Source: Actinomarinicola tropica (lineage in GTDB: Bacteria > Actinomycetota > Acidimicrobiia > Acidimicrobiales > SKKL01). Taken from it: a DNA stretch of 64,000 nucleotides. This document shows, piece after piece, positions 1 through 64,000 of this stretch (position 1 is the stretch's first letter; each line of letters begins with the position of its first letter). The stretch spans positions 1,651,189-1,715,188 of the forward strand of contig NZ_CP045851.1 in NCBI RefSeq assembly GCF_009650215.1, written 5' to 3'. The position numbers were made by a program, and so were the translations under genes. The notes beneath the pieces are model-generated. The model was not told the DNA's origin and did not search any database. It worked only from the letters and a program-made list of their open reading frames with translations.

Positions 1-5
1 GTGCG

Positions 6-443
6 ATGGCCGACCGCTCCGAGAGCGACGGCGTCGCCTCCGACTACGTCGGACGCATCGGGCGCACCCTCGACGACGTCGCCCAGCGGCTCGACGACGA
101 CGGGGTCGATGGCGCACTCGACGAGATGCGCAGGTTCGCCCGGCGCCACCCCGGCATGTTCCTCGCCGGGTCCGCGTTCGGTGGGTTCGCCCTGGCGAGG
201 GTCATGCGCCACGCCAACGCGCCGGGCAGCTCGTCGCCGCAGCGCAGCGACGGCGGGTCGATCGGCACCCCGCAGCTGCAGGGAGAGGGCCAGCTCACCG
301 AGTACGGGCGGTCCCAGATGCGTGGACAGGGCCAGGACTCGGGCGGGCGTCGGGAGGACATCGACCTCCGCGACGACTACGAGCGTCGCCCGGCCGATGC
401 ACCCCAGCTGCGGGACGACATGCAGGAGTGGGTGCGGCCATGA
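6..443 (+). CDS. small membrane-associated protein of the holin/DUF3618 cluster
   Basis: A 145-residue protein of unknown function. The N-terminal half is acidic and probably helical. Residues about 50-67 (GMFLAGSAFGGFALARVM) form one short hydrophobic segment, and the tail is polar, glycine- and glutamine-rich. The ATG is 5 bases from the window edge, so a start further upstream cannot be excluded. The gene overlaps the next by ATGA, implying translational coupling. Its hydrophobic segment resembles that of the DUF3618 protein two genes on, so it probably belongs to the same envelope module. I recognise no named domain. Confidence 0.75.
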   Translation: MADRSESDGVASDYVGRIGRTLDDVAQRLDDDGVDGALDEMRRFARRHPGMFLAGSAFGGFALARVMRHANAPGSSSPQRSDGGSIGTPQLQGEGQLTEYGRSQMRGQGQDSGGRREDIDLRDDYERRPADAPQLRDDMQEWVRP

Positions 444-877
444 CCGTCGTCGACGACCGCGCTGCGGCGCCGCCACCTCCGGACGCACCACGCGCCACGG
501 ACGAGCGGTCGCTGCCCTCGCTCGCCGGCGAGCTCGGTGAGGAGGTCCGCCAGCTGGCCCGCCTCGAGTTCGACCTCGCGAAGGCCGAGGTCAGCGAGGC
601 CGCGGGCCACGCGAAGAAGGCCGGCATGGGCTTCGGCGCCGCCGGTGTCCTCGGCTACGTCGGCATCCTGTTCGCCAGCTTCGCGCTGGCGTTCGGCCTC
701 GCCGAGCTCCTGCCCACCTGGCTCGCCTTCCTCATCGTCGCCCTCGTGTGGGCGCTCGGCGCCGCCGTCGCCTACGGCATGGGCCGCCGGAACCTGAACG
801 CCTTCGATCCCGTGCCCCGCCGCACGATCGACACCCTCAAGGAGGACGTCACATGGCTGCGTCACCGGACCAGCTGA
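440..877 (+). CDS. holin-like family membrane protein (Phage_holin_3_6 type)
   Basis: A 145-residue protein with a disordered proline/alanine N-terminus, an amphipathic stretch (about 30-60, ELGEEVRQLARLEFDLAKAE) and two membrane segments at about 64-88 and 92-114. This matches the actinobacterial holin-X superfamily layout. These proteins are chromosomal and usually sit beside DUF3618 genes, as here. Their role is envelope-related but unproven, and I see no phage genes nearby. The ATG at 440 is chosen over an in-frame GTG at 428 because it makes the ATGA overlap with the upstream gene. The 3' end overlaps the next gene by 25 bases. Confidence 0.85.
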   Translation: MTVVDDRAAAPPPPDAPRATDERSLPSLAGELGEEVRQLARLEFDLAKAEVSEAAGHAKKAGMGFGAAGVLGYVGILFASFALAFGLAELLPTWLAFLIVALVWALGAAVAYGMGRRNLNAFDPVPRRTIDTLKEDVTWLRHRTS

Positions 878-1422
878 CCCAGGACATCGCCACCACCCGC
901 CAGCGGATGGGTGGCACCCTCGACCAGGTCCAGCACCGGGTCGACCCGCGGGAGGCCTGGCAGCGCCGCCAGCCCGCCGTGCGGTCGAAGGTGACCGAGC
1001 TGAAGGACACCGTGATGGGCACCGCCGACGACATGTCGGGACGGGTCGGCGACGGCGCCGCCGGGGCGGCCGATCGGCTGGCGCACGGCACCCAGGGCAA
1101 CCCCCTCGCCGCAGGGCTCGTGGCGTTCGGCGCCGGTCTGCTCGCCGGCTCGGTGATCCCGTCGTCGCGGGCCGAGCGCCGCGCGGTGGCCGACCTGCAG
1201 GGACGGGCGCAGGAGCCCGTCACCCAGGCCCTGTCAGAGTCCGGCGAGGAGATCCGCTCCCGCGTCGGCGAGGAGGCCCACCAGGCCGTCGACCACACGA
1301 AGGAGGCGGCCTCCGACGCCACCCAGCAGGTGACCGACACGGCGACCGCCTCGGCCGAGCGCGTCAGGGACGAGGCCTCCCACGCCGCGCAGGACGTGCG
1401 ACGCGACATCGAGGGGAGCTGA
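853..1422 (+). CDS. DUF3618 domain-containing protein
   Basis: A 189-residue protein. The N-terminus (SPDQLTQDIATTRQRMGGTL) is the DUF3618 signature, a short helical domain of actinobacterial envelope proteins. One glycine/alanine-rich hydrophobic stretch (NPLAAGLVAFGAGLLAGSVI) follows in the middle. The C-terminus is long, alanine- and glutamate-rich and probably coiled coil or LEA-like (repeated AxxDATxxVxDxA). The start is the ATG inside the holin-like gene's end, where the domain begins. Function is unknown. Conserved linkage to holin-like and YihY genes suggests membrane stress or architecture. Confidence 0.85.
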   Translation: MAASPDQLTQDIATTRQRMGGTLDQVQHRVDPREAWQRRQPAVRSKVTELKDTVMGTADDMSGRVGDGAAGAADRLAHGTQGNPLAAGLVAFGAGLLAGSVIPSSRAERRAVADLQGRAQEPVTQALSESGEEIRSRVGEEAHQAVDHTKEAASDATQQVTDTATASAERVRDEASHAAQDVRRDIEGS

Positions 1423-1425
1423 CCC

Positions 1426-2439
1426 ATGACCCGCGCGGGCGACACCACGACCGGCTCGATCGACCTGCGGCGCGACACCAGCGTCGCCGATGCGGGCGGT
1501 GACGACCACGGTCGCAACGCCGAGCAGCCGACCGACATACCGGCATCCGGTTGGAAGGCGGTCGCCCGGCGGGTCGGGCAGCAGTTCAAGGAGGACCGCG
1601 TCACCCTCACCGCCGCGGGGGTCGCGTTCTTCGGCTTCCTCGCCGTGATCCCTGGTCTCGTCGCGCTCGTCTCGGTCTACGGGCTCTTCGGTGACCCCGA
1701 CACCGTGCAGGACACGGTGCGCGACGTCGCCGGCACGATGCCCGAAGAGGCGCGGGACATGCTCGTCAACCAGCTCGAGTCGATCACGAGCACATCGGGC
1801 GGTGCGCTCACCCTCGGCCTGATCATCTCGCTCGCCGGTGCGCTGTGGGCGGCGTCGTCGGGCATGGCGTACCTGATGGACGCCCTCGGCGTCGTCTACG
1901 ACGAGGACGAGGAGCGCGGGTTCGTCGCCAAGCGCCTCACGGCCATCGGCCTCACGATCGGGGCCATCGTCTTCGGCATCGTCGCCATCGCCGCCATCAC
2001 CGTGTGGCCGGCGGTGGTGTCGGCGATCGAGCCGCCCTCACCCCTCGGGTGGCTGCTCCGGCTCGCCGTGTGGCCGGTGCTCGCCGTCGCCCTCGCCGCC
2101 GCGCTGGCGCTGCTCTACCGCCTCGGCCCCGATCGCGAGGACGCCGAGTGGCGGTGGGTGACGCCGGGCTCGATGATCGCCGTCGTGGTCTGGATCGCCG
2201 CCTCGATCGGCTTCCAGGTGTACGCCGGGAACTTCGGTTCGTACAACGAGACCTACGGCTCGCTCGGCGCGGTGGTGATCATGATGCTGTGGCTGTGGCT
2301 GTCGGCCATCGCGGTGCTGCTCGGCGCCGAGATCAACGCCGAGATGGAGCTCCAGACCGCCCGGGACACGACGACCGGAGCCGATGAGCCGATGGGCGCC
2401 CGCGGCGCGGAGGTCGCCGACAACGTCGCCCACGACTGA
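1426..2439 (+). CDS. YihY/virulence factor BrkB family membrane protein
   Basis: A 337-residue polytopic membrane protein. A charged N-terminus of about 45 residues precedes the YihY domain, which contains the family hallmarks LTAAGVAFFGFLAVIP near the start and YNETYGSLGAVVIMMLWLW plus LLGAEINAE near the end, with about six membrane segments. The family was once called ribonuclease BN, but that activity belongs to another protein, and the role of YihY is unsettled (transport or envelope). It lies 3 bases after the DUF3618 gene and 42 bases before a second paralog, so all are probably co-transcribed. Confidence 0.92.
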   Translation: MTRAGDTTTGSIDLRRDTSVADAGGDDHGRNAEQPTDIPASGWKAVARRVGQQFKEDRVTLTAAGVAFFGFLAVIPGLVALVSVYGLFGDPDTVQDTVRDVAGTMPEEARDMLVNQLESITSTSGGALTLGLIISLAGALWAASSGMAYLMDALGVVYDEDEERGFVAKRLTAIGLTIGAIVFGIVAIAAITVWPAVVSAIEPPSPLGWLLRLAVWPVLAVALAAALALLYRLGPDREDAEWRWVTPGSMIAVVVWIAASIGFQVYAGNFGSYNETYGSLGAVVIMMLWLWLSAIAVLLGAEINAEMELQTARDTTTGADEPMGARGAEVADNVAHD

Positions 2440-2481
2440 CGCGTCTCGCTCGTCCTCGCCCTCGGACGCCACCATGGGCCC

Positions 2482-3357
2482 ATGGGGCACGACGCGGGTG
2501 GACGGATCGATCGGGCGATCGTCGAGGACCTGATCCACGACGTCCAACGGGACAACCTGCCGCTGACGGCGGCGGGCGTCGCCTACTTCGGGTTCCTCTC
2601 GATCATCCCGACGCTCATCGCCACGGTCTCGATCTGGGGGCTGGTCGGGGACCCGGCGCGGATGCAGCGGCGGATCGACGAGCTCGCCACCGCGCTGCCC
2701 GCTGGCGCCCGCGACCTGCTGTCGAGCCAGCTCGACTCCATCACCGCGACGTCCGAGCGGGCGCTGAGCGTCGGCGCCGCGATCTCCGTCGTGGTCGCGC
2801 TGTGGGTGGCGTCCACCGGCATGAGCCACCTGATCGGCGCCGTCAACAAGATCCACCGCGACACGGACCGGCGGAGCTTCGTCGCTCGGCGATGGCTCGC
2901 CATCCAGCTGACCCTCGGGGCGGTCGCCTTCGCCCTCGTGGCGCTCGCCGCGATCACGATCTGGCCGTCGGTCGTCCGCGCGCTCGGACTGCCCTCGCCC
3001 GCGTCGACGCTCCTGCGGCTCGCGGTGTGGCCGGTGCTCGCGGCCTGCCTCGCGCTCGGGCTGGCGGTGCTCTACCACCTGGCGCCGAACCGCCAGGGCC
3101 GCTGGGAGTGGTGGACGTGGGGCTCGGCGGTGGCGATCGCCGTGTGGACGTTGGCCTCGATCGGCTTCCAGATCTACGCCGCGAACTTCGCGTCGTTCAA
3201 CGAGACCTACGGATCGCTGGCGGCCGTGGTGGTCTTCCAGACGTGGCTGTGGCTGTCGGCCATGGCGGTGCTGCTCGGTGCGGAGGTCGACGAAGCGCGC
3301 GACGCCCAGCGCCAGCGGGAGTTCCTCCTGTCGTCCCCGTCGGACGACGTACCGTAG
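2482..3357 (+). CDS. YihY/BrkB family membrane protein, second paralog
   Basis: A 291-residue paralog of the preceding gene with the same landmarks: LTAAGVAYFGFLSIIP, a central hydrophobic core, FNETYGSLAAVVVFQTWLWLSAMAVLLGAE. It lacks the long acidic N-terminal extension and the C-terminal tail of its neighbour. The tandem arrangement indicates local duplication followed by divergence, mainly at the termini. The ATG at 2482 is used because the nearby ATG at 2474 is out of frame. Function is as uncertain as for the first copy. Confidence 0.9.
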   Translation: MGHDAGGRIDRAIVEDLIHDVQRDNLPLTAAGVAYFGFLSIIPTLIATVSIWGLVGDPARMQRRIDELATALPAGARDLLSSQLDSITATSERALSVGAAISVVVALWVASTGMSHLIGAVNKIHRDTDRRSFVARRWLAIQLTLGAVAFALVALAAITIWPSVVRALGLPSPASTLLRLAVWPVLAACLALGLAVLYHLAPNRQGRWEWWTWGSAVAIAVWTLASIGFQIYAANFASFNETYGSLAAVVVFQTWLWLSAMAVLLGAEVDEARDAQRQREFLLSSPSDDVP

Positions 3358-3383
3358 GCCGGTCCATCGCCTGAGGGGGCCAC

Positions 3384-4016
3384 GTGCCGTTCGACCACGC
3401 CATCACGACCCAGGAGCAGCTGCGGGAACGCTACGGCGACACCCCCGAGATCGTGCTCCGCAAGATCGTCGACCGCATCGACGACGGCGCCCGCGGCTTC
3501 ATCGCCGCGTCGCCCTTCTTCGTCCTCGCCACGTCCTCACCCACCGGCACCGATGCGTCCCCGCGCGGCGGCCCTCCGGGGTTCGTGGCCGTCCTCGACG
3601 AGCACCGCGTCGCGTTCGGCGACCTCTCCGGCAACCGCATCCTCGACTCGTTCTCGAACCTGGTCGCCGAGCCGCAGGTCGGGCTGCTGTTCACCATCCC
3701 CGGGGTGGACGAGACGCTGCGGCTGAACGGCCGGGCGACCCTCACCACCGATCCCGACGTGCTGGCGGCGTGCGCGATCGACGGCCGGACCCCCAAGGTC
3801 GCGGTCGGCATCGACGTCGAGCAGGTGTACATCCACTGCGCGAAGGCCTTCCGTCGCAGCGGCCTGTGGGATCCGTCGAGCTGGCTCGACCCCGCGGACC
3901 ACCCGAACGCCGCCTGCATCCTCCGCGACCACATGGAGCTCGAGGTCGACCCCCAGCTCATCGAGGACGACCTCGAGCGGGGCTACGCCGCGGCGATGTG
4001 GGAACCCGGCGGCTAG
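3384..4016 (+). CDS. pyridoxamine 5'-phosphate oxidase-like FMN flavoprotein (MSMEG_1061 family)
   Basis: A 210-residue split-barrel flavoprotein. The sequence FIAASPFFVLATSSPTGTDASPRGG, followed by AFGDLSGNRILDSFSNL, is the hallmark of the MSMEG_1061-type branch of the PPOX superfamily. These bind FMN (some relatives use F420 or heme). The physiological substrate is not established. The start is GTG with a GAGGGGG purine stretch upstream. The gene converges with the hydrolase gene and the two stop codons interlock (4-base overlap), so no terminator lies between them. Confidence 0.88.
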   Translation: MPFDHAITTQEQLRERYGDTPEIVLRKIVDRIDDGARGFIAASPFFVLATSSPTGTDASPRGGPPGFVAVLDEHRVAFGDLSGNRILDSFSNLVAEPQVGLLFTIPGVDETLRLNGRATLTTDPDVLAACAIDGRTPKVAVGIDVEQVYIHCAKAFRRSGLWDPSSWLDPADHPNAACILRDHMELEVDPQLIEDDLERGYAAAMWEPGG

Positions 4017-4699
4017 CTCGACCTGGCGAAGCGCTCGGGGATCCAGCGACCGAGCAGCTCGTGGATCTCGGCGTCGGCCTCGACCAGGCCGTGGCCCGCC
4101 CCCGGGTAGACGACGAGCTCACCACCGGTGAGCATCTGCACCATCTCGCTCGCGGCATGGGGGAGGATCGGATCGCTGTCGCCGTGGAGGTGCAGGACCG
4201 GGCACCCGAGGAGCTCGCCCGGCTCGCACCCGCCGGCCTGGGTGGAGGCGGTGACGACGCCCTCGGCCATGTCACCCAGCGCCGCGGCGACCTGGATCGC
4301 GACCGCGCCGCCGAACGAGTGGCCGACGGTGACGAAGCGGCGCGCGCCGCGACGGGCCGCCAGCTCGGCGGCGGCCAGCACGTCGAGGACGCACAGGTCG
4401 AGGTCGTTCGGCACCCGGTAGCCGACGCGGATGACGCCGAGGCCCTGGGTCGCGAGCTCGACGCCGAGGCGCTGGTACAAGCCCCGACCCGGACCGAGCA
4501 GCCCGCCCATGGCGCCGCCGGCCATCAGCACCACGTCGCGGCGGTCGGCCTCGCCGTGCCAGAGGAGCGTGAGCAACCCCTCGCGGGTGTACATCTCGAT
4601 GTGGTCGAGGGCGTCGGTGAGCGCGACCTCCGTCGCGGCCATCGTCCCGAGCGCCGCCAGCGGCCCCGGCGCGTCGCCCGTCGGGCCCCCGGCATCCAT
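4013..4699 (-). CDS. alpha/beta hydrolase (dienelactone hydrolase-like)
   Basis: A 228-residue alpha/beta hydrolase. The nucleophile elbow GHSFGG puts the catalytic serine at about residue 128. An acid follows in HGDSDP (Asp174 or 176) and a histidine in GAGHGL (about His203), completing the triad. No signal peptide is seen, so it is probably cytosolic; substrate unknown. The open frame runs further 5', but that would cover the tRNA-Cys on the other strand. The ATG at 4699 is therefore taken as the start. It could also be an esterase acting on a short acyl or CoA-related compound. Confidence 0.85.
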   Translation of the reverse strand: MDAGGPTGDAPGPLAALGTMAATEVALTDALDHIEMYTREGLLTLLWHGEADRRDVVLMAGGAMGGLLGPGRGLYQRLGVELATQGLGVIRVGYRVPNDLDLCVLDVLAAAELAARRGARRFVTVGHSFGGAVAIQVAAALGDMAEGVVTASTQAGGCEPGELLGCPVLHLHGDSDPILPHAASEMVQMLTGGELVVYPGAGHGLVEADAEIHELLGRWIPERFARSS

Positions 4700-4760
4700 G
4701 TCCGCCAGTGTGGCGCACGCGCCTACACTCGGGCACCCGGTGGGCTCGCCCACCGCTCCC

Positions 4761-4835
4761 GCGCCGGTGCCCGAGCGGCCCAAGGGAACGGCCTGCAAAG
4801 CCGTACAGTCGTCGGTTCAAATCCGACCCGGCGCT
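4761..4835 (+). tRNA. tRNA-Cys (anticodon GCA)
   Basis: Complete cloverleaf of 75 nt without an encoded CCA. The acceptor arms are GCGCCGG and CCGGCGC. The anticodon stem ACGGC/GCCGT (4788-4792 and 4800-4804) encloses loop CTGCAAA with anticodon GCA at 4795-4797 and the conserved T33. The T arm is GTCGG-TTCAAAT-CCGAC and the discriminator is T. It is followed at once by a strong terminator hairpin. Confidence 0.95.
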
Positions 4836-4840
4836 CTCGA

Positions 4841-4873
4841 ACGTGGGGCCGACCCCGGTGGTCGGCCCCACGT
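4841..4873 (+). terminator. hairpin terminator after tRNA-Cys
   Basis: A perfect 14-bp stem (ACGTGGGGCCGACC with its complement) closed by a 5-base loop starts 5 bases after the tRNA. There is no T-tract, which is common for actinobacterial terminators. It separates the tRNA from the enoyl-CoA hydratase gene at 4898. Confidence 0.75.
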
Positions 4874-4897
4874 CGCGCCCCGACCTAGGGTTGGCCG

Positions 4898-5689
4898 ATG
4901 GCTGCTCCGATCGGCATCGAGGTGGTGGGTCACGTCGCCGTGATCGAGATGCAGGCCCCGCCGCACAACTTCCTCACCCCGACCCTCGTCGAGGGCGTCG
5001 CCGAGGCGCTCGAGTCGTTCGACGACGACGCCCACGTGCGCGCCGCGGTCCTCTGCGCCCAGGGCCGCTCGTTCTGCGCGGGCGCCAACTTCGGTGGCGA
5101 CGACGGCCCCCTCGGACCTGGCAGCGGCGCGGAGCCGGTCGGCGGGTCGGTCACCGAGCGGATGTACGCCGCGGCGGCTCGGCTGTGCGAGGTGGCGACG
5201 CCGTTCGTCGCCGCCGTCCACGGGCCGGCCATCGGCGGCGGGCTCGGCCTGGCCATGACGGCCAACCTCCGGGTCACCTGCCCCGAGGCCCGCTTCTCCG
5301 CGAACTTCGCGGCACTCGGCTTGCACCAGGGCTTCGGGCTCTCCGTCCTCCTCCCCGAGGTGCTCGGCACGACGCGCGCCGCCGAGGTCCTCCTGACCGC
5401 CACCCGGTACGACGGCGAGTCCGCGACGGCGCTCGGGATGGCCGATCGTTGCGTGCCCCTCGACGACGTGCGGGCCACGGCCGTCGACCTGGCGGCGCAG
5501 ATCGCCGTCAACGCCCCGTTGGCGCTCCGGTCGATCAACCGCACGCTCCGGGCCGGCCTCGCCGATCGGGTGCGCGCCGCCACGGCGCACGAGGCCGAGC
5601 AGCAGCGGATCCTGTCGAGCACCGCCGACGCCGCGGAAGGGATCCGGGCGGTCACCGAGCGCCGACCGGGGAACTTCACCGGGAGCTGA
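4898..5689 (+). CDS. enoyl-CoA hydratase/isomerase family protein
   Basis: A 263-residue crotonase-fold protein, the usual family length. Oxyanion-hole and CoA-binding landmarks are present: SFCAGANFGG at about residues 58-67 and the GPAIGGGLGLAMTANLRV helix at about 109-126. The family hydrates, isomerises or otherwise processes acyl-CoA thioesters through an enolate. The residues that would separate hydratase from isomerase are not decisive here, so the exact reaction is open. Only one base separates it from the next gene, a membrane protein with no obvious metabolic link. Confidence 0.9.
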   Translation: MAAPIGIEVVGHVAVIEMQAPPHNFLTPTLVEGVAEALESFDDDAHVRAAVLCAQGRSFCAGANFGGDDGPLGPGSGAEPVGGSVTERMYAAAARLCEVATPFVAAVHGPAIGGGLGLAMTANLRVTCPEARFSANFAALGLHQGFGLSVLLPEVLGTTRAAEVLLTATRYDGESATALGMADRCVPLDDVRATAVDLAAQIAVNAPLALRSINRTLRAGLADRVRAATAHEAEQQRILSSTADAAEGIRAVTERRPGNFTGS

Positions 5690-5690
5690 C

Positions 5691-6479
5691 GTGAGCGACG
5701 TCGACCCCGGCGGGTGGGTCCAGGGCCCGGACGGCCGCTGGTACCCGCCCGACGCCGTCCCGCCGGGGCTCGTCCGCCGGGGCCCGGGAGGGGCCTTCGT
5801 GCTCGACGTGCCCATCGACGAGCTGGGGGAGGCGCCGGGCGACGCTCCGCCCGACGTGCCGGGTGTGACCCGACGCCGGCGCGCCGCGGATCGGGCGACC
5901 ACGGATGTCGACGCACCCGCCCCGCCGCCCGGGCCGGGGCACCCGTCGCGCCGTCGGCGCCCGCCGATGCTGGAGCGGGTCGGCGGCCCCATCCGCCCGA
6001 CGCCGACGATCTACTTCGGGCGTCCGCCGGGCACCGAGAACCGTCGCGCCGGCATCGCGGCGCTCACCGGCGCGCTGAGCCTGGTCCTCGCGGCGTGGGT
6101 GCCGTGGGCCGTGCGCACCCCGGACCACCTGGCGCACCGTCACGTCGGCTGGCGGGACGCCAACGGCGCCCTGGGACCCGGCTGGACCGCGCTGGTGCTC
6201 GGCCTCGTGGCCCTGGGCCTCGCCGCCGCGGCGCTGCGGGGCCGCCACGAGACCTGGTTGCGGTGGGCGGACGCCGCGACCGGGGGCGCGGCGCTGCTGG
6301 TCCTGGCCGTGGAGGGGACGCGGATCGTACGGGCCGGGGGCACCGCGGAGGACGTCTCCGAGGGCCTGGCGACGGTGTCGCCGTCGTGGGGCCTGCTGCT
6401 CCTCGCGGTCGGCGGAGCCGCCCTGCTCGTCGCCGCGGCGACGCACCGCACCGACCCACCGGCGTGGCGCCGGCCGTGA
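5691..6479 (+). CDS. DUF2510-like N-terminus membrane protein
   Basis: A 262-residue protein starting with GWVQGPDGRWYPPD, a short Trp/Tyr motif like the DUF2510 module at the N-terminus of many actinobacterial membrane proteins. A long proline/arginine-rich disordered linker (about 20-120) follows, then about four hydrophobic segments (for example IAALTGALSLVLAAWVPWAV and LLLLAVGGAALLVAAAT). No enzyme motif is visible. The GTG start lies one base after the enoyl-CoA hydratase stop, so the two are probably co-transcribed. Function unknown. Confidence 0.75.
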   Translation: MSDVDPGGWVQGPDGRWYPPDAVPPGLVRRGPGGAFVLDVPIDELGEAPGDAPPDVPGVTRRRRAADRATTDVDAPAPPPGPGHPSRRRRPPMLERVGGPIRPTPTIYFGRPPGTENRRAGIAALTGALSLVLAAWVPWAVRTPDHLAHRHVGWRDANGALGPGWTALVLGLVALGLAAAALRGRHETWLRWADAATGGAALLVLAVEGTRIVRAGGTAEDVSEGLATVSPSWGLLLLAVGGAALLVAAATHRTDPPAWRRP

Positions 6480-6539
6480 CGGCGGCGTCGGGAACGCCTG
6501 CTACGCTGCTGCATCCACGGCCCGCCACGGCGGGGTCCG

Positions 6540-6613
6540 GGGCGCATAGCTCAGTTGGTTAGAGCGCTACCTCGACACGGTAGAGGTCACAGGTTCGAAT
6601 CCTGTTGCGCCCA
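6540..6613 (+). tRNA. tRNA-Val (anticodon GAC), with C at position 33
   Basis: A 74-nt cloverleaf. Acceptor arms GGGCGCA/TGCGCCC, D arm GCTC/GAGC, anticodon stem CTACC/GGTAG, T arm ACAGG-TTCGAAT-CCTGT, discriminator A, no encoded CCA. The seven-base anticodon loop reads TCGACAC, giving anticodon GAC (valine). The base before the anticodon is C rather than the nearly universal U33. No other register of the loop restores both a paired stem and U33. It may be a genuine variant, a decayed gene or a base error. Confidence 0.85.
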
Positions 6614-6636
6614 CTCTCCACCACGCACCCGGAGCG

Positions 6637-7344
6637 ATGAGCGACACACCGACGGCCACCGAGCACCCGGCACCGTCGGCCTCCTCCGCCCGGTGGATGC
6701 AGGGGGCCTGGTGGGCCACCGCGCTCTTGGGCGTCGCCACCGCCCTCACCGCGCTGTCGGCGCGCGACGCGGCCGCCGCGTGGGTCGCCAGCGGCTCCCG
6801 GCCCGACGCGGTCGACTGGGAGGAGCTGGAGGTCGGCGCATCCGGCGCGATGAGCCTCCTGGCCCTCGCCACGTTCGCGGCGCTCGTGGCCACGATCGCC
6901 TGGATGTGGCACACCCACCGCCACCTGGCGTCGGTGCGGAGCCACCCGAGCCGGTGGGGGACCGGGTGGACGGTGATCGGCTGGTTCATCCCGGTCGTGA
7001 ACTTCGTGATCCCGAAGGTGCTCCTCCAGGAGTCCGAGCGGGTCGCGCTCGACGCCGCCGGCGGGCCACGCCGGACGCTCTCCTGGGTCGGCCACGTGTT
7101 CTGGGTCGGCTGGGTCGTCGGCTCGATCGGCATCGGCGTCGCCACCGTCGTGTGGGACGGCACCGTCGACCTGGCCGCGCTCGAGTCGATCGACCGGTCC
7201 GCGGTCCTCGACGCCTACACCTGGCGCATCGTCGGCGGGTTCGGCCTCGGCGTCGCCGGGGCCGCCGGTGCGCTCCACCTGCGCCGACTCCACCGGCTGG
7301 TGGTCGCGGCGGGCGGCGCAGCGCCGGACGACGAGGCGGCGTAG
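6637..7344 (+). CDS. DUF4328 domain-containing membrane protein
   Basis: A 235-residue protein with about four to five membrane segments. The segment SRWGTGWTVIGWFIPVVNFV followed by PK is the DUF4328 signature, found in actinobacterial membrane proteins of unknown role, often combined with DUF2510. The N-terminus (about 25 residues) is polar and cytosolic. It begins 23 bases after the tRNA-Val. Its 3' end overlaps the convergent gene at 7215-7964 by 130 bases; the DUF4328 reading is the better supported of the two there. Confidence 0.85.
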   Translation: MSDTPTATEHPAPSASSARWMQGAWWATALLGVATALTALSARDAAAAWVASGSRPDAVDWEELEVGASGAMSLLALATFAALVATIAWMWHTHRHLASVRSHPSRWGTGWTVIGWFIPVVNFVIPKVLLQESERVALDAAGGPRRTLSWVGHVFWVGWVVGSIGIGVATVVWDGTVDLAALESIDRSAVLDAYTWRIVGGFGLGVAGAAGALHLRRLHRLVVAAGGAAPDDEAA

Positions 7345-7964
7345 GCCCAGCGCTCGTGCCACACCTCGCGGTAGACGCCGCGTAGGAAGTAGTCCCGCAC
7401 CGAGCGGATGGGTGGGCCGTCTCGGCGCCCGAGCAGCCAGAACGGCAGCACGGTGGCCAGGGCGTAGTCGAGCCCGACGAGGGGGAGGTAGAGCGGCCCG
7501 AGCAGGCGGGCCTGGAGCACGTGGACGTCCTCGTGGGCATCGACGCGGTCGTTGCTCCCCGCCTTCACCACCCCGACCGTCGTCGCGAAGCCTGCGATCG
7601 CCTGGCGCTCGAGCCAGATCGAGCCGGAGCCCCGGCTGCGCCCCGGCAGGCCACGGTTGCCACGGGCCAGTTGGTGCAGCAGGAACGCGGCGCCGGCGAT
7701 CGTGTTCGGCGCGCTCCACGTGCTGTCGACGAGCCAGCGGCGACGTCCGACCGGATCGTCGGCGTAGGGGGCGTGGCGGGCGACGACGACGGCGTAGGGG
7801 AGCGCGACGGCCGCCACGAGGAGACCGCCGATCGCGCCGGCGCCCCGGCGGCCCGATGCCGCCCGGCCCGACGCCGCCCCGAGGGCGACGAGGAGCCCAC
7901 CCTGCCCCACCGCAGCGGCGCGTGGGGTCAGGTGGAGACGGGAGGCGACGACGCGACGCAGCAC
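7215..7964 (-). CDS. membrane protein with an HExxH motif, function unknown
   Basis: A 249-residue protein with hydrophobic stretches at about 42-62, 88-98 and 156-179. Residues 144-148 read HEDVH, followed by VLQ, resembling the HExxHxxQ zinc site of zincin peptidases and DUF4157-like proteins. The metal-site assignment is inference from this short motif. The last 40 or so residues are low-complexity and antisense to the DUF4328 gene, so the true C-terminus is doubtful. The start is a GTG. It is followed after 15 bases by nothing in the same direction; the PilZ gene lies upstream of it. Confidence 0.6.
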   Translation of the reverse strand: MLRRVVASRLHLTPRAAAVGQGGLLVALGAASGRAASGRRGAGAIGGLLVAAVALPYAVVVARHAPYADDPVGRRRWLVDSTWSAPNTIAGAAFLLHQLARGNRGLPGRSRGSGSIWLERQAIAGFATTVGVVKAGSNDRVDAHEDVHVLQARLLGPLYLPLVGLDYALATVLPFWLLGRRDGPPIRSVRDYFLRGVYREVWHERWAYAASSSGAAPPAATTSRWSRRRWSAPAAPATPRPNPPTMRQV

Positions 7965-7979
7965 CCGGCCATCATGGCC

Positions 7980-8639
7980 TCAGCGGACCCGGGCGGCCTC
8001 GCGCTGGCGCTTCAGCTCGTCGCGCTGGGCGGCGAACACCACGCTGACCAGCCGGTCCCGCTCGGCCGGGGAGAGGGCGGTGAACCGCAGGCGCACCACC
8101 AGGGTGTCGCCCGAGGTGTGGGAGCCGAGCACCACGCCCAGGTGGTCGTGGGAGAACCGCTCCGACCGGAAACGCACCTGGACCACCTCGTCGATCGGGG
8201 GCACCGGGTCCTCGGCCGGCCACGCCAGCGCCACGCCGCCGGCGCTGAGGTCGATCGTGCGGCACATCGTCTGCTGGTCCTTCTCGACCCGCTCGACCGA
8301 CGCGACGAGGTCGATCGCCACCCGCACGTGCTCCCGCCGCTGGATGCGCTCCGCCCGTCCCGGCGAGGCGATCGTGACCCGCACCTTGCGGTGGTTGAGC
8401 GCCAGCGGGTCCGAGGCGGTGATGACCGAGTCGAAGGTGTGGACGCCCGAGGGCTCGACGTAGCTGACCCGCACCTTGGCGCCGACCCGGAGGTCGGAGT
8501 CGTCGTAGACCTCGAGCATGGCGTTGAGCCCGCTCTTCCCGATGTCGATCGTCTGGCCCGAGACGTTGGCGGGCCGACCGTCGACCTCGTGGAGGACGGT
8601 CTTCATGTCGGGTCGGAAGACGATCGTGGTCTCGGTCAT
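7980..8639 (-). CDS. PilZ domain protein, predicted c-di-GMP receptor
   Basis: A 219-residue protein with a YcgR-like beta-rich N-terminal domain (about 1-95) and a C-terminal PilZ domain (about 98-205). Both cyclic-di-GMP binding signatures are intact: RxxxR at Arg102-Arg106 (REHVR) and DxSxxG at Asp130, Ser132, Gly135 (DLSAGG). PilZ proteins change shape on binding the nucleotide and pass the signal to a partner. No flagellar or pilus genes adjoin it, so the output is unknown. A diguanylate cyclase at 57131 could supply the ligand. Confidence 0.9.
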   Translation of the reverse strand: MTETTIVFRPDMKTVLHEVDGRPANVSGQTIDIGKSGLNAMLEVYDDSDLRVGAKVRVSYVEPSGVHTFDSVITASDPLALNHRKVRVTIASPGRAERIQRREHVRVAIDLVASVERVEKDQQTMCRTIDLSAGGVALAWPAEDPVPPIDEVVQVRFRSERFSHDHLGVVLGSHTSGDTLVVRLRFTALSPAERDRLVSVVFAAQRDELKRQREAARVR

Positions 8640-8717
8640 GGCGCGTCCGTGCGGCAGGGAGGTCCCGGTACGCCCTCGGTCGGCCCGCTCGGTCCCGAGA
8701 TGAGGGGCCGCGCCGGA

Positions 8718-9950
8718 TCACGTCCGTTCGGCCTGTTCTGGGTCGTCGTGGGCCGGAGGGAGGGCGACGAGGAAGATCCCCGCACCGGCCACGCCGAGCG
8801 CCGCGACCACCCCCGAGGAGGCCCCGAGGCCCACGAGACCGATGGTGGCCGCGGCCACGAGCGGGCCACCGGCCTGGCCGACGTCGGACACCAGCCGCCA
8901 CACGCCGAGGAAGGACGCGCGTGCCCCCGGCGGCGCGTAGTCGGCGCCGAGCGTCATCACGATGCCGCTGCCGAGTCCGTTGCCGATGCCCATCAGCACC
9001 CCGGCGGCGGCCAGCGTGGCGACGGAGTCCGTGAACGGCACCCACGCGAAGCCGAGGGCCAGGAGCACCAGGCACGGGACGGCGACGGCGCGGCGCCCGA
9101 ACCGATCCGACGCCAGGCCCACCGGGTAGAAGAGCGTCATGTCGACGGCGGAGGAGAAGCTGAAGATGAGGCTGACCTGGGCCGCGTCGAGGCCGATGCG
9201 CTCGCCCCACAGGGGGACGATCGCGATCCGGGAGACGCGCAGGACGCCGAGGCACGCCGCGGCGACGCCGGCGGTGGCGAAGACGTGGCGATGCGACCGG
9301 ACGACCTGGGCCACCGGCAGGTGGGCGTGCGGGGGCACCGACGTGGCGTGGGGGTCGGGGACCGAGACGAGGACGAGCCAGCCGGCCACGGCGAGCACGA
9401 TGTGGACCAGGTACGCCCCGTCGAGCCCGCCGAGCGCGATCGCTCCGGCTCCGACGAGCGGACCGATGAAGTTGCCGATGCGCTGCACGCCCCCGAGCGT
9501 CGACAGCGCCCGCCCGCGCAGGTGCATGGGCATGACCTCGCTGACGTAGCTCAGCCGGGCGAGGAGCCACACGGCCCAGCCGCATCCCATGACGAACATG
9601 CAGGCGGCGAAGACGTAGGCGTTCGGGCTGAGGATGCAGCCGACGAGGGCGACCGCGAGGAGCGCCGTGGCCGCCGCCATCGCGCGGCGCTCGCCGATGC
9701 GTCCGACGAGCGATCCCGCGGGCACGTCGAACACCATGGTGCCGATGCCGCGCAGCGCCACCACGACCGTGGCCATCGCCGCCGTGGCCCCCAGATCGGT
9801 GGCGGTGAGCGCGACGACGGGGATCACGGCCCCCTGGCCCACGGCGAAGAGCAGGGCGGGGAGGTAGACGGTGACGACGAGGGAGCGCAGCGTCGGGTCG
9901 TCCGGGCGCGACGGAGCCCCGGCACCGTCGGGTGGCCGGGGCTCCGTCAC
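8718..9950 (-). CDS. MFS transporter
   Basis: A 410-residue, roughly 12-helix major facilitator protein. The loop between helices 2 and 3 is VGRIGERRAMA, a degenerate form of the MFS motif A, and a second copy in the other half reads ASDRFGRRAVAV. The substrate cannot be read from sequence; drug or metabolite efflux is typical. The GTG start at 9950 lies inside a strong hairpin that looks like the terminator of the HU gene 32 bases upstream. No better start exists before the first helix. Confidence 0.88.
   Translation of the reverse strand: MTEPRPPDGAGAPSRPDDPTLRSLVVTVYLPALLFAVGQGAVIPVVALTATDLGATAAMATVVVALRGIGTMVFDVPAGSLVGRIGERRAMAAATALLAVALVGCILSPNAYVFAACMFVMGCGWAVWLLARLSYVSEVMPMHLRGRALSTLGGVQRIGNFIGPLVGAGAIALGGLDGAYLVHIVLAVAGWLVLVSVPDPHATSVPPHAHLPVAQVVRSHRHVFATAGVAAACLGVLRVSRIAIVPLWGERIGLDAAQVSLIFSFSSAVDMTLFYPVGLASDRFGRRAVAVPCLVLLALGFAWVPFTDSVATLAAAGVLMGIGNGLGSGIVMTLGADYAPPGARASFLGVWRLVSDVGQAGGPLVAAATIGLVGLGASSGVVAALGVAGAGIFLVALPPAHDDPEQAERT
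9911..9947 (-). terminator. strong hairpin after the HU gene, overlapping the MFS start
   Basis: A 13-bp perfect stem (ACGGAGCCCCGGC and its complement), a single bulged base, then three more pairs around a 4-base loop. It begins about 34 bases after the HU stop codon. It also covers about codons 2-13 of the MFS gene, so it could limit read-through from the abundant HU mRNA or hide the MFS start. Confidence 0.6.
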
Positions 9951-9981
9951 GGACGAGCCGTGCGCGGTCGGTGGGGACCGC

Positions 9982-10275
9982 TTAGCGCTTCTTGGTCTTG
10001 CCGAGCAGCCACTCCTTCATCGGGGCGGAGGTGCTCAGCTTGATCGAGCGGGACTTGCCGATCTTCACGGCCTCGCCCGTCTGGGGGTTGCGGCCGGTGC
10101 GGGGGGCACGCTCGCTCATGCTGAAGGCACCGAAGCCCGGCCAGCTGACCTTCTCGCCCGCCTTGACCGACTCGGCGGTGTAGTCGAAGAAGGCGCCGAG
10201 CACCGACTCGGCCTGGGCCTTGGAGACGCCGGCACGGTCGGCGACGCTGGAGATGAGCTCTGACTTGGTGGCCAC
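9982..10275 (-). CDS. hup: HU family DNA-binding protein
   Basis: A 97-residue histone-like protein of normal HU size. It has the N-terminal helices (ATKSELISSVADRAGVSKAQAE), the VSWPGFGAFS core and the beta-arm signature GRNPQTGEAV that inserts into the DNA minor groove. It ends in a short basic GKTKKR tail rather than the long lysine-rich tail of mycobacterial HU. The GTG at 10275 follows a GGAGGGA ribosome site at good spacing. A longer in-frame reading to 10335 is not supported. Confidence 0.95.
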   Translation of the reverse strand: MATKSELISSVADRAGVSKAQAESVLGAFFDYTAESVKAGEKVSWPGFGAFSMSERAPRTGRNPQTGEAVKIGKSRSIKLSTSAPMKEWLLGKTKKR

Positions 10276-10381
10276 TGAGGGGTCCCTCCATTGGGATCGG
10301 TTGACAGGGGTCAGGCGCGTGAGTTTGTCAGGCATCGCGGCGCGCGCGGTGGACTCTCGGCGCGCGGAACCCCAACGGGCA

Positions 10382-12073
10382 TCAGGCCGAGAGCCGGTCG
10401 GCCACCCACCGGTCGACGAGGTCGGCGAGCACCGGCAGCGTGATGCCGCCCGAGCCGAGCACGACGTCGTGGAACGCCGGGAGGTCGAAGCGGTCGCCGA
10501 GGCGCTGCTCGGCGTCGCGGCGCAGCCGCACGATCTCGCGCTGGCCGGTCGTGTACGCGACGGCCTGGCCCGGGATGGCGACGTAGCGGTCGATCTCCGC
10601 CTCGAGCTCGTCCACGCCGACCGGCGCGTTGTCCCACAGGTAGTCCCGGGCCCGCTGGCGGCTCCAGCCGAGCGCGTGGAGGCCGGTGTCGACGACCAGC
10701 CGACCCGAGCGCCACGAGTCGCCGGCGAGCATGCCGAGCCGGGTGACGTCGTCGCTGTACAGGCCCATCTCGTCGGCCAGCCGCTCGGCGTAGAGGCCCC
10801 AGCCCTCGAGGTACGCCGTCGACCCGCCGTGGCGCCGGAACGCCGGCAGGCCCTCGAGCTCGCTGGCGATCGCCAGCTGGAGGTGGTGGCCGGGGATCGC
10901 CTCGTGGAAGGCGACGGACTCGGCCTCGACCCGGCTCTGGTCCGTGGCGTTGCGCCGGTTGATGAAGTAGGTGCCGGGTCGGGAACCGTCCTCGGTGGGC
11001 GGGAAGTAGTAGGCGCCGGGAGCGTCCTCGGCCAGGATCGGCGGCACCGGCTCCACGCGGCAGGCGGCCCGTGGCACGCGCCCGAACCAGGCGCCCATCA
11101 CCGCCGCGGCGCGGGCCACCGTCGCCTCGGCCAGCTCGACGATCTCGTCCTCGGAGCGGAACCGCAGGTCCCGGTCCTCGCGGATGCGCCGGTGGATCTC
11201 GGCCACGTCGTCGGTGCCGAGCGCGCTCTGGCCGATCGCGCGGTACTCGTCGGGGAGCAGGTGCTCGACGCGCTCGACGCCGATGGCGTGCAGCTCGTCG
11301 GGGGTGATCGCGATCGAGGTGTGCATCCGCACCAGCTCGGCGTAGATCTCCTCGCCGTCGTCGAGCCAGCACAGCCCGGCCCGGTCGTCGGGTCGCGCGA
11401 CGGGCAGGAGCTCGTCGGCGAGCACGGCGCGCAGCTGCTCGTAGGCGGGGCGGACGTGGCGGCGCACGACCTCCCGCAGCTCGTCGCGCCACCCGTCGTC
11501 GTCGGGTCCGCTGATGTTGGCGAACAGGTCGTCGTCGAGCGAGGACCCGAGGTAGCCGTCGACGCTGCTCAGCGACCGGGCCACGCACAGGCGCGCCGGC
11601 GTCCGGCCGCTCGCCACGCCGGCACGCCAGCGGTCCGCGACCGCCCCGAGCGCCGTGCCCATCTGGGCGAAGCGGGCGGTGAGTGCCCGGGCCTGCTCGA
11701 CGCTCTCGGCCGCCAGCTGCGGGGCGCTCATCAGGTAGAGGAGGTGGGGCCCGTCCATCTGGTCGCTGCTCAGCTCGCTGAGGCGGAGGTCGATCTGGCG
11801 GATCCGGTCGTCGAGCTCGGTGCGGAGCAGGCTGGCGGTGACGACGTCCTCGGCGGTGAGCACCGAGCCGTCGATGCCGGCGAGACGTCGTCGCAGACCG
11901 TCGAGCCCGTCTCGCACCGCCTGCTCGCCCGCCTCGGAGTGGTCCTCGATGCGGTCGTCGAAGCGGTGGTCGCCGAGGATCGTCGCCGACGTCGGCTGGG
12001 TCGCCATCGTCAGGTCCCAGTACTCGGCGGCGATGCGGTCGAGCTCGGCGCTCGGGTGCGGCGTGTCGGTCAC
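10382..12073 (-). CDS. DUF885 family protein, predicted metalloprotease-like
   Basis: A 563-residue protein of the DUF885 family. Near the C-terminal third it carries FHEAIPGHHLQLA, the HExxPGHH motif that is the likely metal-binding site. The family has carboxypeptidase-like relatives but few characterised members. No signal peptide is visible. The GTG start at 12073 follows AGGAG at 5-base spacing; the open frame extends far upstream but only as antisense of the next gene. It diverges from the acetyltransferase gene across about 70 bases. Confidence 0.88.
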   Translation of the reverse strand: MTDTPHPSAELDRIAAEYWDLTMATQPTSATILGDHRFDDRIEDHSEAGEQAVRDGLDGLRRRLAGIDGSVLTAEDVVTASLLRTELDDRIRQIDLRLSELSSDQMDGPHLLYLMSAPQLAAESVEQARALTARFAQMGTALGAVADRWRAGVASGRTPARLCVARSLSSVDGYLGSSLDDDLFANISGPDDDGWRDELREVVRRHVRPAYEQLRAVLADELLPVARPDDRAGLCWLDDGEEIYAELVRMHTSIAITPDELHAIGVERVEHLLPDEYRAIGQSALGTDDVAEIHRRIREDRDLRFRSEDEIVELAEATVARAAAVMGAWFGRVPRAACRVEPVPPILAEDAPGAYYFPPTEDGSRPGTYFINRRNATDQSRVEAESVAFHEAIPGHHLQLAIASELEGLPAFRRHGGSTAYLEGWGLYAERLADEMGLYSDDVTRLGMLAGDSWRSGRLVVDTGLHALGWSRQRARDYLWDNAPVGVDELEAEIDRYVAIPGQAVAYTTGQREIVRLRRDAEQRLGDRFDLPAFHDVVLGSGGITLPVLADLVDRWVADRLSA

Positions 12074-12142
12074 GGGTGCTCCTCGGCTGGCGGCGATCGG
12101 GTGCGTCGAGCGTAGGGCCCGCCCGGGGTTAGCCTCCGGGAG

Positions 12143-14839
12143 ATGGCCTCCGCCGACGACCCCACGGTGGTCCCGCCCGACGGCTACCCGCGGCAGTGGG
12201 AGGCCGACGTGCTCCTCGCCGACGGCGCCACCGTGCACGTGCGGCCGATCCGGCCCGACGACGCCGACCGGCTGGTGGCGTTCCACAACCGCCAGTCGCC
12301 GGAGAGCATCTACCTGCGCTTCTTCTCCGCCCGCCCCCGGTTGTCGCCGCGCGAGGTCGAGCGGTTCACCCACATCGACTACGTCGACCGCATGGCGTTC
12401 GTCGCGGTCCTGGGCGACGAGATGATCGGCGTGGCCCGCTACGACCGCGAGCCCGAGACGCCCCGGGCCGAGGTCGCGTTCATCACCGACGACCACCACC
12501 ACGGCCGCGGCTTGGCGACGCTCCTCCTCGAGTACCTCGCGGCGGTGGCCCGGGAGCACGGCATCACGACGTTCACGGCGACGACGCTGCCCCAGAACCG
12601 CAAGATGCTCGGCGTGTTCAAGCAGGCGGGGTTCACGGTCTCCACCCGCTTCAGCGAAGGCGTCATCGAGGTCCTGCTCGGCATCGAGGAGAGCCGCGAG
12701 GCCCTGGCCGCCATCGAGGACCGCGAGCGACGCGCCGAGGCCCGGTCGATCCTGCGGCTGCTGTCGCCCCGCTCGGTCGCCGTCATCGGTGCCGGTCGCC
12801 AGCGTGGCGGGCTCGGCCACGAGGCGTTCCGGAACGTCCTGGCCGGGGGCTTCAACGGACCCGCGTACCCCGTCAACGCCTCGGCGCCCTACGTGCTCAG
12901 CGTGCGTACCTACCCGACGATCCTCGACATCCCCGACGAGGTCGACCTCGCCGTCGTCGCCGTGCCCGGGCCGGAGGTGCTGGCCGTCGTCGAGCAGTGC
13001 GCGGAGAAGGGCGTGAAGGGTCTGGTCGTCATCTCCGCCGGCTTCGCCGAGACCGGGCCCGAGGGCGCGGAGCTCCAGCGGCGGGTCGTCGAGGTGGCGC
13101 GGGGGAACGGCATGCGCCTCGTCGGGCCGAACTGCATGGGGGTGGTCAACACCGCGCCCCTCGTGTCGCTGCGCGCCACGTTCGCCCCCATCACGCCGAC
13201 GCCGGGCGGCCTGGCGTTCCTGTCGCAGTCCGGCACCCTCGGCACCGCCATCGTCGAGAACATGCACGAGCTGGGCCTCGGCCTGTCGAGCTTCCTCTCG
13301 CTCGGCAACAAGGCCGACGTCTCGCTGAACGACCTCCTCCAGTTCTGGGAGCAGGACGAGCGCACCGACGCGGTGCTGCTGTACCTCGAGTCGTTCGGCA
13401 ACCTGAGGAAGTTCACCCGCATCGCCCGCCGCGTGGGGCGCTCCAAGCCGATCGTCAGCGTCACGAGCACCGGCGCCCGCCTCGACACCGCCGGCGAGCT
13501 CGACCTGCCGCCCGACGCCACGCTCGACGCGCTGCTCCGCCAGTCCGGCGTCATCCGCGTCTCGACGCTCACCGCGCTGTTCGACGTCACCCGGGTGCTG
13601 CTCAGCCAGCCGCTGCCGCGCGGCCCGCGCGTCGCGATCGTGTCGAACTCGAGCGGCCCGGCCCGCCTGGCGGTCGACGCCTGCCGCGGTGCGGGGCTCC
13701 AGCCCGCCGTGCTCCAGGAGGAGACGCGCCAGGCGATCCAGGCGGCGGTCCCGATCGCGACCCATGTCGCCAACCCGCTCGACCTCACCCACGCCGCCGG
13801 CCCGAGCCACTACGAGTCGACGCTGCGACGGGTGCTCGCCGACCCGGGGGTGGACTCGGTCATCGCGATCTTCGCCCCGCCGCTGCTCGCCCGCACCGAC
13901 CAGGTCGCGATGTCGATCGCCGCCGCGGCGGACGGGGCCGACAAGCCGGTCCTGGCCGTCGTGCTCGGCGCCGACGCCCGACGTGGGGGAGTGGCCGCGG
14001 ACCTGCCCGTGCCGCTCTACGGGTTCCCCGAGGAGGCGGCCCGCGCCCTCGGCCGGGTGGCCCAGTACCGCTCGTGGCTCATCGAGCAGGAGGGTCGCAT
14101 CCCCGAGATCGAGGACGCCGATCCCGAGCTCGCGCACGAGATCGTCGCCCGTGAGCTCGCCACCGAGGCCACGACGGTCCTCGACCACGAGACCGCGATG
14201 CAGCTCGTCGCCACCTACGGGATCCGCCTCATCCCGACCCACCTCGTCGACGACGAGGACGCCGCGGTGGCCGCCGCGCACCAGATCGGCCTGCCGGTCG
14301 TGCTGAAGGCCACCGGTCTCGAGCGCCTCAGCAAGACCGAGACGGGCGGCCTCGCGGTCGACCTCCACCGCGACGACGAGGTGCGCCAGTCCTACGAGCG
14401 GATGGTCGACCACCTCGGCGACGCCATGCGCCCGGCCGTGGTACAGCCCATGGTGCCCACCGGGCTCGACGTCGCCATCCGGCTGGTGCAGAACGCCGCG
14501 GTCGGATCGGTGATCTCGATCGGTGTGGGCGGGGTCGTCGTCGACCAGGTCGGGTTCGACTCGCTGCGGTTCCTCCCGCTCACCGACGTCGACGCGGCCA
14601 CGCTCATCGACTCGTCGCGCATCGGGGCGCTCCTGCCCGACGGGTCTCCGGAGCGTGCCCACCTGTGCGAGCTGCTGCTGCGGATCTCCGCGCTGGCCGA
14701 AGCCGTGCCGGAGGTCGCCGACCTGCGGCTCAACCCGGTGATCGTCTCCGCGTCGGGGGCCGCCGTCACCGAGGTGCGCGTGCGGATCGCCCGGTGGACG
14801 GCCGACGAGCACGCCGTCCGTCGCATCGAGGAGGACTGA
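12143..14839 (+). CDS. Pat-type GNAT / ADP-forming acyl-CoA synthetase fusion (protein lysine acetyltransferase)
   Basis: An 898-residue multidomain protein. Order: GNAT acetyltransferase (about 20-180, with DDHHHGRGLATLLLEYLA as the acetyl-CoA loop), CoA-binding Rossmann domain (about 208-310, SVAVIGAGRQRGGLG), succinyl-CoA-synthetase-like domains (about 310-500, LSQSGTLGTA) and an ATP-grasp domain (about 660-880). Enzymes of this plan acetylate lysines, notably on acyl-CoA synthetases. GNAT at the N-terminus is the actinobacterial arrangement, the reverse of enterobacterial Pat. Whether the synthetase part is catalytically active is not clear from sequence. Confidence 0.9.
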   Translation: MASADDPTVVPPDGYPRQWEADVLLADGATVHVRPIRPDDADRLVAFHNRQSPESIYLRFFSARPRLSPREVERFTHIDYVDRMAFVAVLGDEMIGVARYDREPETPRAEVAFITDDHHHGRGLATLLLEYLAAVAREHGITTFTATTLPQNRKMLGVFKQAGFTVSTRFSEGVIEVLLGIEESREALAAIEDRERRAEARSILRLLSPRSVAVIGAGRQRGGLGHEAFRNVLAGGFNGPAYPVNASAPYVLSVRTYPTILDIPDEVDLAVVAVPGPEVLAVVEQCAEKGVKGLVVISAGFAETGPEGAELQRRVVEVARGNGMRLVGPNCMGVVNTAPLVSLRATFAPITPTPGGLAFLSQSGTLGTAIVENMHELGLGLSSFLSLGNKADVSLNDLLQFWEQDERTDAVLLYLESFGNLRKFTRIARRVGRSKPIVSVTSTGARLDTAGELDLPPDATLDALLRQSGVIRVSTLTALFDVTRVLLSQPLPRGPRVAIVSNSSGPARLAVDACRGAGLQPAVLQEETRQAIQAAVPIATHVANPLDLTHAAGPSHYESTLRRVLADPGVDSVIAIFAPPLLARTDQVAMSIAAAADGADKPVLAVVLGADARRGGVAADLPVPLYGFPEEAARALGRVAQYRSWLIEQEGRIPEIEDADPELAHEIVARELATEATTVLDHETAMQLVATYGIRLIPTHLVDDEDAAVAAAHQIGLPVVLKATGLERLSKTETGGLAVDLHRDDEVRQSYERMVDHLGDAMRPAVVQPMVPTGLDVAIRLVQNAAVGSVISIGVGGVVVDQVGFDSLRFLPLTDVDAATLIDSSRIGALLPDGSPERAHLCELLLRISALAEAVPEVADLRLNPVIVSASGAAVTEVRVRIARWTADEHAVRRIEED

Positions 14840-14854
14840 CCGCCCGTCGGTCGG

Positions 14855-16000
14855 TCAGTCGCGTGGCGGGCGCGGCTCGCGGGGCAGCCCGAGGACCCGC
14901 TCGCCGAGGATGTTCCGGAGGATCTGCGTGGTGCCGCCCATGATCGTGTAGCCGGGCGCGTAGCAGACGGCCCGTGCTGCCCGGCCCGCCAGCGCGGGCG
15001 TCGACTCGTCGGCCCAGAGCGTCGCGTGCGGGCCGAGCACCCGGGTGGCGAAGTCGGCGATCCGCTGCTCGAGCTCGGTGCAGAACGTCTTGGTGGCGGC
15101 GGAGAACCCGGCGGGCGCCTGCCCGAGCACCTCGCGCAGCACCATCAGGCGTCCGATCCGGTACCCGGTCTCGAGCGCCGCGACCTCCTGGCGGACCATC
15201 GGGTCGTCCCGGTCGGCCAGCGGCCGCACGTCGAGGTAGAGCGCCCGGTTGCTGACGAGCCGGTCGATGCCACCGCGCTCGTGCTCCATCTGGCGCATGA
15301 CCTGGCGGAAGCTGCCGTTCTCGGTGCCGACCAGGTGGGACGCGGGGACGCGCACGCCGTCGAAGCGCACCTCGCAGAAGTGCTCGTTGCCGACGGCATC
15401 GCGGACGGGCAGGACCTCGACGCCAGGCGAGCGCACGTCGACGACGAGCTCGGACAGACCCTGGTGCGGCGGTGCGTCGGGGTCGGTGCGGCAGATCAGG
15501 TAGCACCAGTCGGCGTCGGCGGCTCCACTGGTCCAGATCTTCTGGCCGTCGACCACCCAGTGGTCGCCGTCGCGCACCGCCCGGGTGCGCAGCGACGCCA
15601 CGTCGGAGCCGGCGTCGGGCTCGCTCATCCCGATGCACCACAGGGAGCGGCCGGCGACGATGTCGGGGAGCCACCGCTGCTGCTGGTCGGGAGTGCCGTA
15701 CTCGAGCAGCGTCGGCCCGATCTGGCGGTCGGCGAACCACGAGCTGGCGATGGGGGCCCCCACCGAGATCAGCGCCTCGAACACGACGAACCGCTCGAGC
15801 GGCGAGCGCCCGCCGCCGCCGACCTCGGTGGGCCACGTCATGCCCAGCCACCCGCGCCGCCCGAGCTCCGCGGCGAAGGCCACGTCGTTGCCGACGAGCC
15901 ACGAGTCCTCCCGGATGCCGTCGGACCGGGCCCACGAGGCGCCGAGGGCGGCGGCCTCGGACGCGAGCGCGTCGAGCGCGGGGTCGAGTGCGAAGTCCAC
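14855..16000 (-). CDS. acyl-CoA dehydrogenase family protein
   Basis: A 381-residue FAD-dependent acyl-CoA dehydrogenase of normal length. Landmarks: WCIGMSEPDAGSDVASLRT (FAD and substrate binding), VVDGQKIWTSGA, and the C-terminal YTIMGGTTQILRNILGERVLG. The position that holds the catalytic glutamate in short- and medium-chain enzymes (YEGT) reads MGGT, so the base must sit elsewhere, as in other sub-families. The GTG at 16000 is chosen because homology begins there. The gene converges with the acetyltransferase gene and follows a DUF971 gene by 5 bases. Confidence 0.9.
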   Translation of the reverse strand: MDFALDPALDALASEAAALGASWARSDGIREDSWLVGNDVAFAAELGRRGWLGMTWPTEVGGGGRSPLERFVVFEALISVGAPIASSWFADRQIGPTLLEYGTPDQQQRWLPDIVAGRSLWCIGMSEPDAGSDVASLRTRAVRDGDHWVVDGQKIWTSGAADADWCYLICRTDPDAPPHQGLSELVVDVRSPGVEVLPVRDAVGNEHFCEVRFDGVRVPASHLVGTENGSFRQVMRQMEHERGGIDRLVSNRALYLDVRPLADRDDPMVRQEVAALETGYRIGRLMVLREVLGQAPAGFSAATKTFCTELEQRIADFATRVLGPHATLWADESTPALAGRAARAVCYAPGYTIMGGTTQILRNILGERVLGLPREPRPPRD

Positions 16001-16005
16001 AGCGG

Positions 16006-16368
16006 TCAGTCTGCTGCGGGGCCGCCGAGGCCGGAGTCCGGCGGGTACTGCGCGGCGCCCTTCTCGCACCAGTCGCGCAGCGCGTCCCACGGGTAGATGC
16101 CCGTCGCGTGGCCATCGTTCCAGGCGATCGACAGGCCCCACGCGCCGACGAACTGCGCATCGGCGATCGACAGCGGCAGCGGCGAGCGCGGCGTCGGCCA
16201 CGGCTGCTCGCCCTTGTCGCGCGCGGCACGGCAGCCGGCGCAGGGACAGGCGAGGCGCAGCTCGAGCAGCTCGAACGTGCAGCGGTGCCCGTCGACGAAC
16301 TCGACGGTGACACCCCGCTCGCGCTCGATGGTGACGTCGGCGACCTCGGTGCGCTCCACGCTCCGCAT
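16006..16368 (-). CDS. DUF971 domain-containing protein
   Basis: A 120-residue protein of the DUF971 family (the gamma-butyrobetaine hydroxylase N-terminal-like fold). The core is the cysteine-rich LACPCAGCRAARD followed by GAWGLSIAWNDGHATGIYPWDALRDW, the family's strongest signature. Stand-alone members are linked to iron-sulfur or metal handling in some bacteria, but the role is not settled. It lies 5 bases before the acyl-CoA dehydrogenase gene and is probably co-transcribed with it. Confidence 0.88.
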   Translation of the reverse strand: MRSVERTEVADVTIERERGVTVEFVDGHRCTFELLELRLACPCAGCRAARDKGEQPWPTPRSPLPLSIADAQFVGAWGLSIAWNDGHATGIYPWDALRDWCEKGAAQYPPDSGLGGPAAD

Positions 16369-16419
16369 CCTGCCACGGGCACAGCGCAGGCCAGGAACCG
16401 CCGCGTTAGCGTCGCGCAC

Positions 16420-16905
16420 GTGGAGATCCGTCCCGTCCGCCCCGAGGAGCACACCGAGCTCGCCGACCTCACGGTCGCCGCGTACCGCCACAGCGGGTAC
16501 GACGAGGACGGGTACGAGGAGGAGCTGCGGGACGTCGCCGGCCGGGCGTCGGGCGCCGAGGTGCTCGTCCTCGTCGACGACGACGGCCGCATCGTCGGCG
16601 GGGTCACCTTCGTCCCGGACCACGCCAGCCCCTACGCGGAGTTCGACGCCGAGCACGCGTGCGGCATCCGGATGCTGGCCGTGCACCCCGACGCCCAGGG
16701 CCAGGGCGTGGGTGAGGCGCTGGCCACCGAGTGCATCGGCCGGGCGCGCCGGCTCGGCCGCCACGAGGTGATCCTCCACAGCGCCCGCACGATGCGCGCG
16801 GCGCAGCACATCTACGAGCGGCTCGGCTTCGAGCGGGACCCCAACCTCGACTGGTGGCCGAACCCCACCGTCGAGCTGCTCGGGTTCCGGTTGCACCTGT
16901 CCTGA
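16420..16905 (+). CDS. GNAT family N-acetyltransferase
   Basis: A 161-residue single-domain acetyltransferase. The acetyl-CoA pyrophosphate loop HPDAQGQGVGEALATECI and the later AAQHIYERLGFERD are typical GNAT motifs. The substrate is unknown. The GTG at 16420 starts the protein at IRPVRPEE, the usual GNAT beta-1 strand. It is divergent from the DUF971 gene and converges on citrate synthase, from which it is separated by a palindromic terminator. Confidence 0.88.
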   Translation: MEIRPVRPEEHTELADLTVAAYRHSGYDEDGYEEELRDVAGRASGAEVLVLVDDDGRIVGGVTFVPDHASPYAEFDAEHACGIRMLAVHPDAQGQGVGEALATECIGRARRLGRHEVILHSARTMRAAQHIYERLGFERDPNLDWWPNPTVELLGFRLHLS

Positions 16906-16921
16906 CCGGCCGCGCGGCCGG
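16906..16921. terminator. GC palindrome between convergent genes
   Basis: A perfect 16-base palindrome, CCGGCCGCGCGGCCGG, directly after the GNAT stop and 10 bases before the end of citrate synthase. It can form a hairpin in either transcript, so it may serve both genes. There is no T-tract. Confidence 0.5.
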
Positions 16922-16930
16922 GACGGGTGG

Positions 16931-18202
16931 TCAGCCGCGCTGCTCGATCGGCTGGTACTCGCGCTGGTCGACGCCGACGTAGAGCTGGCGGGGACGGGTG
17001 ATGCGGACGTTCTGCTCGAGGCCCTCGAGCCAGTGCGCGAGCCACCCCGAGGTGCGGGGGATGGCGAACAGCACGGTGAACATCTCGAGCGGGAAGCCCA
17101 TCGACTGGTAGATGAGGCCCGAGTAGAAGTCGACGTTCGGGTAGAGCTTGCGGCTGATGAAGTAGTCGTCGCTGAGGGCGACCTCCTCGAGCTTCAGCGC
17201 GATGTCGAGCAGCGGGTTCTTGCCCGTGACCTCGAAGACCTCGTCGGCCGTCTTCTTGATGATCGCGGCCCGGGGGTCGTAGCTCTTGTAGACCCGGTGG
17301 CCGAAGCCCTGCATGCGACGGTCGCCGGCCTTGACGCTGGCGACGAAGTCGTCGACGTTCTCGTAGCTGCCGATCTCGGTGAGCATGCGGATGACGGCCT
17401 CGTTGGCGCCGCCGTGCCGCGGGCCGTAGAGGGCGGCGGCGGCCGCGGCGGTGGCCGAGTAGGGGTCGGCGTGGGAGCTGCCGACGGTGCGCATCGCGGT
17501 GGTCGAGCAGTTCTGCTCGTGGTCGGCGTGGAGGATGAACAGCACGTCGAGCGCACGGGACAGGACCGGGTCGGCCTCGTAGTGCGGCTCGGCGATCTTC
17601 CACATCATCGACAGGAAGTTCGACGGGAAGTCGAGGTCGTTGTCCGGGTAGACGAACGGCATGCCGACGCTGAAGCGGTGGGCGCCGGCAGCGAGGGTGG
17701 GCATCTTGGCGATGAGGCGGATGATCTGCTTCATCCGCACCGACGGGTCGTCGATGTCCTTCGCCTCGGGGTAGAAGGTCGACAGCGCGGCGATGGCCGA
17801 CACGAGCATCCCCATCGGGTGCGCGTCGTGGTGGAATCCCTCCATGAAGCGCTTCCGTACGTTCTCGTGGATGAACGTGTGGTGGGTGATCTCGTGCGAC
17901 CAGCTGTCGTACTGCGCGGCCGTGGGCAGCTCGCCGTGGATGAGCAGGTACGCGACCTCGAGGTAGGTCGACTGCTCGGCGAGCTGCTCGATCGGGTAGC
18001 CGCGGTAGCGGAGGATGCCGGCCTCGCCGTCGAGCTCGGTGATGCTGCTCGACGCCGCAGCGGTGGCGCCGAAGGCCGGATCGAAGAACCAGATGCCGGG
18101 CAGCAGCTTCTGGAACGCGCCCGCGTCGACACCTCCGTTGACGATCGGGATCTCGACCGCTTCTCCGGTGCGGTTGTCGACGATGGTGACGGACTCAGCC
18201 AC
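16931..18202 (-). CDS. gltA: citrate synthase
   Basis: A 423-residue citrate synthase, which condenses acetyl-CoA and oxaloacetate to open the TCA cycle. The catalytic region is intact: HADHEQNCSTTAMRTVGSS, then GPRHGGANEAV and MQGFGHRVYKSYDPRA. Residues 1-45 carry the small N-terminal domain typical of type II (hexameric, NADH-sensitive) enzymes, though allostery cannot be judged. The start is GTG at 18202 with GGGAGCTGGAG upstream. Aconitase lies about 9 kb away in the same orientation. Confidence 0.95.
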   Translation of the reverse strand: MAESVTIVDNRTGEAVEIPIVNGGVDAGAFQKLLPGIWFFDPAFGATAAASSSITELDGEAGILRYRGYPIEQLAEQSTYLEVAYLLIHGELPTAAQYDSWSHEITHHTFIHENVRKRFMEGFHHDAHPMGMLVSAIAALSTFYPEAKDIDDPSVRMKQIIRLIAKMPTLAAGAHRFSVGMPFVYPDNDLDFPSNFLSMMWKIAEPHYEADPVLSRALDVLFILHADHEQNCSTTAMRTVGSSHADPYSATAAAAAALYGPRHGGANEAVIRMLTEIGSYENVDDFVASVKAGDRRMQGFGHRVYKSYDPRAAIIKKTADEVFEVTGKNPLLDIALKLEEVALSDDYFISRKLYPNVDFYSGLIYQSMGFPLEMFTVLFAIPRTSGWLAHWLEGLEQNVRITRPRQLYVGVDQREYQPIEQRG

Positions 18203-18383
18203 TCCAGCTCCCAAGCGATCGGTGTTTCGGTACCTCCCGCGCTCGGCGCGGGTCGTCCCGAGGGTACCGCCCCGACCACGCCCACGGTCACTGACCGCGG
18301 ATGCACGCCGTCGCTTCACGCACCGTTCACCCGGGCGATCCGCCGAGGCGAGGAGCGTTGCTCGTGGAGGAGGTGGGGGAGCG

Positions 18384-18884
18384 GTGACACCCGGGGCCCA
18401 CCGATGGCTCCCCACGGCGTCCGCCTCGGTCGGGCTGGTGGTCGCGTACGCGCTGCTGCCGCTCACCGGCCGGGATCGCAGCTGGGGCGTCGCGCTGGGA
18501 TCGTTGCTCCTCGTCGCGACCGTCCCCTACGTGGCGGTCGAGGTGCGATCGGTCCTCCGCGGGACGGCACCGTTCCAGGACGCCGTGGCGGCGGTCGTGG
18601 TCGTCTCGACGATGGCGGTCGTCGGGCCGGCGGCCACCTACTACGGGCTCGCCGCCGCTGGCGGTCATTTCGAGGGCCTCGCCACCAAGGTGGACGCGCT
18701 CTACTTCACGATGTCGATCGTCTCGACCGTGGGCTTCGGGGACATCCGTCCGGTCGGGCAGGGCGCACGCCTCGTCACGACGCTGCACATCGTCGTCACC
18801 ATCGTCGTCGTGGGTGGGGCGGTGCGACTGCTCACCTGGGCGGCGCGCCACCGCATGACCGGTGGCGGGTCCGACCGGGCGTAG
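18384..18884 (+). CDS. two-TM potassium channel family protein
   Basis: A 166-residue membrane protein. Two helices at about 10-55 and one near 68-90 precede the re-entrant pore loop TMSIVSTVGFGDIRPVG, in which TVGFGD is the K+ selectivity filter. A final inner helix (TTLHIVVTIVVVGGAVRLL) follows. No RCK or cyclic-nucleotide domain is attached, so gating is unknown. The GTG start follows a GGAGGAGG purine run. It diverges from citrate synthase and abuts the carboxyltransferase gene tail to tail with a 4-base gap. Confidence 0.88.
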   Translation: MTPGAHRWLPTASASVGLVVAYALLPLTGRDRSWGVALGSLLLVATVPYVAVEVRSVLRGTAPFQDAVAAVVVVSTMAVVGPAATYYGLAAAGGHFEGLATKVDALYFTMSIVSTVGFGDIRPVGQGARLVTTLHIVVTIVVVGGAVRLLTWAARHRMTGGGSDRA

Positions 18885-18888
18885 CCGC

Positions 18889-20256
18889 TCAGAGCGGGGT
18901 GTTGTCGTGGCGGCGCCCGACGATGCGCTCGCGCTTCGACGCCAGCAGATCGAAGGCGGCCGCGACCTCGCGTCGGGTCTCCGCCGGCTCGATCACCGCG
19001 TCGATCGAGCCGCGCTCGGCGGCGACGTAGGGGTTGAGCAGCCGCTCGGCGTAGTCGGCCTCGAGCTGCTCCAGTCGCTCGGGGGTCTCGCCCCGGTGGA
19101 GCACGGCGCTCGCCTGCTTCGCGCCCATGACGGCGATCTCCGCCCCGGGCCAGGCGAGCATCAGGTCGTTGCCCATGTGCTTGGAGTCCATGACGATGTA
19201 CGCCCCGCCGTAGGACTTGCGCATCACCAGCGCGACGCGGGGCACCGTCGCCCGGGCGTACGCGAACGCGAGCTGGGCGCCGTGGCGGATCATCCCCCGC
19301 CACTCGAGGTCCTTGCCCGGGTAGAAGCCGCTGGTGTCGATGAGCGTGAGCAGCGGGATGTTGAACGCGTCGCAGAACGCCACGAACCGCGCGCCCTTCT
19401 GCGACGCCGGGATGTCGAGCGTGCCGGCGAGGGCCTGGGGTTGGTTGGCCACCACGCCCACGGTCCGGCCGCCCACCGTGGCCAGGGCGGTGACGAGGTT
19501 CGGGGCCCACCCAGCGCGCAGCTCGAGGATCTCGCCCTCGTCGACGATCGCCCGGGCGACGTCACGGACGTCGTAGCTGCCCGTCGAGGTCGTGGGGAGG
19601 AGCTCGCCGACCTCCGGCACCAGCCGGTCGACGGGATCGTCGGTGGGCCAGCTCGGCGGGAGCTCGTCGAGGTGCGAGGGCAGGTGGGCGAGCAGGTCGG
19701 TCAGGGCGTCGATCGCCTCGTCGCCGTCCGCGACGAGCATCGAGGCCAGGCCCGACGACCGGGCGTGGGCGGCGGGTCCGCCGAGGGCGGTCGTCGTGAT
19801 CGGCACCCCGGTGAACTGGCGGACCATCGCCGGTCCGCTGAGGAAGGCGTAGCTCTCCTCGGTCATCACGACGTGGTCGGCGAGGCCGAGCAGCAGCGCC
19901 GGCCCGGAGACGGCGGGTCCCGTGGCGGCGGCGAGGACGGGCACGATCCCCGAGCAGGCGACGATCTCGCGCGCCGCGGTGCCCCAGCCGTGCAGTGCGG
20001 GGAGGCCCTCGCCGATGTCGGCGCCGCTCGACGCCAGCAGCATCACGAGCGGGACGCGCGACTGGCGGGCCTGGCGGGCTGCGGCGGCGATCGTGGCACC
20101 GTCGGACGGCAGCAGCGCGCCGCGGTGCTCGTCGCCGTTCGACTCCACGACCACGACGGGTCGGCCTCCGAGGCGGTCGACCCGGCTCCCGACGCTGCCC
20201 GGTGTCCGGGCCCGCAGCGGCAGCGGGTGCGAGTGGAGCGGCGAGGTCATGGCCAT
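18889..20256 (-). CDS. acyl-CoA carboxylase carboxyltransferase (beta) subunit, short N-terminus
   Basis: A 455-residue carboxyltransferase that moves carboxyl from biotin to an acyl-CoA such as propionyl-CoA. Two crotonase-like halves are visible: SGADIGEGLPALHGWG then ATGPAVSGPALLLGLADHVVM, and later FVAFCDAFNIPLLTLIDTSGFYPGKDLEW then SYGGAYIVMDSKHMGNDLMLAWPGAEIAVMGAKQA. It lacks the N-terminal 50-60 residues that full-length (about 520) family members carry. No biotin carboxylase or carrier subunit gene is near. Substrate is unassigned. An ATG two codons inside is an alternative start. Confidence 0.88.
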   Translation of the reverse strand: MAMTSPLHSHPLPLRARTPGSVGSRVDRLGGRPVVVVESNGDEHRGALLPSDGATIAAAARQARQSRVPLVMLLASSGADIGEGLPALHGWGTAAREIVACSGIVPVLAAATGPAVSGPALLLGLADHVVMTEESYAFLSGPAMVRQFTGVPITTTALGGPAAHARSSGLASMLVADGDEAIDALTDLLAHLPSHLDELPPSWPTDDPVDRLVPEVGELLPTTSTGSYDVRDVARAIVDEGEILELRAGWAPNLVTALATVGGRTVGVVANQPQALAGTLDIPASQKGARFVAFCDAFNIPLLTLIDTSGFYPGKDLEWRGMIRHGAQLAFAYARATVPRVALVMRKSYGGAYIVMDSKHMGNDLMLAWPGAEIAVMGAKQASAVLHRGETPERLEQLEADYAERLLNPYVAAERGSIDAVIEPAETRREVAAAFDLLASKRERIVGRRHDNTPL

Positions 20257-20318
20257 GCGACCAGCGAAGGGAGGGCTTCGTTACCCGGCGCCGCGGGGGG
20301 ATGGGGCAGGGAAAAATG

Positions 20319-20353
20319 GAACAGGACCGGCCGGGGGGAGGCCAGTCCTGTTC
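20319..20353. promoter_or_regulatory. 9-bp inverted repeat in the carboxyltransferase/LysR divergent region
   Basis: GAACAGGAC and its exact complement GTCCTGTTC flank 17 bases; three more pairs (GGC/GCC) form inside after one mismatch. It lies about 63 bases upstream of the carboxyltransferase start and 159 before the LysR start. It could be a leader hairpin of the minus-strand transcript or a protein-binding site. Confidence 0.5.
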
Positions 20354-20511
20354 AGGGCGACGAGGTCATTGGGGGGGACCGAACCTTCGTCACCGGCTCG
20401 AGGCGACCCTGGGGGGAGGGTGCAGAGCCTCGGCGTATGTAGGGCTCATTGTGAAGGCACGCACGTGATCTGTCCAACAGTTGTTCGAGATAGGTGCCAT
20501 CATTCTGGGCG

Positions 20512-21468
20512 ATGGATCTCCGCCAGCTGAACGCCCTCGCCGCCGTCCACGACCACGGGTCGTTCTCCGCCGCCGCCCGGGCGCTGCACACCGTGCAGTC
20601 CAACGTGTCCACCCACGTGGCCCGCCTCGAGCGAGAGCTCGGTGCCACGCTCGTCGACCGGAGCTCCGGGCAGCTCACCGAGGAGGGCCTCGCCGTCCTC
20701 GACCGCACCCGTCGGATCAACGCCGAGCTCGACGCCATGACCGCCGACGTGGCCTCGATGGGCGACGTCGTCTCCGGCGGGGCCCGCATCGGCGTCATCG
20801 GCACCGTCGGCCGCTGGCTCGTGCCCCGCCTGGTCGAGGCGGTGCAGCGCGAGCACCCGCTCGTCCGGCTCGGGATCCTCGACGCCACCACCACCTCGCT
20901 CGTCCCCCTGGTGCAGAGCGGCGACCTCGACCTGGCCATCGTCAACATCCCCTCGGCCGGCCCCGACCTCGACACCATGCCGCTCTTCGCAGAGGACCGC
21001 GTCCTCGTCGTCCCCACCGACCACCCCCTCGCCGCCTCCGACCACGTGGCGCTCGCCGAGGCCGCCGAGCACCCGCTGCTGATGCCGCCGGTCGGGACGT
21101 CCTTCCGCGACGAGCTCGACGGCGCGGCGGCCCGCGCCGGTGTCGAGCTCACCGCCCAGGCGGAGGTGGACGGCATGCGGCTCCTGGCCTCGCTGGCGTT
21201 CCAGGGCTTCGGCCCTGCGGTCGTGCCCTCGGGTGCCGTCCCCTCCTACGTCGGCGGCGACTGGACCGTCGTGGCCGTCGACGACCTCACGCCTCGCTCG
21301 GTCGGGATCGTGGTGCGGTCGAAGGGCCGGCCGAGCCGGGCGGCCCGCGCGGTCCGGGACCGGATCGTCGACGTGGTCGCCGTGCAGCTCGGCACCCGCA
21401 CCGGGATCCACGAGCTGCCCGACGGCCCGCGCCCCGCCGCCGGTGACGCCGAGGGCGGGCGGTCGTAG
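20512..21468 (+). CDS. LysR family transcriptional regulator
   Basis: A 318-residue LysR regulator. The winged helix-turn-helix occupies about 1-60 (LNALAAVHDHGSFSAAARALHTVQSNVSTHVARLE). A periplasmic-binding-protein-like effector domain spans about 85-295. Effector and targets are unknown. The divergent carboxyltransferase gene is the most likely target, since LysR proteins often control the gene they diverge from. The ATG at 20512 is used; a GTG six codons upstream is possible but adds no homology. Confidence 0.9.
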   Translation: MDLRQLNALAAVHDHGSFSAAARALHTVQSNVSTHVARLERELGATLVDRSSGQLTEEGLAVLDRTRRINAELDAMTADVASMGDVVSGGARIGVIGTVGRWLVPRLVEAVQREHPLVRLGILDATTTSLVPLVQSGDLDLAIVNIPSAGPDLDTMPLFAEDRVLVVPTDHPLAASDHVALAEAAEHPLLMPPVGTSFRDELDGAAARAGVELTAQAEVDGMRLLASLAFQGFGPAVVPSGAVPSYVGGDWTVVAVDDLTPRSVGIVVRSKGRPSRAARAVRDRIVDVVAVQLGTRTGIHELPDGPRPAAGDAEGGRS

Positions 21469-21477
21469 GCTCCGGCC

Positions 21478-22893
21478 ATGGCGCGCGACGCGGCGATCTT
21501 CGACCTCGACCGCACGCTCCTCGCCGGGGCGAGCGGGCCGGTCATCACCCAGCACCTCCGACTCGCCGGTGTGCTCCCCGAGCGCTCGATCCCGGGCGAA
21601 GGAGCGATCTACCGGATCTTCGACATCGTCGGCGAGAACCGCCCGACGATGATGATCACCCGGCAGGCGGCACGGGCGGCGGCGGGGTGGGCCGTCGACG
21701 ACGTCCGGGCGGCGGGCGAGGCCGCCGCCGAGGTCCTGGCCGACCGCGTGCCGCACCGGGCGCGCACCGAGATCGCCCGCCACCGCGAGGAGGGACGGCT
21801 GCTCGTCCTCGCCACCACGACCCCCCACGACCTCATCGAGCCGCTCGCGCGCCGGCTGGGCATCGATGCCGTCGTCGCCACCCGCTACGCGGCGCGCGAG
21901 GGCACCTACACCGGGGGCATCGAGGGCGAGTTCGTCTGGGGGAGGGGCAAGGAGCGCGCCGTGCGGTCCTGGGCCGCGGAGAGCGACGTCGACCTCGCCC
22001 GGAGCCACGCCTACTCCGACAGCTGGTACGACGTGCCGCTGCTCGGCACCGTCGGCCACCCCCACGCCGTGAACCCCGACCCGCGCCTGTTGGCCTACGC
22101 CGCCGCCCGGCGGTGGCCGATCGAGCACTTCGACGTCCCGCCGGGGATCCCGAAGCTGCTCGGCGTCGAGCCGCAGCGGGCCCTGCTGGCGCTCACCCGG
22201 CCCGAGATGTTCCCCTACGCCCGCTTCCGGTTCGAGGGCGTCGAGCACATCCCCCGCACCGGCCCGGCGCTCGTCGTCGCCAACCACCGCAGCTACTTCG
22301 ACGTCGTCGCCCTCGGCCTCACCTTCGGTCGTGCCGGTCGCGCCGTCCGCTTCCTCGGCAAGCGGGAGCTGTTCGACGTACCCGTCGCGGGGCCGCTCCT
22401 ACGGGCCCTCGGGGGCATCCAGGTGGATCGCGGCAGCGGGTCGGCCGCTCCGCTGCAGGCCGCGGAGGCCGCGCTGGCTGCGGGCGACCTCGTCGCGATC
22501 CTCCCCCAGGGGACGATCCCCCGTGGTCCGGCGTTCTTCGATCCCGAGCTGCAGGGCCGCCACGGCGCGGCGCGGCTGGCCGCCACCACCGGCGTGCCGG
22601 TCGTGCCGGTCGGCCTGTGGGGCACCGAGCGCGTGTGGCCGCGCTCGTCGCGGGTCCCGGAGGCGTGGAACGTGCTGCACCCGCCGACGGTCTCGGTGAC
22701 CGTCGGTGCCGCGCTCGATCCGCTGCCGCCCGAGGCCCTCCAGGACCTCGACGGGGCGACGAGGTCGATGATGGCGGCGATCGTCGACCTGCTGCCCGAC
22801 GAGGCCCGCCAACGCCACGAACCCACGGCCGAGGAGCTGGCCAGGACCTACCCGCCGGGGGCGGGCCCCGCGGGGGACGCCCCGGAGGGGTGA
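21478..22893 (+). CDS. HAD-IB hydrolase / 1-acylglycerol-3-phosphate O-acyltransferase fusion
   Basis: A 471-residue two-domain protein. The N-terminal HAD-IB phosphatase (about 1-215) has the DxDxT nucleophile motif in AIFDLDRTLL. The C-terminal PlsC-type acyltransferase (about 245-435) has NHRSYFD (NHxxxxD) and ILPQGTIPRG in place of the usual EGTRS block. The layout resembles mycobacterial PlsC (Rv2483c type), which makes phosphatidic acid. The HAD domain's role in such fusions is not established. It begins 9 bases after LysR. Confidence 0.9.
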   Translation: MARDAAIFDLDRTLLAGASGPVITQHLRLAGVLPERSIPGEGAIYRIFDIVGENRPTMMITRQAARAAAGWAVDDVRAAGEAAAEVLADRVPHRARTEIARHREEGRLLVLATTTPHDLIEPLARRLGIDAVVATRYAAREGTYTGGIEGEFVWGRGKERAVRSWAAESDVDLARSHAYSDSWYDVPLLGTVGHPHAVNPDPRLLAYAAARRWPIEHFDVPPGIPKLLGVEPQRALLALTRPEMFPYARFRFEGVEHIPRTGPALVVANHRSYFDVVALGLTFGRAGRAVRFLGKRELFDVPVAGPLLRALGGIQVDRGSGSAAPLQAAEAALAAGDLVAILPQGTIPRGPAFFDPELQGRHGAARLAATTGVPVVPVGLWGTERVWPRSSRVPEAWNVLHPPTVSVTVGAALDPLPPEALQDLDGATRSMMAAIVDLLPDEARQRHEPTAEELARTYPPGAGPAGDAPEG

Positions 22894-22912
22894 CGTTTCT
22901 TGTCCTGGGCCG

Positions 22913-22931
22913 TTAGGACTGCCTAACCTCA
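22913..22931 (+). promoter_or_regulatory. IdeR/DtxR-type iron box upstream of the iron ABC transporter
   Basis: The 19 bases TTAGGACTGCCTAACCTCA match the DtxR/IdeR consensus TTAGGTTAGCCTAACCTAA at 15 of 19 positions, including an intact right half. The box ends 30 bases upstream of the substrate-binding protein start, where a bound repressor would block the promoter. Iron-loaded IdeR/DtxR represses uptake genes, so the transporter should be on when iron is low. No such regulator gene lies in this window. Confidence 0.8.
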
Positions 22932-22961
22932 GGGCCACACCCACCCCCACCGGAGGAACCC

Positions 22962-24026
22962 GTGATCCGACCCTGGAAGCTCCTCGTGGCGTTGCTCGCC
23001 GCCGTGTCGCTCCTCGCCGCCGCCTGCGGCGACGACGACGGCGACGACGACGCCGGGACCGACACCTCGTCCGAGACCACCGCCGAAGACGCCTCGAGCA
23101 CCGACGCGCTCACCGTGTACTCGGGGCGCAGCGAGGAGCTCGTCGGGCCCCTCCTCGAGCAGTTCACCGAGGAGACCGGCATCGAGGTCGAGGTGCGCTA
23201 CGGCGACACGGCCGAGATGGCCTCGCTGATCCTCACCGAGGGCGACAACTCGCCTGCCGACGTGTACTACGGCCAGGACGCCGGGGCCCTCGGCGCACTG
23301 TCCAACGCCGGTCGGCTCGTCGAGCTCGACGACGCCATCCTCGACCTCGTGCCCGAAGGCCTTCGCTCGGCCGACGGCACGTGGGTGGGAACCTCGGGCC
23401 GCTCGCGGGTCGTGGTCTACAACACCGACGAGCTCGCCGAGGAGGACCTGCCGGACTCGATCCTCGAGTACACCGACCCCGAGTGGAGCGGCCGCATCGG
23501 CTGGGCGCCGACCAACGGCTCGTTCCAGGCCTTCGTCACCGCCCTGCGGGTCGCCGAGGGCGAGGACGCCGCACGTGAGTGGCTGGAGGGCATCGTCGCC
23601 AACGACCCGGTCACCTTCGACGGCAACTCCGCGATCGTCGAGGCCGTCGCCAACGGCGAGGTCGAGGTCGGCTTCGTGAACCACTACTACCTCTACCGCT
23701 ACCTCGCGGAGGACGCCGACTACCCGGCGGCCAACTACCTGTTCCCCTCGGACGACCCGGGCGGCCTCGTCAACGTCGCGGGCGCCGGCGTCCTCGACAC
23801 CTCCGACCAGCAGGACGAGGCGACCCAGCTGGTCGAGTTCCTCCTGTCGGAGGAGGCGCAGCGCTACTTCGCCGACGAGACCTACGAGATCCCCCTGGTC
23901 GAGGGCGTCGAGCCCGCGGAGGGCGTTCCGAGCGTGAGCGAGATCAACATCCCCGACATCGACCTCGGCCGCATCGACGACCTCGAGGGCACGTTGGCCC
24001 TCCTCACCGACGTCGGAGCACTCTAG
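22962..24026 (+). CDS. ferric-iron ABC transporter substrate-binding lipoprotein
   Basis: A 354-residue lipoprotein: signal peptide with lipobox LLAAAC (Cys at about 22), an acidic D/T-rich linker to about 48, then a FutA/FbpA-like binding domain (LTVYSGRSEELVGPLLEQF). The pair of adjacent tyrosines in VNHYYLYRYL matches the metal-ligating tyrosines of ferric-binding proteins. It delivers Fe(III) to the membrane permease encoded next. The GTG start follows GGAGGAA. An iron box sits 30 bases upstream. Confidence 0.92.
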   Translation: MIRPWKLLVALLAAVSLLAAACGDDDGDDDAGTDTSSETTAEDASSTDALTVYSGRSEELVGPLLEQFTEETGIEVEVRYGDTAEMASLILTEGDNSPADVYYGQDAGALGALSNAGRLVELDDAILDLVPEGLRSADGTWVGTSGRSRVVVYNTDELAEEDLPDSILEYTDPEWSGRIGWAPTNGSFQAFVTALRVAEGEDAAREWLEGIVANDPVTFDGNSAIVEAVANGEVEVGFVNHYYLYRYLAEDADYPAANYLFPSDDPGGLVNVAGAGVLDTSDQQDEATQLVEFLLSEEAQRYFADETYEIPLVEGVEPAEGVPSVSEINIPDIDLGRIDDLEGTLALLTDVGAL

Positions 24027-24030
24027 AGGT

Positions 24031-25725
24031 GTGACCTCGCTGACGACGGACCGGGACGACGGCACATCCGTGCACCGTCCCGGTCCGTCGTCGCGCCCGG
24101 CCCGGATCGACGTCGTGACCGTCCTGGGCCTGCTGGTCGCCGTCGGCGCCGCGCTGCCGCTGGCGTTCCTCCTCGTCCGGGCCCGAGAGGTCGGGTGGAG
24201 CCGCTCGCTCGAGATCGCCACCTCGGACCGGGCCCTCGAGCTCCTCGTCGACACGACCCTCCTCGCAGTGGCGGTGACCGCCGCCTGCCTCGTGATCGCC
24301 GTACCGCTGGCGTGGTTGACGGTCCGCACCGACCTGCCCGGCCGTCGCGCCTGGACCGTCCTGTCCGCCCTTCCCCTGGCCATCCCGACCTACGTCGGCG
24401 GCTACACGTTCGTCAGCGCGCTCGGGCCCCGAGGTCTGGTCCAGGGGTGGCTCGAGCCGCTCGGCGTCGATCGCCTGCCGGAGATCTACGGCTTCCCCGG
24501 CGCGTGGATGGTGCTGACGCTGTTCAGCTACCCCTACGTCCTGCTCCCGGTCCGCGCCGCGCTGCGTCGCCTCGACCCGAGCCTCGAAGAGGCCAGTCGG
24601 ACGCTCGGCCACGGTCGCCTCTCCACCTTCGTGCGCGTGGTGGTCCCCCAACTCCGTCCGGCGATGACGTCGGGGGCGCTGCTCGTGGCGCTCTACGCGC
24701 TGAGCGACTTCGGCGCCGTCGCGCTGCTCCGGTTCGACTCGTTCACGCGGGTGATCTTCGTGCAGCAGCGGGTGTCGTTCGATGTCTCGATCGCTGCGGT
24801 CTACGGGCTGATGCTCGTCGCCCTCACGGTGGCGGTCCTCGGCCTCGAGCAGTGGACCCGGGGTCGCGAGCAGTACCACCGGCTCCACGGCGGCGGGGCC
24901 CGGCTCGCCCGCACCGTGCACCTCGGACCCTGGCGGTGGGTGGCGGTCGCGGCCTGTGCCGTGCTCGTCCTCGTCGCGCTCGTCCTGCCGCTCGGTGTCA
25001 TCGTCTACTGGCTGCAGCGAGGGATGAGCGCCGGCGAGCCGCTGCGGCTGACCACCGACCTCGTCTGGGGGTCGGTGCGGGCGTCGGCGCTCGGCGCGCT
25101 GGGGGCCGTCGTCGCCGCGTGGCCGATCGCGACCCTGTCGGTCCGCCGTCCGGGCCGGCTCTCGCGGCTGGTCGAGCGCCTGTCCTGGTCCGGCTACGCC
25201 CTGCCCGGCGTCGTCGTCGCCCTGTCGCTCGTGTACTTCGGTGCTCGGTACCTGCCCGCGCTCTACCAGACCATGTGGATGCTGGTGTTCGCCTACGTCG
25301 TGCTGTTCCTGCCCCAGGCCGTCGGCGCCATCCGGAGCTCGATGCTGCAGGTCACGCCGTCCCTCGAGGAGGCGTCGCGCCTGCTGGGTGCCGGTCCGTT
25401 CGAGACGTTCAGGCGGATCAGCGTCCCGCTCGTCCGGCCCGGCCTCACAGCCGGGGGCATGCTCGTGTTCCTCACCTGCATGAAGGAGCTGCCGGCCACC
25501 CTCCTGCTCGCGCCGACCGGGTACTCCACGCTCGCGACCCAGGTGTACAACGCGACGGTGGAGGCGTTCTTCGCCCGGGCGGCAGCCCCGGCCCTCGCCC
25601 TGGTCGTGCTCGCCGCGCTCCCGATGGCGGTCCTGGTGCTCCGGGAGAACGAGCGGGAACTACGCCCGCCGACGGCTCAGGCCGAGGAGGAGACCGCTGA
25701 GGTGGGGGAGTCGGTGGTGCGCTGA
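24031..25725 (+). CDS. iron ABC transporter permease (fused two-domain FbpB type)
   Basis: A 564-residue permease with about 12 helices in two homologous halves, each ending with an EAA loop that docks to the ATPase (EEASRTLGHGRLSTFVRVVVP and EEASRLLGAGPFETFRRISVP). This fused layout is that of FbpB/SfuB-type ferric transporters. It starts 4 bases after the binding protein gene, so the two form an operon. The ATPase gene is not in line but on the opposite strand, converging with a 49-base overlap. Confidence 0.92.
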   Translation: MTSLTTDRDDGTSVHRPGPSSRPARIDVVTVLGLLVAVGAALPLAFLLVRAREVGWSRSLEIATSDRALELLVDTTLLAVAVTAACLVIAVPLAWLTVRTDLPGRRAWTVLSALPLAIPTYVGGYTFVSALGPRGLVQGWLEPLGVDRLPEIYGFPGAWMVLTLFSYPYVLLPVRAALRRLDPSLEEASRTLGHGRLSTFVRVVVPQLRPAMTSGALLVALYALSDFGAVALLRFDSFTRVIFVQQRVSFDVSIAAVYGLMLVALTVAVLGLEQWTRGREQYHRLHGGGARLARTVHLGPWRWVAVAACAVLVLVALVLPLGVIVYWLQRGMSAGEPLRLTTDLVWGSVRASALGALGAVVAAWPIATLSVRRPGRLSRLVERLSWSGYALPGVVVALSLVYFGARYLPALYQTMWMLVFAYVVLFLPQAVGAIRSSMLQVTPSLEEASRLLGAGPFETFRRISVPLVRPGLTAGGMLVFLTCMKELPATLLLAPTGYSTLATQVYNATVEAFFARAAAPALALVVLAALPMAVLVLRENERELRPPTAQAEEETAEVGESVVR

Positions 25726-26777
25726 TCGAACCCGACCACTGTGGCGCCAGGTGCGGCGCCGACCCGGACGCGGTCCCCGCGCCGGACGTGCGGGGCGCCG
25801 GCGGTGCGGGCCCGCAGCTCCGTGCCGTCGTCGAGCCGGACGATCGTGACGCTGTCGTGCCCGTAGAACTCGACCAGCTCGACGGTCGCAGCCGCGCCGC
25901 CGAGGTCCTCGACCTGGCCAGCGTGTACGAGGACCTGCTCCGGTCGGAGGAGCACCTCGACCGGGCCGCTCGCGGCGGATCGAAGGGCGACCGGGCCGAT
26001 GCGCGTGGCGGCGACGGAGCCGTCGGCATCGGCGACCAGGAGGTTGGCGTCACCGACGAAGCGGGCCACCCAGGCGGACGCCGGGTGGTCGTAGAGCTCG
26101 GCCGGCGGCGCCTGCTGCTCGATCCGCCCGCCGCTCATCACCGCGACCTGGTCGCCGAGCACGAACGCCTCCTCCTGGTCGTGGGTGACGAAGACGGTGG
26201 TGATGCCGAGCTGGGTGAGCAGGGCGTGGACCTCGGTGCGGACCTGGACCCGGAGCGCGGTGTCGAGGTTCGAGAACGGCTCGTCGAGGAGGATGGCCTT
26301 CGGGCGCGGTGCCAGAGCACGGGCGAGCGCCACGCGCTGCTGCTGACCGCCCGAGAGCGTCGATGGCATGCGATCGGCGAACCCGCCGAGCCCGACCAGC
26401 CGCAGGCTCTCCTCGACCCGCCCGCCACGTCGATCTTCCCGGCTGAGCCCGTAGCCGACGTTCGCGCCGACGCTCAGGTGGGGGAACAGCGCCCAGTCCT
26501 GGAAGACCATGCCGATCCGTCGGCGCTCCGGGGGGACATGGGTGCGAGGGCCGACGACGAGTTGGCCGTCGATCGACACGGTGCCGGCATCGGGGCGCTC
26601 GAGCCCGGCGATGGTGCGCAGGAGCGTGGTCTTCCCGCACCCCGATGGGCCGAGGAGCGCCACCGTGTCTCCAGGGGTGACGACGAGGTCGACCTGGTCG
26701 AGCACGGCGTTGGCGCCGAACGCCTTGGAGATGCCCCGCGCATCGATGGCGGTCTGGCGCTCGTCGTCGAGGGTCAC
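25677..26777 (-). CDS. iron ABC transporter ATP-binding protein
   Basis: A 366-residue ATPase. Walker A GPSGCGKTT, signature LSGGQQQRVALARAL, Walker B AILLDEP and the switch histidine (FVTHDQEEAF) are intact. A C-terminal TOBE-like domain (about 240-350) fits the FbpC/PotA group. It most likely powers the permease that it converges on. Start choice is uncertain among in-frame GTGs at 26777, 26792 and 26801; 26777 is used because it leaves an 18-base palindrome upstream of the gene. It lies about 60 bases after aconitase. Confidence 0.88.
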   Translation of the reverse strand: MTLDDERQTAIDARGISKAFGANAVLDQVDLVVTPGDTVALLGPSGCGKTTLLRTIAGLERPDAGTVSIDGQLVVGPRTHVPPERRRIGMVFQDWALFPHLSVGANVGYGLSREDRRGGRVEESLRLVGLGGFADRMPSTLSGGQQQRVALARALAPRPKAILLDEPFSNLDTALRVQVRTEVHALLTQLGITTVFVTHDQEEAFVLGDQVAVMSGGRIEQQAPPAELYDHPASAWVARFVGDANLLVADADGSVAATRIGPVALRSAASGPVEVLLRPEQVLVHAGQVEDLGGAAATVELVEFYGHDSVTIVRLDDGTELRARTAGAPHVRRGDRVRVGAAPGATVVGFDQRTTDSPTSAVSSSA

Positions 26778-26782
26778 CGGGC

Positions 26783-26800
26783 TGTTCGGCACGCCGAACA
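26783..26800. promoter_or_regulatory. 18-base palindrome at the ABC ATPase start
   Basis: TGTTCGGCACGCCGAACA has perfect 8-bp arms around a 2-base centre. It lies in the aconitase-ATPase gap, 6 bases before the chosen ATPase start. Its symmetry suits a dimeric repressor, but it does not match the iron-box consensus. It also contains one of the alternative GTG starts. Confidence 0.4.
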
Positions 26801-26839
26801 CGATACCGACAGCCCGGTGATGATCCGTCCGACGGGCGA

Positions 26840-29116
26840 TCAGCCGGCCGTGTTGCGGCGGATGATGTTCAGGGCGCTGCCGGCGCGGAACCACTCGATC
26901 TGCTCCGGCGACATCGTGTGGAGCAGCGAGATGTCGGTGGTGGCGCCGTCGGCGTGGTGGATCCGGCCCTGCACGGGGGCATCCGGCGTGAGGTCGGCCA
27001 GACCGAGGATCGAGATGCGGTCGTCCTCGCCGACCTTCTCGTAGTCGGCCGGGTCGGCGAACGTGAGCGGCAGCACGCCCTGCTTCTTCAGGTTGGCCTC
27101 GTGGATGCGGGCGAACGAGCGGGTGATCACCGCCGCGGCGCCCCGGAAGCGGGGCTCCATGGCGGCGTGCTCGCGCGACGAGCCCTCGCCGTAGTTCTCG
27201 TCACCGATGGCGATCCAGCGGATGCCGGCCTCGCCGTAGCGCTTGGCGATCTCGGGATAGGGGCGGGTCTGGCCGTCGGTGATGTCCTTGCCGGTGCCGG
27301 CCTCGCCGGTGAAGGCGTTGACGGCGCCGGCGAACAGGTTGCCGGAGATGTTCTCGAGGTGGCCCCGGTACTTCAGCCACGGTCCGGCGGCCGAGATGTG
27401 GTCGGTGGTGCACTTGCCCTGGGCCTTCATCAGGACGGGGAGCTCGACGAGGTCGTTGCCGTCCCACGGTGCGAACGGCTCGAGCAGCTGGAGCCGGTCG
27501 GAGTCGGGGCGCACGACGACCTCGACGGCCGACGCGTCCTCGGGCGGGGCGATGAAGCCGCTCTCGCCGGCGGTGAAGCCCTGGTCGGGGAGCTCGACGC
27601 CGACCGGGACGCTCAGGCGGACCTCCTCGCCCGCGTCGTTGGTGAGGGTGTCGGTGAGCGGGTTGAAGTCGAGCGAGCCGGCGATCGCGAGGGCGACCAC
27701 CGTCTCGGGCGAGGTGACGAAGGCCAGGGTCGTGGACAGGCCGTCGTTCCGCTTGGGGAAGTTGCGGTTGTAGCTGGTGACGATGGTGTTGAGGTCGCCC
27801 TCGGACACGTCGGAGCGGCTCCACTGGCCGATGCACGGACCGCAGGCGTTGGCGAGCACCGTGGCGCCGATGCGCTCGAAGTCGGCCAGGAGGCCGTCGC
27901 GCTCGATCGTGGCCCGGACCTGCTCGGAGCCGGGGGTGATCATGAGGTCGGTCTGGCAGCGGAGGCCCTTGGCGGCCGCCTCGCGGGCGATCGATGCCGC
28001 ACGGGTGATGTCCTCGTAGGAGGAGTTGGTGCACGAGCCGACGAGGGCGTAGCTGATCGTCGTGGGCCAGCCGTTGAGCTGTGCGTCCGCGCCGACGCGC
28101 GACACGGGGCGGGAGAGATCGGGGGTGTGGGGGCCGTTGATGAGCGGCTCGAGGGTGTCGAGGTCGATCTCGATGACCTGGTCGTAGTACGCCTCGGGGT
28201 TCGCGAGCACCTCGTCGTCGGCCCGCAGGTGGTGGGCGACGGCGTTGGCGGCGTCGGCGACCTCTTCGCGGCCGGTGGCCTTGAGGTAGCGGGCCATGGC
28301 GTCGTCGTAGCCGAAGAGCGAGGTGGTGGCGCCGATCTCGGCCCCCATGTTGCAGATCGTGGCCTTGCCGGTGGCGCTGATCGACTCGGCGCCGGGCCCG
28401 AAGTACTCGACGATGGCGCCGGTGCCGCCCTTCACGGTGAGGATGCGGGCGACCTCGAGGATGATGTCCTTCGGGGCGGTCCAGCCGTTGAGCGAGCCGG
28501 TGAGCTTGACGCCGATGAGCTTCGGCCAGCGGATGTTGAACGGGAAGTCGGTCATGACGTCGACGGCGTCGGCGCCACCGACGCCGATGGCGATCATCCC
28601 GAGGCCGCCGGCGTTCGGGGTGTGGCTGTCGGTGCCGATCATCATCCCGCCGGGGAAGGCGTACTGCTCGAGCACGACCTGGTGGATGATCCCCGAGCCC
28701 GGCTTCCAGAAGCCGATGCCGTACTTGGCCGACACCGACTCGAGGAAGTCGTAGACCTCGGAGTTGCCCTCGAGGGCCGCCATGAGGTCGACCTTGCCGT
28801 TCTCCTTGGCCTGGATGAGGTGGTCGCAGTGGACCGTGGAGGGCACCGCGACCTCGGGCAGGCCCGCGGTCATGAACTGGAGGAGCGCCATCTGGGCCGT
28901 GGCGTCCTGCATGGCGACGCGGTCGGGGCGGAGGTCGGTGTAGGAGACGCCGCGGTCGAGCCCGCCGGTCTCCGGGTCGTCGAGGTGGTTGACGAGGACC
29001 TTCTCCGCCAGCGTGAGCGCCCTGCCGAGCCGGCGCCGACCGACGGCCAGGCGCTCGTCGAGGGTGCCGTAGACCCGGTGGATGAGCTCGATGGGGGTGT
29101 TGGCGGCGACGGCCAT
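26840..29116 (-). CDS. acn: aconitate hydratase, mitochondrial-type
   Basis: A 758-residue aconitase converting citrate to isocitrate with a [4Fe-4S] cluster. Cluster cysteines are seen in [11 protein letters not shown] and in [10 protein letters not shown]. The swivel domain carries [15 protein letters not shown] with the catalytic serine region. Length and sequence fit the mitochondrial ACO2 class rather than the roughly 900-residue AcnA/IRP1 class usual in mycobacteria and Streptomyces. ATG at 29116 is chosen because homology starts there. Control by the divergent GntR gene is possible. Confidence 0.95.
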
Positions 29117-29190
29117 GGGGTGGAGCACCTCTTCGGTGGGACGGGCCGCCCCGGGTCGCGGGGGCGGCTTGCGGTCGGTCAGGAAACGAT

Positions 29191-29206
29191 ACAAGTATAG
29201 GACAAG
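29191..29206. promoter_or_regulatory. candidate promoter/operator between aconitase and GntR genes
   Basis: This AT-rich patch in a GC-rich region reads ACAAGTATAGGACAAG. It contains two direct ACAAG(T) copies 11 bases apart. On the minus strand it gives TATACT, a near-consensus -10 about 75 bases before aconitase. On the plus strand TATAGG could serve the GntR gene. Assignment rests on composition and motif only. Confidence 0.4.
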
Positions 29207-29937
29207 TGAGGACCATCCGGTACCGGGAGATCGCCGAGGACCTGCGACGGCGCGTCGCCGAGGGCGAGCTCGGCGCGGGCCGCGTCCTGCCGAGCGAGGC
29301 CGAGCTCTCCGCGACCTACGAGGTCAGCCGGGTCACCATACGCAAGGCGCTGGAGCTCCTCCGCCAGGACGGCCTCGTCGACTCCCGCCAGGGCTTCGGC
29401 TGGTTCGTCGCCGTCGACCCCGTCAGCCAGTCGCTGGGGCGGCTCGGCACCATCGAGTCCCAGCTGGCCGAGTCCGGCGCCGCACCGGTGCGCAAGATCC
29501 TCGACTTCGGGTTCGTCGGCGCGCCGTCCGAGGTGGCCGACGTGCTCGGCCCCGGCCAGGTGCTGCGGGTGCGGCGCGTCAACCTCGCCGACGGGGCTCC
29601 GTTCGCGCGGGTCACCGTGTGGTGCCCCGAGCGGCTGGGGGCGCAGCTGTCGCGCGCCGACGTCGAGCGGGCCTCGTTCTACGACCTCATCGGCGTGCCC
29701 CTCGGCGGCGCCACCCAGACGATCGGCGCCGGCGCCGCCTCCGACGCCGACGCCGCCGTGCTCCACGTGCCGGTCGGCTCACCCGTGCTCGTCTGCGACC
29801 GGGTCACCCGCGATGCCGAGGGGACGCCGGTGCTCGTCTCCGAGCACGTCTTCCCCGCCCACCTGACCGAGTTCGTCGTCGACCTGCCCCACGTCGCCGG
29901 GTCGATCAGCCCCACCGGCATCCGCCTCGTCGACTGA
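29206..29937 (+). CDS. GntR/HutC family transcriptional regulator with UTRA domain
   Basis: A 243-residue regulator. The winged helix-turn-helix lies at about 5-70 ([25 protein letters not shown]) and the UTRA ligand domain at about 85-235, typical of the HutC branch. Ligand unknown. It diverges from aconitase across 89 bases. Its GTG start is only 6 bases after a TATAG element, which would fit a leaderless or near-leaderless mRNA. Two ACAAGT hexamers occur close to the start and may be operator half-sites. Confidence 0.9.
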
Positions 29938-29960
29938 GCTCCACGCGCCCGCCCCGCGGA

Positions 29961-30113
29961 TGGGGCGTGGGGGTGATCGCGCCAACGGGGTGGCGGCATC
30001 GACCCCGCGGGTGGGGCGTGGGGGTGATCGCGCCAACGGGGTGGTCGCATCGCCCCCGCGGGTGGGGCGTGGGGGTGATCGCGCCAACGGGGTGGCGGCA
30101 TCGACCCCGCGCG
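29961..30113. repeat. three tandem 51-bp repeats in a convergent gap
   Basis: Three directly adjacent copies of a 51-base unit start at 29961, 30012 and 30063, each beginning TGGGGCGTGGGGGTGATCGC. They differ by only a few substitutions. The array fills most of the gap between the convergent GntR and GTPase genes. The period is a multiple of three and the unit is open, but no start or gene structure supports translation. A diverged single copy is at 48300-48350. Confidence 0.9.
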
Positions 30114-30126
30114 TGGGAGAGCCGGA

Positions 30127-31773
30127 TCAGCGGCGGAGGGCGAGGACGCGGCGGCGGAGCTCGGCCAGGGCCTCGAGCTCGGCACCGAGCGGATCGAGCA
30201 CCAGCTCGCGGGCGACCGCGGCCGTCGAGGACGAGAGCCGGCGCCGCGCCACCGCGCCCCGACGTCGGGCGCCGACGCCCGCGACCGCTCGCGCCACCAC
30301 GCTGACGAGGAGCCCGGCCACGGCGCCACCGACGGCGAGCAGCGTGGGCCAGGGGATCGCACCGACCTCGGGGGTCGGCACCTCGGGGAGTCGCAGCCAG
30401 GCCACGACGCCGAGGGCGACGAGCCACACGACGCCGACCGCCATGGCTCCCGCCAGCAGCCACTGGAGGGCCCCGACCAGCGCCCACCAACGGGGCCGCT
30501 CCGAGGGGAGCCGTGTAGACGCGACCGCCTGGTCGAGCGCGTCGGCCACGTCGTCGCGCCTCGCCGTGACGACCGCCTCGACCCGCTGTCGCCACGGCTC
30601 GGGCAGCCCGGTCGATGCGGCCGCCGACACGTCGCGTGCGGCGCTGTGCGCGGCGGCGATCGAGACGGCCGACGGGCCGGGACGCGACGTCCGGCCGATC
30701 GTGGTGGTGCCCTCGGAGGGCGCGGGCCGCTCGAGGCCGAGCCGGCGCAGCGGGTCGGGGCGGAGGCCGCCGAGCCAGCGGGTGACCGGCCACCCCATCG
30801 CCCGTCCGGCGCGTCGGCGGTGCGCCGCCGCGACGGCGTCGGCGACCGCATCGGCGCCGGCGGCACGGGCGAACGCATCGACGAGGTCCCGGCCGGCGCG
30901 CGCCCCGAGCGGTGGCGGTTCGACGTCGCCGACGTGGGCGGCGAGCTGGTCGGCGGTCCAGTCGAGGTCGGCGTCGAGGCGGGCGACGGCGGCGCGCTGC
31001 TCGGCCACGCGCGCCGCCACCTCACGCCTCAGCTCGGCCGTGCCCTCGTCGTGGATCGCGGACGTCGTCAGGACGCGGACCCCGGTGAGGCCGTCGTCCG
31101 CGAGCAGCCGCTCGACGTCCTGGACGAGGGCACGGCGCTGGTCGGCCGCGACCAGGTCGACCTGGTTGAGCACGACGAGGGTGACCGCGGCATGCGTGGC
31201 GTAGCGGCGCAGGTACCGCTGGTGGAGCGCGGCGTCGGCGTACTTCTGCGGGTCGACGACCCAGACGAACACGTCGATCGCCTCCGCCAGGCGGTCGACT
31301 TCGGCGCGGTGGTGCGCCTCGGTGGAGTCGTGGTCCGGCAGGTCGAGCAGGACGAGCCCGTCGAGGTCGTCGACGGCGTCCCTCGCCACGACGTGGCGCC
31401 GGTCGACGTCGAGCCAGTCGAGGAGCGCGGCGACCTCCTCGCCCACGCCCCCTGCCGCGTCGAAGACGGCCGCCTGCGGTCGCGCGGTGGTGGGCCGGCG
31501 CACCCCCACCGTCGCGACCTCCGCACCGACGAGCGAGTTGAACAGGGTCGACTTCCCGCTGCCGGTGGCCCCCGCCAGGGCCACGACCGTGCGTGACGAT
31601 CCGTGCCGGAGCCGGGCATCGGCTCGCGCCTGCACCTCCCGGGCGCGGGTGGCCACGTCGTCGGGCAGGCGACCGGGACCGGCCTCGGCCAGGCCGAGGA
31701 CGGCGTCGAGGGCGTCGAGGCGGTCCCGCAGGTGCGACGCGTCGGGCCCGGACCGACGAGCGCGGGGCGTCAC
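30127..31773 (-). CDS. dynamin-like / YfjP-type GTPase with membrane segments, gene B
   Basis: A 548-residue GTPase. G1 is GATGSGKSTLFNSL (about 52-65), G3 LLDLPDHDS and G4 VVLNQVDLV. The C-terminal half has helical regions and two or three hydrophobic segments (WLLAGAMAVGVVWLVALGVVAWL and TLLAVGGAVAGLLVSVVARAV), so it is anchored in the membrane. The start GTG overlaps the upstream gene's stop as GTGA. Paired dynamin-like GTPases in actinobacteria (for example DynA/DynB) act in membrane remodelling; that role here is inference. Confidence 0.82.
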   Translation of the reverse strand: MTPRARRSGPDASHLRDRLDALDAVLGLAEAGPGRLPDDVATRAREVQARADARLRHGSSRTVVALAGATGSGKSTLFNSLVGAEVATVGVRRPTTARPQAAVFDAAGGVGEEVAALLDWLDVDRRHVVARDAVDDLDGLVLLDLPDHDSTEAHHRAEVDRLAEAIDVFVWVVDPQKYADAALHQRYLRRYATHAAVTLVVLNQVDLVAADQRRALVQDVERLLADDGLTGVRVLTTSAIHDEGTAELRREVAARVAEQRAAVARLDADLDWTADQLAAHVGDVEPPPLGARAGRDLVDAFARAAGADAVADAVAAAHRRRAGRAMGWPVTRWLGGLRPDPLRRLGLERPAPSEGTTTIGRTSRPGPSAVSIAAAHSAARDVSAAASTGLPEPWRQRVEAVVTARRDDVADALDQAVASTRLPSERPRWWALVGALQWLLAGAMAVGVVWLVALGVVAWLRLPEVPTPEVGAIPWPTLLAVGGAVAGLLVSVVARAVAGVGARRRGAVARRRLSSSTAAVARELVLDPLGAELEALAELRRRVLALRR

Positions 31774-33494
31774 GTCGCCACCTGCGCACGCAGCTCGGCC
31801 CCAGCGGCGCGGAGCCCGTCGGCGTCTCCCGGGTCGGGTCGGCTCGCATCGAGCGTCCGGGTGTACCGCTCCTGCTCGGCGCCGATCACCTCGTCGAGGC
31901 GTCGGTCGAGGTCCGCCCGGGCTCGCAGGGTGAGGCGACGGACGGCTTGGTCGCCGAGGAGCGCTTCGAGGAGCGTGCTCCCGACCGCCGTGCTGCCGCC
32001 GGCGATCGCCACCTCGGCGCCGGTCAACCCGCCGGTCTGGGCGAAGACGCCCACCATCAGGACGAGCGCCACGCCGTTGAGCCCGTACGACAGGACCTTC
32101 GCCGTGGTGCGCTTCCCCGAGCCCTCCTCGCGCAGCATGTCGAGCAGCGCGCCCTGCCACTCGCGCACCGTCCGGGCGGTGCGGCTGCCGAGGTCCTCGG
32201 ACGGGCGGCGCAGGTCGTCGTGCGCGTCGAGCAGCGCGGCGCCGCCGGACTCGGAGCGCCAGAGGAGGCAGGTCCGCTCGACGGCGGCGGCGACCCGCTC
32301 GGCGACGAGGACCTCGATGCCGCTCTCGACCGCACCCTGGAAGCGCTCGACGCTCCGCGCCCGCCCGGTGAGGCGGGCGGCCACGGCGTCGCGCCACTGG
32401 CCGATGCGGGACTGGAGCTGCCGCAGCAGCTCGCCGGTGCCGACGAGGTCCTGCCAGCGGGCCAGCACCTCACCCCGCATCACCGTGCCGTCGCGCACGT
32501 CCTCCGACAACCGCCGCCGGCAGTCGACGAACGACTCCACCGCGCCCTGCTCCAGCCAGGCGGCGACCGCGACCTGGTGGTCCACGACCGCAGCGACGTG
32601 GTCCGTGCGGCGCACCAGGTCGTCGATCGCGCCGACCAGGCTGCGCCGCACGAGCTCGTCGCGGGCCGCATGGTCGCCGGCGAGCGAGCCGATCCAGGTG
32701 CGCAGCGGGGCCACGGCCTCCTCGGGCAGGCGACCGGCGACCAGCGGCTGCTCCTCGACGACGAACAGGGGCGCGCCGTCGAGGCCGGCGTCGTCGAGCA
32801 TCGTGCGGAGGTGAGGTCCGACCTCGTCGGACGAGCCGCTCGGCACCCGGTTGAGGACCAGGCCGATGCCCACGCCACGCGTCGCCGCGCCCCGGAGGTG
32901 CTCCCAGGGCACGGCGTCGGCGTAGCGGGCGGCCGTCGTGACGAAGATCCACAGGTCGGCGGCGTCGAGGAGGTGGACCGCTGTCTCCCGGTTGAGATCG
33001 ACGACCGAGTCGACATCGGGGGCGTCGAGCAGGGCGAGGTCCGGGGGGAGCGCCTCGGCGTCGACGAGCTCCAGCTGCTGCGGACCGGCCGCCTGGCCCC
33101 CTCGGACCCGAGCGAACGAGCCGAGCACGCGGTCGTCGTCGAACCACCGGGCGGCATCGGGGTGGTGGACGAGGACCGGCGACCTCGTCGTCGGACGCAG
33201 GACACCTGGCGTGGTGACCTGCCGCCCGACGAGGCTGTTGACGAGCGTCGACTTGCCCGAGCCGGTCGACCCACCGACGACGGCGAGGACCGGCGCGTCG
33301 ATGTCACGGAGCCGCGGCACGACGTAGTCGTCGAGCTGGCGGAGCACGTCTCCCGCGAGCCGGCGTGCGTCGTCGGCCCCGTCGGTGGCGAGGGGCAGCG
33401 ACGCGCCGTCGAGCCGGCTGCGCAGGGCGTGGGCGACGTCGAGGACGTGGGCGGTGTCGATGCGCCAGTCTTGCCCGGTCGGTCCCGGCCGCAA
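31770..33494 (-). CDS. dynamin-like GTPase with membrane segment, gene A
   Basis: A 574-residue GTPase coupled to the preceding entry. G1 is GGSTGSGKSTLVNSLVG (about 74-90) and G3 LLDAPDVDS. The G4 position reads LNRVPSG, so the canonical NKxD guanine-specificity motif is not conserved. Long helical regions follow, and a hydrophobic patch (about 450-490, LNGVALVLMVGVFAQ) may insert in the membrane. The start is a TTG without a clear ribosome site, so the N-terminus is uncertain. It lies about 30 bases after the nitrilase gene. Confidence 0.8.
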   Translation of the reverse strand: MRPGPTGQDWRIDTAHVLDVAHALRSRLDGASLPLATDGADDARRLAGDVLRQLDDYVVPRLRDIDAPVLAVVGGSTGSGKSTLVNSLVGRQVTTPGVLRPTTRSPVLVHHPDAARWFDDDRVLGSFARVRGGQAAGPQQLELVDAEALPPDLALLDAPDVDSVVDLNRETAVHLLDAADLWIFVTTAARYADAVPWEHLRGAATRGVGIGLVLNRVPSGSSDEVGPHLRTMLDDAGLDGAPLFVVEEQPLVAGRLPEEAVAPLRTWIGSLAGDHAARDELVRRSLVGAIDDLVRRTDHVAAVVDHQVAVAAWLEQGAVESFVDCRRRLSEDVRDGTVMRGEVLARWQDLVGTGELLRQLQSRIGQWRDAVAARLTGRARSVERFQGAVESGIEVLVAERVAAAVERTCLLWRSESGGAALLDAHDDLRRPSEDLGSRTARTVREWQGALLDMLREEGSGKRTTAKVLSYGLNGVALVLMVGVFAQTGGLTGAEVAIAGGSTAVGSTLLEALLGDQAVRRLTLRARADLDRRLDEVIGAEQERYTRTLDASRPDPGDADGLRAAGAELRAQVAT

Positions 33495-33525
33495 CCCGCG
33501 GCTGCGGGACGCGACCGGCGCGTGG

Positions 33526-34428
33526 TCAGCCGTCGACGGCGACGGGCAGCTCCCCGCGGAGGGCGAGGTAGGTCTCGTCGCGGCGGTCGCGCACCAGCCG
33601 TGCGCCCTGCCCGCGCGCCATCGCGGCGGCGATCCCGGCCTGGACGTCCACCTGCGCCATCGTCAGCCCGCTCTCGGTGATGCCCGACGAGGCGACGACG
33701 CGGCCGACCGGATCGACCACCTGGCTGAGACCGAGGAAGTCCGCGCCCTCGATCTCGCCGCAGAAGTTGGACGACACGAACCAGCGCATGTTCTCGGCGG
33801 CGCGCACCTGGTCGAACAGCGAGTACTGCATGCAGTTGATCGACGCTGAGGGGTCCGACGGGTCGCCGTCGGCGCCCACACCCCACGCGGTCGGCATCAC
33901 CAGGATGTCGGCGCCCCGGAGCGTCAGCTCGCGGCACGACTCCGGCCAGGCCTTGTCGTAGCAGATGAGCATGCCGATGCGTCCGATCGTGGTCTCGAAC
34001 ACCGGCCAGTCGTGGCCCTGGCGCCAGACGATCTGCTCGGAGAGGCCGAGGTGGACCTTGCGGTAGCGGCCGATGTACCCGTCGGGGCCGACGAGCACCG
34101 CGGTGTTGTAGACGACGCCGGGCGTCTCGCCGGCCTCGGTGAGCCCGAACACGACGTGGACGCCGCGCTCCTCGGCCTTCGCGGTGATGGCGGTGACGCT
34201 CGGCCCGTCGGGGACGGCCTCGGCCGTGGCGTAGGCCTGGGCGAGGACGGCCGGCGTCTGCACCTTCTCGTGGATGACCGGGTAGCCCTGGAGGCTGATC
34301 TCGGGGAACACGACGAGCGACGCGCCCGCGTCGGCGGCCTCGTCGATGTAGGAGAGGTGGGTCTTCAGGTTCAGCTCGACGTCGTAGCTGCCGCGCATGG
34401 CGACGGTGGCGATGGTGATCTCCGGCAT
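33526..34428 (-). CDS. carbon-nitrogen hydrolase (nitrilase superfamily)
   Basis: A 300-residue enzyme with the intact Glu-Lys-Cys triad: Glu43 in FPEISLQGY, Lys124 in RYRKVHLG and Cys156 in LICYDKAWPES. The family hydrolyses nitriles, amides or N-carbamoyl compounds. LICYDKAWPES resembles aliphatic amidase or carbamoylase branches more than true nitrilases, but the substrate cannot be assigned. Cytosolic, no signal peptide. ATG at 34428 is the first codon of the conserved beta strand. Confidence 0.9.
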   Translation of the reverse strand: MPEITIATVAMRGSYDVELNLKTHLSYIDEAADAGASLVVFPEISLQGYPVIHEKVQTPAVLAQAYATAEAVPDGPSVTAITAKAEERGVHVVFGLTEAGETPGVVYNTAVLVGPDGYIGRYRKVHLGLSEQIVWRQGHDWPVFETTIGRIGMLICYDKAWPESCRELTLRGADILVMPTAWGVGADGDPSDPSASINCMQYSLFDQVRAAENMRWFVSSNFCGEIEGADFLGLSQVVDPVGRVVASSGITESGLTMAQVDVQAGIAAAMARGQGARLVRDRRDETYLALRGELPVAVDG

Positions 34429-34575
34429 GGGGTCCGCTCCTCGGTGGTGGCCCGGGCGCGTGCGCGCCGCGGTCGCGCCACGATCCCGGAGGGAGGTGAC
34501 GCGGCCGTCACGGCACCGCGTCCGCCGGGTTACGCCACCGGCGACGCCACATCGGCGCAGGTGGCGACGATCGCA

Positions 34576-34606
34576 GGGGGTCGAACCGCCGCGCGGTCCG
34601 ACCCCC
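34576..34606 (-). terminator. hairpin after glutamate synthase
   Basis: Arms GGGGGTCG and CGACCCCC pair perfectly, with an inner ACCG/CGGT stem. It begins 12 bases past the glutamate synthase stop and lies 150 bases before the nitrilase start, so it probably ends the long gltB transcript. Confidence 0.65.
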
Positions 34607-34618
34607 CCCTGACGCCGG

Positions 34619-39199
<4,581 letters not shown>

Positions 39200-39488
39200 G
39201 TGATCTCCAGTGGTCGGGCGGGCGCGGTGGCCCACGAGTGGGGAGGTGTCGCCCGGGGGCTCCTCGGACCGCGCGCCTCGTTGCGCTCCAGCCACGTCGG
39301 TGGGGCCGGCGGGGCGTCGTCGCCCGTGCGGTCTCGGGGGCCGACCTCGTCGTCGGCAGGGTGGCCACGCTGCCGTGCCCCGAGCAGGTGGACGAGCGTA
39401 GCGCCTCCGGCCGGACAGGCGGAACCTCGTTCGCCGGGGGCGCCGGTGGTACCGTCGCTCGTCCGCAGAACGTCGTCGTGGAGGATTC

Positions 39489-40613
39489 GTGAGCGAGCAG
39501 AGCGGTTCGTGGCAGCCAGACCCCTTCGGCCGCCACCAGTACCGGTGGTGGAACGGTGCCGAGTGGACCGACCAGGTCTCGAACGACGGCAACGTCAGCA
39601 GCGACCCGCCCGAGGCCGGCGGTGCCGCGGGCGGTGAGACCACCAGCGAGACACCGGCGACCTCCGAGGGCCCTGTCGCCCAGGACCCGGAGCCGACCCA
39701 GACCGGGCCCGGGTGGGGGCAGGACGCCACCACCTCCATGCCGGCTGCGGGCGCGACCTACGAGTCCACCACCACGACGACGCCCGCCACCGATGCGCCG
39801 AAGAAGAGCTCGTCCAACGTGCCGGCGCTCGTCATCGGCGGCATCCTGCTCCTCGCCCTGATCGGTGCGGGCGCGTACCTGCTCTTCTCCGGCGGCGACG
39901 ACGAGCGGTCCCGCGAGGACCTCATCGCCGCGGTGCGCGACGACCTCGACCTGTCCGGCTCGGAGGCGTCCTGCGTCGTCGACGAGGTCGGCGAGGAGCG
40001 CCTCGACGGCATCCTCGACGCCGGTTCCGACGTCAGCGACGGCGATCGCGACGCGCTGAACGCCGCGGTCGGCGAGTGCACCGGCGCCGGTGAGGAGACC
40101 ACCGACACCACCGAGGACACCACCGAGACCACCGAGACGACCGAGGACGACGACACCGACACCGACACCGATGTCGACGAGCTCCCCGATCCCTTCGTCG
40201 ACGCCTTCGTCGAGACGATGATGTCCGAGCTCGACCTCACCGAGGCGCAGGCGAGCTGCTTCGCCGAGGAGTTCTTCGCCATCGAGGGTCTCGACATCCA
40301 GGGCATGTCGGAGGACCCTGACGCCGCGATGTCCGATCCGGCGCTGTTCTCGGCGATGTTCGACATCTTCGAGACCTGCGACATCGACCCGATGTCGCTG
40401 TCCGGCGGGGCCGGCGGTTCTGGCGGCACCGGGGAGGACGGCGAGCTGTCCGGTATCCTCGAGGGCCAGACCTACGGCGACAACCCGATCCTCGACGAGC
40501 TCTGGGACGAGTGCGAGGACGGCGACCTCGAGGCGTGCAACGACCTCTACATGCACTCGGAGTTCGGCAGCGAGTACGAGGCGTTCGGCCTGAACGACGG
40601 CGAGCTGCCGTGA
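39489..40613 (+). CDS. DUF2510 membrane protein with acidic tail, paralog 1
   Basis: A 374-residue protein. The N-terminal DUF2510 motif (WQPDPFGRHQYRWWNGAEWTDQV) is followed by a disordered Thr/Ser/Pro linker. One membrane helix at about 115-135 (VPALVIGGILLLALIGAGAYLLF) comes next, then an acidic C-terminal part with a TTETTEDTT repeat. The end reads GQTYGDNPILDELWDECEDGD and stops soon after EYEAFG. The second paralog continues 15-20 residues further with TCGGR. Function unknown. The GTG start follows GGAGG. Confidence 0.85.
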   Translation: MSEQSGSWQPDPFGRHQYRWWNGAEWTDQVSNDGNVSSDPPEAGGAAGGETTSETPATSEGPVAQDPEPTQTGPGWGQDATTSMPAAGATYESTTTTTPATDAPKKSSSNVPALVIGGILLLALIGAGAYLLFSGGDDERSREDLIAAVRDDLDLSGSEASCVVDEVGEERLDGILDAGSDVSDGDRDALNAAVGECTGAGEETTDTTEDTTETTETTEDDDTDTDTDVDELPDPFVDAFVETMMSELDLTEAQASCFAEEFFAIEGLDIQGMSEDPDAAMSDPALFSAMFDIFETCDIDPMSLSGGAGGSGGTGEDGELSGILEGQTYGDNPILDELWDECEDGDLEACNDLYMHSEFGSEYEAFGLNDGELP

Positions 40614-41341
40614 CCGCGAGCGACGCCGCGTGGAAGCCGGACCCCTCGGGTCGCCACCAGTACCGCTACTGGGACGGCTCGGCGTGGACCGACCAGGTCT
40701 CCGACGACGGCGCGATCTCGACGGACCCGATGGACAGCGCGGCCGCCGGTCCGACGGCGTCGACGGGGCCCGCCGGGTTCGCCGCGGCGTCGGCGCCCCC
40801 GCCCGGTGCCACCGGCGCACCGGGCGGCGGTGCCAGCAGCAAGACCCCGCTGATCATCGGCGGCCTGGTCCTCGTGGTGCTCCTCGGGGTGGCCGCGTTC
40901 TTCCTCACCCGCGACGACGACGTCGACCAGGGTGAGCTCTCGGAGGCGTTCCAGGCCCAGGGCATCGACGAAGAGGCTGCGGATTGCCTCGCGGGCGAGC
41001 TGGCCGACGAGTTCAGCGAGAGCCGGGCCGAGGAGCTGAGCGAGGGCGGCGAGATGACCGAGGCGGAGACCGCCGCCGTGTTCTCCGCCATCTCCGAGTG
41101 CGGCGGCTTCGGCGACCTGGACCTCGATCCCGACGACATCGCGTCGGAAGAGGGCGAGACCTACGGCGACAACCCGACGCTCGACGCCCTCTGGGACGCC
41201 TGCGAGGGCGGCGACGGTCAGGCCTGTGACGACCTCTACTTCCAGTCGCCGCTCGGCTCGGAGTACGAGGAGTTCGGCGACACCTGCGGTGGCCGCTTCG
41301 AGGCGGGCGAGGTCCTCTGCTCGATGGAGGAGCTCGACTGA
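40610..41341 (+). CDS. DUF2510 membrane protein, paralog 2
   Basis: A 243-residue paralog of the preceding protein, its GTG overlapping the upstream TGA (GTGA). It has WKPDPSGRHQYRYWDGSAWTDQV, then a glycine/proline linker, one membrane helix (about 79-98) and an acidic domain. The C-terminus carries the conserved block GETYGDNPTLDALWDACEGG and ends in TCGGRFEAG. That block is widespread in actinobacterial DUF2510 and protease-inhibitor-like proteins. The soluble domain is probably outside the cell. Function unknown. Confidence 0.85.
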   Translation: MTASDAAWKPDPSGRHQYRYWDGSAWTDQVSDDGAISTDPMDSAAAGPTASTGPAGFAAASAPPPGATGAPGGGASSKTPLIIGGLVLVVLLGVAAFFLTRDDDVDQGELSEAFQAQGIDEEAADCLAGELADEFSESRAEELSEGGEMTEAETAAVFSAISECGGFGDLDLDPDDIASEEGETYGDNPTLDALWDACEGGDGQACDDLYFQSPLGSEYEEFGDTCGGRFEAGEVLCSMEELD

Positions 41342-41414
41342 TCCGCCGCAGGACGTGACGGTGTGAGTGACCGAGGGGTCGGGCCGGTGGTCCGGCCCCT
41401 CGTCGCGTGCGGCC

Positions 41415-42341
41415 TCAGCCGAGGCGGGGCCAGCTGCGGCGGGTGCGCCGGCGGCCGGGGTCCCGCTCGCCGAGCGCCCAGGCCCGCCGCCACCCGGCAG
41501 CGTCGGGACCGGCGAGCGAGGGCGTGGTGCCGGCGGCCGCACGGCGGCGGGCGGTCCACCAGTCGGTGGTCGCCTCGTCGGCCAGCTCGGCGACGGCCCG
41601 CTCCAGCTCGGCGGCCAGCCGCCGGGTGTCGGACCCGGTCCCGGGAACGATCGGTGCACCGAACGTGACCGTCGTGGCCGCACGCCGGGGACGGTTCCGC
41701 CCCTTCGGCAGCACCCGGTCGGTCCCGGCGATGTGCACGGGCACGATCGGGACGCCGCAGCGGATCGCGAGGTAGGCGGCGCCGCCGCGGAACTCCTGCG
41801 CCCACCCGTCGGGGCTGCGCCCGCCCTCCGGGAAGATGAGGAGGCTCCAGCCGTCGTCGATCAGCTCCGCGGCGCGGTCGGCGCTGTCGCGGGAGATCTT
41901 GGTCCGCTCGATCGGCACGGCGTTCAGCGTCAGCGCGGAGAAGGTGCCGCTCACCCGGTTGCCGAAGAAGTAGTCGGCCGCCGCCCCCACGAAGGTGCGG
42001 TGCCGCCACGGCTCGGGGATCGAGGTGAGCATCAGCGGGGTGTCGACGTGGCTGTGGTGGTTGGCGGCGAAGATCACCGGACCCTCGAGCCCGTCGAGCC
42101 GGTCGGTGCCACGCCGCTCCGGTGGTGCGAGCACGGCGACCGTGGGCCGCATGACCAGCTCGAGAGCGGCCAACCGGGCGACCCGTGACGGGTAGCGGCG
42201 CGCCCACTCCGTGGGGAAGTCGTTGCCGGTGCGGCGGCGCTCCGGCGGCGGCTCGACCCCGCGGGGGACGTGGGGCGCCCGGAACGGGAACGGCACCCGG
42301 CGCACGAACCGTGCGGGGGAGAGCGCGGACCGGGCGCTCAC
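41415..42341 (-). CDS. lysophospholipid acyltransferase family protein (PlsC-like), last gene of the lipid operon
   Basis: A 308-residue acyltransferase. The HX4D catalytic motif is NHHSHVD (about 94-100) and the second block is LIFPEGGRSPDG. The family transfers an acyl group from acyl-CoA or acyl-ACP onto a lysolipid or alcohol. It has an arginine/proline-rich N-terminus and a basic C-terminal tail. The GTG start overlaps the upstream DUF2088 gene as GTGA. Placement suggests it esterifies a product of the reductase and dehydrogenase encoded upstream. Confidence 0.9.
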   Translation of the reverse strand: MSARSALSPARFVRRVPFPFRAPHVPRGVEPPPERRRTGNDFPTEWARRYPSRVARLAALELVMRPTVAVLAPPERRGTDRLDGLEGPVIFAANHHSHVDTPLMLTSIPEPWRHRTFVGAAADYFFGNRVSGTFSALTLNAVPIERTKISRDSADRAAELIDDGWSLLIFPEGGRSPDGWAQEFRGGAAYLAIRCGVPIVPVHIAGTDRVLPKGRNRPRRAATTVTFGAPIVPGTGSDTRRLAAELERAVAELADEATTDWWTARRRAAAGTTPSLAGPDAAGWRRAWALGERDPGRRRTRRSWPRLG

Positions 42342-43948
42342 GTCACGTCGGCCATGAGGATCGGCGGGTTGTGGAAGTGCGTGATCGTCGGCTGGGGGCC
42401 GACGACGTCGGTGGCCATCTCCAGCGCGTCCTGGAGCGTGGAGGCCGGGCTGAACCCGAGCCGTCGCGTGGCCCGTACGTCGCCGCCGACGATGATGACC
42501 CGCCCGAGGTGCTCCAGCGCGTGGGCGCACCAGTACCACATGTAGAACGGGTGGACGCCGTGGTAGGCGTACGAGGTGCGGTACAGGTGCCGGTACCACT
42601 CGTCCTCGGCGTACTGCTTCTCGTACCTCGCCTCCATCTCCACCGGGTCGGTGGTGTCGGCGAGGACCTGCTCGAAGAAGTCGATGTAGCTCGGGTGGTG
42701 GACGGGGTGGAACTCCCACGGCGTGGGGTGGCTCATGATGAGCACGCCGCCCTCGCGCACCAGCGGCCGGCCCTTGTAGAGGTTGAAGAAGTACCCGAGC
42801 CCGAGGCACGCCACGAGGATCGGGTTCATGATCGAGTTGACGTTGTAGGGCCCGATGTACGGGAGCCCCATCGTGAGCACGTCGGTCTGGCCCTCCACCG
42901 GCACGAGGTGCTGGCGGTAGACGTTCTCGGTGGTCACCCTGTGGACCGCCTCGACCTCGCCGGCCTGCACCGAGGTGAGCTCGTAGGGGGCCTCCCACGA
43001 GTGGAAGATCTGGCGCCGGCGTGCCGCGGGCAGCCCCTTGAGGCCGGCCTGCATGCCGATGAACGTGGCCCGGTCCCGCGCCGTCCACTCCCACTCCCGC
43101 TTCTGGAGGAAGGCGAGCGGGCCGGTGCGCCCGAACGTGTTGTTGTTGATCGTCGTCTCGATCTGGAAGATCTTCACGCCGGCGTCGCGGATGACCTCGC
43201 CCTGGCGCCAGTTGCTCTTGTGCAGCTCCGAGCTGGTCTGGTCCATGAACGACCGGGACTTGGTCATCGTCGCCGGGTTGTGGTGGACCTTCACGCCGGT
43301 GTAGCCGGCCAGGCCGGTCGCGGTGCTCTTGTGCCCGCCGTCCATCGAGACGATGTTGATGTTCACGTACACGACGAGGTCGCTCTCGGCGGCCCGCCGG
43401 CTCATCTGGACGTCCTCGCCGTGGCGGGTCTGGCCGAGCACGACCATGCCGTCGGGGTCCTCGGCGTCGTGGTTGTAGAGCAGTCCGCGTGGCGCGAAGG
43501 CGTCGTAGACGCGGTCGCCCACGGCGTGGCGCAGCTCGTCCTCGGTCATCCGGCGGTGGAGGGCGAGGGCGGCGATGATGTGGACGTCGTCGACCCCCGC
43601 GGCGGCGGCGAGGTCGAGCACCTGCTCGATGATCCGCTGGCGCACGTCGGGGCGCTGCATCTTCGGCAGCGGCAGCGACACGTCGTCGAAGGCGATCGTG
43701 AGCTTCATGCCCGGGAACAGCAGCGCGGGCAGGGGCTCGGACTCGCCCTCGGGGTGGTGGAGGGCGTGGTGGATCGCGGCCTCGGGATCGTCGATGCCCG
43801 GGAGCGGTTCGGCGGGGTACAGCACCCGGGAGCGGCCCGGCGGCAGCTTCTCCAGGCGGAACCCCTCACCGTGGTGGAACAGGATCGGCGGGGTCGACCG
43901 GTCGACGTCGAGGACGAAGCCGGGACGGGGGCTGCGGCGGCTGCTCAC
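42338..43948 (-). CDS. DUF2088 / lactate racemase (LarA)-like protein
   Basis: A 536-residue protein, larger than LarA (about 420). The N-terminal half matches LarA: FDDVSLPLP (LarA DDxTRPxP region, about 87-95), LHRRMTEDELRHAVGD (about 130-145), and GGHKSTATGLAG (about 204-215). Lys207 is at the place where LarA binds its nickel-pincer cofactor covalently. LarA interconverts alpha-hydroxy acids. No larB, larC or larE cofactor gene is near, so cofactor use is unproven. The C-terminal third is aromatic-rich and unfamiliar. It overlaps both neighbours by 4 bases. Confidence 0.82.
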   Translation of the reverse strand: MSSRRSPRPGFVLDVDRSTPPILFHHGEGFRLEKLPPGRSRVLYPAEPLPGIDDPEAAIHHALHHPEGESEPLPALLFPGMKLTIAFDDVSLPLPKMQRPDVRQRIIEQVLDLAAAAGVDDVHIIAALALHRRMTEDELRHAVGDRVYDAFAPRGLLYNHDAEDPDGMVVLGQTRHGEDVQMSRRAAESDLVVYVNINIVSMDGGHKSTATGLAGYTGVKVHHNPATMTKSRSFMDQTSSELHKSNWRQGEVIRDAGVKIFQIETTINNNTFGRTGPLAFLQKREWEWTARDRATFIGMQAGLKGLPAARRRQIFHSWEAPYELTSVQAGEVEAVHRVTTENVYRQHLVPVEGQTDVLTMGLPYIGPYNVNSIMNPILVACLGLGYFFNLYKGRPLVREGGVLIMSHPTPWEFHPVHHPSYIDFFEQVLADTTDPVEMEARYEKQYAEDEWYRHLYRTSYAYHGVHPFYMWYWCAHALEHLGRVIIVGGDVRATRRLGFSPASTLQDALEMATDVVGPQPTITHFHNPPILMADVT

Positions 43949-45159
43949 AGGCGGTGGCGCTCCTTCTCGTCGCGCAGGTCGAACGCGACCTTGACCGCGC
44001 CGCGGGGACCCGCGGCGGCGGCGTGCTCGATGGCGTCGCGGTAGCGCGACAGGGGATAGGTGGCCGAGACGAGCCGGCCGAGGTCGGCCGAGCGGACGAG
44101 CTCGAAGGCCAGGTCGAACGTGCGGGCTCGGCGAGGTGCGCCGCCGTCGGGGTCGGGGACCTCCTCGGTGCCGTAGGCGTAGGCGCCGACGAGCTCGATC
44201 TCGCGGTGCCACAGGCCGGTGAGGTCGACGGTGACGGGGCCGGGCATGCCGACCACGACCACGCGGCCCTTCGGCCGGACCGCGGCCATGGCGTCGGCGA
44301 GGCTCTCGGCCGAGCCCACGCAGTCGATCACCACGTCGGCGCCGCCGGTGAGGCGGTCGATCGCGCCGTCGCCCACGGCGAAGCTGCCGGTGAGGCGGCG
44401 CACGCCCCGCAGCCACTCGGTGGGCTCGACGACCACGTCGGCACCGAGGAGCGCAGCGAGGTTGCGCTGCTCCGGGTACCGGGCGGAGGCCAGGATCGTG
44501 GCGCTCGGGGCGAACCGGCGCAGCGCGGCGACGGTGAGCAGGCCGAGGGTGCCGGCGCCGAGCACCGCGACGGTGCCGCCGGCCGGCACCCCGGCCCGCA
44601 GCGCGGCGTGCACGGCGCAGGCGGTCGGCTCGACCATGACAGCGGCCTCGTCCTCCATGTCGTCGGGGACGGGGTGCAGCTGCGACTCGTGGGCGACCAT
44701 CAGCGTCGACCACCCGCCACCGGTGTCGCAGCAGAAGCCGGTCTGGAGACCGGGCTCGATGCGGCCGAGGGTGATGTGCTCGCAGTTGCCGAGGTCGCCT
44801 CGCGCGCACCACTCGCACGGCGGGTCGATGCCGCGCGTGGCGCAGCCGAGGACCGGCTCGACCACGACGCGCCGGCCGTCGTCGAGGTCGCCGACGACCT
44901 CGTGGCCGGGGACGAACGGGAACGAGACGATGGGCTCGAAGTAGCGGCTGCTGCGCCCGTCGACGGTCGCCAGGTCGGATCCGCAGATGCCGGCGAGGCG
45001 GGGCCGCACTCGCACCCAGCCGGGACCGGGCAGCTCGGGCGGGTCGACGTCGACCAGGTCGAGGGGGCCGGGGCCGGCGCCGCGGCCGCTGACGACGCTG
45101 CCGGCGAGGCGAGCCGCGGCGTAGCGGGGCAGGTTCCGGGAGAAGCGCAGGGCCTTCAT
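43945..45159 (-). CDS. zinc-dependent alcohol dehydrogenase family protein
   Basis: A 404-residue medium-chain dehydrogenase. Catalytic zinc ligands are in GICGSDLA and PGHEVVG; structural zinc cysteines appear in PPCEWCARGDLGNCEH. The Rossmann fold has VAVLGAGTLGLL. It uses NAD(P)H to interconvert an alcohol and an aldehyde or ketone. It sits second in a coupled operon, after an acyl-CoA reductase fusion (ATGA overlap) and before the LarA-like protein (GTGA overlap). A role on long-chain alcohols or aldehydes is inferred from that context. Confidence 0.9.
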   Translation of the reverse strand: MKALRFSRNLPRYAAARLAGSVVSGRGAGPGPLDLVDVDPPELPGPGWVRVRPRLAGICGSDLATVDGRSSRYFEPIVSFPFVPGHEVVGDLDDGRRVVVEPVLGCATRGIDPPCEWCARGDLGNCEHITLGRIEPGLQTGFCCDTGGGWSTLMVAHESQLHPVPDDMEDEAAVMVEPTACAVHAALRAGVPAGGTVAVLGAGTLGLLTVAALRRFAPSATILASARYPEQRNLAALLGADVVVEPTEWLRGVRRLTGSFAVGDGAIDRLTGGADVVIDCVGSAESLADAMAAVRPKGRVVVVGMPGPVTVDLTGLWHREIELVGAYAYGTEEVPDPDGGAPRRARTFDLAFELVRSADLGRLVSATYPLSRYRDAIEHAAAAGPRGAVKVAFDLRDEKERHRL

Positions 45160-47495
45160 CGGCTGCCGACCCTGGTCGGCGCGATCGGGAGGACCGGGTG
45201 CACGCCCTTGGCCGCCTTCGGGAAGTTCTCGACCAGCCAGCCCCGCTTGCGGGCCAGCGACGCCAGGCGGGTCTCCGGGTTGACCGCGACGGGGAAGCCG
45301 ACGGCCTCGAGCATCGGGAGGTCGCTCGCCGAGTCGGCGTAGGCGACGCTCTCGGCCAGGTCGAGGCCCTCCGCGGCGGCGTACTCGGCCATCGCCTGCG
45401 CCCGCGCCTCGCCCGTGGGCGGGACCCGCACCAGCTCGCCGGTGTACCGGCCGTTCCGCACCGACATCTCGGCGGCGACGATGTCGTCGAAGAGGGGTCG
45501 CAGCGGCTCGACGACGAAGTCGAGCGCACCGGTGATGAGCACCGTGCGGTGGCCGAGCGCCCGGTGCTCCCGCACCCGGCGGATGGCGGCGGGGAACGAC
45601 TTGGCGAGGATCAGGGCGCTGAGCAGCTCCGCAGAGTCCTCGGCCATCTGCTCCACGGGTGCGCCCCGGTAGCGCCGATAGAAGTAGCGGAGGAAGTCGG
45701 TGCGGTCCTGGGCGTCGAGCCGCAGCAGCCGGGGGGCCTCGCGCACCAGGCGGGCCGCGAACCGGGCCTTGTCCTCCGAGGGCAGCCGGCGGGTGGCGAG
45801 CCACGCGTAGGAGGTGACGACGTTCGAGGCGATCAGCGTGTTCTCGAGGTCGAAGGCCGCGAGGTGCCGGTCGGGGGACAGGACCTGGCGCCGCAGGCGG
45901 TCGGTGCGAGTCGGGCCCTTCTTGGCCCCGGGGGTCGTCTTGACACGGGCGTGCTCGACGACCGACGGCAGGTGGATCGTGGTGGCGTAGACGTCCCAAT
46001 CGACGACCCGAGGGTCGAACGTGAAGCGCTCCCGGTCGGCGTCGTCGAGGAGCCCCCACATGTCCATGAGGCGGTCGACCGTGTACACGGCTTCGCACTC
46101 GGCGTAGGCGCCGTACAGCTCCACGTAGGTGAGGGCGCGCTCGACGTCCTCGCGCCGGCTCTCGAGGGTGGCGGAGAGCTCGGCCTGGGTGCCCCGCAGG
46201 GGCAGCTTCTCGAGGGTGCTCTCGGCCTTCGTGATCGCGACCTTGGCCCGGCTCAGCTGGCGCTCGACCTTGCCGCGCACCGGGAACGTCCACTCGGGCA
46301 CGGCGATCGGCTGGCCCGAGTTGTCGAAGATCGGGTGCTCGGTGAAGTACGCCTCGATCATGTCGATGAGCTTGCGGTAGCGCAGCGGGTTCGAGGAGCC
46401 CGACGCGACCTGGACGATCGGGGGCGTCTGCTCGGGTGGGAGCGCGGCGGCGGCGACGATGGCGGCGACGACGAGGTCGACCGGGATGACGTCGACGATG
46501 CCCTCCGGAACGCCGGGGAACTGGGTGAGGAGCCCGCGGGCGTAGGAGATGATCACCGGCTCGGCCATGCGGAAGCCGCGGATCCAGCCGGGCCGCGGCT
46601 CGGCGACCGCCGACTCGATGATCGAGGGGCGGACGACCGTGACGGGGATGGCGCCCTTCGTCTCCGAGAGCGCGACCTCGCCGAGGGCCTTGGTGTACGA
46701 GTAGACGTCCGGGAACCCGAGCGAGCGGGCGCGGGAGCGCCCGGCCTCCACCATCCGGTCGTTGACCCACCGCGTCCGCTGCTGCTCGGCCTTGGCCGAC
46801 AGCAGCGGGATGCCCGCGGCGCCGAGCTCGCCGCGCGCCTCGTCGGCGAAGCGGGCGAGCATCTCCGGCGTGCGGCTCTCGGCCTCGAGGTCGCTGCGGG
46901 TCCGGCGGGCGGCGTCGACCTCGCGGCGCCACGGGACGTCCACGAAGAACGGCGACTCGGCGACCGGCTGCTCGTGCGCCTCGCCCCGGTGGTTGCCGGC
47001 GACGTAGCAGGTGGAGACGGCGACGAGGTGCGGCGTGACGCCCAGATCGCGGAGCGTCGCGGCGATGCGGGTGGGACCGAGCAGGTTGACCTCGACCGCC
47101 GAGTCGAGCGGAGAGTCGAACGAGACCGTGGCGGCCGAGTGCACCACGACGTCGCAGGAGGCGAGCGCGGCGCGGCCGTCGTCGTCGAGACCGAGGCCGT
47201 CGCTGCCCACGTCACCCCGGACGACCGTGACGCGCCGGTCGACCATGGCGTCGAACTCGCTGCTGCCGAGCTCGTCGCGCAGGCGGTCGAACGCGTCGTT
47301 CTTGAAGATCTCCCGGCGCGCCCGCTGCTCGACCGTGCGCATCCGCCCCGGGCGCAGCAGGAGGACGAGCTCGCAGCCCGGGGCGCTGCGGAGCAGGCGC
47401 TCGACGAGCGCCGTGCCGAGGAAGCCGGTCGCGCCGGTGATGGCGACGCGTCGCCCGTCGAGGTGCTCAGGGATCACGGTGGTCCTGTCTACCAT
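45156..47495 (-). CDS. SDR fatty acyl-CoA reductase / HAD-IB fusion, first gene of the lipid operon
   Basis: A 779-residue fusion. The N-terminal extended SDR domain has GATGFLG (21-27) for NAD(P)H and the catalytic Tyr265-Lys269 (YSYTK), followed by a sterile-like FAR_C region (about 370-500). This resembles alcohol-forming fatty acyl-CoA reductases. The C-terminal HAD-IB domain (about 544-760) has DLENT where DxDxT is expected, so the second acid is Glu. The start may be ATG 47495 or GTG 47477. A palindrome at 47488-47503 spans the ATG, which favours the GTG. Confidence 0.87.
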   Translation of the reverse strand: MVDRTTVIPEHLDGRRVAITGATGFLGTALVERLLRSAPGCELVLLLRPGRMRTVEQRARREIFKNDAFDRLRDELGSSEFDAMVDRRVTVVRGDVGSDGLGLDDDGRAALASCDVVVHSAATVSFDSPLDSAVEVNLLGPTRIAATLRDLGVTPHLVAVSTCYVAGNHRGEAHEQPVAESPFFVDVPWRREVDAARRTRSDLEAESRTPEMLARFADEARGELGAAGIPLLSAKAEQQRTRWVNDRMVEAGRSRARSLGFPDVYSYTKALGEVALSETKGAIPVTVVRPSIIESAVAEPRPGWIRGFRMAEPVIISYARGLLTQFPGVPEGIVDVIPVDLVVAAIVAAAALPPEQTPPIVQVASGSSNPLRYRKLIDMIEAYFTEHPIFDNSGQPIAVPEWTFPVRGKVERQLSRAKVAITKAESTLEKLPLRGTQAELSATLESRREDVERALTYVELYGAYAECEAVYTVDRLMDMWGLLDDADRERFTFDPRVVDWDVYATTIHLPSVVEHARVKTTPGAKKGPTRTDRLRRQVLSPDRHLAAFDLENTLIASNVVTSYAWLATRRLPSEDKARFAARLVREAPRLLRLDAQDRTDFLRYFYRRYRGAPVEQMAEDSAELLSALILAKSFPAAIRRVREHRALGHRTVLITGALDFVVEPLRPLFDDIVAAEMSVRNGRYTGELVRVPPTGEARAQAMAEYAAAEGLDLAESVAYADSASDLPMLEAVGFPVAVNPETRLASLARKRGWLVENFPKAAKGVHPVLPIAPTRVGSR

Positions 47496-47503
47496 TCGGT
47501 AGA
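47488..47503. promoter_or_regulatory. candidate TetR operator in the lipid operon/TetR divergent region
   Basis: TCTACCATTCGGTAGA has perfect 6-bp arms around four bases. The core TACC-N4-GGTA is typical of TetR-family operators in actinobacteria. It lies 30 bases upstream of the TetR start and covers one possible start of the acyl-CoA reductase gene. A bound repressor could block both directions. Confidence 0.65.
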
Positions 47504-47533
47504 GATGCGGAGCGACGACCTGGGGGCGACGAG

Positions 47534-48145
47534 GTGACGGCGACGGCGACCGGTGCCCCGCGGACGTCCGAGCGCGTGCTCGACGCCGCGATCGAGTCGT
47601 TCGGCACCCGAGGCTACGACGCCACGTCGCTCGACGCGCTGGCCGCCGAGCTCGGCATCCGCAAGCAGACGATCCTCTACTGGTTCCCCTCGAAGGAGGC
47701 CCTGCTCGGCGCGGTGATCGACGGGTGCGCCACCGAGCTCTCCGAGGCCCTCGAGTCCGCCCTCGCCCGTGCGGGCCGGGGTTTCGACCGGGTCGAGGCC
47801 ATCGTGCGGGCGGTGTTCCGGCTCGCCCTGCGACGCCCGGCCCTGCTCGGGCTCCTGCGGGAGGTCAGCCGGCTGGGCCCGCCGTGGTCGACCCGCCTCA
47901 CCGACCAGCTCGACCCGCTCGTCGACCGGGCACGCGCCTTCCTCGACGGCGAGATGGCGGCGGGGACGATGCGCCGCACCGACTCGCGGCTGCTGCTCCT
48001 GTCGGCGTACTCGACCGTCATCGGCGTGGCCACCGAGGCCGAGGTGCAGCGGGCCCTCGGCGTCGACCCGAGCCTGCGCTCCATGGTCGTCCGCCGCCGC
48101 GAGCTCGTCGCCTTCCTCCGCAGCGCCCTCGCCCCCACGCGCTGA
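47534..48145 (+). CDS. TetR family transcriptional regulator
   Basis: A 203-residue regulator with the TetR helix-turn-helix at about 10-57 (RVLDAAIESFGTRGYDATSLDALAAELGIRKQTILYWF). A helical ligand domain follows. It diverges from the four-gene lipid operon, and a palindromic operator candidate lies in the gap, so it probably represses that operon and itself. A hydrophobic ligand such as an acyl-CoA is plausible but not shown. The GTG start has weak upstream purines (GAG). Confidence 0.9.
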   Translation: MTATATGAPRTSERVLDAAIESFGTRGYDATSLDALAAELGIRKQTILYWFPSKEALLGAVIDGCATELSEALESALARAGRGFDRVEAIVRAVFRLALRRPALLGLLREVSRLGPPWSTRLTDQLDPLVDRARAFLDGEMAAGTMRRTDSRLLLLSAYSTVIGVATEAEVQRALGVDPSLRSMVVRRRELVAFLRSALAPTR

Positions 48146-48156
48146 CGGCGCTCCGT

Positions 48157-48225
48157 CGTTCTCGGTACGTCCGCCGCCTTCCACCGTGCTCGGTACGTCC
48201 GCTGCCCTCCACCGTTCTCGGTACG
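48157..48225. repeat. 28-bp tandem repeat, three copies
   Basis: The core CGTTCTCGGTACG recurs at 48157, 48185 (one change) and 48213, a spacing of exactly 28 bases. The first two units match over nearly all 28 bases; the third diverges after the core. The array begins 12 bases after the TetR stop codon. Confidence 0.8.
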
Positions 48226-48264
48226 GATCGCGACACATGCGGTCGCATCGCGTACCCAGAACGG
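48212..48264. terminator. inverted repeat downstream of the TetR gene
   Basis: CCGTTCTCGGTACG and CGTACCCAGAACGG pair over 14 positions with one mismatch, around 25 bases that hold their own small palindrome (ATGCG-GT-CGCAT). The left arm is the last copy of the 28-bp repeat. It lies between convergent genes and could terminate both transcripts. Confidence 0.55.
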
Positions 48265-48299
48265 CCGGCGCCCTCCCGCGCCCGCGATCTGCCGACCCG

Positions 48300-48350
48300 A
48301 GGGTCGTGGGGGCGGTCGCGCCAGCGGGTCGGCGGCGTCGTCCCCGCGGC
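48300..48350. repeat. diverged single copy of the 51-bp repeat
   Basis: By direct alignment 41 of 51 bases match the unit at 29961-30011, with no gaps. As there, it lies in a gap between convergent genes, 12 bases before the end of the minus-strand gene at 48362. Confidence 0.75.
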
Positions 48351-48361
48351 CGAAGGATGGA

Positions 48362-49111
48362 TCAGGAGCGGCCGTTGGGGCGCATCATGAGGTAGCGCAG
48401 CGCGCTCTCGAGGCAGATGCGCGCGCCGTGCTCCGAGTACTCCGTCCGCACGGCATCCATGGCGTCGACGACGGCGACCTCGTCGTGCTCGAACATCGCC
48501 TGACCGAGCCGCATCCACGGAGCGTCGACCGGGTCTGGAGGTGCGTCGCAACTGAGCTGCTGCCTCGACGGATCGAACAACGCCCACTCGACGGGGCTGT
48601 CAGCGCCGTCGACCCGCATGATGTCGAGAGCGGTGGGGCCGTCGTCCTTGGCGATGACCTTGCCGCCGCGCCGGGTGATCACCATCGCCTCGTAGTGGTC
48701 GTAGTTGAGGCAGAGCGGCGGTGCGGAGGTCTCCAGCTCGGCGGCGACCGCGTCCCAGGGTGCCGGCCACCCGGAGCCGCGCGGCAGGATGCCGAAGAGG
48801 TCATCATCGGTCTGACTCGTGGTCACCCAGCCGAGGGTGTCGAGGAACGGACGGGTCGCGTGGTGGTGATCCGCGGCACGTAGCTCGCTGTGCTGGCCGC
48901 ACCCCCACGCGAAGCGATCAGGGTCGACGCCGTGGTGCTCGAGCACGGTGCGCGCTGAGCGCCAGGCCGACGCGACGTAGTCGGCGTCGAGCGTGTGCAG
49001 GATCACGTCGAGCGGGGCGTGGAAGCGGATGACGAGGGCGGGTTCGACGACGCGATGGAACTCGTACTGCCCGTCCCTGGTCACGTAGAGGCGAGGATCG
49101 TCGTCCGACAT
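48362..49111 (-). CDS. hypothetical protein
   Basis: A 249-residue soluble protein without signal peptide or membrane segment. I recognise no family. It has a histidine-rich stretch (ELRAADHHHATRPF), many Trp and Asp residues, and a C-terminal helical part ending LESALRYLMMRPNGRS. It begins 4 bases after ddl, so it is probably co-transcribed with it, but there is no evident link to peptidoglycan synthesis. Codon choice looks like that of its neighbours. Confidence 0.65.
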   Translation of the reverse strand: MSDDDPRLYVTRDGQYEFHRVVEPALVIRFHAPLDVILHTLDADYVASAWRSARTVLEHHGVDPDRFAWGCGQHSELRAADHHHATRPFLDTLGWVTTSQTDDDLFGILPRGSGWPAPWDAVAAELETSAPPLCLNYDHYEAMVITRRGGKVIAKDDGPTALDIMRVDGADSPVEWALFDPSRQQLSCDAPPDPVDAPWMRLGQAMFEHDEVAVVDAMDAVRTEYSEHGARICLESALRYLMMRPNGRS

Positions 49112-49115
49112 GGGC

Positions 49116-50204
49116 TCAGTGGTCGGTGCGGCGGTGGGCGGTGCGGCGGGCGTGGCGCTCGATCGCCAGGGCCACGAGCTCGTCGATCAGCTGGGCGTAG
49201 GGGAGACCCGATGCCTCCCAGAGCTTCGGGTACATCGAGATGGGCGTGAAGCCGGGGATCGTGTTGATCTCGTTCAGGAGCAGGCCGCGACCGTCCTCCT
49301 CGTAGAAGAAGTCGACCCGTGCCATGCCCTCGGCGCGCAGGGCGGCGAACGACCGGCGGGCCAGGTCGGCCAGCTCGGCGGCCACGTCGTCGGGCAGCTC
49401 GGCCGGGATCACCAGCTCGGCCGCACCGTCGAGGTACTTGTCGGCGTAGTCGTAGAACTCCGCACCGGGTCGGATCTCGCCCGGCACGGAGACGCGCAGC
49501 TCGGTGTTGCCGAGGACCGCCACCTCGATCTCCCGCCCCTCGACGTGCTCCTCGACGACGATCCACTCGTCGTAGCCGGCGGCGAGGGCCAGCGCGTCGC
49601 GCAGCTCCTCGAGGTCGTGCGCCTTGCTGACGCCGACCGAGGAACCGAGGTTGGCGGGCTTCACGAAGACCGGCAGCCCCAGGGCGTCCTCGATGGCGGC
49701 GGGCGTGGTGTCGTCGACGTCGGTGTCCCGGAGCGTGAGCCAGCGGCACTGCGGGATGCCGGCGTGCTCGATGACCTCCTTCGCCTTGGCCTTGTCCATC
49801 GCCAGGGCGGACCCGAGGACGCCGGCGCCGACGTAGGGCACGCCGGCCAGCTCGAGCATCCCCTGCACGGTGCCGTCCTCGCCGAAGGGCCCGTGCAGCA
49901 GCGGGAACACCACCACCTGCTGGCCCGACGCTGACGCGACCGCAGGCACCGGGTCGACGGCGGCGCCGGCGACGTCCAACCCGGTGGTCAGCGCGGCGGG
50001 CTCGTCGAGCGCCGCGAGTGCCGCACCGGCGTCGAGCCACCGCCCGTCTCGCGTGATGCCGATCGGCACGACGTCGTAGCGGGACCGGTCCACGGCCCGC
50101 AGGACGTGCACCGCGGTGACGCGGCTCACGTCGTGCTCGGCGGACTGGCCGCCGAAGAGGACGACGAGCCGGACGGGTGGATCGGTCGGAGACGAGGGTG
50201 TCAT
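49116..50204 (-). CDS. ddl: D-alanine--D-alanine ligase
   Basis: A 362-residue ATP-grasp ligase, which joins two D-alanines for the peptidoglycan stem. Motifs: VLFGGQSAEHDVS near the N-terminus, PLLHGPFGEDGTVQGMLEL, the ATP-binding KPANLGSSVGVSKA, and the metal-binding LLNEINTIPGFTPISMYPK at the C-terminus. An ATG at 50204 matches family length; upstream sequence in frame is antisense to murF. It diverges from murF over 88 bases, linking the enzymes that make and add D-Ala-D-Ala. Confidence 0.96.
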   Translation of the reverse strand: MTPSSPTDPPVRLVVLFGGQSAEHDVSRVTAVHVLRAVDRSRYDVVPIGITRDGRWLDAGAALAALDEPAALTTGLDVAGAAVDPVPAVASASGQQVVVFPLLHGPFGEDGTVQGMLELAGVPYVGAGVLGSALAMDKAKAKEVIEHAGIPQCRWLTLRDTDVDDTTPAAIEDALGLPVFVKPANLGSSVGVSKAHDLEELRDALALAAGYDEWIVVEEHVEGREIEVAVLGNTELRVSVPGEIRPGAEFYDYADKYLDGAAELVIPAELPDDVAAELADLARRSFAALRAEGMARVDFFYEEDGRGLLLNEINTIPGFTPISMYPKLWEASGLPYAQLIDELVALAIERHARRTAHRRTDH

Positions 50205-50292
50205 CGGTCCCGCACGGTACTGCGGGCCCGTGAGGTCTCGGAGCGGCGCACGGTCGGCGATGATGGGACGCCGTCCCGACCCGAGGAGACCC

Positions 50293-51624
50293 GTGCGGTT
50301 CACCGCAGACGACATCGCGCAGCGCACCGGCGGCGAGGTCATCGGCGACCCCTCGGTCGAGGTCGTCGGCGCCACCCAGGACTCGCGGACGGTCGCTCCC
50401 GGCCAGCTCTTCGTGCCGCTCGTCGCCGGCCGTGACGGGCACGAGTTCATCCCCGTGGCCGTCGAGCGGGGGGCGACGGCGTACCTCGCCTCGGACCGGG
50501 CCCGGGTGGTCGACGGGGCCACCGCGATCGCCGTCGAGGACACCCAGGTGGCCCTGGTCGACCTCGGTCGCGCCGCGCGCCACCGGCTCGACGGCGCCGT
50601 CGTGGGCATCACCGGATCGGTCGGCAAGACGACGGTGAAGGACCTCGCCCGCGGGGTCCTCGGGGCCGCGGCCCCCACCCACGCCAGCGCCGCGAGCTTC
50701 AACAACGAGATCGGCGTGCCCCTCACGCTCCTCGGCACGCCCGACGGCACCCGGCACGTCGTCGTCGAGATGGGCGCTCGCGGCATCGGCCACATCGCCG
50801 AGCTGTGCGCCATCGCCCACCCCACCGTCGGTGTCGTCACCCGGGTGGCGATGGCCCACAGCGAGCTCTTCGGCACCATCGAGGACATCGCTCGCGGCAA
50901 GGGCGAGATGGTTGAGCAGCTGCCCGCCGACGGCACGGCGGTCCTGAACGCCGGCGACCAGCGGGTGGCAGCGATGGCCGACCGCACCTCGGCCCGGGTG
51001 CTCACCTTCGGGCTCGGCGTGGGCGACGTGCGGGCGACGACGATGGACGTCGCGGCCGACCTGCGCCTGCGCGTGCTGCTCGAGACCCCGTGGGGCGCCA
51101 TCGAGGTGGAGCCTGCGGCGCGTGGCCCGCACAACGCCGAGAACGCGGCCGCTGCGGCGGCCATCGGCCTCGGGGTGGGCATGGACCTCGCCGACGTGGC
51201 CACGGGGCTGGCCGCGGCGGAGATGTCGCCGCTGCGGATGGCCATCACGACCTCGCGCTCGGGCGTGACGATCCTCGACGACTCCTACAACGCCAACCCC
51301 ACCTCGATGCGGGCGGCGCTCGACGCGCTCGCGCACCTCCCGGCCGAGCGCCGCGTCGCGGTCGTGGGGCTGATGGCCGAGCTCGGGCCCGAGTCCGACG
51401 CCGAGCACGAGGCCGTCGCCGCGCTGGCCGAGGAGCTCGGCGTCGAGCTGATCGCCGTCGACTGCCCCGAGTACCGCGCCGATGCGCACGGTGGTCGCGC
51501 CGTGCACGACATCGACGGGGCGCTCGACCTGCTCGACGGGGCCGGGACGGGCACCGCCGTGCTCGCGAAGGGTTCTCGCGTCGCCGGCCTCGATCGCCTC
51601 GTGGCGGCGCTCGCCGACCGCTGA
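50293..51624 (+). CDS. murF: UDP-N-acetylmuramoyl-tripeptide--D-alanyl-D-alanine ligase
   Basis: A 443-residue Mur ligase adding D-Ala-D-Ala to UDP-MurNAc-tripeptide. The N-terminal domain has TQDSRTVAPGQLFVPL. The central P-loop is GITGSVGKTTVKD, followed by SFNNEIGVPLTLL, the MurF fingerprint. The third domain has DDSYNANPTSMRAALDAL. The GTG at 50293 follows GAGGAG at about 5 bases. An upstream open stretch to 50116 is not used, since homology begins at RFTADDIAQ. Confidence 0.96.
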   Translation: MRFTADDIAQRTGGEVIGDPSVEVVGATQDSRTVAPGQLFVPLVAGRDGHEFIPVAVERGATAYLASDRARVVDGATAIAVEDTQVALVDLGRAARHRLDGAVVGITGSVGKTTVKDLARGVLGAAAPTHASAASFNNEIGVPLTLLGTPDGTRHVVVEMGARGIGHIAELCAIAHPTVGVVTRVAMAHSELFGTIEDIARGKGEMVEQLPADGTAVLNAGDQRVAAMADRTSARVLTFGLGVGDVRATTMDVAADLRLRVLLETPWGAIEVEPAARGPHNAENAAAAAAIGLGVGMDLADVATGLAAAEMSPLRMAITTSRSGVTILDDSYNANPTSMRAALDALAHLPAERRVAVVGLMAELGPESDAEHEAVAALAEELGVELIAVDCPEYRADAHGGRAVHDIDGALDLLDGAGTGTAVLAKGSRVAGLDRLVAALADR

Positions 51625-51665
51625 GGTCCCACGGCGCGGCGGTGGGCGGCCCTACCGTGGCGTCC

Positions 51666-51842
51666 GTGCAGCCGACGACCCCGGACACCACCCGCCCCAC
51701 GGACACCGCGCCGGCGGCCTGCCGCGACCCCCGCGGCACGTACCCCGACTGCCCGCTGTGCGGCTCCGTCGAGGGCTGGCTGCCCGAACACGCCCACTTC
51801 CGCTGTCGGGCGTGCGGGTTCCGCGACTCCTGCTGCGACTGA
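51666..51842 (+). CDS. small zinc-ribbon-like protein
   Basis: A 58-residue protein. A disordered Thr/Pro N-terminus leads to CPLCGS, then HAHFRCRACGFRDSCCD. Two CxxC pairs are a likely zinc site, with extra cysteines at the end. I recognise no named family. The GTG start lies 42 bases after murF in the same direction, so it may be co-transcribed. It is short but the cysteine pattern and the start support it. Confidence 0.6.
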   Translation: MQPTTPDTTRPTDTAPAACRDPRGTYPDCPLCGSVEGWLPEHAHFRCRACGFRDSCCD

Positions 51843-51899
51843 CCGCCCGGGGCGGCGCCTACCCTGCGGGGAGGCGGCGGCCGCACAGAGGAGCGCAGG

Positions 51900-52577
51900 A
51901 CGACGACGGACCACTACACGGTGCTCGGGGTCCCGCCGGGCGCGACGACCGGGGAGATCCGGGCCGCCCAACGCCGCCTGGCGCTGGAGCTCCACCCCGA
52001 TCGCCACGCGAGCTCGGACCCGGTGCGCCGGGCTGCGGTGGCCGAGCGGATGGCCGAGGTCAACGCGTCCGCGGCGGTCCTGCTCGACCCCGAGCGGCGG
52101 CGTGCCTACGACGCGTCACGCCGACTTGCGGCGTCGACGTCCTCGACGTCGCGCATCCCGCCGGTCGCGGGCCCCTCCTCGCCGGTGGCCGCGGGACCGC
52201 AGGGCGCAGCCCTGGCGTCGATGGCCGGGGTGCTGCCGTGGCTCGCGCTCGTCGGCCTGCTGTTCGGCATCTTCGTCTTCACCGCGTTCGCCGGGGGGCC
52301 GGGTGACGACGACGGCGGCGACGGGGTCGAGGCCCCGGCGGGCACGGACACGGGCACGGTCGGGACGGTGGCCGTGCGCGACCTCCGGGGGCAGTGCGTG
52401 CAGCTGACCGCCGGCTTCACCCTCGTCGTGAACTGCGGCGTCACCCCGAACGAGGGCCGCATCGTCGTCCAGGGGTCGATCGGTGCCGAATGCCCCGAAC
52501 CGACGCGACCCTTCACGATCGAGCAGCAGGACGCGCTCGTCTGCGTCGAACCGGGCACGGCGAGTCCTCGGCCCTGA
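51900..52577 (+). CDS. J-domain (DnaJ-like) membrane protein, non-ATG start
   Basis: A membrane protein of about 225 residues with an N-terminal J domain ([33 protein letters not shown]), including the HPD motif that stimulates Hsp70. One membrane helix lies at about 115-135 ([20 protein letters not shown]), and the C-terminal domain has four cysteines. The first canonical start in frame (GTG 51921) would delete the DHYT that opens the J domain. A GAGGAG site stands 6 bases before an ACG at 51900, so I place the start there, tentatively. Confidence 0.7.
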
Positions 52578-52606
52578 CGGCGCCGCCGCCCGTAGTGTCG
52601 GGCCGC

Positions 52607-54007
52607 ATGGACCTCCGACACGCCTCCCTCCGCGACCTGGCCGAGCAGGTGCGCACCCGCCAGCTCGGTGCCGTCGAGCTGGTGCAGCACTCGCTCGACC
52701 GCATCGACGCCCTCGACGGCGACGTCCACGCGTTCACCCAGGTCGACGGCGAGCGCGCCCTCGCCGCGGCGCGGGACGTCGACCGGCGGCTGGCGGCCGG
52801 GGAGGACGTGGGCCCTCTCGCCGGCATCCCCCTGGCCGTGAAGGACCTCGAGGACGCCGAGGGCTTCGTCACCACCTACGGCTCGGCGCTCCACGTCGCC
52901 GATCCTCCGGCCACCCGCGACTCGATCGTCGTGCGCCGCCTCCGCCGGGCGGGTGCGGTGGTCGTCGGGAAGACCAACACCCCGGAGTTCGGGTTCAAGG
53001 GGGTCACCGACAACCCGGCCCACGGGCACACGGCCAACCCCTGGGACACCACCCGGTCACCCGGTGGGTCCTCGGGTGGGTCGGCGGCGGCGATCGCCGC
53101 GGGCATGGTCCCCCTCGCCACCGGGTCCGACGGGGGCGGCTCGATCCGCATCCCGTCCTCGCTCTGCGGGCTGAGCGGCCTGAAGACGTCCCAGGGCCGG
53201 GTGCCGCTCGGCGGCTCGACCGCGCCCGGCGCCGGCGTCCTCGGGGTGCGCGGCCCGATGGCGCGACGCATCCGCGACGTGGCGTGGGCCCTCGACGTCT
53301 GCGCCGGCCCGGACCCGACCGACATCTACGCGTTCCCCGGTCCGCACGAGCCGTGGACGCCCGACCTGGAGGGTGAGGTCCTGCCGCGATCGGTCGCCTG
53401 GTCGCCGACGCTCGGGTTCGCCCAGGTGGACCGGGAGGTGGCCGGCGCCGTCGAGGCCGCGGTGCGGGCGCTCGCCGACGCCGGCGTGGAGGTGATCGAG
53501 GTCCCGGCGGTGTTCGACCGCGACCCGGTGCTCCCGTGGGTCCACCTGTGGACCGCGGCGCGCGCCCGGACGCAGGGGCACCTGCGAGGGACCGACGACT
53601 GGGAGCGGATCGACCCGGAGCTGCGCGCCCAGATCGAGCTCGGCCTCAGCCTCACCGCGGTGCAGCACGCCGAGGCCCTCGACGCCTGCCACGAGATCAA
53701 CCTCCGCCTCGATGCCGCGATGGAGGGCGCCGACGTGCTGCTCTGCCCGACGCTGGCGGGCCAGGCGCCGGTCCTCGGACGGCCGGGGACCGTCGACGGC
53801 GTGGAGGCGCCGACGTGGATCTCCTTCACCCCGTTCCTGAACATGAGCCGCAACCCTGCGGGGACGGTGCCGGTCGGGACCACGGCCGACGGGCTGCCGA
53901 TCGGGATGCAGGTGGTCGGGCGGCAACGGGACGACCTCGCGGTCCTGCGCACCGTCGCCGCGGTGGAGGAGGTCCACCCCTTCGAGCAGGTCGCGGCGAT
54001 CGGCTGA
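52607..54007 (+). CDS. amidase (amidase signature family)
   Basis: A 466-residue amidase. The Ser-cisSer-Lys triad is visible: lysine in [12 protein letters not shown], the cis-serine in [18 protein letters not shown], and the nucleophile in [16 protein letters not shown]. The family hydrolyses amides, including acylated amino compounds and, as GatA, Glu-tRNA(Gln). Absence of gatB or gatC nearby argues against GatA. The ATG at 52607 is used; a GTG four codons upstream is possible. Confidence 0.92.
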
Positions 54008-54058
54008 GCCGGCGCGCCGGGGTACCGTCACGACGCGGGTACACGAGAGGGGGAGCGC

Positions 54059-54994
54059 ATGGACATGCGTCGGATCGGTCAGCTCGAGGTGTCGGTCGTC
54101 GGCCTCGGCTGCAACAACTTCGGCATGCGGATCGGCGAGGAGGACACCCGGCTGGTGGTCGACGCCGCGCTCGACGCCGGGATCAACTACTTCGACACCG
54201 CCGACGTCTACGGGCAGACGCGCTCGGAGGAGTTCCTCGGCACCGCCCTGCGCGGCCGCCGCGAGCAGGCGGTGGTCGCCACGAAGTTCGGGTCGATGGG
54301 CAGCGCCGACGGGACGCTGAGCGGCGGTCACCCTGACTGGGTCCGGCGCGCCGTCGACGACTCCCTCGGCCGCCTCGGCATCGAGGTGATCGACCACTAC
54401 CAGTACCACCGGCTCGATCCCGACGTGCCCATGGAGGAGACGATGGGCGCGCTGGAGGAGCTCGTGGCGGCGGGGAAGGTCCGCGAGATCGGCTGCTCGA
54501 ACTTCGACGTCGAGCTGCTCGATCGCGCGGCCGACGTGTCGCGGGAGCGGAGCTGGCAGCCGTTCGCCTCGGTCCAGAACCGCTACAGCGCCCTGCACCG
54601 CGAGCCGGAGACGAGCGGCGTGATCGAGGCGTGCGCGCGCCACGGCGTCGCCCTCGTCCCTTACTTCCCGCTCGAGTCCGGGCTGCTGACCGGCAAGGTC
54701 GGGTCGGACGGGTCGGTCCCCGAGGGGAGCCGGCTCGACTCGATGCCCGACGACCGGCGGGCGCGCTTCCTCGACGACCAGCGCCTGACGGCGGTGGGGG
54801 AGCTCACCCGCTTCGCCGCCGACCGCGACCGCTCGCTGCTCGAGCTGGCCTTCGGGTACCTCCTCGGCGAGCCGACCGTCGCCTCCGTCATCGCCGGTGC
54901 GACCTCCGCGGATCAGGTGCGATCGAACGTCGCAGCCGCCGGATGGACGATGGACGCCGACGACCGCGCCGAGGTCGCTCGCCTGGCGGGCTGA
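54059..54994 (+). CDS. aldo/keto reductase
   Basis: A 311-residue TIM-barrel NADPH-dependent reductase. Catalytic tetrad: Asp and Tyr in FDTADVYGQTRSEE, Lys in VVATKFGS and His in YQYHRLDPD. The cofactor end is YLLGEPTVASVIAGATSADQVRSN. Substrate unknown. ATG at 54059 follows a strong GAGAGGGGGAG site. It lies in an amidase-reductase pair that may share a promoter; the functional link is not clear. Confidence 0.93.
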   Translation: MDMRRIGQLEVSVVGLGCNNFGMRIGEEDTRLVVDAALDAGINYFDTADVYGQTRSEEFLGTALRGRREQAVVATKFGSMGSADGTLSGGHPDWVRRAVDDSLGRLGIEVIDHYQYHRLDPDVPMEETMGALEELVAAGKVREIGCSNFDVELLDRAADVSRERSWQPFASVQNRYSALHREPETSGVIEACARHGVALVPYFPLESGLLTGKVGSDGSVPEGSRLDSMPDDRRARFLDDQRLTAVGELTRFAADRDRSLLELAFGYLLGEPTVASVIAGATSADQVRSNVAAAGWTMDADDRAEVARLAG

Positions 54995-55038
54995 CGGTGG
55001 GGCGCCTGCTCCCGGCGCGCTAGAGTGCGTGCCCCGAC

Positions 55039-55113
55039 GGGCGATTAGCTCAGTGGGAGAGCGCTGCCTTCACACGGCAGAGGCCACTGGTTCGAAACCA
55101 GTATCGCCCACCA
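55039..55113 (+). tRNA. tRNA-Val (anticodon CAC)
   Basis: Complete cloverleaf with an encoded CCA end (55111-55113). Acceptor arms GGGCGAT/ATCGCCC; anticodon stem CTGCC/GGCAG with loop TTCACAC, giving CAC and a normal T33; T arm ACTGG-TTCGAAA-CCAGT; discriminator A. Unlike the other two tRNAs in the window it encodes CCA. Confidence 0.95.
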
Positions 55114-55117
55114 CATC

Positions 55118-55144
55118 GACGGCGGCCCCGACGGGGCCGCCGTC
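55118..55144 (+). terminator. hairpin terminator after tRNA-Val(CAC)
   Basis: A perfect 12-bp stem (GACGGCGGCCCC and its complement) with a 3-base loop, 5 bases after the tRNA. No T-tract. It resembles the hairpin after tRNA-Cys in strength and spacing. Confidence 0.75.
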
Positions 55145-55203
55145 GCGCGTCCGGCCCACGGTCGCCACGGTGGGCGCCGGCGGCAGCCGTAGGATCCTGC
55201 GCC

Positions 55204-56379
55204 GTGCCGACCGGTTGGGGTGACGACGAGGACGAGCGGAGGACCGAGGAGCGCCGCCCGGCGCGCTCCGAGGGCGAGCTCCCGCGCGCCCCGCGGCAGT
55301 TCTTCGTCCCGGCCGAGGGAGGGGACCAGGGTCCTCCGGCGGGCGACCGTCCACCGCCGCGCCGCGTGGCGGCACCCTCCCGTCCGAGCGGCGCACCGGG
55401 CCCGGCCGACCGTCCCGCACGGCCGCGCCGGCGCCGGAGGTGGGGCCCACGGCGCATCGCCCTCTCCGCGGTCGTCGCGCTGCTCGGCCTGTTCCTCCTC
55501 TTCGTGCTGTTCGGGCTCTGGCAGTTCCAGCGGGTGGACCGCGTCGCCGTCGGCTCCGTCCTCAGCCCCGCTGGCGGCGGCGGGGCGAACTACCTCATCG
55601 TCGGCTCGGACTCGCGGGAGGGCTTCGACCCGAACGACCCGAACGCCGGCGCGGTGCTCGGCGAGGGTGCCGACGGCTCGGGCCAGCGGTCCGACACCAT
55701 GCTCGTGCTCCGCACCTCGGGCGACGGCGCCCTGATGACCTCGATCCCGCGCGACCTGTGGGTGACCCGTCCGGACGGCACGGAGGGCCGCATCAACGCC
55801 GCGTACCGCGACGGGCCCGAGGCGCTGATCCGCACCGTCCAGCAGGGCGTCGGCATCCCCGTGCACCACTACGTCGAGGTCGACTTCGTGACCTTCGCCG
55901 GGCTCGTCGACGCCGTCGGCGGCGTCACCATCGACTTCCCGCACCCGGCGCGCGACACCCGTTCCGGCCTCGACGTCCCGACGGCCGGCCCGGTCACGCT
56001 CGACGGGACCCAGGCGCTCGCCTACGTCCGCTCCCGGCACTACGAGGAGCTGGTCGACGGCGGGTGGCGCGCCGACCCGACCGGCGACCTCGGGCGGGTG
56101 CAGCGCCAGCAGGCGTTCCTCCGCGCGGTGATGTCGGAGGCGGGTGGCACCCGCAACCCCATCGAGGTGGCGCGGATCTCCTCCGCGCTGTCGGACGGCC
56201 TGCGCATCGACGACTCGATGGGGTTCCTCGACGCGCTGCGGTTCGCCAACCGCATGCGGTCGCTCGACCCCGAGTCGGTCGAGATCCCGACCTTCCCGTT
56301 CCGCACCTCGGGCGGCGCGGCGGTGCTGGGGCTCGTCGAGCCCGACGCCGCTGCGGTGATCTCCCGCTTCCAGGGGTAG
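55204..56379 (+). CDS. LCP (LytR-CpsA-Psr) family protein
   Basis: A 391-residue membrane protein. A charged, proline-rich cytosolic N-terminus (about 1-80) is followed by one helix (about 84-105, IALSAVVALLGLFLLFVLFGLW). An extracellular LCP domain follows, with NYLIVGSDSRE, SDTMLVLR, TSIPRDLWV and ALAYVRSRH; the arginines bind polyprenyl pyrophosphate. LCP enzymes attach wall polymers such as teichoic acid or arabinogalactan to peptidoglycan. It begins 60 bases past the tRNA-Val terminator with a GTG start. Confidence 0.92.
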   Translation: MPTGWGDDEDERRTEERRPARSEGELPRAPRQFFVPAEGGDQGPPAGDRPPPRRVAAPSRPSGAPGPADRPARPRRRRRWGPRRIALSAVVALLGLFLLFVLFGLWQFQRVDRVAVGSVLSPAGGGGANYLIVGSDSREGFDPNDPNAGAVLGEGADGSGQRSDTMLVLRTSGDGALMTSIPRDLWVTRPDGTEGRINAAYRDGPEALIRTVQQGVGIPVHHYVEVDFVTFAGLVDAVGGVTIDFPHPARDTRSGLDVPTAGPVTLDGTQALAYVRSRHYEELVDGGWRADPTGDLGRVQRQQAFLRAVMSEAGGTRNPIEVARISSALSDGLRIDDSMGFLDALRFANRMRSLDPESVEIPTFPFRTSGGAAVLGLVEPDAAAVISRFQG

Positions 56380-56388
56380 CCACCCGAG

Positions 56389-57048
56389 GTGGAGCGACTC
56401 GACACCTTCGACGAGCTCGGACGGCACACCGGCGTGGCCGACCGGCTGACGGTGCACGCCGAGGGGCTGTGGCACCAGGTCATCCACATCCTCGTGGTGG
56501 CCCGACGGGAGTCGGGCCCCGTCGTCGTCCTCCAGCGGCGTGCCGCGAGCAAGTCCACCTTCCCGGGGCTCCTCGACCTCTCGGCCACCGGGCACCTCGC
56601 CGCGGGGGAGACCCCGATCGACGGCCTGCGCGAGCTGCGTGAGGAGCTCGGCATCGACGTCGCACCGGCCGCTCTCGTCCGCCTGGGCGTGCGGCGCCTC
56701 GTCGACGTGACCCCGGAGGGCACCAACCGGGAGCTGGCCCACGTCCATCTCGTCGCCGACGATCGGCCGCTCGAGGCCTACGCGCCCGATCCCACCGAGG
56801 TCGACGCGGTCGTCGACCTCCCCGTCGACGCCGGCCTCGACCTCTTCACCGGCCGGCGCGACGTCGTGGAGTGCGCGGCGGTCGGTGCCGACGGCGCGAC
56901 CACCAGGCTGACGGTCGAGCGCTCGTCGTTCGTGCCCGACCCGCCGCTCGGCGACGTGCGGCTCGAGGGCGACGCGCCCGGCTACTGGGTCACGCTGCTG
57001 CAGATGGCCGGACGGCTCGCGGACGGGGACCACCGCCTGGCGATCTGA
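56389..57048 (+). CDS. NUDIX hydrolase
   Basis: A 219-residue protein. The Nudix box GHLAAGETPIDGLRELREEL (about 64-83) is intact, with the REELG glutamates that bind metal. The preceding segment (HQVIHILVVARR, LQRRAASKSTFPGLLDLSATGH) resembles the YfcD / isopentenyl-diphosphate-isomerase-like group. The substrate is therefore unsettled among nucleoside diphosphates, alkyl pyrophosphates and similar molecules. It starts at a GTG 9 bases after the LCP gene. Confidence 0.9.
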   Translation: MERLDTFDELGRHTGVADRLTVHAEGLWHQVIHILVVARRESGPVVVLQRRAASKSTFPGLLDLSATGHLAAGETPIDGLRELREELGIDVAPAALVRLGVRRLVDVTPEGTNRELAHVHLVADDRPLEAYAPDPTEVDAVVDLPVDAGLDLFTGRRDVVECAAVGADGATTRLTVERSSFVPDPPLGDVRLEGDAPGYWVTLLQMAGRLADGDHRLAI

Positions 57049-57130
57049 CCCGCCTGGGTCGTACGCACCAAATCCCCGCCGCCCGGTGACGGAGCGTCAT
57101 CTGCCGCCCGGGCGCGCCGATCCAAGGGAC

Positions 57131-59515
57131 ATGGACACGGGGGAACCCCTGAGCAAGCCGGCTGCCTACCGCGCCGCGTTCGAGGCGCTCGTCGAGCAGC
57201 AGCCGAGCGCGCTCGTCTCGGCCGTCTCGCAGGAGGGCATCTTCCTTCCGCTGCCCGCAGGCGTCCAGATCGACCGCACCCGGGTCCTCCACGCCCGCTC
57301 GGCGCTCGACCTCGTCGTGGCCGAGGACCGCCAGGTCGTGATCGACGGGTGGTTCCGCGTGCGCGAGGCGGGTGGCGCCCGGATCGTCGTGCACCTCGCG
57401 TCGGCGCCCGAGGAGACGGCGCAGATGCACTTCTTCGACCTCCAGTCGGAGCTCGGCGCGTTCTTCGTCGTCCTCATCCCACCGGCCGGCGTGGACGGCA
57501 ACGTCCGACCCGACCAGGCCGAGGGCCTCACTTCGCGCGTCACCTGGACGAAGAAGTCGGACAACGCGCTCTTCGTCGAGATCGACCCGGGCCTCGAGAA
57601 GATCCTCGGCTGGGCCCCTGCGGATCTGGTGGGCGAGCGAGCCCTCAACTACATCCACCCCGATGACGAGGAGCTCGCCATCGACAACTGGATGACGATG
57701 CTCGCCGCTGGGGGCGACGGGCAGCGCGTCCGGCTCCGCCACCTGCACAAGAACGGCGACTACGTCTGGGTCGAGATCGCCAACCGCAACCTCCTCGACG
57801 ATCCCGACGATCCCCACGTCATCGCCCAGATGATCGACATCTCCGACGAGATGCAGATGTACGAGGCGCTGCGCGAGCGCGAGCAGCTGCTCCACCGGCT
57901 CGCCGAGGCGCTCCCGAGCGGGCTCCTCCACGTGCGTGCCGACGGGGAGGTCGTCTACACGAACGAGCGGCTGCACGAGATCGTCGGCGTCCCCCGTGTC
58001 GCCCGCTTCGAGGACCAGGTCCGGACCGTCGCTCGCGACGACTGGCCCCGCCTCGAGGTCGCCTTCGCCCGGGCGATGGAGGGCATCGACGCCGACCTCG
58101 AGGTCCAGCTGCGCCTCCCCGGCGTGGCGGACGCCCGGTTGTGCCACCTCAGCATCCGCTCGCTCACCGAGGCCGACGGCACGGTGACCGCAGCGATCGT
58201 CAGCGTGTCGGACGTGACCGAGGCCGCCCTGCTGCGGGAGGAGCTGCGTGAGCGGGCGATGTTCGACTCGCTCACCAGGTGCCACAACCGCGCGGCGGCC
58301 ATGCAGATCCTGGAGGAGTCGCTCGCCACCCCCGGCGACCGGCTCGCGGTCGTCTTCATCGACCTCGACCGCTTCAAGGCGATCAACGACGAGCTGGGCC
58401 ACGCGGCCGGCGACGAGCTCCTCGTCGTCGCCGCCGACCGCCTCCGCAGCGTCGTCCGCGGTGACGACGTGGTCGGCCGCATCGGGGGCGACGAGTTCCT
58501 CGTGGTCTGCCCGAAGGTGTCCGGCGCCGAGGAGGCGATCGACATCGCCGAGCGGGTCGCCGCGGTGATGCGCCGCGAGGTCGAGCTGCACGTCGGCCAG
58601 ATCGACATGCGTGCCAGCGTGGGCGTGGCCTGGACGACGAGTGACGTCGTCAACGCCGACGACCTGGTGGCCCGCGCCGACGCCGCCATGTACGAGTCCA
58701 AGCGACGGGGCGTGGGACGGCCCGTGGCCTTCGCGCCCGCCCTCCGTCGCAGCGACAGCATCAAGCTCGACGACGAGCGGGCTCTCCACCACGCGCTCGA
58801 GCGCGGCGACCTCGTCGTCCACTTCCAGCCCATCGTCCGCCTCGACTCGGGCGCGCCGATCGGCTTCGAGAGCCTCGTGCGGTGGTCCCGTGGGTCCTAC
58901 GGCGTCGCCGCCTCCGAGTTCATCGAGATGGCCGAGGAGACCGGTCTCATCCACGAGCTCGGCACCCGCGTGCGCACCGAGCTGGTGCGCAACGCGACCG
59001 AGTTCCGCCAGCGCGCCGGCGACGCCGCCCTCTGGTTCGCGAACGTGTCGACCCAGGAGCTCCAGATGCCGGGGATCGTCGACTCCGTCACCGAGACGAT
59101 CGACGCCCTCGGCCTTCCCCGGGAGAGCTTCGTCGTCGAGTTCCGCTGCAACGTCGAGGGCGAGGCGCTCGACGTCGTCACCCGCTCGCTCTGCGACCTG
59201 GCCGAGGCCGGCCTCGGCCTCGCGCTCGACGACTTCGGCACCGGCGCCGCGTCGCCCGACCTGCTCCGGGCCGTGCCGCTCAGCTGGGTGAAGCTCGCCT
59301 CGTCGTTCACCACCGACGTGGTCGACGACCCGGCGACCGCCCGCATCGTCGAGTCGCTCCTCGGGCTGTCCGCGCAGCTCGCGGTGACGTCGATCGTCAA
59401 GGGCGTGGAGACCGAGGCCCAGCGGTCGCTCCTCGTCGACCTCGGCGCCGACCTCGGCCAGGGGCACCTCTTCGCCGCCGCGGCGCCGCTGTCGACGCTG
59501 CTGCGGATGCCCTGA
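57131..59515 (+). CDS. PAS-PAS-GGDEF-EAL protein, active diguanylate cyclase with degenerate EAL
   Basis: A 794-residue soluble protein. Order: unassigned N-terminal region (1-130), PAS (about 140-240), PAS (about 255-365), GGDEF (about 375-535), EAL (about 550-790). GGDEF is intact (GGDEF 452-456) with an inhibitory RxxD site, Arg443-Asp446, five residues before it. In EAL, Glu580 and Asp700-Asp701 remain, but ExxE ends in Cys673, KxD reads KLA (Ala723) and EGVE reads KGVE (Lys758). Phosphodiesterase activity is therefore doubtful. ATG 57131 follows AAGGGA; an in-frame GTG at 57086 is possible. Confidence 0.9.
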   Translation: MDTGEPLSKPAAYRAAFEALVEQQPSALVSAVSQEGIFLPLPAGVQIDRTRVLHARSALDLVVAEDRQVVIDGWFRVREAGGARIVVHLASAPEETAQMHFFDLQSELGAFFVVLIPPAGVDGNVRPDQAEGLTSRVTWTKKSDNALFVEIDPGLEKILGWAPADLVGERALNYIHPDDEELAIDNWMTMLAAGGDGQRVRLRHLHKNGDYVWVEIANRNLLDDPDDPHVIAQMIDISDEMQMYEALREREQLLHRLAEALPSGLLHVRADGEVVYTNERLHEIVGVPRVARFEDQVRTVARDDWPRLEVAFARAMEGIDADLEVQLRLPGVADARLCHLSIRSLTEADGTVTAAIVSVSDVTEAALLREELRERAMFDSLTRCHNRAAAMQILEESLATPGDRLAVVFIDLDRFKAINDELGHAAGDELLVVAADRLRSVVRGDDVVGRIGGDEFLVVCPKVSGAEEAIDIAERVAAVMRREVELHVGQIDMRASVGVAWTTSDVVNADDLVARADAAMYESKRRGVGRPVAFAPALRRSDSIKLDDERALHHALERGDLVVHFQPIVRLDSGAPIGFESLVRWSRGSYGVAASEFIEMAEETGLIHELGTRVRTELVRNATEFRQRAGDAALWFANVSTQELQMPGIVDSVTETIDALGLPRESFVVEFRCNVEGEALDVVTRSLCDLAEAGLGLALDDFGTGAASPDLLRAVPLSWVKLASSFTTDVVDDPATARIVESLLGLSAQLAVTSIVKGVETEAQRSLLVDLGADLGQGHLFAAAAPLSTLLRMP

Positions 59516-59518
59516 CCC

Positions 59519-60166
59519 TCAGCCGTCCCGCGAGAAGCCGATCAGGTTCATCGCCTCGGCGCGCGTCGACTGGCTCGTCTTGAAGATGCCCCGGACCGCA
59601 GAGGTCACGGTGAGGGCGCCGGGCTTGCGCACGCCGCGCATCGACATGCACAGGTGCTCGGCCTCGACGACGACGAGCGCCCCGCGGGGCTGCAGCCGCT
59701 CCATCAGCTTGTCGGCGACCTGGGAGGTGAGCCGCTCCTGCACCTGGGGGCGCTTGGCGTAGCCGTCGACGAGGCGGGCGAGCTTGGACAGCCCGGTGAT
59801 CCGCCCCTCGGGGCCGGGGATGTACGCCACGTGGGCCCGGCCGATGAACGGCACCAGGTGGTGCTCGCAGATCGATGCGAACGAGATGTCGCGGACCATG
59901 ATCATCTCGTCGTGGTCCGCCTCGAACTGCACCTCGAGGTGGCGCTCCGGCTCGTCGTGCAGGCCGCCGACGACCTCGGCGTACATGTCGGCGACCCGCT
60001 CCGGCGTACGGCGCAGCCCGTCGCGCTCGGGATCCTCGCCCATCGCGAGGAGCATCTCCCGGACCGCGGCGACGAGGCGGGGGCGGTCGATGGCCGCGGG
60101 TGGCGGACCCTGGTCGAGCTGCTCCAGGTCCGGGCGGGACGACTCGGGTGAGGGAGGGGTGGTCAC
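59519..60166 (-). CDS. folE: GTP cyclohydrolase I
   Basis: A 215-residue type I GTP cyclohydrolase, first step of folate synthesis. Zinc ligands are in ICEHHLVPF and HLCMSMRGV. The active-site stretch [13 protein letters not shown] and the end [13 protein letters not shown]-like [10 protein letters not shown] are as expected. A GTG at 60166 follows AAGGAGAGCCC and yields the usual N-terminus; the frame continues upstream but without homology. It converges with the diguanylate cyclase gene (3-base gap). The rest of the folate pathway is not in the window. Confidence 0.95.
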
Positions 60167-60233
60167 GGGCTCTCCTTGTCGATCCGACGACCGTACCGTC
60201 GCCGGTGCAGCGGGGAGACGGTACCGTTCGCCC

Positions 60234-61433
60234 ATGGCTGACACCCCGCACCTGACCCGCGTCGGCGGTGACGATCCGCTCGACTTCCTCGCGATCGATG
60301 GGTTGTTGTCCGACGAGGAGCGTCAGATCCAACAGACGGTCCGCCAGTTCGTGGGGGATCGGATCCTGCCCGAGGTGGGGCGGTGGTACGAGGAGGGGAC
60401 GTTCCCGGCCCGGGAGCTGGGCCCGGTGATGGGTGAGCTGGGCCTGTTGGGGATGCACCTGGAGGGCTACGGGTGCGCGGGCACGTCGGGCACCGCGTAC
60501 GGGTTGGCGTGCTTGGAGCTGGAGGCCGGCGACAGCGGGCTGCGCAGCTTCGTGTCGGTGCAGGGCTCGTTGGCGATGTTCCCGATCTGGGCCTACGGCT
60601 CGGAGGAGCACAAGGAGACGTGGCTGCCGCGGATGGCGGCGGGCGAGGCGATCGGGTGCTTCGGGTTGACCGAACCCGACTCGGGATCGGATCCGGGGAG
60701 CATGCGGACCCACGCCAAGCAGGACGCAGGTGGGGACTGGGTGCTGAACGGGTCGAAGATGTGGATCACCAACGGGTCGATCGCCGATGTGGCGGTGGTG
60801 TGGGCCCGCACCGACGGCGGTGTGCGGGGCTTCGTCGTGCCCACCGACACCCCCGGGTTCACGGCCCATGACATCCACCGCAAGGCGTCGCTGCGGGCGT
60901 CGGTCACCTCCGAGCTCGTGTTCGACGACCTGCGCCTGCCCGCCGACGCCGTCCTGCCCGGCGTGTCGGGGATGAAGGGGCCGCTGTCGTGTCTCAACGA
61001 GGCCCGCTTCGGGATCCTCTTCGGCGCGATCGGCGCCGGTCGGGCCTGCTACGAAGCGGCCCTCGACTACGCCAAGGACCGCGTCCAGTTCGGCGTCCCC
61101 ATCGCGAGCTTCCAGCTCACCCAGCGCAAGCTCGTCGAGATGATGGTCGCCGTCCAACGCGGCACCCTCGTGGCCCTCCACCTCGGACGCCTCAAGGACA
61201 CCGGCCAGCTCACCTCCGCGCAGGTCAGCTTCGGCAAGATGGACAACGTCCGCCAGGCGCTCGAGATCGCCCGCGAGGCACGGGGCGTCCTCGGCGCCAA
61301 CGGGATCACCCTCGAGTACCCCGTCATCCGCCACATGAACAACCTCGAGTCGGTCTACACCTACGAAGGCACCAACGAGATCCACACCCTCGTCCTCGGC
61401 CAGGCCATCACCGGCATCGGCGCCTTCAGCTGA
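60234..61433 (+). CDS. acyl-CoA dehydrogenase, glutaryl-CoA dehydrogenase-like
   Basis: A 399-residue enzyme of GCDH-like length. Landmarks: [18 protein letters not shown] (FAD), [13 protein letters not shown], and the C-terminal [20 protein letters not shown] with the catalytic glutamate in YEGT. GCDH oxidises and decarboxylates glutaryl-CoA to crotonyl-CoA; the arginine that defines glutaryl specificity cannot be placed with certainty. Codon choice changes inside the gene: the first 700 or so bases use TTG/CTG and GGG heavily, the rest CTC and GGC. It diverges from folE over 67 bases. Confidence 0.9.
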
Positions 61434-61442
61434 CCCGCTAGG

Positions 61443-61546
61443 GTGGCCGGCACCACGGGAGCCCGAGGCGTCGGGCTGAGAGGGAGGGCCGTTCCGCCTC
61501 CGACCGTCTGAACCTGATCCGGGTCATGCCGGCGCAGGGAGGCCAC
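61443..61546 (+). promoter_or_regulatory. TPP riboswitch (THI element)
   Basis: The conserved cores are present in order: ACGGGAGCC, then CTGAGAGGG, then GACCGTCTGAACCTGATCCG and GGTCATGCCGGCGCAGGGA. P1 arms GTGGCC and GGCCAC close the element. It precedes a TTG-started thiamine pyrophosphokinase gene by 41 bases, so control by masking the ribosome site or by termination is expected when thiamine pyrophosphate binds. Confidence 0.95.
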
Positions 61547-61587
61547 TCAGCTCGCGCGTCGTCGCCCCTCCAGCCAGAGGTCCGACG

Positions 61588-62298
61588 TTGCCGCAGCCCA
61601 CACAACCCACATCCGCACTCGTCCTCCTCGGCGGTGAGCCGATCGAGGAGCTGCCCGTCGGCATCGACGCGTCGTCGATGCTGGTGGTCGCGGCGGACTC
61701 GGGCGTCGACCAGGCCCACCGGCTCGGCCTCCGGGTCGACGTCGCCGTCGGCGACTTCGACTCGGTGACCCCCGACGGGCTGGCGCGGGCCGTCGAGGCC
61801 GGCAGCGTCGTCGAGCGGCACCCGGCGCGGAAGGCCCACACCGACCTCGAGCTCGCGCTCGACGCGGTGGCCGTCCGCGACCTCGTCCGAGTCGACGTCG
61901 CCGGCGGCGACGGCGGACGCCTCGATCACCTGCTGGCGAACGCCCTCGTCATGGCGTCGGACCGCTTCGCCGGGCTCGACGTCACCGCACACGGCGGGGA
62001 CGGCGCGCGGCTGCACGTCGTCCGGCGACGGCGCACGCTCTCCGGCGACCCCGGGGAGTACGTCACGCTCCTCGCGGTCCACGGCCCGGCCGACGGCGTT
62101 CGGACCGAGGGCTTGCTCTACCCCCTGCACGGCGAACGGCTGGAGCCGGGGTCGAGTCGGGGCGTGAGCAACGAGCTGGTGGGCCGGGCCGGTGTCGTCG
62201 AGCTCGACGTCGGCGTCCTCCTCGTGGTGATGCCCGGGCCGTGGGCGCGACCAGGCGCCCCGGCCGACCCCCCGACCGGAAGGACCACCACCCGATGA
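61588..62298 (+). CDS. thiN: thiamine pyrophosphokinase
   Basis: A 236-residue kinase converting thiamine plus ATP to thiamine pyrophosphate. Landmarks: VVAADSGVDQAHRLGLRVDVAVGDFDSV (nucleotide and substrate binding) and VAGGDGGRLDHLLANAL. The C-terminal barrel ends GVSNELVGRAGVVELDVG. The TTG start follows AGAGG and is the first plausible start after the riboswitch. The gene overlaps the next as ATGA, so uptake and phosphorylation of thiamine are made together. Confidence 0.93.
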   Translation: MPQPTQPTSALVLLGGEPIEELPVGIDASSMLVVAADSGVDQAHRLGLRVDVAVGDFDSVTPDGLARAVEAGSVVERHPARKAHTDLELALDAVAVRDLVRVDVAGGDGGRLDHLLANALVMASDRFAGLDVTAHGGDGARLHVVRRRRTLSGDPGEYVTLLAVHGPADGVRTEGLLYPLHGERLEPGSSRGVSNELVGRAGVVELDVGVLLVVMPGPWARPGAPADPPTGRTTTR

Positions 62299-63401
62299 GC
62301 ACCAGAGCCCCGTTCCGCCGTCGGCGCGCCGCCGTCGCGGCCGCCGCGCTCGCTGCGACGCTCGTCGCCGCGTCGTGCGGCGGCGACGACAGCGCCGACG
62401 AGGGACCCGCCGACGGCGCCGCACCTGACGGCCCCTCGGGCGAGGTCGTCGTCGTCGCCCACGATTCGTTCGACCTCGACGACGACATGCGCGCCGCGTT
62501 CGAGGAGGAGACCGGCCTGACGGTCACGGTGCAGCAGGGAGGCGACGCCGTGTCGGTCGTCAACCAGGCGATCCTCACCGCCGGCGACCCGCTCGGCGAC
62601 GTGCTCTTCGGCCTCGACGACGCCACGCTCAGCCGGGCCCTCGACGCCGACCTCTTCGTGCCTCACGAGGCCGAGCGGCTCGACGAGGTCGACCCGGCCC
62701 TCGTGCTCGACGACGAGCACCGGGTGACGCCGATCGACCACGGTGCGGTGTGCGTGAACTACGACGCCGAGTGGTTCGCGTCCGAGGGGCTCGAACCCCC
62801 GGCCGACCTCGCGGCGCTCGCCGACCCGGCCTACGCCGACATGCTCGTCGTGCAGAACCCGGCCTCGAGCTCACCGGGCCTGGCGTTCCTCACCGCCTCG
62901 GTCGCCGAGTTCGGCGAGGACGGCTGGCTCGACTACTGGCAGGGCCTGGAGGACAACGGCGTCGACGTCGCCGCCGACTGGTCCGATGCCTACTACACGC
63001 GGTTCTCGGGCGGTGCGGGTGAGGGCGATCGTCCGCTCGTCGTCTCCTACGGATCGAGCCCGCCGGCCGAGGTCCTCGGCCTCGATCCGCTGCCCGAGGA
63101 GGCGCCCACCGGCGTCGTCGAGAGCACCTGCGTCCGCCAGATCGAGTTCGCCGGCGTGCTGGCCGGCGCCGAGAACCCGGAGGGTGCCGCCCTCCTCATC
63201 GACTTCCTCCTCTCCGATCGCTTCCAGGAGTCGATCCCGCTGACCTACTTCGTCCACCCGGTGATCGAGGGCACCGAGCTCCCCGAGGTGTTCGAGCGCT
63301 TCGCCGTCGACCCCGACGACCCCTACCAGCTGGAGCCCGAGGTCGTCGCCGACAACCGCGACCGGTGGATCGACGAGTGGACCGACGCCGTCCTGCGCTG
63401 A
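62295..63401 (+). CDS. thiB: thiamine ABC transporter substrate-binding lipoprotein
   Basis: A 368-residue binding protein. The signal peptide ends in the lipobox LVAASC (Cys at about 29) followed by an acidic linker. The domain has VVVVAHDSFDLDDDMRAAFEEETG and later PIDHGAVCVNYDAEW and NPASSSPGLAFL, typical of ThiB. It captures thiamine outside the membrane for the permease encoded next. The ATG start overlaps the thiN stop and is under the same riboswitch. Confidence 0.93.
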   Translation: MSTRAPFRRRRAAVAAAALAATLVAASCGGDDSADEGPADGAAPDGPSGEVVVVAHDSFDLDDDMRAAFEEETGLTVTVQQGGDAVSVVNQAILTAGDPLGDVLFGLDDATLSRALDADLFVPHEAERLDEVDPALVLDDEHRVTPIDHGAVCVNYDAEWFASEGLEPPADLAALADPAYADMLVVQNPASSSPGLAFLTASVAEFGEDGWLDYWQGLEDNGVDVAADWSDAYYTRFSGGAGEGDRPLVVSYGSSPPAEVLGLDPLPEEAPTGVVESTCVRQIEFAGVLAGAENPEGAALLIDFLLSDRFQESIPLTYFVHPVIEGTELPEVFERFAVDPDDPYQLEPEVVADNRDRWIDEWTDAVLR

Positions 63402-63436
63402 CGCCGAGCCGTGCGCCCACGGGTCGGATCGGACCC

Positions 63437-64000
63437 GTGGGCGCCGCGGTGCTCTCCCTCCCGCCGCTGGTGTTCCTGGCGGTGTTCTTCGCCGTCCCCG
63501 TGGGCGCCATCCTCCTGACCGGACTCCGTCCCGACGGGTCGTGGGCCCTCGGGGCGCTCGTCGAGGTCCTCGGTGACGGGGCGCTCCGGGGCGTCGTGTG
63601 GTTCACGCTGTGGCAAGCCGTCCTCTCGACGGTCCTCACGCTCGCGGTGGGTGTGCCGGTCGCCTACGCCCTCACGCGATTCGACTTCCCGGGCCGTCGC
63701 GTCGTGCACGCCGCCCTGCTCGTCCCCTTCGTCCTGCCGACCGTCGTGGTCGCCGTGGCCTTCATCGTCACGCTCGGCTCCGGGCTGCGGGGCACCTTGG
63801 TGGCGATCCTCGTCGCCCACGTCTTCTTCAACGTGGCCGTGGTCGTCCGGGTGGTGGGCGGCCTGCTCGAGAAGCTCGATCCGCGCATGGAGGACGCCGC
63901 GGCCACGCTCGGGGCCGGGCGCTGGCGGACGGCCCTCCACGTCGTGCTGCCGCTCGCCCGGCCGGCGATCGTGTCGGCCGCCGGGGTGGTGTTCCTCTTC
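63437..64000 (+). CDS. thiP: thiamine ABC transporter permease, partial at the window edge
   Basis: The first 188 codons of a permease that continues past the window. Hydrophobic segments LPPLVFLAVFFAVPVGAILL, TLWQAVLSTVLTLAVGVPVA and LLVPFVLPTVVVAVAFIVTL are visible, followed by the EAA loop LDPRMEDAAATLGAGRWRTA. This matches ThiP. The GTG start at 63437 leaves 35 bases after thiB; earlier in-frame codons lack a start. A thiQ ATPase gene should follow outside the window. Confidence 0.88.
   Translation, partial: MGAAVLSLPPLVFLAVFFAVPVGAILLTGLRPDGSWALGALVEVLGDGALRGVVWFTLWQAVLSTVLTLAVGVPVAYALTRFDFPGRRVVHAALLVPFVLPTVVVAVAFIVTLGSGLRGTLVAILVAHVFFNVAVVVRVVGGLLEKLDPRMEDAAATLGAGRWRTALHVVLPLARPAIVSAAGVVFLF

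Follow-up and report, generated by a model that had tools for sequence, protein, structure and literature searches.

A conserved lipid-type operon of Actinomarinicola tropica with a LarA-like protein that lacks the second catalytic histidine of LarA

A 64,000-nucleotide stretch of the Actinomarinicola tropica genome (C1:1651189-1715188, here called the window) contains a group of genes in which a homolog of the lactate racemase LarA sits among enzymes of a lipid type. What a member of a family known for nickel-pincer chemistry on hydroxy acids might do in such a setting was investigated here through its gene neighborhood, its active-site residues, its predicted fold, and the supply of its putative cofactor. 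The features of the locus are as follows, with positions counted along the window.

47534–48145, plus strand: divergent TetR-family regulator, 203 aa (Pfam TetR_N)
47488–47503, no strand: predicted TetR operator, palindrome TCTACCATTCGGTAGA, a conserved site that overlaps the SDR-HAD start codon
45156–47495, minus strand: fusion of an SDR domain (fatty-acyl-CoA-reductase-like, PF07993) and a HAD-IB phosphatase-like domain (PF12710), 779 aa (Pfam NAD_binding_4 + HAD)
43945–45159, minus strand: Zn-dependent medium-chain alcohol dehydrogenase (Zn-ADH), 404 aa, optional operon member (Pfam ADH_N + ADH_zinc_N)
42338–43948, minus strand: LarA-like protein, NCBIfam NF052592 (LarAH14/15/16), 536 aa from GTG 43948 (Pfam Lar_N)
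41415–42341, minus strand: PlsC/AGPAT-like acyltransferase, 308 aa (Pfam Acyltransferase, PF01553)

The first-pass annotation had read these genes as a lipid operon whose products are made together and include a LarA-family protein, a description that our analysis supports, and the Pfam matches agree with its labels for all five genes. Direct reading of the sequence confirmed the exact 4-base overlaps by which it had joined the four minus-strand genes. The end of the SDR-HAD gene (47495-45156) and the start of the Zn-ADH gene (45159) share ATGA, while GTGA is common to the Zn-ADH end and the LarA-like start (43948) and, again, to the LarA-like end and the start of the acyltransferase gene (42341), which ends at 41415. 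The divergent TetR gene is separated from the SDR-HAD start by 38 bases. In aligned sequences, the SDR domain retained YxxxK in 86/86, and the PlsC-like protein retained the N, H, and D of NHx4D and the E and R of FPEGxR in 148/148. The catalytic-zinc Cys and His of the Zn-ADH were present in 93/94 sequences (one gap) and its structural-zinc Cys in 90/94. The HAD motif was DxE in 76 of 86 sequences and DxD in nine, and this unusual DxE form might alter the chemistry of the domain.

Conservation of the gene order was assessed in the best 80 of 579 related loci, with neighbors counted where flanking DNA sufficed (76, 57, and 49 of the 80). PlsC followed the LarA-like gene in all 76 loci that extended far enough downstream, and SDR-HAD preceded it in all 57 that extended far enough upstream. 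The core order SDR-HAD, LarA-like, PlsC is therefore kept wherever testable among these loci, beyond chance. The Zn-ADH gene lay directly between SDR-HAD and the LarA-like gene in only 18/57 (19 if a 547-base gap at locus L114 is allowed), and a divergent TetR gene was found in 38/49. Consequently, the conserved unit is smaller than four genes: the adjacency of four families tested from the first-pass annotation held for three of them, but not for the inconstant Zn-ADH. Of 24 additional loci from the order and phylum, 18 had PlsC immediately downstream of the LarA-like gene; in family f77 (six sampled loci, L150-L153, L158, and L159), PlsC did not adjoin it.

The predicted operator was present in 39/49 TetR/SDR-HAD intergenic regions of other loci, the 49 being those of the best 80 of 579 in which both genes were found. 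The A. tropica genome has one exact copy of the palindrome, and the regulator appears dedicated to the operon.

The LarA-like gene was found in 133 of 148 sampled genomes of the order. With SDR-HAD orthologs defined by E better than 1e-30, a threshold chosen after the table was inspected, both genes were present in 131 genomes, the LarA-like gene alone in two, SDR-HAD alone in two, and neither in 13 (Fisher p 7e-15, relatedness ignored). Both this table and that for LarC (below) were tallied by eye, and the seven high-quality genomes without a LarA-like gene belong to four families, a relatedness that the Fisher tests ignore. Eight listed genomes belonging to other orders of the class gave no LarA-like match; the trait thus belongs to this order and to scattered other groups of the phylum. 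The SDR-HAD, PlsC, or TetR arrangement was found at none of 16 loci of more distant LarA-like proteins, and the lipid context is therefore seen with LarA-like sequence family A only (defined below). At one of these distant loci, L176, the opposite strand contains a weak frame resembling HAD/PlsC (68 and 50 bits). In family f81, whose LarA-like proteins are 39–43% identical where aligned, a CoA-transferase III lies upstream in 5/6 loci, again a CoA-thioester enzyme. None of the literature matches listed, in the excerpts available, joins the LarAH14/15/16 group to a lipid operon, although Table S1 of PMC7583248, which gives gene contexts per LarAH group, may already tabulate the association.

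The LarA-like protein was next compared with characterized members of its family. It matched the Lar_N profile PF09861 with 120.7 bits (cut-off 23.3) and, over its full length, NF052592 with 888.9 bits (cut-off 740), whereas its score for NF033504 was 63.5 bits, short of the 460 required. NF052592 is named "NPN-dependent hydroxyacid isomerase, LarAH14/15/16 family". The name claims an isomerase activity, yet the LarAH14 protein of Frankia, the only member of these groups found in the activity table, was negative for all seven activities in Table 1 of PMC7583248. With unknown residues removed, the 176 LarA-like sequences comprised 168 distinct ones, which formed score groups A (152), B (8), and C (8). 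D88, H130, and H222 (P0001 numbering) were present in 152/152 family-A sequences and K206 in 151/152, with one gap. K206 and H222 are the counterparts of the cofactor-binding Lys184 and the Ni-binding His200 of LarA. The LarA active-site residues, on which the first-pass annotation had rested one of its checks, were thus partly retained: the ribose-binding aspartate, the cofactor lysine, the nickel histidine, and the first catalytic histidine are kept, but the loop with the second histidine and the carboxylate-binding arginine are not.

These losses are consistent across the family. The catalytic pair of LarA is H108 and H174; H130 corresponds to the first, and the counterpart of the second is missing. 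In the alignment to the annotated L. plantarum larA product (the reference, a remote match and the sole one from a plasmid record), the LarA-like protein has a 4-residue deletion that takes in the second His. LarAH groups 14 and 15 have been described as lacking His174 (PMC12611868, section 2.1). Position 91, where LarA has Arg75, which binds both the NPN phosphate and the substrate carboxylate, was L, I, or C in 152/152 family-A sequences. Since the second His loop is missing and the Arg is replaced throughout, the standard hydride-transfer hydroxy-acid racemase of the first-pass annotation is unlikely, and with its second catalytic residue lost the protein probably performs a different reaction. 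N195 and N197 border the deletion in family A, and HMMER pairs N197 with Asn185 of LarA_Sp; these asparagines might take part in catalysis, as Asn185 may in LarA_Sp.

The AF2 model of the LarA-like protein (pLDDT 95.3) has the two-domain LarA fold, and its eleven best structure matches were LarA- or Mar2-type chains (Z 27.1–40.1 over 385–453 residues). The best match was 9q3k (Z 40.1, 453 residues at 2.2 Å), and lactate racemase 5huq scored Z 28.9. The structure alignment covered 71 of 76 sequences under 82% identity; those left out (L170, L171, L172, L175, and L178) are among the most divergent. The closest solved sequences and folds are LarA_Sp and LarA_Bw (PDB 9q2u/9q3k and 9q3j), single-catalytic-histidine structures from 2025, which share with the LarA-like protein one catalytic His, the cofactor Lys, and the Ni-binding His. 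Counted along the alignment, Tyr307 and His401 of LarA_Sp correspond to Y367 and H465, but Lys76, its substitute for Arg75, corresponds to Leu91; His306 aligns with a Pro, and the LarA-like protein is longer by about 50 residues in the region between 263 and 345. The gene context of LarA_Sp and LarA_Bw is of a sugar type (PMC12611868), unlike the lipid type observed here. Lactate racemase LarA (5huq) and malate racemase Mar2 have the same fold and cofactor-anchoring Lys and His, and, unlike the LarA-like protein, both the second catalytic His and the carboxylate-binding Arg.

Genes for cofactor supply, noted earlier as absent, are indeed missing from the window, but the genome carries all three over cut-off. 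On C1, larB (3464686-3465294) adjoins larC (3463508-3464614), and larE lies at 3221750-3222508. The genome encodes a single Lar_N protein. Because larB, larC, and larE are encoded elsewhere in the genome, it is plausible that the LarA-like protein carries the nickel-pincer nucleotide (NPN). Across the 148 genomes, LarA-like and LarC were both present in 122, LarA-like alone in 11, LarC alone in five, and neither in 10 (Fisher p 7e-7, relatedness ignored; one LarC-less genome in this table was inferred to be G142). Six of the 133 carriers in the order (G017, G019, G026, G034, G108, and G118) had no larB, larC, or larE over cut-off. Two of these are of one genus, and two others are of one family.

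Taken together, we propose, with a probability of roughly 0.5, that the operon is under TetR control and serves to make or remodel a lipid, and that its LarA-like protein applies pincer hydride chemistry to a carboxylate-free substrate. Judged by profile matches, the SDR domain would most likely act as an acyl-CoA reductase that yields an aldehyde or alcohol. Its HAD fusion partner would remove a phosphate, the PlsC-like protein would add an acyl chain, and the optional Zn-ADH could provide an extra alcohol/carbonyl step, the order of steps and the product being likewise putative. The LarA-like protein, of the LarAH14/15 type, would most likely be loaded with NPN made by the LarB/C/E encoded elsewhere and would use this cofactor to shift a hydride on a lipid intermediate with a hydroxy or carbonyl group. 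Because it has one recognizable general base (H130) and no Arg for a carboxylate, its substrate is probably without a free carboxylate (a thioester, aldehyde, or ketol), and redox isomerization or one-sided hydride transfer is more likely than racemization. The wider form of this proposal, that LarAH14/15 proteins are non-racemase nickel-pincer enzymes that transfer a hydride inside one lipid carbonyl/alcohol intermediate, or from one such intermediate to another (thioester, aldehyde, or ketol), in a pathway found in most genomes of the order, is offered tentatively and may well prove wrong.

Other readings of the same residues and neighbors were considered. The LarA-like protein could be an epimerase acting on a 2-hydroxy acid, for instance on a fatty acid of that type or on the corresponding thioester. 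Another group would then replace the second His, or the enzyme would work in one direction only, and the operon would yield 2-hydroxylated lipids or diols. 2-Hydroxy acids are the substrates of those LarA homologs for which PMC7583248 and PMC11770544 give an activity, many of the newly reported substrates carry hydrophobic side chains, and the NCBI family name points the same way. A one-way racemase or epimerase has also been proposed for single-His homologs (PMC12611868), which differs from the hydride shift that we favor. However, the missing His loop, the replacement of the carboxylate-binding Arg in all 152 sequences, and the seven negative assays of the Frankia protein (PMC7583248) make such an epimerase unlikely. 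A protein that no longer uses NPN, serving as a cofactor-free enzyme or scaffold, would fit the six carriers lacking larB/C/E. Those assemblies are split into tens to hundreds of contigs, and lar genes may have been missed in them. The lysine, histidine, and aspartate that would bind cofactor, nickel, and ribose are retained, also in five of the six (loci examined; G026 excepted), and larC tracks the LarA-like gene overall; we consider loss of the cofactor improbable.

The remaining alternatives concern the product. Alkyl (ether) glycerolipids are suggested by the myxobacterial elb operon (PMC9131029), in which ElbD contains a FAR-like domain and an AGPAT-like acyltransferase, ElbB is a HAD protein, and ElbC is annotated without a function. 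FAR-like SDR, HAD, and PlsC are combined in a comparable way here; the LarA-like protein would be an accessory or take the place of an unassigned step. The present operon differs in having HAD fused to the reductase and a LarA-like protein added. ElbD also has fused acyl-CoA synthetase and ACP domains (PMC9131029), whereas a Pfam scan of the five proteins here found no acyl-CoA synthetase, ACP, or AGPS-type domain, and the literature matches listed include no lipid analysis of a carrier strain, so we regard a functional equivalent of elb as quite unlikely. The wax-ester product suggested earlier, in which a fatty alcohol from the reductase is esterified by the acyltransferase, draws on the presence of both enzymes, but found no specific support and is very improbable. 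The acyltransferase matched PF01553 (PlsC type) only and no WS/DGAT family, and the LarA-like protein would be left without a role. The only match to the WS/DGAT model TIGR02946 in the genome was below threshold (207.3 bits, cut-off 309.95) and unlinked to the operon (C1:1308891-1310189).

Earlier work leaves room for a new activity in this part of the LarA family. Homologs without the second catalytic His may run another hydride-mediated reaction (PMC7583248), and one-way racemases or very different substrates have been suggested for them, with none found in that study (PMC12611868). The operon described here provides a tight context for one such LarA group: an acyl-CoA-reductase-like protein, a phosphatase-like domain, an acyltransferase, and an apparently dedicated regulator. 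If the proposed reading is correct, nickel-pincer chemistry would reach from hydroxy acids to lipids in an order where the gene is carried by most of the genomes sampled (133 of 148). Such an enzyme would, to our knowledge, be the first NPN-dependent one whose substrate is something other than a hydroxy-carboxylate, and also the first with a place in lipid synthesis.

The SDR-HAD, Zn-ADH, LarA-like and PlsC-like genes form a compact chain on the minus strand, with a TetR gene diverging from its upstream end:

47495-45156, minus strand, SDR-HAD
45159-43945, minus strand, Zn-ADH
43948-42338, minus strand, LarA-like gene
42341-41415, minus strand, PlsC-like gene
47534-48145, plus strand, TetR, separated from SDR-HAD by 38 bases

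The junctions, read directly in the sequence, overlap as ATGA, GTGA and GTGA in that order, and Pfam matched each domain, so the chain and divergent regulator proposed in the first-pass annotation were borne out. Directly downstream, at 39489-41341 on the plus strand, ORF translations showed two paralogues in tandem, which have in common an N-terminal stretch of the form W-x-P-D-P-x-G-R-H-Q-Y-R-[WY]-W and similar C-terminal tails (TYGDNP..LD.LWD.CE.GD..AC.DLY).

Gene order was compared using a search with P0001 (the LarA-like product minus the residue of its GTG start codon, so that full-length numbering is one higher), which returned 579 related stretches in named genomes. The best 80, titled mostly as Acidimicrobiales or Acidimicrobiia and 74-89% identical, were kept, and neighbors were counted only where contigs were long enough. 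In these best 80 of 579, PlsC followed the LarA-like gene in 76/76 testable loci, SDR-HAD preceded it in 57/57, and a divergent TetR was present in 38/49. The expected adjacency of all four families thus held for SDR-HAD and PlsC but not for the ADH, which lay directly between SDR-HAD and the LarA-like gene in only 18/57. Frames at 49119-51621, beside the operon and around what we take from the translations to be D-Ala-D-Ala-ligase-like and MurF-like genes, had matches in 51 and 43 of the same 80 loci, indicating that gene order is often kept over a wider block. Twenty-four further loci came from this order and from elsewhere in the phylum. Of the 22 that were testable for SDR-HAD, 18 had it no more than 1.8 kb upstream, three more had it at 1.9-3.7 kb and one had none; PlsC was directly downstream in 18/24, the ADH was between in 16/22, and TetR was divergent in 6/22 and in line downstream in three others. 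PlsC adjoined the LarA-like gene in none of six sampled loci of family f77, and 16 loci whose LarA-like proteins are more distant did not show the arrangement.

The LarAH14/15/16 model (NF052592) had hits in 133 of 148 genomes from the order, 127 of them above the cut-off, and in 170 of 396 sampled across the phylum, 86 of them above it. Of the phylum genomes with no hit, the listing omits 206; those that it names include eight from other orders of the same class. In 131 of the 148 genomes the LarA-like gene was accompanied by an SDR-HAD orthologue; two had SDR-HAD only, two the LarA-like gene only and 13 neither; in the 115 that were ≥90% complete and ≤5% contaminated, the counts were 107, 0, 1 and 7. 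The partner enzymes look active from their aligned motifs: the SDR YxxxK and the HAD nucleophile Asp were intact in 86/86 sequences, the PlsC motifs in 148/148, and the ADH catalytic-zinc residues and structural Cys in 93/94 and 90/94. The second acidic residue of HAD motif I (SDR-HAD, 45156-47495) was Glu (DxE) in 76/86 and Asp (DxD) in 9/86; DxE in place of DxD is uncommon among phosphatases of this type.

Aligned to the annotated L. plantarum larA product (L184), P0001 residues D88, L91, H130, K206 and H222 corresponded to D69, R72, H101, K180 and H196, while H170 fell opposite a four-residue deletion. Across the 152 distinct sequences of family A, the largest of three score groups, D88, H130, H222 and N195 were invariant, K206 was invariant except for one gap, N197 was Asn in 151/152, and position 91 was L, I or C. 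The stretch at 263-345 had 79-82 residues with a conserved KREWEW motif in family A, 73 residues in 7/8 family B sequences, and 31 in five and 77 in three of the eight in family C. LarA groups 14 and 15 are described as lacking His174, with Asn in group 17 (PMC12611868), and P0001 agrees with the group 14/15 description. A second branch, about 40% identical, likewise lacked the Arg (L163, L164, L165, L166 and L168). An AF2 model (71 sequences; pLDDT 95.3, pTM 0.93) was closest to the single-His homologue 9q3k (Foldseek E 2.4e-33; Z 40.1, rmsd 2.2, 453 aligned), followed by 9q3j (Z 36.4), 9eia (30.7) and more LarA-type chains, with 5huq at 28.9.

The larB/C/E partners had been noted as absent, which is true of the window but not of the genome, where larB adjoins larC, larE lies at a separate place and a single Lar_N protein is encoded. 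LarC and the LarA-like gene co-occur over the order (both 122, neither 10, LarA-like only 11, LarC only 5), and 110 of 131 genomes with any Lar_N match have one only (counted from the table). Contrary to cofactor dependence, 11 genomes with the LarA-like gene had neither larB nor larC, and in six of these larE was also not over cut-off (G017, G019, G026, G034, G108, G118). D88, H130, K206 and H222 were kept in the loci fetched for five of the six (all except G026). In these loci (L143-L146 and L148, from G034, G118, G019, G108 and G017) the LarA-like gene was intact and its operon neighbors were kept, with no larB, larC or larE over cut-off in the five genomes. Assembly gaps, cofactor uptake or true independence may account for this.

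The palindrome TACC[AG]NN[TC]GGTA occurred in 39/49 TetR/SDR-HAD intergenic regions and was not found in the other 10; outside these regions the same loci held 52 sites in 884,445 bases. The genome carrying the window had a single exact TCTACCRNNYGGTAGA site, at 47488-47503 of the window, and two more with one mismatch (control pattern, 1 + 1). Together, the recurrent palindrome and the single exact site suggest that TetR is probably dedicated to this operon.

In LarA, two histidines take turns as acid and base during proton-coupled hydride transfer; in LarA_Ip, Arg73 contacts both the carboxylate of the substrate and the phosphate of NPN (PMC12611868). With one His and no Arg, the LarA-like protein should exchange hydride, which would still be taken up and returned, without inverting a hydroxy acid by the usual route. 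Desguin 2020 (PMC7583248) suggested a possible different hydride reaction for homologues lacking H174 or K298 and reported no activity for an assayed Frankia LarAH14. Gatreddi 2025 (PMC12611868) describes two solved single-His homologues in a sugar-like context, with ligand not identified, and proposes one-way racemases. A family III CoA-transferase lay directly upstream of the more distant LarA-like gene of the second branch (family B) in 5/6 loci of family f81, a separate context for a LarA group of unassigned role. Within the operon, the SDR would, by family, handle acyl-CoA and PlsC would transfer acyl groups. Given these neighbors and the f81 CoA-transferase, the simplest common reading is a LarA-like substrate without a free carboxylate. 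The literature matches listed, with Table S1 of Desguin 2020 outside their scope, held no link between LarAH14/15 and a lipid operon. The nearest lipid system in parts is the myxobacterial elb operon (PMC9131029), and our guess is that the operon's product may be an alkyl or hydroxyalkyl lipid.
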